Source: Nitrososphaeraceae archaeon (GTDB taxonomy: Archaea > Thermoproteota > Nitrososphaeria > Nitrososphaerales > Nitrososphaeraceae). Taken from it: a stretch of 32,486 nt of DNA. Positions 1 through 32,486 of the stretch are shown in pieces (within the stretch, counting starts at the first letter, position 1; each line of letters begins with the position of its first letter). The notes beneath the pieces are model-generated. The model searched no databases. It saw only the letters and a program-made list of their open reading frames with translations, and had not been told where the DNA came from. The stretch spans positions 1-32,486 of the forward strand of contig JADDOW010000102.1 in assembly GCA_016782225.1 (NCBI GenBank). The letters are read 5' to 3'. Position numbers and translations under genes: made by a program.

Positions 1-87
1 ATAAAGGAAACAGGGCATCTTCTAGCTATAGATCTATCGTTAAGTGAACAGAGCCTAAAATAAACGATATACTCTTAAATTCGATAG

Positions 88-612
88 ATGTACAGTAATA
101 GTTATTACATTTTGACTGCAATTAATATTATGAATTTAACAATCGTTATCTTTTTTGCCATCTTTTATCTTATTGGCGCCAGTTTATCATTTGTATCTGT
201 TTATGGTCATGCGAGTCCTATTACCTTTAACCCCAAACCCAATCAAATAATTAACTCAAATCAACTGCTTCCAAATGATGTAACCATCACTTTTACAGAG
301 AGTCCCGAACCGAGAGCAAGTAGTTTAAAAGTTATGGGCCCAAATAACGAACGGGTTGACAATAATGACTTAAAGGTGTTAGAGTCAAGTAAATCTCTTT
401 CTATTTCACTTGATAAACCCAAAGTAATACCAGGAATTTATACAGTGAATTGGTTAGTTTTATCAAAAGCCGATGGTCACATAACCAAAGGCTCCTATGT
501 GTTTTCGTTAGCTGAGAGCCAACATAGCCAAAGCCAAAGTCAAACCAACAACCAGCCACCAATGCTTCGTCAGAGTATTCCAAAAATATTACAGCTGACA
601 ATGTTATCTTAA
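88..612 (+). CDS. CopC-type copper-binding protein, truncated by frameshift
   Basis: The N-terminus (about residues 10-40) is a hydrophobic signal or anchor segment. It is followed by a CopC-like beta-sandwich that begins at the HASP sequence (His41) and ends with the family's D-G-H pattern (Asp129, His131). His1, Asp and His form the Cu(II) site in the CopC family, so periplasmic/pseudoperiplasmic copper binding is the likely role. A Ser/Gln-rich linker starts near residue 143. The frame then runs into an unrelated 12-residue tail and stops, while the true continuation reads in another frame from about position 528. A TATA-like stretch near 55-65 fits a leaderless start at 88. The CopD membrane part often found with CopC is absent here. 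The CopC call is firm; whether the product is functional is not. Confidence 0.8.
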   Translation: MYSNSYYILTAINIMNLTIVIFFAIFYLIGASLSFVSVYGHASPITFNPKPNQIINSNQLLPNDVTITFTESPEPRASSLKVMGPNNERVDNNDLKVLESSKSLSISLDKPKVIPGIYTVNWLVLSKADGHITKGSYVFSLAESQHSQSQSQTNNQPPMLRQSIPKILQLTMLS

Positions 613-997
613 ACTTTGATATATCGCCATTTAATGTGGGTCAAAACACATTCAAGATTCAAGCTTCATATGTGAATGGTACAGCGGTTGAAAATATCAG
701 AAATGTGTATTTGGAATTTAACAATCCTGCTAAAAATTTAGGACCTATTGTTGATGTAATGGATAATATAGAATCAGGAAAATACACTTCTACAGGGAGC
801 TTCCTAAGTCAAGAAGGTGACTGGGAGATTAAAATAACAGCTCAAAGAATAGGGAGTATGACATAAATCAATTGATTAATGTGAATGGACCTAGATTTTT
901 AAATTTTAGAAAAAATCAATCAATTATTATGCATGTTTTAGGAAAGAGAAAAACGATAATGCGAACTATGGATGACTCACATCTTTTCTTAGCATAG
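528..997 (+). pseudogene. C-terminal domain of the CopC protein, out of frame (two frameshifts)
   Basis: From 528 to 866 this frame is open. It reads a Ser/Asn/Gln linker, then a beta-rich domain with the phrase DISPFNVGQNTFKI, which resembles the YtkA/CopC-associated extracellular domain of thaumarchaeal copper proteins. It has no start of its own beyond an internal GTG at 636, and it directly continues the linker of the CopC gene upstream, so a frameshift between about 528 and 612 separates the two. A second frameshift near 853-857 is likely: the frame at 857-997 continues sensibly (YDINQLINVNG) after RIG, whereas the present frame stops at 864. Two breaks in one gene suggest decay, or poor base calling. 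The domain name is inferred from motif resemblance. Confidence 0.6.
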
Positions 998-1259
998 TTT
1001 TTGTTTCTTAACATTTTGATATGATGTGAGCATAAGCCAGTTTTCAATGACAAAATCATGATTCAAAGAAAATCACAGCATCTAAAAGCATCTTCCTCTG
1101 TCTATTGTCATAATTCCAATTATTATTATCAAGATTGATAGCCCATACCAATTAAAAACAAGTTTTTAAACAGATACCCAATATGGAATTGCACAACCAC
1201 TCGTAGCCAGCAAATCCAAAAAAACGCACTTTTCCTCCTAATCTGGTTTTAATTTATGC

Positions 1260-2126
1260 CTACTTATTTAACCTTGATTCCAAGTCTTCAATTTTTTTTC
1301 TGATCTCTTTAATTTCCTGCAAAATCTCTTTCTGTGTAACAGGGATTGTAATTGTGTTTTCTATTTGTTTATATGCCTCTTCGGATTTCTTCACAATCAC
1401 TGCAACAAATATATTGATTACAACAAATGTTCCAATCATGATAAAACTTATAAAGTAAATTACATACAATGGGTTAACATTTGTTACAGAAGACATTATT
1501 TCCACCCAGCCTTCTAAGGTCAATATTTGAAACAATGTTAAAATAGACCTTGGTAATGTTCCCCAGTTTTCTGCATCTATGCTGTTAAACAAGTTATAGC
1601 CGGCAATACTATAGATAAAGAAAATAAGGGACAATAGCAAAAAAACATTTACCATGCTGGGTAAAGATTTGATAAGTGTCATTACCACAATTGACATCTC
1701 CCTATATCGATTTGTCAAACGCACAACCCTTAACAGCCTAATTAATCTAGCCACGGTGGTGTAGCCTCCAGAAAGAGGTAAAAGCGATACCATGATGATT
1801 GTAAAGTCCAGAATATTCCATCCATTTCTAAAGTATTTTGAAATATCGGGATATGATGAAACTATCTTTAATGCAGATTCAATTATAAAAATAGACAAAA
1901 CAAACGCGTTAATCAAATTAAACAGCAAAGTATAATTTTTTAGTTCAGAAATTGTTTCTAATACCAATACTGCTGCTTGTACTAATATAACAACAGTGAT
2001 GAAATTATTAAACGCGCTATGATCGACTAATTTTTTTACCATAACAAGCATTTTCTTTATCCTTTGTTTTATTGGGATAATATCTTTAACTCCACTTGTC
2101 CTCGGTAATCTTGAATACTCAATCAA
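1260..2126 (-). CDS. Voltage-gated cation channel, single-domain BacNav/CavMr type
   Basis: A six-helix ion-transport protein of 288 residues, the usual size for homotetrameric prokaryotic voltage-gated channels. S1-S3 lie near residues 40-118. S4 (124-140) carries arginines at 127, 130, 133, 136 and 140 with the three-residue spacing of a voltage sensor. S5 (157-178), a pore helix, the filter TLEGWVE (203-209) and S6 (220-246) follow. The C-terminal tail (262-288) is charged and heptad-like, matching the tetramerising coiled coil of NaChBac-like channels. Na-selective BacNav filters read TLESW; Gly at the fourth position is reported for the Ca-selective channel CavMr (TLEGWVD), so Ca2+ permeation is plausible. 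The start is TTG, with a TATA-like ATTTTAACTG about 28 bp upstream. It lies 33 bp after the histidine kinase and may share its transcript. Confidence 0.92.
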   Translation of the reverse strand: MIEYSRLPRTSGVKDIIPIKQRIKKMLVMVKKLVDHSAFNNFITVVILVQAAVLVLETISELKNYTLLFNLINAFVLSIFIIESALKIVSSYPDISKYFRNGWNILDFTIIMVSLLPLSGGYTTVARLIRLLRVVRLTNRYREMSIVVMTLIKSLPSMVNVFLLLSLIFFIYSIAGYNLFNSIDAENWGTLPRSILTLFQILTLEGWVEIMSSVTNVNPLYVIYFISFIMIGTFVVINIFVAVIVKKSEEAYKQIENTITIPVTQKEILQEIKEIRKKIEDLESRLNK

Positions 2127-2159
2127 TTAGATATAAACAAAAAAACGGTCAGTTAAAAT

Positions 2160-4151
2160 TTATGATTCCTTAATATTTTCAATTGCCTCCAGTAACGCTT
2201 CATTTTCGATTGGCTTTCGAAGAAACAAATTGTTAACTATAATTTCGCTGTTACTATCGGGATTGATTTCTCCAGCAGTGAGAAAACAAACTTTCACTTT
2301 GTCGTCGATTTTTCTTATTTCGCCATAAAGTTCAAAGCCACTCATATGTGGCATTTTCACATCCAGGATTAACAGGTTGTATGTGTTTTTTTTGTATTCT
2401 TTTAGTGCATTTAACGGATTACTATATGCATTAACAACATACCCCTGTTCTTCTAAAACTTTCTTTAGTGTTATATTGATGTCAAGGTCATCATCTACTA
2501 ATAATATCTTCTTGATATCGCCATATTTTGAATGATCAAGATGAATAAACTTTGATAGACTGTTTTTTTTTGTGGTAGTGTTTTTTTGCTCCTTTGGAAT
2601 GTGGAAAAAATCAAATGATTTCAAAGGTTGTTCATCAAAGATTGGGAGAGTAAAGTAAAAGGTAACGCCTTTTCCATCTTCATTGTCTTCAAACCACAAC
2701 CTGCCCCCATGTGATTCAATAATATTCTTTGATATGAATAGCCCCAAACCGGTCCCACCGAAGGAGCCTGTAGCAAATTTTTCAAACAGTTTTTTCCTTA
2801 ATTCCGCATTTATGCCAGAACCTTGATCCCGTACACTGATAATAACAAACCTTTGTTTTTCATGTTGGTGGTTGGTTTTTTTATGCTGTAAACCATCCTC
2901 ATCATCTCCAATTCTTTTTAGATCTATATGGATAAATTTTATGCCCCCTTCTGTCTCACCGATACTGGATTTATTTGCATTGCTCAAAAGATTCGACAAT
3001 ACTTGGCTGATTCGGGTTTTGTCGGCTTCTACAATGACCGGATCATAGTTAAGGGTTTGCCCTTTGGCTTTGTAAATTAGTTTTACAGAAGGCAACAATT
3101 CCCCCACCCCCCTTATGCTGCCATTTTCAAAATCAGAAATAGTGCTTGACACAACATCACAAACATTGAACTTTTCCACCTTTAGGTTCAGGGTGTTGCT
3201 TTCTATTTTCGATACATCCAAAATGTCTTCAGCAATACGTTGCAGTTTTTTTGCATTTCTGTAGATTACTTCAGCCATCTTTCGGTTATCCGAACCTTTG
3301 TCGTTGGAAGAAACTAGCATATCGGATAACCCTATTATGGGTTGAATAGGGGTTCGTAATTCATGAGCGGCCACATTTATAAACTCCTTTTGCATCTTTC
3401 CCGATTCTTTCAGCTTTTCATTTTGAACCCTTATGTGTTCACTGCTTTTTTTTAGTTCAACATTGTATTGCAAATTAGATACGGCAAGAGCCGCAATATT
3501 GACAAAATATGCCGCATCCTTGAGTACATGTGCTATATTGTGCGCAGTATCAAAAGATGTTGTAGAGTATGACATAATTATTTGGGAAAATATATCCAAC
3601 GTGAGATAACCGACCAGTCCCTTATAGAAAACATCCTTTCTTTTGTAAAATTGCTTTTTGTAGAAAAAGAACAAAGCAACTGAGAATAATATAAGAGGAG
3701 GTATTTCATAAGGCCTATGCAAAGAGTAATCATCTATTACACTTGCGGGCAAGATCAGGAAAAGAGAGGCCCATGCAATTCCAATAGAAAAAGATGAGAG
3801 AAGTATTAGATAAAGCAGTATTCTTTTTTGTAATTTCCTGTTTGCCTTTTTTTGCTCAATTTGCTCCTCTTCTAATTGGTATAGTTCGCTTTCCCATTTT
3901 GACAAGTTGGAATATTTTATTATTGCGATGGCCAGTAGGGCGCTTAGGAATATCCTTCCTGCAAACCAGGTTTGCGGAAGAAAATATTTAATGAACATGG
4001 GATCGCTGATTGCAATATAGGAAATTATTACGTGCAGCAAATCAATCAGGGCACTAACAAGAAAACCCATTCCTATGAAAAGACTAAAGACATCATTTAA
4101 CATACGGGCACGCGAAATATAATAAAACGACAAAACCACACCAAATACCAC
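2160..4151 (-). CDS. Membrane hybrid sensor histidine kinase with receiver domain
   Basis: The order is a multi-helix membrane sensor (about 1-230, MASE3-like, with ALIDLLH), HisKA with the phospho-acceptor in AAHELRTP (His263), HATPase_c with an N-box (LSNLLSNANKSS), G1 DQGSGI and GTGLGLFIS, then a C-terminal receiver (about 545-655) with the acidic DDD triad, phospho-Asp in LILDVKMP and the K of LRKPI. It senses an unknown cue at the membrane and phosphorylates its own receiver; no DNA-binding output is attached. The GTG used here lies inside the sensor's first helices. The same frame continues upstream as good membrane sequence but is interrupted by TAG at 4194-4196, so this is either an N-terminally truncated product or a nonsense mutant. 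The ion channel gene follows 33 bp downstream. Confidence 0.88.
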   Translation of the reverse strand: MVFGVVLSFYYISRARMLNDVFSLFIGMGFLVSALIDLLHVIISYIAISDPMFIKYFLPQTWFAGRIFLSALLAIAIIKYSNLSKWESELYQLEEEQIEQKKANRKLQKRILLYLILLSSFSIGIAWASLFLILPASVIDDYSLHRPYEIPPLILFSVALFFFYKKQFYKRKDVFYKGLVGYLTLDIFSQIIMSYSTTSFDTAHNIAHVLKDAAYFVNIAALAVSNLQYNVELKKSSEHIRVQNEKLKESGKMQKEFINVAAHELRTPIQPIIGLSDMLVSSNDKGSDNRKMAEVIYRNAKKLQRIAEDILDVSKIESNTLNLKVEKFNVCDVVSSTISDFENGSIRGVGELLPSVKLIYKAKGQTLNYDPVIVEADKTRISQVLSNLLSNANKSSIGETEGGIKFIHIDLKRIGDDEDGLQHKKTNHQHEKQRFVIISVRDQGSGINAELRKKLFEKFATGSFGGTGLGLFISKNIIESHGGRLWFEDNEDGKGVTFYFTLPIFDEQPLKSFDFFHIPKEQKNTTTKKNSLSKFIHLDHSKYGDIKKILLVDDDLDINITLKKVLEEQGYVVNAYSNPLNALKEYKKNTYNLLILDVKMPHMSGFELYGEIRKIDDKVKVCFLTAGEINPDSNSEIIVNNLFLRKPIENEALLEAIENIKES

Positions 4152-4310
4152 TGCAAATAACTCTATGTAGAAATGATGAACTGTGGATGTTACCTAAAGG
4201 TAAGGATTAGCGGCTAAAATGGCAATTATTGTTAGAGGAATTGTGGGTAGAATGGTATATTTGAAAGTAATCTCATGGTTATGAAAAAGAGATGAAAAAT
4301 TAAGAGACAA
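4152..4310 (-). pseudogene. 5' remnant of the histidine kinase, separated by in-frame TAG
   Basis: Reading upstream of the kinase GTG in the same frame gives VTSTVHHFYIELFAV, then TAG (4196-4194), then a further hydrophobic helix, YTILPTIPLTIIAILAA, back to a TTG at 4310 (an upstream stop lies beyond). The HHFYIELF phrase is what precedes this helix in related thaumarchaeal membrane kinases, as I recall them. No ATG, GTG or TTG exists between the TAG and 4151. The simplest reading is a former CAG glutamine codon mutated to amber. Readthrough is not excluded but has no visible support. Confidence 0.55.
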
Positions 4311-4428
4311 ATGACAACTCCTGTTTTACCCCATATATCCCAAAAAACGTATTCCGAGACGAAAATATAATAAAAGTGCGATCAGCGGGTGAGACAAATA
4401 AATCATCATATTATAAGCCATATTAAGA

Positions 4429-4659
4429 ATGCAAGGAAAACCATCAATTGTCATTCTTGATAATGGGTTATTTGTCATTTTTTTGGCGATTAATAACATA
4501 CACGTTATCGTCGGATATAAAATTTCTGATGTTTTTTACACTATTGGCAACATTAACTTGATAGTAATTATCATAATCTACATTGCTATGACAAAATTAA
4601 ATAGCATTATTTCGCAAACAAAGCACAATAATGCAAATAATTTAAATAATTTTAATTAA
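4429..4659 (+). CDS. Possible small membrane protein, unrecognised
   Basis: A 76-residue frame with a hydrophobic middle (about 28-54, ending in a run of Ile) and an Asn/Lys-rich tail. No family is recognised. It lies in a very AT-rich spacer, where a hydrophobic frame of this length can occur by chance. No clear promoter or ribosome site is visible. Confidence 0.2.
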   Translation: MQGKPSIVILDNGLFVIFLAINNIHVIVGYKISDVFYTIGNINLIVIIIIYIAMTKLNSIISQTKHNNANNLNNFN

Positions 4660-4892
4660 TGAGTGCCAGGAAATTGACATTTTTTTACGGATAATCAATA
4701 GATTCACAAATGAGCACCACCCAAAGATGAATCACTAAAAATACGATGTCTGTAAATGCCAACAATATCATGTCCTATCGCTTAAGATTATTCTCTCACA
4801 AATAGCATCATCAGGTAAATGAAATAATCACCGTAATAGGGTCAGCCCCAACGTATCAAAATGCAAAATATTGCTGATAATCAATATTACAC

Positions 4893-4913
4893 AATGTTAC
4901 ACTGCGTAACATT
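4893..4913. promoter_or_regulatory. Perfect dyad upstream of the 4942 gene, likely operator
   Basis: AATGTTAC, a 5-bp spacer (ACTGC) and GTAACATT form a perfect 8-bp inverted repeat. It ends where a TATA-like TTTTTAATT (about 4911-4920) begins. That box is about 25 bp upstream of the ATG at 4942, so the dyad covers the BRE/TATA position where an archaeal repressor or activator would act. Confidence 0.45.
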
Positions 4914-4941
4914 TTTAATTATGTTGTGACTATCTAAATGA

Positions 4942-5163
4942 ATGGAGAGCATAATAACTTCCATTAGACAATTGCTTGATGAATTAGAAGAAAAGATACA
5001 AACGATTCCTAAGGATCAGCAAATCCACAATTCAAAATACAAAGACATTGACTTAAACAATCAGGAGGATATCAAAGAGTATGTCAAAGAATTAATCAGG
5101 GAAATAAACAATCTAAAGGAAAACAAAAACAAACGGAATAAAGACAACCAATATAATGAATAG
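4942..5163 (+). CDS. Small charged hypothetical protein
   Basis: A 73-residue protein with alternating charged and hydrophobic residues, consistent with one or two amphipathic helices (for example SIRQLLDELEEKI and IKEYVKELIREINNL), followed by an Asn/Lys-rich tail. No family is recognised; it looks like a small coiled-coil or regulatory protein. The ATG is well placed for leaderless initiation behind the TATA-like box at about 4911-4920, and a perfect dyad sits on that promoter, which supports a real, regulated gene. Confidence 0.5.
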   Translation: MESIITSIRQLLDELEEKIQTIPKDQQIHNSKYKDIDLNNQEDIKEYVKELIREINNLKENKNKRNKDNQYNE

Positions 5164-5351
5164 GCAAACAGGTTATCAATAACACATATCCGCCATTAGG
5201 AAAAACTTTGTTTGACAGTACGAATCTAAAGAAAAATAATTTATTGAGACAAATAAACTCAAATGAAAGAGGATTCATAACAATAATAAAGTACCATTTG
5301 CCCTCTATAACATACTATATTTCTGCTCTCAACAAACAATGTTGGGTTTAT

Positions 5352-6095
5352 TTAAAGTAAACCGTATGCAGGTATCGCAGCACCATTTATTATTTTTGAA
5401 TCATCTGAGGAAAGGAACAAAATTACTTTGGACAGGTCCTCTAACTTTATCCATTTTGAAAAGTCCGCATTAGGCATTTCCTTTCTGTTAGACTCTGTAT
5501 CCAATATTGTGGGCAATATGCAATTTATATTAATATTTGATTTCTTCACTTCCCGATATGCTGATTCTACAAACCTAATCAACCCCGCCTTTGATGCAGC
5601 ATAAGCAGAATCATACCCATTGGACACTAAACCGGTTTTAGAAGCAATATGGACCAATTTTCCATAATTATTTGTCATCATCACAGGAATCACGTGTTTG
5701 CTAATTAAAAATGCAGATTTTAGGTTAGTGCCAATCATCTTATCCCATTCCGATTCATCTAACTGTGTAACGCTTTTACCTCCAATGTATGAACCAACTA
5801 CGTTGATTAATACATGAATTTGACCATGCCTTTCAACAATATTTGAAACTGATCTCTTTGTTTCGTCATCTCTCGTTACATCCACTTTTGTGAATTCTAT
5901 TTTGGTGGATATGTTTAATGGCTGTCCCGGCAAATTACCCAGTTCTGTTTTTAACTCCAGCATCTCTTTTTCTGATCTATAAGTAACGACTATTGTTTTA
6001 GAATTGTAATTCAAAAAAGATTTTGTTAAAACTCTCCCTAAAGCGCCTGTCCCTCCTGTTATTACAATAACCTTATCTGAAAAATCATATTTCAT
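5352..6095 (-). CDS. Short-chain dehydrogenase/reductase (SDR)
   Basis: A classical SDR of 247 residues. The dinucleotide-binding motif TGGTGALG is at 13-20, an NVVG motif (usual form NNAG) at 98-101, Asn124, Ser152 and the YAASK signature (Tyr165, Lys169) complete the catalytic tetrad. An acidic VDV segment near 71-73 contacts adenine in this fold. It is therefore an active-looking NAD(P)-dependent oxidoreductase, cytoplasmic, substrate unknown. Its C-terminus is typical for the family (INGAAIPAYG; the usual form is TG..i.vdGG). It stands alone on the minus strand, and 500 bp of spacer upstream contains no clear partner. The ATG start lies directly before the Rossmann strand, as expected. 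Confidence 0.9.
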   Translation of the reverse strand: MKYDFSDKVIVITGGTGALGRVLTKSFLNYNSKTIVVTYRSEKEMLELKTELGNLPGQPLNISTKIEFTKVDVTRDDETKRSVSNIVERHGQIHVLINVVGSYIGGKSVTQLDESEWDKMIGTNLKSAFLISKHVIPVMMTNNYGKLVHIASKTGLVSNGYDSAYAASKAGLIRFVESAYREVKKSNININCILPTILDTESNRKEMPNADFSKWIKLEDLSKVILFLSSDDSKIINGAAIPAYGLL

Positions 6096-6628
6096 GGGAT
6101 CAGTTACTTAATGCAGTGAATTTACTTTTCGTTTGGGTTGTAAAACTTTAAGTCGATTGCATTGTTACAGAAATCTATGCATGATCTATTTTAATTTGTT
6201 TAGGACTTTTGTCTATAATCGATAAAACAGAATGTTATATGAATAGTCATAATACTAGACGAAAAAAAACATTAGCAGCCCTGTTTCAACAATATCTTTC
6301 CGTATTAGATATTGTTGTAGAAATTATGCAAACTGGCAAATACCGAGTTATTTGTCCTATACATGAAACACCGTAAAATTTAAACCTGAAAAATGGTTTT
6401 TGGAAATCTAGCCAATACATATTTAACAAATCGAGACAATTGTAGCGAGTCTACTTTTTTTAGGATTGCACAATTTTCAATGAAATACACACAGTCAAAT
6501 TATTTTGTTTTTTGTAGAGATCGTAAAAGAAGAAAGTCAATTGTAAACTTTGGCAGAGCAATTGATTGATAATTACCTTTATAGTATTCACTATGCCACA
6601 ATCAAATAAAAAATATAGAAATTAAATA
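6096..6628. other. Non-coding spacer with an 11-bp inverted repeat
   Basis: No convincing gene. The one structured element is CAACAATATCT (6287-6297) paired with AGATATTGTTG (6307-6317) across a 9-bp loop. It is a perfect hairpin or dyad about 190 bp upstream of the SDR gene start, outside a normal archaeal core promoter. Confidence 0.5.
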
Positions 6629-8806
6629 CTATAATGAGATGTTATTGGTGGGAATTGAGACAAGAAAGTTATCCTTACAGATATGTTTAGACATTTCTCT
6701 TATGACAACATCCTTTTCATTGGCATTGATCATTGACAGTATCCATTGATCGTTGCTGGAAACTTTTTTATCATCAATTGCCGTATCCGAGAGATTCGCT
6801 ATTGCTTTCCTTATCTCCTCATAGGCATTAGCAACGTCATCAGAAGAAGAGAATTTGATAACCATCTGCTTGAATTTAGATACAAGATCATTACGCAATT
6901 CTTCTATGGATCTGAACCTGGCCCATGTAATGTAGTAATTGCAATCCAATGTCCCCTGGTGTTGTAAATCCCATTTCATTTTAATAGATTCTGCGAGCTT
7001 TGCTTGCAAAAGACTTACTCGGGCATATTTGAACTCATTTGGATCTACAGAGCTATATGCATAGCAAAGATAATCATGGTTTGGCAAAAATCGCTCTGAA
7101 TCTATCCTTTGGTTTATTTCCTCTATCAGCAATTCCTTGTTTCCTGTGTGGACAGCATCTAATGCCCATCTTCTATACACATCGGCATTTACAACATTAT
7201 TAAATAGGTTATAGTCATACCCTAATCTGACGACGGATGAGGTAATAGCAGTATAAACGTCAGCTTTATCTATATCGGCAGCAAGGCCAGAAATTAGTTG
7301 ACTTACCTTCGTTTTCAACTCATTTCGTAATTCCAAATGCGTATGAAACTGTGCCCATTCTATATGATCTGCAATAAACGGATTGTTACCAAAAGGGTCA
7401 TGGAAATTGATTTTTTTCGTATTTGCAAGGTGGGCCAAGAATACTGAAACATAGGCATACTTTCTATCGTTTCTATCGTTTGCATCTTTAGCATAGAGCA
7501 AAGGGTTTTTTTCCTCGTTCTCACTGAGAATAATTGCAGACATTTGTATTACTTGATAGGGATTCCAGGTAGATAGTGTAAAGTATATTTTTGTGTAACG
7601 CCCCTTTACACCGGTAGCATACGGAGCCATTTGATAAGGTCCGTACCCATAACCTAAATCAAAAGGATTGGTCTGATCATCTCTTTCCTCATCAACAAGG
7701 CTGTCCTGTCCTGGTTTGTGTACAAAGCGCCTATAACCGTCAGCAGGGTCAAATACAATCTTTGTGGAATGCCAAGGTCCCCATGGGTCATCTGCGAGGC
7801 GAACAACAATACCGTTTGTATTGCACAAGTCACAGTTATAAAGCAAAATCCATTTGTCAAGATAATAATTCCACCTAATTGATAACTCACCGATACAACT
7901 AGCTGAAAACAAAGGTATGGCCGAGGATTCATCTGATTGCCAAATTGGCTTGCCTGAGTCTTTGTTAAAACCAGCATAGTATCTGATCGAGGATAGGTTT
8001 TCAATCTCATCTAAAGGCACATAGGCAAGATAAATGTCACTTTGACGATACTTTCCAGTTCCCCACAAAAGCAGGCCTTTGCCTGTAGTTTTTGGCAATC
8101 CCTGAATTTTATCGCTATCAATTATTTGCGCTGAAATATGGATGAACTTGTCGGTGGATAGAGTATACAGCGAGTTTCCAAAATTATACCCTCCATCAGC
8201 AGATTTTGTCAAAACTGACCGCCGTGGCAGAATTCTTCTATTTGGATTCAAATCAGTAACAAAAAATACATACATATCATCACCTATTGTAATGCCTTCA
8301 ATAGGGTGCTCTGCTGTAAGTTGGGAAATATCATCAACAAGTGGGGGACTCGAATTGAATACAAGTGAAACTCCATCATATGCACGATCACTTGTTGTAT
8401 ATGCTATGGCATCATAATCGGTTTCATCTTCGTTGTAAGGGGCCCCAGGCATAGCTGATTTAGGTAACCCTTCTGATGGCCCTCTTCTTGTGGTATCACC
8501 AAAAAGAAAATAAAGTTTCCCATTATATGGAAAAGAAACTCCTAAGTCAGTTCCATATACACCGTATTTTGATGATGTTTGGTTTAGGGTCTTTTTGTTT
8601 GTTTCAGGATCCACATCCCCTGTCAGTTGGGATACTTTCCGGGTCCCATATAATTTTGGAGGCCCAGGGTTCCCAACACATAATGGATTATAACTCTCTG
8701 CAAAAGTCTTTCGTAAACTAAATTTTTCACTAAACATGCCGTCTTTTACCTTTTGATTAATTGATTTGCGATGAGAATATAATTGTCTTGATTCATCAAA
8801 AGACAT
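6629..8806 (-). CDS. DUF4185 beta-propeller protein with duplicated C-terminal module
   Basis: Residues about 55-430 match the DUF4185 family, a glycosidase-like five-bladed propeller; the diagnostic phrase is GTDLGVSFPYNGKLYFLFGD (85-104), followed by repeated DDMYVFFV- and DIYLAYV-like blade strands. Carbohydrate binding or hydrolysis is possible, but no catalytic residues can be assigned. No signal peptide is visible at this start, which is unusual for such a domain. Residues 448-571 and 592-711 are two copies of one helical module: KYAYVSVFLAHLA aligns with KYARVSLLQAKLA, EWAQF with TWARF, and ELRNEL with ELRNDL, with an offset of exactly 144 residues through the first half. The repeat is not a family I recognise. 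The gene is divergent from the tiny acidic gene at 8891. Confidence 0.75.
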   Translation of the reverse strand: MSFDESRQLYSHRKSINQKVKDGMFSEKFSLRKTFAESYNPLCVGNPGPPKLYGTRKVSQLTGDVDPETNKKTLNQTSSKYGVYGTDLGVSFPYNGKLYFLFGDTTRRGPSEGLPKSAMPGAPYNEDETDYDAIAYTTSDRAYDGVSLVFNSSPPLVDDISQLTAEHPIEGITIGDDMYVFFVTDLNPNRRILPRRSVLTKSADGGYNFGNSLYTLSTDKFIHISAQIIDSDKIQGLPKTTGKGLLLWGTGKYRQSDIYLAYVPLDEIENLSSIRYYAGFNKDSGKPIWQSDESSAIPLFSASCIGELSIRWNYYLDKWILLYNCDLCNTNGIVVRLADDPWGPWHSTKIVFDPADGYRRFVHKPGQDSLVDEERDDQTNPFDLGYGYGPYQMAPYATGVKGRYTKIYFTLSTWNPYQVIQMSAIILSENEEKNPLLYAKDANDRNDRKYAYVSVFLAHLANTKKINFHDPFGNNPFIADHIEWAQFHTHLELRNELKTKVSQLISGLAADIDKADVYTAITSSVVRLGYDYNLFNNVVNADVYRRWALDAVHTGNKELLIEEINQRIDSERFLPNHDYLCYAYSSVDPNEFKYARVSLLQAKLAESIKMKWDLQHQGTLDCNYYITWARFRSIEELRNDLVSKFKQMVIKFSSSDDVANAYEEIRKAIANLSDTAIDDKKVSSNDQWILSMINANEKDVVIREMSKHICKDNFLVSIPTNNISL

Positions 8807-8860
8807 AACGCAATATACCTTAATAGCTATTGCATCACTTTAAGCAAACCAAATACAATG

Positions 8861-8870
8861 TTTTATACTT
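8861..8870 (+). promoter_or_regulatory. TATA box for the 8891 gene
   Basis: TTTTATACTT is centred about 26 bp before the ATG at 8891, the spacing of a leaderless archaeal promoter. Confidence 0.5.
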
Positions 8871-8890
8871 TGTTTCATATGTTTTAGTTA

Positions 8891-9043
8891 ATGAGTGAAG
8901 ATATCCAAAATCAAGATAAGGCAATAGAAAAGATTCATCGTGAAGAAAATTTGGGTGATAATGATAACTATTATGATATGGACAGATCGTTAAGCGATAG
9001 CGATCTAAGTGAAGAAGAAGAAGAGAATTCGCCTCCACCATAA
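8891..9043 (+). CDS. Tiny acidic protein, 50 residues
   Basis: ATG to TAA encodes 50 residues rich in Asp and Glu, with a SDLSEEEEENSPPP end. There is no predicted fold or membrane segment, and it is probably disordered. A well-placed TATA box (8861-8870) and no leader support expression. It is divergently arranged with the DUF4185 gene (start 8806), so the two may share a control region. The function is unknown. The antisense frame over the same stretch is a shadow. Confidence 0.55.
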   Translation: MSEDIQNQDKAIEKIHREENLGDNDNYYDMDRSLSDSDLSEEEEENSPPP

Positions 9044-9533
9044 AAATAAGCTTAATTAATACTAGTTAATTTTTTTATCAAACAATAAAACCCAAGTCAG
9101 GAAATCATATAACATGTTTCACAAAACATTTTGTAAAGGGCTATTATAACACGACAGGTTTCAACTAATTGCAATTGAATATAGGAAAAAATCGATTATG
9201 ACGAAAACACACAGTCAATAAATAAACAAAAATTACCACCAAAAGAACCCTATTAAATTACAGTGCAATAAGGTGGTGTTTACTCATCTTCATCATATGA
9301 TAGAAATATTTATGCGCCAAACCACACATTAATCAAGTGTTAACTGGCATCGTTTAAAAAAAACAATTTCCAAAGGCTTCATTCACATGTAAGGTTGTAA
9401 TCTAATGCAATAGATTAAACCATCTCCAACAAAGAAACCCAATACAAAGTAAAACAGGTTCTGCAACAGATTACATATTTACATCAAGCAGTAACATAGA
9501 ATTCAAGGAAACCGTATCAAGGGATAAGTATTC
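9044..9533. other. Spacer without recognisable features
   Basis: AT-rich with many stops in all frames. No hairpin, repeat or gene stands out. Confidence 0.5.
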
Positions 9534-10037
9534 CTACCTTATGACTAATACCGAACAATGCGCATATTTGACAACGTCTGAAGTCACGCTACCAACCAAC
9601 ATCTTCTTAAATCCTGTTACCCCCCTGCTACCAATCACAATTAAATCAACATTTTTCGATTCGGCATAGTCCACTATAGTCGCTGCAACAGATGTTTTAC
9701 CTTCAATAATTTCAGTTTTAAAGTTTTTAGTATCCGCATCGCCATTATCAATAGAATTACTTTGAATGTATTTTTCTTTCACGGAATTTATCCATTCTTC
9801 CGCTTTCTTTTTATCTTCATCAAATCTGTGGGAACCAAAGGTTGGAGCCAAAACAGTTGAAGATAACAAATAAGGATATTTGTAAAAATCAATCACATGT
9901 ATTACGATTAGTTGAGATTTATTATTCTTGGCAATCTCAATCGCGTCTTCTGCCGCATCCATTGAAGGTTTTGAGCCATCTATAGCAAGTAGAATTTTGG
10001 AAAAGCCTTTTTCTTGTCCATTCGCATCATCATTCAA
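9534..10037 (-). CDS. Universal stress protein (UspA family)
   Basis: A single Usp domain of 167 residues. It opens with KILLAIDGSKPS (strand 1 and the Asp that contacts adenine) and closes with the ATP-binding signature G-x2-G-x9-G-S (GSRGVTGF from residue 136, then VGSVTSDVV) and the terminal strand CSVLVIR. ATP-binding Usp proteins act in stress adaptation; the partner here is unknown. It is a stand-alone gene with no neighbour within 400 bp. The frame starts at TTG, with no other start before the domain. AGTTTATTAGC, about 28 bp upstream, could be the TATA box. Confidence 0.93.
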   Translation of the reverse strand: MNDDANGQEKGFSKILLAIDGSKPSMDAAEDAIEIAKNNKSQLIVIHVIDFYKYPYLLSSTVLAPTFGSHRFDEDKKKAEEWINSVKEKYIQSNSIDNGDADTKNFKTEIIEGKTSVAATIVDYAESKNVDLIVIGSRGVTGFKKMLVGSVTSDVVKYAHCSVLVIR

Positions 10038-10480
10038 TTTTATTATATATTTAGCCTAATGCTAATAAACTATTGTAATTTATATTGATTTAATCTTCTA
10101 GGCAAGCCCATGAGACAAACAAAAAGGGACATGATACAAAATGCCCATATGTATTATTATGTGTATCATTATCGAAAAAAAACGTATACGGATATTTTGG
10201 ATCTGTCTTTTTTCGCATCAGCCTATATTGCATAGCAGCATTGCAGGCCTAAAGGAACAATTTTAGTTGAATGGATAAAATCATTATTCCCTCTCAATTA
10301 CGAATTATTAATGGAAACTGTTTAGATTAAAGTTATGGATTACGCCTTAACAAATCATAATTACTTTATTAATTTTATTTCCAAAGATATCCAATATTCT
10401 CTATTGTTTTATTAGATAGTATGTAAAATTTTCAAATATTAATGCTTAAATACAATTATAACATCTTATAGGTATACTAA
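10038..10480. other. Divergent intergenic region
   Basis: A spacer between the divergent UspA and HD/GNAT genes. It holds TATA-like boxes for both (about 10060-10070 minus, 10445-10453 plus) and no gene that I can support. Confidence 0.5.
10445..10453 (+). promoter_or_regulatory. TATA box for the HD/GNAT gene
   Basis: CTTAAATAC is centred about 32 bp before the TTG at 10481, supporting that start over the internal ATG at 10562. Confidence 0.45.
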
Positions 10481-12223
10481 TTGATTAGATTACCCTCATC
10501 ATTTACCAAAAATCTTGGAAATGGGTTGAATAAAGGTAATCGACATATAGCAGATACTGATATGATAGAAAATCCATTAGCCAAACCCCCTCCTTTGTGG
10601 AACGAATTGTATCAGAGAGTTAAATTATTGCCATGGTGGCTAAAGTATAATGCAGGGTATACCAGGGAATCAGAACTAAAGGATAAAATAATCCATCTTG
10701 CCTCGCAAATGAATTTAGAAAAAAAATGGGTAAAAAAGATAGTTAGGCATGCCGTCTCAGAGTTCTCAAAGAAAGGTCTTGGTCAAGATTATTATGGATA
10801 CCACAACATAGATCATGAGCTAGAGGCCACATATTTTACGCTGCTTTCAGCTAAAAACCACATTAGGCAAAACAACGTAGACAAAATCTCTTTTACCATG
10901 GAAGATATAAAATATCTTTTTGTTTCAGCACTCTTCCATGATTATGACCCAGCAAAACAATTTGACAAACCAAATGAGGAATCTGTGGAATGGTTTTTAA
11001 GAAATGATCCAGTAATAATAAAGTTTATCGACATTATAGGAATTGATATAGATATTGTTATTGCCATTATATATAGAACTGCATATCCTTTCAAGGGAGA
11101 AATAGCAAAAAATGCATTGAAAAGAATTGAGGACTTGCTTTCAACCAAAGACCAATTCAAAGATAAAAAATATAATGAGACAGGTAATGACAAAGATACC
11201 AATTCAAAGGGAATTGAGCATTACATTCGTCTTGGATGGTTTTTGTCTGTATGCGAGCGCATGGCAGGATATGCGTTGGGGGACTTTGAATATGCAAATA
11301 AATTAGCCAGAAGTAATGCACATGCGTTAGGCTGGCATCCATCTGTCATAAACGAGGAGTCTGTGAAATTTTTTGATGCCATAAAACAGGAAAATGAAAT
11401 GTTACAATTTGTGTTAAAAGGGTTACCGGATAAATTAAAAGAGAATTTCTTTAACAATATAGAATCTTTTCAAAAACTTTACGAAGAGGAAAAGAAGATA
11501 AGGAGTTTGACAAAAACGAGGGAAATTAGTTTTATTTGTAAAGTCGAGAACATTGCAAATGATCATAACAATGAGAATAGAGTATCAAATCTTGATCCCG
11601 AGGTAAGAAATTGTGTCCTTAATATATATAACAAACTGCCAATCCCACTAAAGAGAGGAGAACAGCATTTTCTATCTTCGCTTTCCAATCCAAATACTAT
11701 TCTAATCACCCTTAGAATAAAAAAAGGGCAAAAATATCATCACAGCCAAAATGACTATGATGACAATAACAAGGGCAATGGGAACGAGATAGTAAATACC
11801 ATCAACATTGCAGAACAGAACAATAATGCATATGAAAATGACGCCATAGTTGGATATGTAAAGGGAGGACCGATTGAGAAGCAAAATCTAAGGCGGGGGA
11901 CATTTGATGAGAATTATGGAAAGAAAAATACGGCATATATGGAATGGATTTGTATAAAGCCAGGTTATTGGGGATCAACTGGTGGTCACCTCCTTAGAAT
12001 GAATTTTCTGATTGAAGCAAAAAAGAGAGGCTATTTATACGTAACCGGATACGTCCATAGGAATGTGATAATGAAAAGAAGAAGCAAGGGTGAGATCATA
12101 CAAATAGTGCAGAAATATAATCCAGATAAACTTGATTACTACAGAATAGACTTGAGTAAAATATCTATCAATGATATAGCCGAAGAGGAGTCAGATGAAT
12201 TTGCAATGGCAGTTTATCCATAA
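10481..12223 (+). CDS. HD-type phosphodiesterase-like domain fused to GNAT acetyltransferase
   Basis: A 580-residue protein with two enzymatic parts. The N-terminal half carries an HD metal site: YHNIDHELEA (His108, His112), ALFHDYDP (His153-Asp154) and a later ERMAGYALGDF with Asp268 as candidate last ligand. The YHN..H and HD.D spacing resembles cyclic-nucleotide phosphodiesterases more than simple HD hydrolases. Residues about 225-245 and 430-460 are Asn/Lys/Asp-rich linkers. The last 130 residues look like a GNAT fold: AYMEWICIKPGYWGSTGGHL has the acetyl-CoA pyrophosphate-loop pattern, then LIEAKKRGYLYVTGYV. Substrates are unknown. A fusion of nucleotide (or phosphate) hydrolysis with acyl transfer suggests signalling, but this is inference. 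The TTG start is supported by a TATA box at 10445. Confidence 0.75.
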   Translation: MIRLPSSFTKNLGNGLNKGNRHIADTDMIENPLAKPPPLWNELYQRVKLLPWWLKYNAGYTRESELKDKIIHLASQMNLEKKWVKKIVRHAVSEFSKKGLGQDYYGYHNIDHELEATYFTLLSAKNHIRQNNVDKISFTMEDIKYLFVSALFHDYDPAKQFDKPNEESVEWFLRNDPVIIKFIDIIGIDIDIVIAIIYRTAYPFKGEIAKNALKRIEDLLSTKDQFKDKKYNETGNDKDTNSKGIEHYIRLGWFLSVCERMAGYALGDFEYANKLARSNAHALGWHPSVINEESVKFFDAIKQENEMLQFVLKGLPDKLKENFFNNIESFQKLYEEEKKIRSLTKTREISFICKVENIANDHNNENRVSNLDPEVRNCVLNIYNKLPIPLKRGEQHFLSSLSNPNTILITLRIKKGQKYHHSQNDYDDNNKGNGNEIVNTINIAEQNNNAYENDAIVGYVKGGPIEKQNLRRGTFDENYGKKNTAYMEWICIKPGYWGSTGGHLLRMNFLIEAKKRGYLYVTGYVHRNVIMKRRSKGEIIQIVQKYNPDKLDYYRIDLSKISINDIAEEESDEFAMAVYP

Positions 12224-12530
12224 GTTTGAGAATCACTTGTTTTTATAAAACAAAACTCGATAATAAATAGCACGCACTGTATTGATTGTGCATATTGGCA
12301 ATAGTTTTCTGCATAATTGCAATTTTTATTATTATTGTTAAGGCACCTTATACGTTATACTTGTCAATTTGAAAATTTCGTGTCACAGCCAATTATAACA
12401 AAAGCATTGTGGCAATCTATTTGATACACCCTAATAATCATTTTTAGACAAAATTATAATTCCAAGATAATTGTATGGAATCCATATTTGTTTAACAAAT
12501 ATTCATTTTATATATACCTGGCCTGTATAT
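12224..12530. other. Spacer, AT-rich
   Basis: No gene seen. The 16-mer GCATAATTGCAATTTT at 12311 recurs at 12630, inside the tiny Cys-rich gene. Confidence 0.4.
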
Positions 12531-12650
12531 TTAAGTTGGGTTCCCTTGGTCTTGAATTGTGTCAGAGCACCTACAGTTACATCTTTCAATGTGTTGCATA
12601 GAGTGATGATTGCCTTTTTGACAGTTGTCGCATAATTGCAATTTTGACAT
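12531..12650 (-). CDS. Tiny Cys/His-rich protein (probable zinc knuckle), 39 residues
   Basis: ATG (12650) to TAA (12531) encodes 39 residues with a CDNC pair near the N-terminus, a GNHHS segment, and a second cluster CNCRC near residues 24-28. Five Cys and several His suggest one bound zinc or other metal. Thaumarchaeal genomes carry many such mini-proteins, so it may be a metal-binding or nucleic-acid-binding accessory; no function is assigned. A TATA-like GCTTTAATTG about 27 bp upstream (12674-12683) gives a leaderless start, which strengthens the call despite the short length. Clustering of Cys and His in such a short frame is unlikely by chance. Confidence 0.6.
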   Translation of the reverse strand: MSKLQLCDNCQKGNHHSMQHIERCNCRCSDTIQDQGNPT

Positions 12651-12673
12651 AGGTATGCTTAACTTTCCATAAC

Positions 12674-12683
12674 AATTAAAGCT
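12674..12683 (-). promoter_or_regulatory. TATA box for the 39-residue Cys-rich gene
   Basis: On the minus strand this reads GCTTTAATTG-like sequence, centred about 27 bp before the ATG at 12650. Confidence 0.4.
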
Positions 12684-12911
12684 TATTATAATGGTTGGTA
12701 TCCATAATTCAAAAATGTAGTAATGATTTCAATAGAAAGAATCATTCCAATAAAAAATCTAGAGAATTACCTCAAAAATACTTTTTGTATTTAATTAATA
12801 CGGTTTAAGTTTTTAAACAATCATTGAGTGAAAAGTTTATGATAATTTTGATAAGGATGAGACATCAATGTTAAGGTCTCTTTTCCAATTCTATTATTGC
12901 TATTATTGCTA

Positions 12912-14447
12912 TCATTTACCTTTTAGAAATAACAGATAAATATATAGTAACAGCAGACAAAATAGACATACAAAAAATATATTTACAAAAGGCATAGCAG
13001 GTTGAAAAGAAACAATATTGGCATCATAAGAAGAATTGGCAATTGTTTGATTCGCCTGCATAAACATTCCTGCGAAAGCAGGGCCAATAGCAGATCCCAT
13101 GAATCGAAACAGCGTATTAATTCCAAATGATATGCCAATATATTCAAAGGGTGTAGAGGCGGTTTTGATATTGATTTGACCCACATTTAATAATGATAAG
13201 CCGGGTCCTAATATTGCAATGTTTACTGCAATCTGTAAAGAATCATAGTGCAATATTAAAATACTGATAAAGCCCACAGTTGTCAGCACGCTGCCTGTCA
13301 AAATTACCTTAGAGGATCCGATTTTTGTTATTATAAAGCCTGACGTGGGTCCAAATATCAAGATATGATTGAGAATGGAATTGTCATATATGCAACATCT
13401 AACGCGTTTCCTCCAATGCCGATTGGTAATGGGGTTCTAACCAGTACTGGTATAGACTGAAAAATACCAAATGTAAATATTCCCATATTAGAACAATGAC
13501 ATTTGTCAATAATATTGGCTTTAATGTTATTGACTTGAGGTCGATAAGAGGTTTCGGAGATTTCCTTTCAACAACTATAAAAACAAAAATAGATATAATA
13601 CTTGTTTCAAAAAAGGAGATTTGAGCTACTGGTGCATTTATTGTATCCGATGGGTTTCTTTCGGACTCTACAAGTGTAAGTTCAAGTATGAATGAGGTGA
13701 TTGCTACGGATAGGACAAAAGTGCCCTTGACGTCAACATCCGACGAAAAGTTTGGATGAACACCTCTTTTTTGCATATGTTTATTTGTCGTTGGAGGCGA
13801 TAATGAGTTTCTTACCCTATTTCCAATAGGGGTGTCATGTTCAGTATTTACAAAATATTTTATTATAATGGTTACAATAACTTCAAATGAAAGTATAGAG
13901 ATGAAGGTCATCCTCCATCCAAAAATATGCGTTATGTTACAGCCGACAATTAACCAAAGTATTCCCCCAAAAGCAAACATAGAAGCCAAAGTCCCTTGAC
14001 CGATTGAAATTCCATCTTTTGGAAACTGGGATTGGACAATAGTGAAGACAATGGGAAGATGGACATCCCAATTCCTTGGACAATTCGAAACACAATCAGC
14101 ATAAAAACATTATCAGCTAATGCACCACCAATGATACCTGTTATGTAAATTGCTAAAACGATCAAAAGAATCAACTTTCGTCCATAAATATCTGATAACT
14201 TTGACACCATTGTTGTCGATATTAAGGCAGAAATAATAAAAGATGTAAAAACCCAAGATGATGCACTATAAGTCAAACCAAATTCTCTTATATCAGGTAT
14301 GGCAGGAAGCGGCATTGTTTCTACATACATTACCATAATAGATATTGAGATAAGAATCAGAAGGAGCCCCCAAGGAGAATTTGTGGCATTTCCTTGATTT
14401 GAATTCATGTTTGGCACATTATTTTTTTGTTTTTTTATTAGAGTCAT
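12912..14447 (-). pseudogene. MFS drug exporter (DHA2/EmrB-like), three frameshifts
   Basis: Three consecutive frames together spell one major-facilitator transporter. 14447-14055 has the first helices with the motif-A loop SKLSDIYGRK and the RIVQGIG segment. About 14055-13490 continues from IVFTIVQSQFPKDGISIGQG. About 13490-13345 reads NMGIFTFGIFQSIPVLVRTP, and the last frame reads ILIFGPTSGFIITKIGSSKV to the end. Each junction is explained by one missing base (near 14053-14055, 13488-13493 and 13340-13350). A proton-driven multidrug exporter is the likely ancestor, with about 14 helices expected. No single frame can make an intact protein. Either the gene is dead or the sequence has clustered single-base deletions. 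Confidence 0.85.
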
Positions 14448-14754
14448 CTGCCATGTCTATTCCTCCTATAAAAATAAAACAACAAGTTAAAGTTAAAAGC
14501 ATGTCAATATAAATGCAGTTTTTCATTTAAGTGATTTTATTTGGTTTGACTATGCTGACAGTATTCACTAAATAATTGAAATAGACATCAAAAAGGATGC
14601 GAAATTAAAGATTAGCGTTACCCAATATCCATAATAACATGATTATACAGGATTAACACATTAGGGTTTACTCATCCTGATGGGATAAAATTATATACCA
14701 TACAGCGAAAAGCCAAAGTAAAATGGGATACTCTTTCTTTTTACACTTTTTATT
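14448..14754. other. Spacer between MFS pseudogene and YwbE-like gene
   Basis: No gene seen. A TATA-like AAATTATATACC on the plus strand near 14687 has no obvious gene behind it. Confidence 0.4.
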
Positions 14755-14970
14755 TTACTTTATATCCGATACTTCAACTATCTCTTTGACTCTGCCAATA
14801 ACCCCATTCTCCAACAGAACCTTGATTCCATGAGGATGAGTTTTGGAGTTGGTCAATATTTCCCTTACAACACCTTCAGTTACATTACCAGTTTTTTGAT
14901 CAACTTTTTGTATCACTTTTACTCTAGAGCCTCTTTTTATATTATCTCGGAGTTTGCCATCCAACATCAT
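14755..14970 (-). CDS. YwbE-like protein (DUF2196)
   Basis: A 71-residue protein with the YwbE hallmarks in order: RDNIKRGSRVKVIQKVDQ, KTGNVTEGVVREILT, NSKTHPHGIKVLLENG and GRVKEIV. The family is a small all-beta, SH3/KOW-like protein found across bacteria and archaea, of unknown function. The length is normal for the family (about 65-70). The start is at a double ATG and the second Met may be used. It is a single gene, flanked by the broken exporter and the broken kinase, and appears intact. Confidence 0.9.
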   Translation of the reverse strand: MMLDGKLRDNIKRGSRVKVIQKVDQKTGNVTEGVVREILTNSKTHPHGIKVLLENGVIGRVKEIVEVSDIK

Positions 14971-15308
14971 AACTATGGTGAGATAGGGTAATAAATCTAG
15001 GATATGATTGGGAAGGATATAGGACAGATTATCTCTTCCAATTTTGCCCTATTTGCTATTTTGTTATAAAAGGTGTTTCAATAAAACAATAAGCATTTAT
15101 TTTTATTATAAAATGTTTTCCATTTTTCAAGGAATCACATCTAGCAAGTACAAAAAGGCTCCATAAATTTTTCATAAAATTCAATTTAATTTATTTAATA
15201 ACAATAAAAAGTAATTTTTTACTGTTTTCCTCTAATACAAGATTTTTATGTGAATAAAAAGTTAAAGATATAATATATTCTATTTATATATGATAGTTAG
15301 GCATTATC
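14971..15308. other. Very AT-rich divergent spacer
   Basis: Upstream region between the YwbE-like gene and the kinase remnant. It contains several TATA-like runs (for example around 15270-15290, TATAATATATTCTATTTATATA) but no gene. Confidence 0.4.
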
Positions 15309-16206
15309 TTGAATTTAAGACCATTGTCACTTATGGGCATGAGGAAGGCACCAATAGCAATAGAAATATCCATAATTTTTCTTGTGATTATTGATTTGCT
15401 TATGACACGGCAGCTTTTTGCCGTACAATGATACTTCAAAAGGTCTGATGTTTATTTTAACCATGTCCATCGGATATGGGATAGGATCAATAATTCTCCC
15501 TAGAATATGCTCATAATGTGAGTAAAGAGATCAGAGGCAAATCCCGGTTTAGCAATATAATGCATTGGTCAGTCATTATAACTCAGTTTTCCCTATTTGC
15601 AATACTACTGGTAATGCTCATCTTTGGCAATCCGGGTCATTATTTTTCTCGCACAGTATTTGCAGTCAGTTCAATATTTGCTACAATAATTATGGGAATA
15701 ATATCCTTCAAATTCTTTTCATGGTATAAAGCCAGCAATTATAAAACACCAATCGTTTTATTTTATGCCATTGCTGATTTAACACTTGCTTTTTCAATAG
15801 GAGGGGATGCAGGTACAAAATTATTAATGGTTAACGTAATACAAGAGAAACAAATCTAATTAACAACTCCATCAAGTTTATTCCCCAAAAGGATGGAGGC
15901 GTCATTTCCATAGTTGTGGAACACAAGAAATCGAACAAAGACACTAAAGGAATCAAGGGAACAATTGTTGTTTCTATAAAAGATAATGGTGAAGGAATAG
16001 ACAAAGAAATACTTCCACGACTATTCACAAAGTTTGTTTCAAAGTCTTTTCAGGGCGACGGGCTTGGATTGTATATTTCAAAAAGTATTGTAGAGGCCCA
16101 TGGTGGTCAGTTATGGGCGGAAAACAATGTGGATGGAAAAGGCGCCACATTTAGATTCGAATTGCCAATAGAGTTAAAATCAGAGCAGGTCCATAAAAAA
16201 ACATAA
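15309..16206 (+). pseudogene. Sensor histidine kinase remnant: membrane N-terminus joined to HATPase end
   Basis: Successive frames spell a membrane sensor: 15333-15431 (IEISIIFLVIIDLLMTRQL), 15433-15516 (TSKGLMFILTMSIGYGIGS), then 15518-15859 (SKEIRGKSRFSNIMHWSVII, further helices, KLLMV). From about 15850 another frame gives only the C-terminal catalytic part of a kinase: NLINNSIKF N-box, SIKDNGEGID, DGLGLYISKSIVEAHGG and a short tail. The rest of the sensor, the linker and the whole HisKA with its phospho-acceptor His are missing. The pattern is a large internal deletion plus at least two small frameshifts. The GHKL part (15916-16206) closely resembles the kinase at the right edge of the window. 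It cannot act as a histidine kinase. Confidence 0.8.
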
Positions 16207-16928
16207 TAAGGGAAAATATGCAAACATTTAACATTCTGCAAAATAGGGTATAAAAGAATAAAATACAAAATATTTTTCTTTATTGCTGCATATGTATATT
16301 TAGTAGTTATAGGAGCCCTCAGACTTTAAGTGGATATATCAATATAATCTCATATGGTATGGCAGAATTACGTTATTTTTTTCCAGAAGTTGACATGGCA
16401 GGATATGACAGAAAAACCATGGGACTGAATGGTTATCGTTGAAAGATACACTTATACACATAATTTTGGCAGATGATTCTTGGATAAACTAATCCATACT
16501 GGAGAAAGATGGCCCTAATAACCGTCCGTTTAAGTATCACAAGATAATGATTGGAACTCTATTGTTTGTTACGATAGACAAGTGATTTCCAAAGTCGGCA
16601 AATACATCGCAAACTTTAAGATTTGGGATTTGGATAAAGCAGTGTTTAGAACAAACAATGATTGTGTAAGTAGATAATGCAAAGTGACGGATGTGCTGGT
16701 TTATGTTATGGCAAAAGAGCTGCATCACAGAGATGAAAAATGGAAATTCCATGGCAAACGAACACCAGGACCTCCAGATAGGGAAGGCTTTAGGCAATGA
16801 AAAAGACAAATCCCATATGGCCAATGGAATAAGATACCAAGTAAGTTTTCAATACGGCCATGTTGCATTATGCCAATATTGGTGTATCATCAGATTGGTT
16901 TTTTCCCAACAGGATAAAAAAAGTCGGA
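16207..16928. other. Possible decayed coding region, unidentified
   Basis: No intact gene. One plus-strand frame shows protein-like stretches broken by stops: 16555-16677 (RQVISKVGKYIANFKIWDLD) and 16678-16800 (VLVYVMAKELHHRDEKWKFH, then GKRTPGPPDREGF). An adjacent frame near 16510-16550 reads GPNNRPFKYHK. I do not recognise the family. The composition hints at a dead gene in line with the broken kinase just upstream. Confidence 0.3.
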
Positions 16929-17612
16929 TCATTTCGTTTTTACGGTGACTTCCTCACCGTAACCTATCGGAACAGTCACAGAAGAAACAGACTCATTGTT
17001 TCTTACATATTTAACAAATTTAGACATAACTAATCGATACTCTTCAGGAGATAAAATATTGTCCGTTACAATCAATCCCCCTTTTTTTAACAACGGTAAA
17101 GACATATCAAAATAATTGGTTAAATTGTCTTTGTCAGCATCAAAAAAAATAAAGTCAAATAAATCGCATCCACCATTTGAATTGGCGTTATGACTATCCA
17201 ATAGCTGAGGAAGGATATCAACAGCATTGCCTTCTACAACATTAACCATCTCAAAGACGCCTGCGTCAATAAAATTCTTCTGTGCCCTCATGATTTTTGA
17301 TCTGTCATTATCAATAGTGATAATGTTTTTTTTTGTTTTATGCGGCATACCATTTTCATTTTGAGACAAAGCAAGCGCAAACCACAAGGTAGAATAACCA
17401 ACAGAGGTGCCTATTTCCAGAACATTATTCGCATTCATGGATGTTAGCAATATGCTGAGAAATTTTCCGGTGTCTTCCGTAATTGCGAGCATCAAGTCTT
17501 TTTCAGCAACATTTTCCGCCCCCATCCGTTCAAGCCTGGACTGCTCCCCCAATCTCTCCAATACCCCAATAATTTTAGATTTTTTGTTGATATTGTTATT
17601 ATTATAATTCAC
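16929..17612 (-). CDS. SAM-dependent O-methyltransferase (COMT-like, Methyltransf_3)
   Basis: A 227-residue class I methyltransferase. Motif I is VLEIGTSVGYSTLW (about 64-77), the ribose-binding acid is in ITIDND (about 98-103), and motif IV is FIFFDADKDNLTNYF, which in this family supplies the divalent-metal ligands. The N-terminal GAEN...EDTGKFLSILL segment is typical of the cation-dependent catechol/caffeoyl-CoA O-methyltransferase family. It likely methylates a small diol or phenol-like metabolite in the cytoplasm; the substrate is unknown. The start is GTG, and a TATA box (ATATAAAGGC, 17631-17640) sits 25 bp upstream, giving a leaderless transcript. The length is usual for the family. 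Confidence 0.92.
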   Translation of the reverse strand: MNYNNNNINKKSKIIGVLERLGEQSRLERMGAENVAEKDLMLAITEDTGKFLSILLTSMNANNVLEIGTSVGYSTLWFALALSQNENGMPHKTKKNIITIDNDRSKIMRAQKNFIDAGVFEMVNVVEGNAVDILPQLLDSHNANSNGGCDLFDFIFFDADKDNLTNYFDMSLPLLKKGGLIVTDNILSPEEYRLVMSKFVKYVRNNESVSSVTVPIGYGEEVTVKTK

Positions 17613-17630
17613 ATATTTACCTTGTAAATC

Positions 17631-17640
17631 GCCTTTATAT
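17631..17640 (-). promoter_or_regulatory. TATA box for the O-methyltransferase gene
   Basis: On the minus strand ATATAAAGGC is centred 25 bp before the GTG start at 17612. Confidence 0.5.
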
Positions 17641-18256
17641 GGTTATTAATGCATTTAGGGCGCCAATTCAATCATACACTGCTATTTTGTGGTATGAACA
17701 TCAATTCATTTATTCAGGTTGAAACCAAAATCAATTTACTTTTTATAGTAAACGATAGGCAATTTCAACCCATTCAATAGAACACAATATAAAAATTTAA
17801 ACAACAATGTGCATAGGCCAAATTTGCAGATATTGACGCCATGTTTTTCCGTGATTTCATGATTATCTGACAACATGATCTTTGACGATTAATCTTCCAC
17901 TGCCTCAATTATCAGGCATTCAATTTGAATATTTTCAAATACCATAGAGTATTTTTTAAGTTAAACATTAAACATGATTGCGCAACACAATCCATCATAC
18001 TTTTGCAAAATCATAAATTCAAGCATCGCTAATTTTGATTACACATACAAAAAAAAGTAACAATCATTTCAATGAAAAAAAGATCAGTTCATAACTTTAT
18101 GGAATCGCACATTGGAAACCAATATAAAAAAATCATCCGATCTCACAGATTTAGGATCAGTTCGCCCAATTTTAGAAAAAGATGATGATGACAAAAACAA
18201 AACAGAACAGAAAAGAACATACCCACAGGCATTCAAATATGATTTGAAAGGTCAAG
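17641..18256. other. Spacer, no supported gene
   Basis: AT-rich. A 65-residue TTG-started frame covers 18112-18309 and overlaps the better supported gene at 18287; I do not call it. Confidence 0.4.
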
Positions 18257-18266
18257 TTTATTATTT
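18257..18266 (+). promoter_or_regulatory. TATA box for the 18287 gene
   Basis: TTTATTATTT is centred about 25 bp before the ATG at 18287. Confidence 0.4.
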
Positions 18267-18286
18267 TCATTTGACTATACATCATA

Positions 18287-18433
18287 ATGGGTGCAGTATA
18301 CAAACCTAAGGATTTGTCTAAAAGATACAGGAAAAAAATTCCTGATGAACTAGCAAAAGATATAGTTCCCGGCGCAAATGATGATGGTGATGAGCCAACT
18401 TTAAATGAAACGGATAGAGAAAACGATCAATAA
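18287..18433 (+). CDS. Tiny charged protein, 48 residues
   Basis: ATG to TAA encodes 48 residues. The first half is basic (KPKDLSKRYRKKIP) and the second half is acidic (DDGDEPTLNETDREND). No family is recognised. A TATA-like box sits at leaderless distance, and the base/acid division is not typical of random AT-rich frames, so I consider it likely real. It lies convergent to the SQR-like gene. Confidence 0.45.
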   Translation: MGAVYKPKDLSKRYRKKIPDELAKDIVPGANDDGDEPTLNETDRENDQ

Positions 18434-18553
18434 GATATAGTTCTTCCAATCCACCATCAATCACCACGAAATCCCTACAATTTTATAATTTTATGATTCA
18501 CAATATATTTAGACACATTTATTGCAAAAGTACGAAAAAAAGATTTACCCCCT

Positions 18554-19738
18554 TCATGGTAAAGGCAACAGCCAATCTTTTACTCTGGTTTTTTCAAAAT
18601 CAATTTTTTTTCTGTATGAACCTTCAGAAGGCGGGTAAAGGCTTGTAACCGGACCTTCTTTATTATAAAAGTCTGTGTCTATATATCCGGCTTTGCTTTC
18701 TCCTGTTTCCATAAAGCAAAAGCCTTTTCCATCAAATTTAGAATTGCATGCCTTACCTCTAATCTGGCCTACAATTTGCTCGGAAACTACCTTTGCCTGT
18801 CCCTCAGCAAATATCCCTGCCTTTGGGATTGATACCGCCTGATTAACTTTGATTTCCGTTATATCCCCTATTGCAAAAACATTTTCATGTTCTGTCCTCA
18901 AGGTAAACCTGTCAGCATTTATCCAATTTTGTCCATCCTTAATAAACCCAGAACGCTTTGCCACCAGTGGTGAAACATGTGGCGGGATACCTATCAACAG
19001 GCTGTAATCCACACATTCTTTTCCGTTGCCAGCACACTCAAATTCTAGGGAATTTCTATCAGTTACAGTTTTCAGTTTATGTGATGGATGGAAATATATA
19101 TGGTTTTTATCAAGCAAATCAATCACATCCTGGCTTACCCTTGGTCCTGCGACGGGCAATGAAATTGATGCAGGACAATACACATCAATGCCAACATTAT
19201 TTCTTGTCCCGTTTTTTACCAAAATATCACTTATGAGTAAAGATGCCTCATATGGTGCTGGCGGGCATTTGTATGGATAGCTTGTTATGCATATCGCTAT
19301 CCTTCCCTGTTTCAATGCAAGGATCTCTTTTCTCAATTGTGGAATATGCTCAACCTCATAGAGGTTGAATCCACCATTTTCTACAAAACCGTGGATTTTC
19401 TCAGGGGCGTATTCTGTTCCTAATGCTATTACTAAATAATCATATTCATGGTTTTGGCTTACTGTTGTAATTACATTCTCTGCAGGGTTTATTGATATTA
19501 TTTCATCCTGTAAAAATGAAATCCCCTTGCTCTTTAGGTTGCTTAGTGGAGTTTTAGAACCCTCAATTGTTCTTTTCCCATTTAATATCCAGAGGTTTAC
19601 AAAACCCATCATAAAATAGTCTTTCTTATCAAAAACTTCAATTTGATGCTCTGAAGAAAGACTCTCTCGCAACAGGTTTGCACAAGCCAATCCTCCAAAC
19701 CCTGCACCAAGAATTACGATGCGTTTTCCCTTTGACAA
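18554..19738 (-). CDS. FAD-dependent pyridine nucleotide-disulfide oxidoreductase, SQR/FCSD-like
   Basis: A 394-residue flavoprotein. The FAD-binding GAGFGGLACA is at 11-20, a second Rossmann-associated ATG-like motif is in VIALGTEY (103-110), and the flavin-proximal VFAIGDITEI is at 287-296. PYKCPPAPYE places Cys158 where sulfide:quinone oxidoreductases and flavocytochrome c sulfide dehydrogenases hold a redox Cys. GFCFMETG gives Cys341 as the possible partner. A quinone- or sulfide-linked oxidation at the membrane face is plausible but not proven; other NDH-2-like roles remain possible. The start is TTG, with AAGGAT 7 bp upstream as a possible ribosome site. It is a single gene. Confidence 0.85.
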   Translation of the reverse strand: MSKGKRIVILGAGFGGLACANLLRESLSSEHQIEVFDKKDYFMMGFVNLWILNGKRTIEGSKTPLSNLKSKGISFLQDEIISINPAENVITTVSQNHEYDYLVIALGTEYAPEKIHGFVENGGFNLYEVEHIPQLRKEILALKQGRIAICITSYPYKCPPAPYEASLLISDILVKNGTRNNVGIDVYCPASISLPVAGPRVSQDVIDLLDKNHIYFHPSHKLKTVTDRNSLEFECAGNGKECVDYSLLIGIPPHVSPLVAKRSGFIKDGQNWINADRFTLRTEHENVFAIGDITEIKVNQAVSIPKAGIFAEGQAKVVSEQIVGQIRGKACNSKFDGKGFCFMETGESKAGYIDTDFYNKEGPVTSLYPPSEGSYRKKIDFEKTRVKDWLLPLP

Positions 19739-20568
19739 TATAATCCTTAATCACAAATAGAGGAGGCCTGAGTAATTAGCATATCCCTTTCTGTTTTCAT
19801 TTGTGGATTACCTTCGGTTTGAATGGCCAATATCAATCTTTTTATAACAAATAATACAATATTCCATACTGTAGTGCATCATATCCAGAAAAGAGAGAAA
19901 AGAATCGTAGATTGATGCAATGTATTACCTATGTATTGCCTGTACCCTTTTATATCTAATCGTATTTGCGCCTTAAGCAGCAATAATCAATCCAGACGTT
20001 ATTTGCCTGAAATTATGGGAACGAGATAATGCTAATTCTATAGGATATGATGGCTACCACTAACAGAAATTCAGTCTTATGTAACAACTAAAGGACTTGT
20101 TAGACCCACCATACATGACAAAGCAGTAGGTTATGCAATAGCTAAAATGCTTAAAGAGCAAAATGTGATGTTTGTATGATTTGTTCAGTAATTAGAAATT
20201 ATCAAAGGACAAACAAAGCAAGACAACAACACACACCCATAAGAATAAAATTTAAACTCAATTTTGTTGCCAAACAAAAAAACACAAACAAGAGAGATGC
20301 ATAATACAGATTCAACAATTTATCTGAAAAGAGATTGAAATCAATATAACATTTCCCTTTTATGAAACTAACTTGACAACCAAACGATTTGTATTTGGAT
20401 ATATTCTTTTCGGATATTTGATAATCAGATACTCTACTACTAACTTCCCGTTGTTCCTCTTTATCTATTCAGTATTCTTTAGACAAAACAAAAAATAAAA
20501 CATTTTCATGATATTTGTTATTTATCATCGATTAAATGTAGAGTAACAAAATGGATATGGGTCAAGTC
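19739..20568. other. Long spacer with a possible gene fragment at 20054-20179
   Basis: Mostly AT-rich and stop-filled. From 20054 to 20179 the plus strand reads LPLTEIQSYVTTKGLVRPT and then IHDKAVGYAIAKMLKEQNV before a TGA. It has protein-like composition but lacks an in-frame start near its beginning, so it is probably the tail of a dead or unrecognised small gene. Confidence 0.35.
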
Positions 20569-20970
20569 TTATTTGGTTAGGTTTATCTTTGGATTTTTGA
20601 AATCATTGTCTTTTAGATTGACTCTTGTTTGGATTTTTTTTATCCCATTTTCATCTTCCAAAGACAGCCAATGATTTAACAATGCTCTTCTCTTATCCTT
20701 TAAAATTATTTCAACCCTTATATTGAATTCCCCCCATCCTCTTGATACTAATAGGAAATTACTTTCCCTATCTACAACCTTTATTACATTTTGTGAAAAT
20801 GTTGGATGAAGATAATATATTACAGATTCAATATAATCCATAAAGTTAACAGGGATGGACTTTACCGAAATTGTCCATAAAAACCATGCGGTGGAATTGT
20901 CATTGCTGCTATCGTCAGCAACCCTCTCGCTAGTATTCTCTATAATCATTGTTACAGTTAAATCCTTCAA
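20569..20970 (-). CDS. Stand-alone YEATS-domain protein
   Basis: A 133-residue protein that is almost entirely one YEATS-like immunoglobulin fold. WFLWTISVK (29-37) matches the entry strand. VIYYLHPTF (50-58) matches the eukaryotic V-x-F-x-LH-x-S/T-F/Y segment. SRGWGEFNIRVEI (76-88) matches GWGEFEI of GAS41/Yaf9. NHWLSLED ends the domain. By alignment with AF9 and GAS41, the acyl-lysine pocket residues are present: His55, Thr57, Phe58, Gly78, Trp79, Gly80 and Phe82. In eukaryotes this domain reads acetyl- or crotonyl-lysine on histones; bacterial YEATS proteins are poorly understood. The TTG start is supported by TATTAAATAG about 28 bp upstream; Met8 is the alternative. It is a single gene with no operon partner. 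Confidence 0.8.
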   Translation of the reverse strand: MKDLTVTMIIENTSERVADDSSNDNSTAWFLWTISVKSIPVNFMDYIESVIYYLHPTFSQNVIKVVDRESNFLLVSRGWGEFNIRVEIILKDKRRALLNHWLSLEDENGIKKIQTRVNLKDNDFKNPKINLTK

Positions 20971-21405
20971 TGCAACTAGAGTATTAAGATACTATTTAAT
21001 ACTACCACATTTTAGATATTTTATCAGTTTTGTTTTCAAATTTTAACAGGCGATAGTTGGATTTGTGTGCTGTCCTAGAGTACATCAAACAGAAAATACA
21101 GGTGGCTTTTGATGTATATGTTCCATTTCCTTTTAAATTACATTATGGAAACCTAAACAGATTTTCGCCATAGCAAATTCAAAAAGTCTGATTTCTTGAA
21201 AAAGGTGACAGAAAAAAATTGTTAAGAAACCTTTGCCTTTGTTAACATTATCGGAGTGCAAACCAGCTCTTAGTGGTTATAGTGGATGTTTTAGCCCATT
21301 AAAAGCATTGTAGACCTTATTGCACTTGCAATGAAAGATACATCCCAACAGTGTTTAAATTAGAAAAGTTTGGATTTGCTTTCCCAACACCCTTAACTCT
21401 TTTGT
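20971..21405. other. Spacer without recognisable features
   Basis: No gene is supported. It contains the YEATS promoter (TATTAAATAG-like, about 20993-21003). Confidence 0.4.
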
Positions 21406-21828
21406 TTATTTCTTGATTTGGCCAAAGTAGGCCTTGGTATTGGGTTTTGAGAGATAGTATAAACTTAGTATATCTTTGCCTATTGTGTATAGTATGGGGA
21501 TAAGGCTGTATGCCCCATATAGATGGAGTGAAAAAGGAAAAGGCATGATGGTGTTGATCCCAATCACCGAAAACACAACTAACGTAATTTCAGAATATAT
21601 CAATACTATCGTTATGTTTCGAGCCCAGTTATTTCCTTTCCAAAGACCAAAACCCAAAGCAATAGAAACAGTCGCAAAAGGCGTCCCGACAATAAACAGT
21701 ATCAGACCAAACACCCACCACTCTCCAAATAACCAAAAGCTAGCTACCGAGATGACTTCAAAGACAGCACCATATAAAATCATTAGGATAGATAGAACAG
21801 AGATGCCAATTGGTCTTTTTTTATGCAA
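21406..21828 (-). CDS. Four-helix membrane protein of unknown function
   Basis: A 140-residue protein beginning with a short basic stretch (MHKKRPIG) and containing four hydrophobic segments at about 8-33, 37-62, 68-93 and 102-128. The RPIGISVLSILMILYG opening is shared by many small archaeal and bacterial membrane proteins of unknown role, as I recall them. The tail is polar and Lys-rich. No catalytic motif is visible. The initiator is ATG. The opposite-strand frame over the same stretch is a shadow. Confidence 0.65.
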   Translation of the reverse strand: MHKKRPIGISVLSILMILYGAVFEVISVASFWLFGEWWVFGLILFIVGTPFATVSIALGFGLWKGNNWARNITIVLIYSEITLVVFSVIGINTIMPFPFSLHLYGAYSLIPILYTIGKDILSLYYLSKPNTKAYFGQIKK

Positions 21829-21847
21829 TGAACCTTAAATTAACAAT

Positions 21848-22084
21848 TTAGTGGTATAAATTCCTAGTTAAAGTGGAAGCAAACAGACGGGCTAATTTGT
21901 CATAGTTAACGGCTATAGACAGCAGCAGCAGTGGCAGCAGCATTTGTGTAGAATGAGTTTTGCTTTCGATTCTTTTAATGCCTAAAACCTCCCCTGGAGT
22001 CTTTGAAATCCTAAGGCATTTCTTTCTATTGCCCCTACCAGTTCTTCCCTTTTTTAGGGTGTCGCGCAATTTCTTCCAGCATTA
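21848..22084 (-). pseudogene. Possible decayed small gene, unidentified
   Basis: From the ATG at 22084, MLEEIARHPKKG runs to a stop. The neighbouring frame then reads ELVGAIERNALGFQRLQGRF, then a stop, followed in another frame by IKRIESKTHS. The pieces look like one helical protein with two breaks, but I do not recognise it. A GCAGCAGCAGTGGCAGCAGC run at about 21918 is a simple repeat at the 3' end. Confidence 0.25.
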
Positions 22085-22400
22085 CGGCAAATAGCACAAA
22101 CTCTATTAAGAAATTGGTGATTACCAGTGTTTAGTATTTGTACCGTCCAATGGAAACACCAATCCAAAATCTGGATTTGGGAATAACAACATTTAAACTC
22201 GACATTAAACATGAATAAATATACGCATCATCATGGTTTATAGTCACAATAAAAGATTCAATCAAAATAAAACTGTATTTTTCTTTGAGTAATGTAAATG
22301 ATGCCGTTGAAAGGTTGTACATAATGCTCATACACATATACATGGATGTTTCCCAAGTCGATTGTTACATCATGGCCACTTTGCAAAACGAAAGTGTTCC
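22085..22400. other. Spacer without supported gene
   Basis: Only short frames of unconvincing composition on both strands. Confidence 0.4.
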
Positions 22401-23219
22401 CTAATCAAAAACAAAATTAGGGATATCCAATTTGGGGCCTGGAAATTCAGGTTTCATGTTTTCCAGTTTATTGGCTACAATTTGTGAAACAGCCAAATTT
22501 CTGAAATGTTTTGCATTTGCAGGGATTATATACCATGGGGCCCATTCGGTATTGCATAGCCTCAATGCGTCTTCGTATGCCTCCATATATCTATCCCAAT
22601 TTCTATGGTTAACAAAATCACTTTCCGAAATTTTCCAATGTTTTGTTGAATCCTTTAACCTATCCTGAAGTCTCTTTTTCTGCTCATCTCTGCTGATGTG
22701 CAAAAAGAATTTTAATATAGTGACTTGATTCTCAAACAAGTATCGCTCAAAATCATTTATCTGCCTATACCTCAAAATAATATCGCTTTTTGAGATAAAA
22801 CCATCAACGCGAACGCCAATCACATCCTCATAATGAGAGCGATTGAAGATAGCAATATGGCCTTTGGGAGGGATTGATTTATGAACACGCCAAAGATAGT
22901 CATGCGAGTGCTCCTCTTCGGATGGAACCTTAAATGACTTTACGTAACAACTTTGGGGGTTTAGGGCACCAACAACATTGCGGACTGTACCATCTTTCCC
23001 AGAAGTGTCCATGCCCTGCAGTATAATCAAAAGAGACCTGCTGTTTTCTGCAAAAAGTCTGTATTGTAGTTCAGACAAATGCTTTAAAATACAGGGCAAC
23101 TCCGTCTCCACATCTTTTTTGCTTTTACCGAAATCCGTATCTGGATCCCAATCCCTTAATCTCAAAATGCTTTTGGATTCTTTATCATGTTTTAGCAATA
23201 GTTTCTGACTTAGATCCAT
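22401..23219 (-). CDS. ppk2: Polyphosphate kinase 2 family protein
   Basis: A 272-residue single-domain PPK2. The P-loop is GMDTSGKDG (69-77). The lid and Walker B region includes HDYLWRVHKSIPPKGHIAIF and NRSHYEDV (126-133). The family's NFERYL-like INDFERYLFENQ and the WKISESDF, WAPWYIIPAN and FRNLAV segments follow. PPK2 enzymes transfer phosphate between polyphosphate and nucleotides, in either direction depending on the subclass, in the cytoplasm. The single-domain length suggests a nucleoside mono- or diphosphate kinase using polyphosphate. A TTG six codons upstream (23237) is possible, but a TATA-like CATTAAAA (23245-23252) lies 30 bp before the ATG at 23219 and favours the ATG. It is a single gene. 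Confidence 0.93.
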   Translation of the reverse strand: MDLSQKLLLKHDKESKSILRLRDWDPDTDFGKSKKDVETELPCILKHLSELQYRLFAENSRSLLIILQGMDTSGKDGTVRNVVGALNPQSCYVKSFKVPSEEEHSHDYLWRVHKSIPPKGHIAIFNRSHYEDVIGVRVDGFISKSDIILRYRQINDFERYLFENQVTILKFFLHISRDEQKKRLQDRLKDSTKHWKISESDFVNHRNWDRYMEAYEDALRLCNTEWAPWYIIPANAKHFRNLAVSQIVANKLENMKPEFPGPKLDIPNFVFD

Positions 23220-23244
23220 TGATAATTTAACAATCAAAACCAGT

Positions 23245-23252
23245 CATTAAAA
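23245..23252 (-). promoter_or_regulatory. TATA box for the PPK2 gene
   Basis: TTTTAATG on the minus strand is centred 30 bp before the ATG at 23219. This decides between the ATG and the TTG at 23237, which would be only 12 bp away. Confidence 0.4.
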
Positions 23253-23454
23253 TCAATAACTTTGCTGTTGCCGCCAATCAGCATATCCAAAACTTAAAAA
23301 AAACAAGAATGCAAATTGCAGATTTACCAAAACAACAAATTTCTTTTTAGAAAAACCTGCAACAAAAACTAAAAGATAAGGTAGGAGTTCACCATTTTTA
23401 GGCCACGTGCTGTTTTAATGTGTGGTATCCTACCACAATCTTTCTTATGTCACT

Positions 23455-23736
23455 TTAGTTTTTTTTTCTGTTTCTCATACATTCCTTTAGGTATTTGAAC
23501 AGCACAACCCATGTCGTAGCTCTGACATTTCCCTCTATTTTGTGCCCCAAGAGAAATAAGGCGATTGCCACCACAAATAAAAATAAACTAGTGTATGGAT
23601 TCACATTTGTACTTGAAAGGCTACCTGAGATCACCAATACTGCTACAACATACAATAACAATCCAATAACATGCAGTATTCTATTGGCCGGATGTCTGTG
23701 GGTGTTTTTAATAGCCTTTAACAAACTAAATCTCAT
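23455..23736 (-). CDS. Small membrane protein, DUF962/Mpo1-like
   Basis: A 93-residue protein with NTHRHPANRILHVIGLLLY near the N-terminus, two hydrophobic segments (about 20-40 and 48-66) and FLLGHKIEGN (about 61-70). The paired H..P.NR..H..G and GH..EGN patterns resemble the DUF962/Mpo1 family, whose yeast member is an Fe-dependent dioxygenase of 2-hydroxy fatty acids. It is about the size of the bacterial members. The assignment rests on motif resemblance only. A basic tail (MRNRKKN) is consistent with the positive-inside rule. It is a single gene upstream of PPK2 on the minus strand, with 200 bp between them. Confidence 0.5.
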   Translation of the reverse strand: MRFSLLKAIKNTHRHPANRILHVIGLLLYVVAVLVISGSLSSTNVNPYTSLFLFVVAIALFLLGHKIEGNVRATTWVVLFKYLKECMRNRKKN

Positions 23737-24241
23737 GCAATCATAAAAAAGACAATAATATAATAATCACACTCAAGGGCGCATCTAGTGCTAATATCGG
23801 AAATGCGGCCATGTTTTATATTCTCTTCTCATCCTCATTTCTCATGTTCTTTGTCACAAGCATCAAATAAAAAACCATTTAGGTTATCTAAATTTTGAAG
23901 ACAAAATGAAACAAGAAAATTTTGGAGTCCATCCACTCACCATGTGATGGCTGCGAAATGCTTTGACCATAATTGCAGTTTTATTTTTTTGCAAACATCA
24001 CTGAATGTATTGGTAGGGCATATACCCACCTTTTGGGTTTTGCGGTCTTTAACAATTCAGTTTGGCCAGATACAAAATCAGATGAGTGCCTTTGGATTGC
24101 GATATAAATTTAGTTTGCCTGTCAAAACACACAAACCAGACAACATTATTGAGAATATCGATATTCATATTTGGTTTCCTCATGCCTACAACAAAAAAAA
24201 GCAATAGGACCTGAGCACATGTTTTAGATTGGAGCGTTATT
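23737..24241. other. Spacer without supported gene
   Basis: Two opposing frames (23944-24207 plus, 24049-24264 minus) overlap each other, lack promoter support and match nothing I know. I regard both as chance. Confidence 0.4.
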
Positions 24242-25438
24242 TTATTTTTTATTGAACAATCCATCTGAATAGTCTGCCAATTTTTTTAAAGCCCCAATCC
24301 TATCCTCCCTTTGTATTTCCGCACCATCAATTGCAGAATACAGATAACCGATGGATTTGTCATACGTTTTGCGGTCAACCGGATAGGGAACACCATCTTT
24401 GCCACCATGGGCAAAATTAAATTTAACTGGATCTTTCCATGACGCTTTGGTTCCAAATATTATTTCCCCTATAAGGGAAAGTGCCCTTACACTTGACGGC
24501 CCAACTCCTGGAATGGAAATTAGCTGCTCATAATTTTGAGGCTGGATGTCATAAATTCTTTTAAATACATTCCAGTCAAGTCTTCGAGGCATCTCATAAT
24601 GATCAGCCAAGCGTTGGCATTCATTCTTATTGCCAACTGGCGATTCATATTTACTACCAGAAATTTCAGTCGATGCAATCCAACAATCCAATGTGTTGTT
24701 ATTCGAAGTGGTGCTTTTTGTTTTGGTCATTTCCGTTACTTTATATGCAGAGGATCTTAGGGTTTGAATATCCCCTTTTGCTAGTTCCACGCATAGTTTT
24801 TGATTTTCTACAGAGTCAACCGACGTCATGTTAAGTGTATCTTGACTTTCAAGTTCACTTATGATTCCCGCATGAGGTTCAGATACAAAGCTCGTTAGGT
24901 TATCTGATATCCAATGATACCGTCTTGCCATCTTAGTGTCCGGATTCATCCCTTGTTGCACCACCGTCCAATTACCCCTTTCGTCAAAAATGATGGCATG
25001 GTGGTATAGTGAATAGCCATCCTGTAGTGCAGCGTTATCTATTTTTGCCGCCATTTTACTGGCATATAGCAGGTTATCTATTTTGGCAGTAGATAGGTTG
25101 TAATGCTTTTCAGCAAGTTTTGGAATTTCATGCTTTGTTTCTGTGGATCTCCTTCCTTTCCCACCTGCAATTGATATTCCATGGACATCTTCACTGATTG
25201 ATTGCTTTAGAACACCTGTCACCACAGTTGTAACCCCTGAGGAGTGCCAGTCAAATCCCAAAACACATCCAAATGCTTGAAACCACAATGGATCTGATAG
25301 CCTTCTTAAAAATTCCTGCTGGCCGTATTCATCTATGACAACCTTGGATATTGCATATGAAAGCCTAACCATCCGCCGGACTAAATATGAAGGTGCATGT
25401 CCCCCATGTAAAGGAAGGTTGATGGTAGAGCGTTCCAA
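24242..25438 (-). CDS. DUF763 protein with helix-hairpin-helix
   Basis: A 398-residue archaeal DUF763 protein. The N-terminus reads NLPLHGGHAPSYLVRRMVRL, then FLRRLSDPLWFQAFGCVLGF, then DWHSSGVTT (63-71) and a GGKGRRS loop, all hallmarks of the family. A C-terminal ISIPGVGPSSVRALSLIGEI (about 307-326) is a helix-hairpin-helix motif that often binds DNA without sequence specificity. The family is widespread in archaea and thermophilic bacteria, its role is unknown, and a nucleic-acid function is a reasonable guess. The TTG start has a TATA-like TTATATTTATG about 24 bp upstream. The length is normal. It is a single gene. Confidence 0.88.
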   Translation of the reverse strand: MERSTINLPLHGGHAPSYLVRRMVRLSYAISKVVIDEYGQQEFLRRLSDPLWFQAFGCVLGFDWHSSGVTTVVTGVLKQSISEDVHGISIAGGKGRRSTETKHEIPKLAEKHYNLSTAKIDNLLYASKMAAKIDNAALQDGYSLYHHAIIFDERGNWTVVQQGMNPDTKMARRYHWISDNLTSFVSEPHAGIISELESQDTLNMTSVDSVENQKLCVELAKGDIQTLRSSAYKVTEMTKTKSTTSNNNTLDCWIASTEISGSKYESPVGNKNECQRLADHYEMPRRLDWNVFKRIYDIQPQNYEQLISIPGVGPSSVRALSLIGEIIFGTKASWKDPVKFNFAHGGKDGVPYPVDRKTYDKSIGYLYSAIDGAEIQREDRIGALKKLADYSDGLFNKK

Positions 25439-26340
25439 GTCTTAGAGGTTTCATAAATATAAGGCTCCAATTAATATGTTTTTTGTTTTTCAGAGCGTCA
25501 TTTCTCTGTCTCAGATGGCTTGTATAGTTGTGTTGGAAGATTAAATGGTAGTCCCACCATCTACTAACCGTTTATTGCGATTTTTATATTACGATTATGT
25601 AACAATGATTAAATGATGGCTGTGTTTTGGCCACATTAATTATTAATCTTAGTTCCCATTATCACGGCCATTACCCTTTACAAATGCATTGTCTATGACA
25701 TCAAGTAAAACTTGAATTTTCAGGCCATTTCCCCGAAAAACACAGAAAAGACTATCCTTTACTTGTCTTGACTAAATCACGCCACTATTTGAGCCCGTAT
25801 CCATAAATTAACACCGTATAGACACCAGCAAAAAGGAGTGTATTAGAGCGAATTATAGGTGAGCCTATCCACAAAATCCTGGTTTAAGTTGGTTCAGACT
25901 ATATGAATGACTCTGATGGATTTCAATATGGATGGAAAACAAAGAAACCTTTGGATTATTCATGACAAAATTTCGCAACATGTTTTTGCATCACATCTAT
26001 TTGTTGTTACAGTTTGATCACGTTTTAGAGATAACACAACGGGGATCCTACCACTATTTCTCCAAATGATAATTTCCCATACCCAAAGGCCAAAGTTCCA
26101 TTTTTGAGCCACCAGGAGGATACAAAAGATACTGTTGATCAAAATATAACACACGCAAAAGGCTACAAAAAGCTATTTATAGCATAAGATAATTGACCCA
26201 ACAAATCCAGTTACTGACTAGTAGCAGAGTTTTATTATATCCATATTCATAGCACCTCGGTTTTGGATATAAAAAAATCGATTAACAGTTAATGATAGAA
26301 ATATCTATAATTGATAGAAATTTAACTGTATACACGGCTG
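25439..26340. other. 900-bp spacer without gene; repeats at its right end
   Basis: No coding frame is convincing. Near the right end, before the glycosyltransferase, TTAACAGTTAA (26282-26292) is a perfect 5-bp palindrome and TGATAGAAAT occurs twice (26293-26302 and 26312-26321), flanking a TATA-like ATCTATAAT. Confidence 0.45.
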
Positions 26341-27606
26341 ATGGTTGACTACTATTACCACTACACCAATGTATTTTTGATAACTCTGCTGTTTATTCAA
26401 GCGAACATCTTTTTTGCGTGGACATATTTTTTGATCTATTCCATTAAATCCATAACACAAGTGCCAAAATTACATTCCCATAAATCCTACAAAGATATGC
26501 TTATTCCGATGGTAAGCATAATCCTTCCATCAAGAAACGAAGAAAAGTACATAGAGAAATGCCTTGATAGTTTACTAAGACAAGATTACCCAAATTATGA
26601 AATTATTGCCATTGATGATTCATCTTCAGATAAAACAGGGACGATAATTAAAGGATACAGCACCAGCCATTCTAACATAATCCATGTAGACGCAGGACCC
26701 AAACCAGAAGGATGGACTGGAAAAAACTGGGCCTGCTATCAAGGCTATCTTAAATCCAGTGGGGATCTTATCCTATTTACCGACGCTGACACCACTCACT
26801 CAGTATCAATGATCTCTTTAGCAGTTACTCATTTATCGTTAGGAGAACTGGACGCACTTACCGCAATACCGAAAATATTGGCCCTTGATTTCTGGACTAG
26901 AATAACCTTACCAATACTATGGACATTCTCTTTGGCGAGATACTCTGCATTAAAGGCAAATAACCCTAAAACTAAGGTAGGGTATTTCTTTGGAAGCTTC
27001 TTTATAATAAAAAGAAAAGCGTATGAAAATGTAGGCACTCACAAATCAGTCAGAGAAGAAGTTATAGAGGATGGTGAATTAGGAAGAAAAGTCAAAGAGC
27101 ATGGATTTAGGCTTCGGGTCTTTCATGGTGAAAAGCACATAAAAGCGGTATGGGCAAGGGATGCCCCTACTTTATGGCACGGATTGCGCAGGCTTATGAT
27201 CCCATTGTATAGAAAAGAGAAAATAAAGGCATCTTTGATGGTTTTTGCAACATCTCTTTTACTCTTGATCCCTTTAATCATAGTTCCTGTCTCAGTCACA
27301 ATCGATTCGGGCTTGGAATTTACTGCTTCGATTATGAATATCAAAATCAATTATTCTTTAAACATGGTTTTACTGTTTATAACAGTTATATCCATATTAT
27401 TGATGGTAGTGACAAATTGTTTACAGTTAAAGTATGTCTTGTTTCAAAATCCTCTTTACTCACTATTTTTGCCTTTATCTGGTGCTTTTGTATTTGTTGC
27501 TTTTCTTTCATCAATTATATGTTCAGGAAAGGAAGACGCCATAAATTGGCGCGGCAGAAAATACTCCGTCAGGGAAGACAAAACACAAAAACAACAGCAA
27601 AACTAG
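26341..27606 (+). CDS. Membrane glycosyltransferase, family 2 (HpnB-like)
   Basis: A 421-residue GT2 enzyme. One N-terminal membrane helix (about 11-36) is followed by the GT-A fold: SIILPSRNEEKYIEKCLDSL, AIDDSSSDKTG, LILFTDADTTH (the DxD-type metal site) and EDGELGRKV (the catalytic ED region). Three C-terminal membrane segments lie at about 297-318, 338-360 and 375-398. This layout is that of polyprenyl- or hopanoid-associated glycosyltransferases such as HpnB. It presumably transfers a sugar to a lipid or cell-surface acceptor at the cytoplasmic face; the acceptor is unknown. The ATG is the only start before the first helix. It is a single gene with a repeat-bearing upstream region. Confidence 0.88.
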   Translation: MVDYYYHYTNVFLITLLFIQANIFFAWTYFLIYSIKSITQVPKLHSHKSYKDMLIPMVSIILPSRNEEKYIEKCLDSLLRQDYPNYEIIAIDDSSSDKTGTIIKGYSTSHSNIIHVDAGPKPEGWTGKNWACYQGYLKSSGDLILFTDADTTHSVSMISLAVTHLSLGELDALTAIPKILALDFWTRITLPILWTFSLARYSALKANNPKTKVGYFFGSFFIIKRKAYENVGTHKSVREEVIEDGELGRKVKEHGFRLRVFHGEKHIKAVWARDAPTLWHGLRRLMIPLYRKEKIKASLMVFATSLLLLIPLIIVPVSVTIDSGLEFTASIMNIKINYSLNMVLLFITVISILLMVVTNCLQLKYVLFQNPLYSLFLPLSGAFVFVAFLSSIICSGKEDAINWRGRKYSVREDKTQKQQQN

Positions 27607-28069
27607 CAGGGAAACAAAATTGTAAGGGGATAAAGATGATGTATGCAGCATTTGATAGTAGTTGTTGTTGTTATTTGAAACTGGTTCTTTGTCCGCATTA
27701 GCCATACTGGTTTTCTGCTTTGTTTTTTTTTGTTGTTGTTCATCGAGTTTTACGAACAAAATGACATCATATTGCAATCAACACAATATTTCCATTATGA
27801 ATGTGCTCTGGCATTAAATAAGGAAAACATACAAAATGATGGTGATTATAACATAGGCTTTCACTAATTGAACGGAGCAGATGGGTCGATACCCCTACAA
27901 CCATCAAGGCAGTATTTTTGCTGCTTATATCCATTTATTGGATCAATAATTCGTACTTTTAATCATGATGATCGGTTTAATTTTTTGGTAAATAAAACTA
28001 CAGTCTGCAATAATAAAGATACCATAATATATTTTCAACTAGAACAAAAACATCTCAGGTGATGTAAGT
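27607..28069. other. Spacer upstream of the ABC genes
   Basis: No gene supported. A TATA-like AATATATTTT at 28027-28036 lies about 38 bp before the ABC ATPase start. Confidence 0.4.
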
Positions 28070-29125
28070 TTGGATGATAAGATAAAATCCGTCAAAATAG
28101 ATCATGCAATCATATGCAGCCAACTCACCAAGACATATGGTTCTCAATTAGCTGTTGATCACATTGATCTAAAAATCAAATATGGAAGCATATTTGGTTT
28201 GTTAGGTCCAAACGGTGCTGGCAAAACCACCATAATTAAAATGCTTACTGGCCTAACCACCCCATCTTGCGGCAATGCCATTGTAGCGGGATACGATGTG
28301 GCCAAAGACTCTTCAAAGGTCAAAGAGATTATCGGATGGGTTTCTTCTGAGGTAATATTGGATGATTCCCTCACTTCAATGGAGAATATTTGGATTCAAT
28401 CAAAGCTACACAATTTAGGAAAAAAGTGGAAAGAAAAAGCATTCACCTTGATGAAATATTTTGAATTGGATGGAGGAGACGAGAAAAAAAAAGTAGGACA
28501 ATTTTCTACAGGCACCCGAAAAAAACTAGAAATAACCATGGCTCTGCTTCATGAGCCCAAAATATTATTCATGGACGAGCCAACAATCGGACTTGATGCG
28601 AATACGAGGAGACTGCTTTGGAACCTAATAAAAAAAATAAACAAACAATTTGGTGTCACTATTTTGTTAACTACCCACTATATTGAAGAAGCTGATGTTC
28701 TCTGTGACAACCTAGCCATAATAAGTCACGGTAAAATAATAGCTAGGGGCTCATCCCAGGAGCTTAAAGCCATGGTTGGTGGCGATTTATTGGAAATTGA
28801 TTTCTTCAAGTTTTTTGATTTGTCTGTAATTAAAAATATTGACGGAGTTATAGAAATCAGGCAGGAGGAAGATGACAAGAAGGAGGAAGAGGAGGAAGAT
28901 GACAAAAAGGAAAAACCATTGAAATTATTTATCAAAGTCAAAGACGCAGAGACCATTCTGCCGGCATTAATCAACACAATAACCAATATTCAGCCAAACA
29001 TCATAAAATCAATTAGAATAGAGAAACCCAATTTGGAGTCAGTATTCCTCGAGCTAACCGGAATGCGCATCAATGAAGTAGATGAGAATATAGATAAACA
29101 ATTTTATACAAAGGCAAGGGGGTAA
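28070..29125 (+). CDS. ABC transporter ATP-binding protein (DrrA/NodI-like)
   Basis: A 351-residue ATPase of an ABC-2 type exporter. Walker A is GPNGAGKTT (46-54), the signature is FSTGTRKK (145-152, in place of LSGGMRRR), Walker B is ILFMDEPTIGLD (165-176) and the H-loop is LLTTHYIEEAD (His203). The Q-loop position reads GWVSSEVILDD, with Ser93 where Gln is usual. The C-terminal DrrA-like extension contains a 22-residue Asp/Glu/Lys run built from a DNA duplication (28865-28909). It powers the permease encoded 16 bp downstream; the exported substrate is unknown. The frame starts with TTG, behind GGTGATG, a possible ribosome site; there is no other start before Walker A. Confidence 0.92.
   Translation: MDDKIKSVKIDHAIICSQLTKTYGSQLAVDHIDLKIKYGSIFGLLGPNGAGKTTIIKMLTGLTTPSCGNAIVAGYDVAKDSSKVKEIIGWVSSEVILDDSLTSMENIWIQSKLHNLGKKWKEKAFTLMKYFELDGGDEKKKVGQFSTGTRKKLEITMALLHEPKILFMDEPTIGLDANTRRLLWNLIKKINKQFGVTILLTTHYIEEADVLCDNLAIISHGKIIARGSSQELKAMVGGDLLEIDFFKFFDLSVIKNIDGVIEIRQEEDDKKEEEEEDDKKEKPLKLFIKVKDAETILPALINTITNIQPNIIKSIRIEKPNLESVFLELTGMRINEVDENIDKQFYTKARG
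28865..28909 (+). repeat. Duplicated 18-bp acidic codon repeat inside the ABC ATPase
   Basis: GAGGAAGATGACAAGAAG (28865-28882) recurs as the same sequence with one change (AAA for AAG) at 28892-28909, separated by 9 bp that are also GAG/GAA codons. Both copies are in frame, so the array extends an acidic loop. The pattern fits replication slippage. Confidence 0.7.
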
Positions 29126-29141
29126 GTTTAAGGCAGTTAGG

Positions 29142-29930
29142 ATGGCAATGGTGAGGCTGTTAAACCAACTCATTGGACTATACATTAGGGAAGTTAAAAA
29201 CACATACAAAAATCCAGCAATCATCGCTTTGAGCGTTATTCAGCCACTTTTGTGGATAGTGTTCTTTGGGAGCAGCTTTTCTTACGCACCCAAATCATTC
29301 CTTGAAAGTTTCTTTCACACCGATAACTATATAGCATTTTTGCTATCAGGGCAACTCTCAGCTTCAATGTTGTTTGTAGGCATGTTTAGCTCACTAAGTA
29401 TGATTCAAGACAAGAAATCAGGGTACCTAAGGAGAATTATGGTGACACCTACAAGGAATTATATTATTTTTCTGGCTAAGGTATTAGGCGCCTCAACTCG
29501 TGGAATGCTTCAGGTTCCAATTGTATTTTTAAGTGTCATGCTGTTTGGTGTTGCAATACCTGAACCATTTAGTTTAACTGCATTTATAGCTGCTTTGTTT
29601 TTACTCAGTATAGGTCTTTCGTCAATATATCTTCTGATTACTATGAAAAGTTCTGATTGGCAAATTCCGACAGTTATATCAAACTTTATCAACCTTCCTT
29701 TAATGTTCTCCAGCACGGCACTTTTTCCAAAGGAAAACTTTCCCCATTGGATGCAAATTATTTCAGACATGAATCCAGTGTCGTATTCCTCAACTTTTGG
29801 AAGGGAAATAATCATTTCAGGCAACAGTATCTCGACTAATTGGGTTTACTTCTTTTATCTTTTCATCTTTGCTTTGGTTATGATTATAATTGGCATGTTC
29901 GCAGCCACTAAAACGTTAAAAATTGAATGA
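29142..29930 (+). CDS. ABC-2 type transporter permease
   Basis: A 262-residue integral membrane subunit with six predicted helices: about 25-45, 60-85, 105-130, 140-165, 172-195 and 230-252. The IREVKNTYKNPAIIALSVIQ opening, the RRIMVTPTRNYIIFLAKVL loop and the DMNPVSYSS segment before the last helix are typical of the DrrB/NodJ permeases. It forms the exporter with the ATPase encoded immediately upstream (16 bp gap, same strand, clearly co-transcribed). It would act as a homodimer; drugs, polysaccharide or lipid are possible substrates. The ATG at 29142 is used; a second Met follows two codons later. Confidence 0.92.
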   Translation: MAMVRLLNQLIGLYIREVKNTYKNPAIIALSVIQPLLWIVFFGSSFSYAPKSFLESFFHTDNYIAFLLSGQLSASMLFVGMFSSLSMIQDKKSGYLRRIMVTPTRNYIIFLAKVLGASTRGMLQVPIVFLSVMLFGVAIPEPFSLTAFIAALFLLSIGLSSIYLLITMKSSDWQIPTVISNFINLPLMFSSTALFPKENFPHWMQIISDMNPVSYSSTFGREIIISGNSISTNWVYFFYLFIFALVMIIIGMFAATKTLKIE

Positions 29931-30047
29931 TAATACTTGAATAATGCACCAAAACTGTATTTGGCCATGCTTTACAGCAATAGGCACATAATTTGTTAGG
30001 GTTTCATTTAATACAATAGAAACAAAAGAATACAAACAATGCAGTGT

Positions 30048-30474
30048 CTAATCCTTAAGGTGTTGCATAATTACATCTTTTGCCTTTTCTTCTGAAAATA
30101 TTTCATTTAGGTTCCTTGGCTTTTTGTCCTCGAATATGAAATCCGCATACCATTTAGAGCTAAAGGCAGTTAGCATCAACAAGATTGGCAGCGTGTCCTT
30201 ACCTTTTTCAGTCAGCCTCCACAACACCATCATGGGGGTTTTATTTTCTTTTAAACATGATTAATCCCTCCTTCTCGAGTTCTTTCAGGCTCATCGAAAG
30301 AACTCGTGGCGTAAGCCCTGGAATGGATTCCAGGAGCCTATTGAATCGCTCAATTTTGTGAAATCCAATGTCCCGGATTATCAATATAGACCTCTTTTTA
30401 CCCAGTACCCCTAAACTGGTCCTTATTGGGCATTTGAAAATTTCACTTGAGGTAGTAGCACACCTTCGTATTGT
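30048..30474 (-). pseudogene. HxlR-family transcriptional regulator, frameshifted
   Basis: The frame ending at 30243 spells a winged-helix HxlR domain: CPIRTSLGVLGKKRSILIIR, FHKIERFNRLLESIPG and LTPRVLSMSLKELEKEGLI, then KRK and a stop. The rest of the family fold, the wing and C-terminal helix, reads in another frame from about 30236 down to 30048: MMVLWRLTEKGKDTLPILLM and FSSKWYADFIFEDKKPR. A one-base slip in the A-rich AAAAGAAAATAAAA stretch (30241-30254) explains this. No ATG, GTG or TTG lies before the domain in the first frame, so the start also appears lost. HxlR proteins are dimeric regulators that often control genes beside them; here the ABC exporter genes end 120 bp away. Confidence 0.75.
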
Positions 30475-30945
30475 TTAGTTGACGTGTCTTCTTGACCTTT
30501 GGTGGATTGCAACTATAATTATACCCTCTCACATACCTTTAAACTATGATTTTATTATCATTGCCCATGAATAAAACCCCCATAACAGAAAAGGAAAATT
30601 TAATAGAAATTACACCGTATGCTTTTCATATAGCAACGGTCAAAAAATCATAAAGCGGTTTTACAGTTAAAAAAGCATTTCAAAGAGATTGTTTAAAAGG
30701 TAAGTAAAAGGTTTATTTCATGAAAATAACACCTAGCCATATGCTTTATTTCAAGTCTCTATTACCAATCCTGACAAATGGTTATTGATTACAATTCAAA
30801 GAATTACATGTTGGAAAATCTAATCCAAACCAAACCGCGAAGGCAATAGCCCCTAATTTGGATATGCTTTGTCAATAAGCATGCCTAGTTTCTTTACTAT
30901 CAAAATATATTTCAATATAACAGATTAGGAGATATTTTTTGATAT
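30475..30945. other. Spacer with at most a 35-residue frame
   Basis: A plus-strand frame at 30546-30653 (MILLSLPMNKTPITEKENLI and on) is the only candidate. It has no family and weak promoter context, and I do not call it. Confidence 0.35.
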
Positions 30946-30949
30946 GGTT

Positions 30950-30957
30950 ATTATATA
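30950..30957 (+). promoter_or_regulatory. TATA box for the zinc-ribbon gene
   Basis: ATTATATA is centred about 33 bp before the ATG at 30987, within leaderless or short-leader spacing. Confidence 0.45.
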
Positions 30958-30986
30958 AGCGCACCCAAACATCATTCTGTTCACAA

Positions 30987-31115
30987 ATGAAAGGAAAATG
31001 TGATGAGTGCGGCATGGAAAATGTTGAAGTTAAATCAATAAAAAAGGCAGATTCGGATAGACAAGTTACATTATGCAATCAGTGCAGGCCTGCTGATGGC
31101 GCTTATGCATATTAG
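30987..31115 (+). CDS. Tiny zinc-ribbon protein, 42 residues
   Basis: ATG to TAG encodes 42 residues with CDEC near residue 5 and CNQC near residue 30: two C-x2-C knuckles separated by about 21 residues, a minimal zinc ribbon. The middle (VEVKSIKKADSDRQVTL) is strand-like, as in rubredoxin-type ribbons. Such mini ribbons are common in thaumarchaea and may bind nucleic acid or protein; no function is assigned. A good TATA box precedes it. The antisense frame over this gene is a shadow. Confidence 0.65.
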   Translation: MKGKCDECGMENVEVKSIKKADSDRQVTLCNQCRPADGAYAY

Positions 31116-31744
31116 GCAACAAGGTCGCCGACAACTATACACCCGAGATACTAATCCCTTTTACAAACCATTAATATATCCATCCATAATGTCCATCAGG
31201 TCTATACCGACCCTATATTGTGATTTCATAAAGACAGGTTCAATCAAATCACCAACTCAAAGTTTTGCTCATCATCCATCACAGGCAAAGTTAACTCTCT
31301 TTTTTCATATTGCATCTATCTGAAGATTGACAAAAGGCCCTAGAGAATAATTTCATATACATTGGCAAATGCGTCTTCTACCACATTTGTTATCGCTAGT
31401 GATAAGGATATATTATAGTGGTAGTAGTAGTGGATGGAACTGAATAAATTAATAGCATGTATCATATAGATGGTAAATAAATACATAAATTGATGTCCTT
31501 TAATTGGAAAAAATTTTAAAAACAGCCCATTTTGGTTGTAGTTTATGAACAAATGTTTTGGCCCATTTTAACAATTGATTTTTTTTTGTGCCACGTCATT
31601 TTATTTGGAACAGGAAACAGATCCCAATAAAGATTCCAATAAAAAGCGTTCAGATTATATTCCTTGTCCCAGGTTGTGATGGATTTTGTTGAACCATCAA
31701 CTATTTAGGTTTATTCAATAGTTATAAATAAAATAAATTTTCAA
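31116..31744. other. Spacer without supported gene
   Basis: Frames of 60-75 residues occur on both strands, but with composition and overlap that suggest chance. No hairpin stands out. Confidence 0.4.
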
Positions 31745-31918
31745 ATGGTCAATACGGTCATTATCTTGGTCAATCTGGTCATTCTGGTCAATATATTTGG
31801 TGTGCATACCAAGTGAGAAGAAAAATGGTTGAGGTGGATAATAGGTTCAATTGCAATTATACTGGTTGAGTCCAATCTAACTTTCGTTCAGATAAGTGGA
31901 TATTCAGTTACGGTATGA
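31745..31918 (+). other. Hydrophobic frame with in-frame TGA; contains GGTCA repeats
   Basis: From the ATG at 31745 a frame reads MVNTVIILVNLVILVN and on to TGA at 31814. In the same frame after the TGA it reads EEKWLRWIIGSIAIILVE and stops at 31916. The two parts together look like a small two-helix membrane protein interrupted by one nonsense codon. The DNA of the first part carries five GGTCA boxes (31747, 31756, 31768, 31777, 31786) with 9- or 12-bp spacing. No family is recognised. Confidence 0.3.
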
Positions 31919-32134
31919 ACATAATTAACATGTTCAAATGCTTATTGCAGAATACTCTACTGCTTATTCAATTATCCCTCCTCACAGAGACATCAATTCG
32001 AATGTTTGCAAATATTTCATTTGTACTGAAAGTGCTAGATGCATTTGTGTGATGAACAATATCCGATTGTTAGGAGGTGTTTATCCTTCAAATGGCCAGG
32101 TCGGCTGCACTCATTGTTTCAATCATCTTTTTTT

Positions 32135-32486
32135 TTACAGAAGTTGTTGTTGGTGTTGCTGCTGCTGTTTTGTGGCCAATGACAATATGGGTAGCATAAA
32201 GTAAAAGGTAGCTCCTGCATCTCCTAAATTATTTTCAGCCCATATTCTGCCGCCATGGGCCTCTACAATACTTTTTGAAATAAATAGCCCTAAACCAATG
32301 CCGTTTTCTGAATTTGTTGCAAATTTAGTAAATAGTCTTGGCATTATAATTGGGTCTATACCGGCTCCATTATCTTTTATGCTAACTAGGACTTGCTTAT
32401 CACCAGAATTACCGTTTTTTATTTGTTGCACTTCTGTGCTGACAGATATTTTTCTCCTAGTTTTTTCGCTAAACTTGTTAGCATTG
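32135..32486 (-). CDS. Sensor histidine kinase, C-terminal part, continues past the right edge
   Basis: The frame is open to the end of the window, which reads NANKFSEKTRRK (N-box end of a HATPase_c domain). It continues with VSIKDNGAGID (G1), MPRLFTKFATNSENG (F-box), IGLGLFISKSIVEAHGG (G2) and GATFYFMLP. It then ends in a Gln-rich tail (KQQQQHQQQ) from CAA/CAG repeats. It is the ATP-binding end of a thaumarchaeal membrane or PAS-type histidine kinase; sensor and HisKA parts lie outside. It closely resembles the GHKL part of the broken kinase at 15916-16206. No receiver domain follows. Confidence 0.85.
   Translation of the reverse strand, partial: NANKFSEKTRRKISVSTEVQQIKNGNSGDKQVLVSIKDNGAGIDPIIMPRLFTKFATNSENGIGLGLFISKSIVEAHGGRIWAENNLGDAGATFYFMLPILSLATKQQQQHQQQLL

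Follow-up and report, generated by a model that had tools for sequence, protein, structure and literature searches.

A single-domain pYEATS protein with a likely acyl-lysine pocket in a Nitrososphaeraceae archaeon

Domains of the prokaryotic YEATS family, pYEATS, have been linked in print to conflict systems. The name is used by Pfam (PF20305) and by a plasmid annotation; no paper using the term was found in our literature search, and in the available text of an eLife 2020 paper on conflict systems, PMC6393860, PMC7289017, and PMC11459464, "Yeats" is the name of an author. Human YEATS2, a subunit of the ATAC complex (PMC9329655, excerpted text), holds an H3K27ac peptide with residues that include H259, S261, Y262, W282, G283, E284, F285, and Y313; Y262 and W282 form its aromatic sandwich, and their alanine mutants are reported to abolish binding completely (PMC5651844, excerpted text). 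F28 is described as a cage residue of AF9 (PMC9329655). For archaea, the accessible part of a 2018 report describes HeimC3_47440, a YEATS protein of Heimdallarchaeota LC_3 with a strictly conserved modified-lysine site and YEATS2 as its closest structure, and a homologue in Bathyarchaeota (PMC6136690). Whether acyl-lysine readers exist in bacteria is posed as a question in a review of bacterial lysine acylation, which in its accessible passages leaves the matter open (PMC8556138). No study of the binding of an archaeal YEATS protein was recognised in the literature searched, as far as its text was available. Here, we describe a pYEATS protein encoded in a 32,486-nucleotide stretch of a Nitrososphaeraceae genome (the window). 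The features concerned are as follows.

20569 to 20970, minus strand: YEATS gene, a stand-alone pYEATS of 133 aa with a TTG start (Pfam PF20305 and PF03366, AlphaFold2 model, fold matches)
20797 to 20811, minus strand: LHPTF segment (L54 to F58) with pocket residues H55, T57, and F58, aligned to YEATS2 H259, S261, and Y262
20725 to 20739, minus strand: GWGEF segment (G78 to F82) with pocket residues W79, G80, E81, and F82, aligned to YEATS2 W282, G283, E284, and F285
20993 to 21000, minus strand: TATA-like attaaata, 23 to 30 nt upstream of the TTG, read in the sequence as a putative promoter
18554 to 19738, minus strand: downstream neighbour, an SQR-like FAD oxidoreductase 830 bp away (NCBIfam, below cut-off)
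21406 to 21828, minus strand: upstream neighbour, a 140-aa membrane protein 435 bp away with three TM-like stretches

A sequence-only reading had claimed a stand-alone YEATS domain at this gene and had proposed a profile search and a structure prediction as checks. The domain proved real: the protein matched pYEATS PF20305 over profile positions 1 to 72 of 73 (71.6 bits, E 4.9e-20) and, more weakly, YEATS PF03366 (52.1 bits, E 6.3e-14), both above the curated Pfam cut-offs of 26.9 and 22 bits. The pYEATS profile matched none of 14 control genomes and is therefore not promiscuous there. NCBIfam gave zero matches for the protein, and Pfam recognised no second domain in it. The 133-aa open reading frame has an alternative start, an ATG eight codons in. 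The top sequence match in the PDB was human YEATS2 (E 3.7e-11), followed by yeast Yaf9 (E 4.9e-6), GAS41, Taf14, and, weakly, AF9; a four-sequence profile raised these matches (Yaf9, E 9.3e-12) and brought in ENL. Pairwise scores ranked an Anaerolineales pYEATS (38% identity, 63.9 bits) above YEATS2 (31%, 54.7 bits) and Yaf9 (31%, 33.5 bits). A 13-row tree, tried for placing the protein between pYEATS and eukaryotic YEATS, had one of its 10 inner branches starred, nine open, and five long rows; given this lack of resolution, no origin is drawn.

The structure prediction agreed with the profiles. AlphaFold2, run on a four-sequence alignment, returned an eight-stranded model of middling quality (mean pLDDT, 75.0; pTM, 0.70; the remaining four models, 66.3 to 68.6 mean pLDDT). 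Foldseek ranked YEATS2 in complex with H3K27cr first for this model (E 4.8e-7); its best 50 matches were YEATS-domain entries or YEATS-containing complexes. VIA, a second aligner that re-examines Foldseek's own matches, aligned 121 residues of the model with the same YEATS2 chain (Z 13.3; rmsd, 3.2; 26% identity), and its best 50 matches were YEATS domains. Since the fold alignments cover model residues 1 to 122, the protein amounts to one whole YEATS domain with a short tail, which bears out the stand-alone state claimed for it. We regard its identity as a complete single-domain member of the pYEATS family as close to certain.

The pocket residues named in the earlier reading (H55, T57, F58, W79, G80, and F82) are all in place, and by alignment seven of the eight named YEATS2 contact residues are identical or conservatively replaced. 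Yaf9 has H-T-Y-W-G-E-F at the aligned columns. The alignment and the predicted fold together place these residues as a probable cluster in space. For YEATS2 Y313 and AF9 F28, no aromatic counterpart was evident by eye, the loops there being poorly aligned, so that part of the pocket or of the peptide surface may differ from those of YEATS2 and AF9. On the residues and the model, we consider acyl-lysine binding by the window protein likely.

Eleven prokaryotic domains were compared at these positions, and seven kept the pocket as H-T-F-W-G-(E/D)-F: the window protein, its orthologue in a genome of the same genus (G001), both Anaerolineales proteins, G155, G053, and a Stanieria protein. In G053, the E is replaced by D, and an extra residue follows the His. 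The pocket residues were lost in the other four (G036, G280, G032, and G986), which means that acyl reading need not be general among pYEATS domains. A twelfth match, G973, was left out of the count because it lies below the cut-off and antisense to a 372-aa open reading frame, which by eye resembles the DUF763 protein of the window.

Against the systems described so far, the window protein shares its seven pocket residues with the Anaerolineales, G155, and Stanieria members of pYEATS, whereas several relatives have TIR, DUF4062, or TPR/caspase domains fused to them or next to them, or come after a likely membrane segment; the window protein is a single soluble domain. YEATS2 (PDB 5iql and 5xnv) is its top match in both fold and sequence, yet the two are 26% identical over the aligned fold, Y313 is the contact without evident counterpart, and YEATS2 works within the ATAC complex. 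HeimC3_47440, compared by description, is likewise an archaeal YEATS protein with a conserved site; unlike the present one, it comes from another lineage and is discussed, in the text available, together with tailed histones (PMC6136690). The earlier view of YEATS as a module of eukaryotic chromatin only is not supported, in view of Pfam's prokaryotic family, the bacterial pockets, and that 2018 archaeal report. Because of the report and the Pfam family, the window protein is not the first archaeal YEATS, and prokaryotic YEATS proteins were already known.

The gene is accessory and patchily distributed. A protein search of 101 related genomes gave a match in four, the host genome (G000) included. 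Family matches occurred in 7 of 400 genomes of the host's class (6 above cut-off), in 3 of 398 genomes in an even draw of the host's phylum, in 2 of 256 genomes of G155's class (both already counted in the phylum draw), and in 1 of 301 genomes of the phylum to which the Anaerolineales locus L009 belongs, namely L009's own genome. Phage records held no relative of the window protein, viral contigs held none of the L009 pYEATS domain, and plasmid records held one relative of the window protein, that of Stanieria. The host belongs to the Nitrososphaeraceae, which are ammonia oxidisers. Of the 15 genomes in the host's genus, two (G000 and G001) carry the whole gene, and G010 has a 5' fragment of it. 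That fragment, at a contig edge, comprises the promoter region and the first codons (83% identity over 103 bp) and is 2 bp shorter than the window sequence near the edge, which shifts the frame; a search of the G010 genome did not find the rest of the gene.

The G001 copy encodes a protein 95% identical to the window protein, with the same gene order around it. The two genes differ at 13 of 402 bases, in a 10-kb surrounding alignment that is 92.1% identical. By codon position (1/2/3), the differences number 3/4/6, with five codons silent and six changed (T5S, V65S, V66E, I113T, R116K, and V117I; pocket residues unaffected), and dN/dS is approximately 0.28 (NG86) or 0.32 (YN00). The ratio, together with an identity higher than that of the surroundings, suggests, on small numbers, a coding gene that has been kept.

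The TTG start and the upstream sequence TTAAATAGTAT are common to G000, G001, and G010, and this conserved TATA-like element and start would fit a leaderless single-gene transcript. By eye, the putative promoter is spanned by an inverted repeat (AGTATTAA...TTAATACT), which was considered and rejected; it has one mismatch in G001 and is lost in G010. Rfam at its gathering threshold gave nothing in 18000 to 23500. The downstream FAD oxidoreductase resembles type III sulfide:quinone reductase (196.7 bits against a model cut-off of 525). It has matches of at least 66% identity in 3 of the 15 genus genomes and weak ones (35% or less) in the rest, and G004 carries a match without an adjoining YEATS gene. 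The upstream 140-aa membrane protein has a 73% identical homologue in G010, and a neighbouring PPK2 has a match in all 15 genus genomes, some of them broken or in pieces. Operon partnership was rejected, no neighbour being tied to the YEATS gene beyond two close genomes among those examined. Kinship of the 140-aa protein with the 146-aa membrane protein whose gene directly precedes pYEATS in G053 was likewise dropped (best BLAST E, 0.23). Membrane proteins or segments recur near pYEATS in G053, G032, and Stanieria, which as a functional link is suggestive only.

Elsewhere in the window, three adjacent minus-strand open reading frames (12912 to 14447) each match part of the MFS transporter family and may be a single transporter gene that frameshifts or sequencing errors have split. 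A 580-aa protein (10481 to 12223), about 8 kb from the YEATS gene, has a sub-threshold GNAT acetyltransferase match near its C terminus. A hybrid histidine kinase (2160 to 4151), which has a MASE3 sensor and a receiver domain, adjoins a gene for an Ion_trans-family channel (1260 to 2126).

Several relatives of the window protein occur in conflict-type architectures. At the Anaerolineales locus L009, the pYEATS gene follows a TIR gene with a 4-bp overlap (TIR matched by Pfam; the profile match was assessed in L009 only); at L010, the overlap with the upstream TIR gene is 28 bp as called and 4 bp from a later ATG. In both gene pairs (L009:7264-8693 and L010:5369-6801), the C-terminal half of the pYEATS protein looks TIR-like by eye, and in L009 that half has no Pfam match. 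In G036, which belongs to the host's archaeal family, pYEATS ends a 1,033-aa TPR protein that also has a CHAT match below threshold. Its gene adjoins one of the caspase family and, judged by eye, one for a trypsin-like protease, so that the locus as a whole (L012:2312-7681) may be an archaeal conflict cluster. G280, from another class of the same phylum, carries a DUF4062-pYEATS fusion (L015:8091-8996) with a degenerate pocket. In G155, pYEATS lies at the end of a 313-aa protein without other Pfam match, and in G053, G032, and G986 it forms single-domain proteins, just after (G053) or just before (G032) a gene with membrane-like stretches. The Stanieria domain sits behind a likely membrane segment.

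The reading we prefer, and to which we give roughly even chances, is that the window protein consists of a single pYEATS domain, probably binds acyl-lysine on proteins other than histones, and would serve as an adaptor or sensor acting in trans. F58 and W79 as the aromatic pair, together with H55, T57, and the GEF loop, would clamp an acyl-amide, most likely that of a lysine side chain carrying an acetyl or longer acyl group on a non-histone protein. Because it has neither a second domain nor an operon partner, the protein would be mobile, recognising acylation and meeting its partner elsewhere. Lysine deacylation in the host is plausible from its two SIR2 matches and one Hist_deacetyl match, and these families are frequent in the control genomes (10 and 9 of 14, respectively), hence non-specific, so deacylation is put no higher than that. 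A narrower form, a stand-alone Nitrososphaeraceae acyl-lysine reader whose sensing of non-histone acylation is an input to stress or anti-invader responses, is offered tentatively. The company kept by the relatives suggests instead a detached sensor module of an anti-invader system, which would work like the TIR- and caspase-linked pYEATS proteins, its effector encoded elsewhere and its ligand perhaps not acyl-lysine. The best-scoring relative after G001, among 12 others compared, is the Anaerolineales pYEATS whose gene overlaps a TIR gene by 4 bp, and the TPR-pYEATS beside a caspase gene and the DUF4062-pYEATS fusion point the same way. PADLOC, however, matched neither the window protein nor the three pYEATS relatives scanned, that of L009 included, nor the L009 TIR protein, and no effector domain was recognised among the neighbouring proteins tested in the window. 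The sole PADLOC match among 10 proteins (6 from the window) was a partial one of an O-methyltransferase at 16929 to 17612 (mad2; E 1.1e-11). Since these matches are absent, a conflict role for the TIR- and TPR-linked relatives is itself something we infer. A detached conflict sensor in the window appears possible, if rather doubtful.

Reading of acylated lysines on the archaeal histone or on other nucleoid proteins would agree with the fold and pocket and with a host that has both a histone and deacetylase-family genes. The histone, however, is the sole match to PF00808 in the host genome, a 76-aa open reading frame that reads as tail-less, which argues against histone-tail reading. A gene whole in 2 of 15 genus genomes, from a family with matches in 7 of the 400 class genomes, is also unlike a core chromatin function, and the conflict-type settings of several relatives weigh on the same side. 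We consider a chromatin reader improbable; a histone tail as target is unlikely, and among the functional readings a role at histone tails has the least support. An accessory gene in decay, without present function, would account for the patchy distribution, the frame-shifted 5' end in G010 with no further gene part found there, and the loss of the pocket in 4 of 11 relatives. The two whole copies, though, resemble each other more closely than their surroundings do, with a dN/dS of approximately 0.3, and the difference in G010 is at most 20 bases away from the end of a contig, a place prone to assembly errors; we judge decay very unlikely.

Soluble, 133 aa long, and equipped with the sandwich residues, this archaeal protein is a simple test object for acyl-lysine reading. 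A failure to bind acyl-lysine would suggest that prokaryotes keep the pocket for a different ligand. Binding, if true, would place YEATS reading outside eukaryotic chromatin and, if true together with the bacterial pocket-bearing pYEATS domains, would mean that acyl-lysine reading by YEATS is common to bacteria, archaea, and eukaryotes and predates its use on histone tails.
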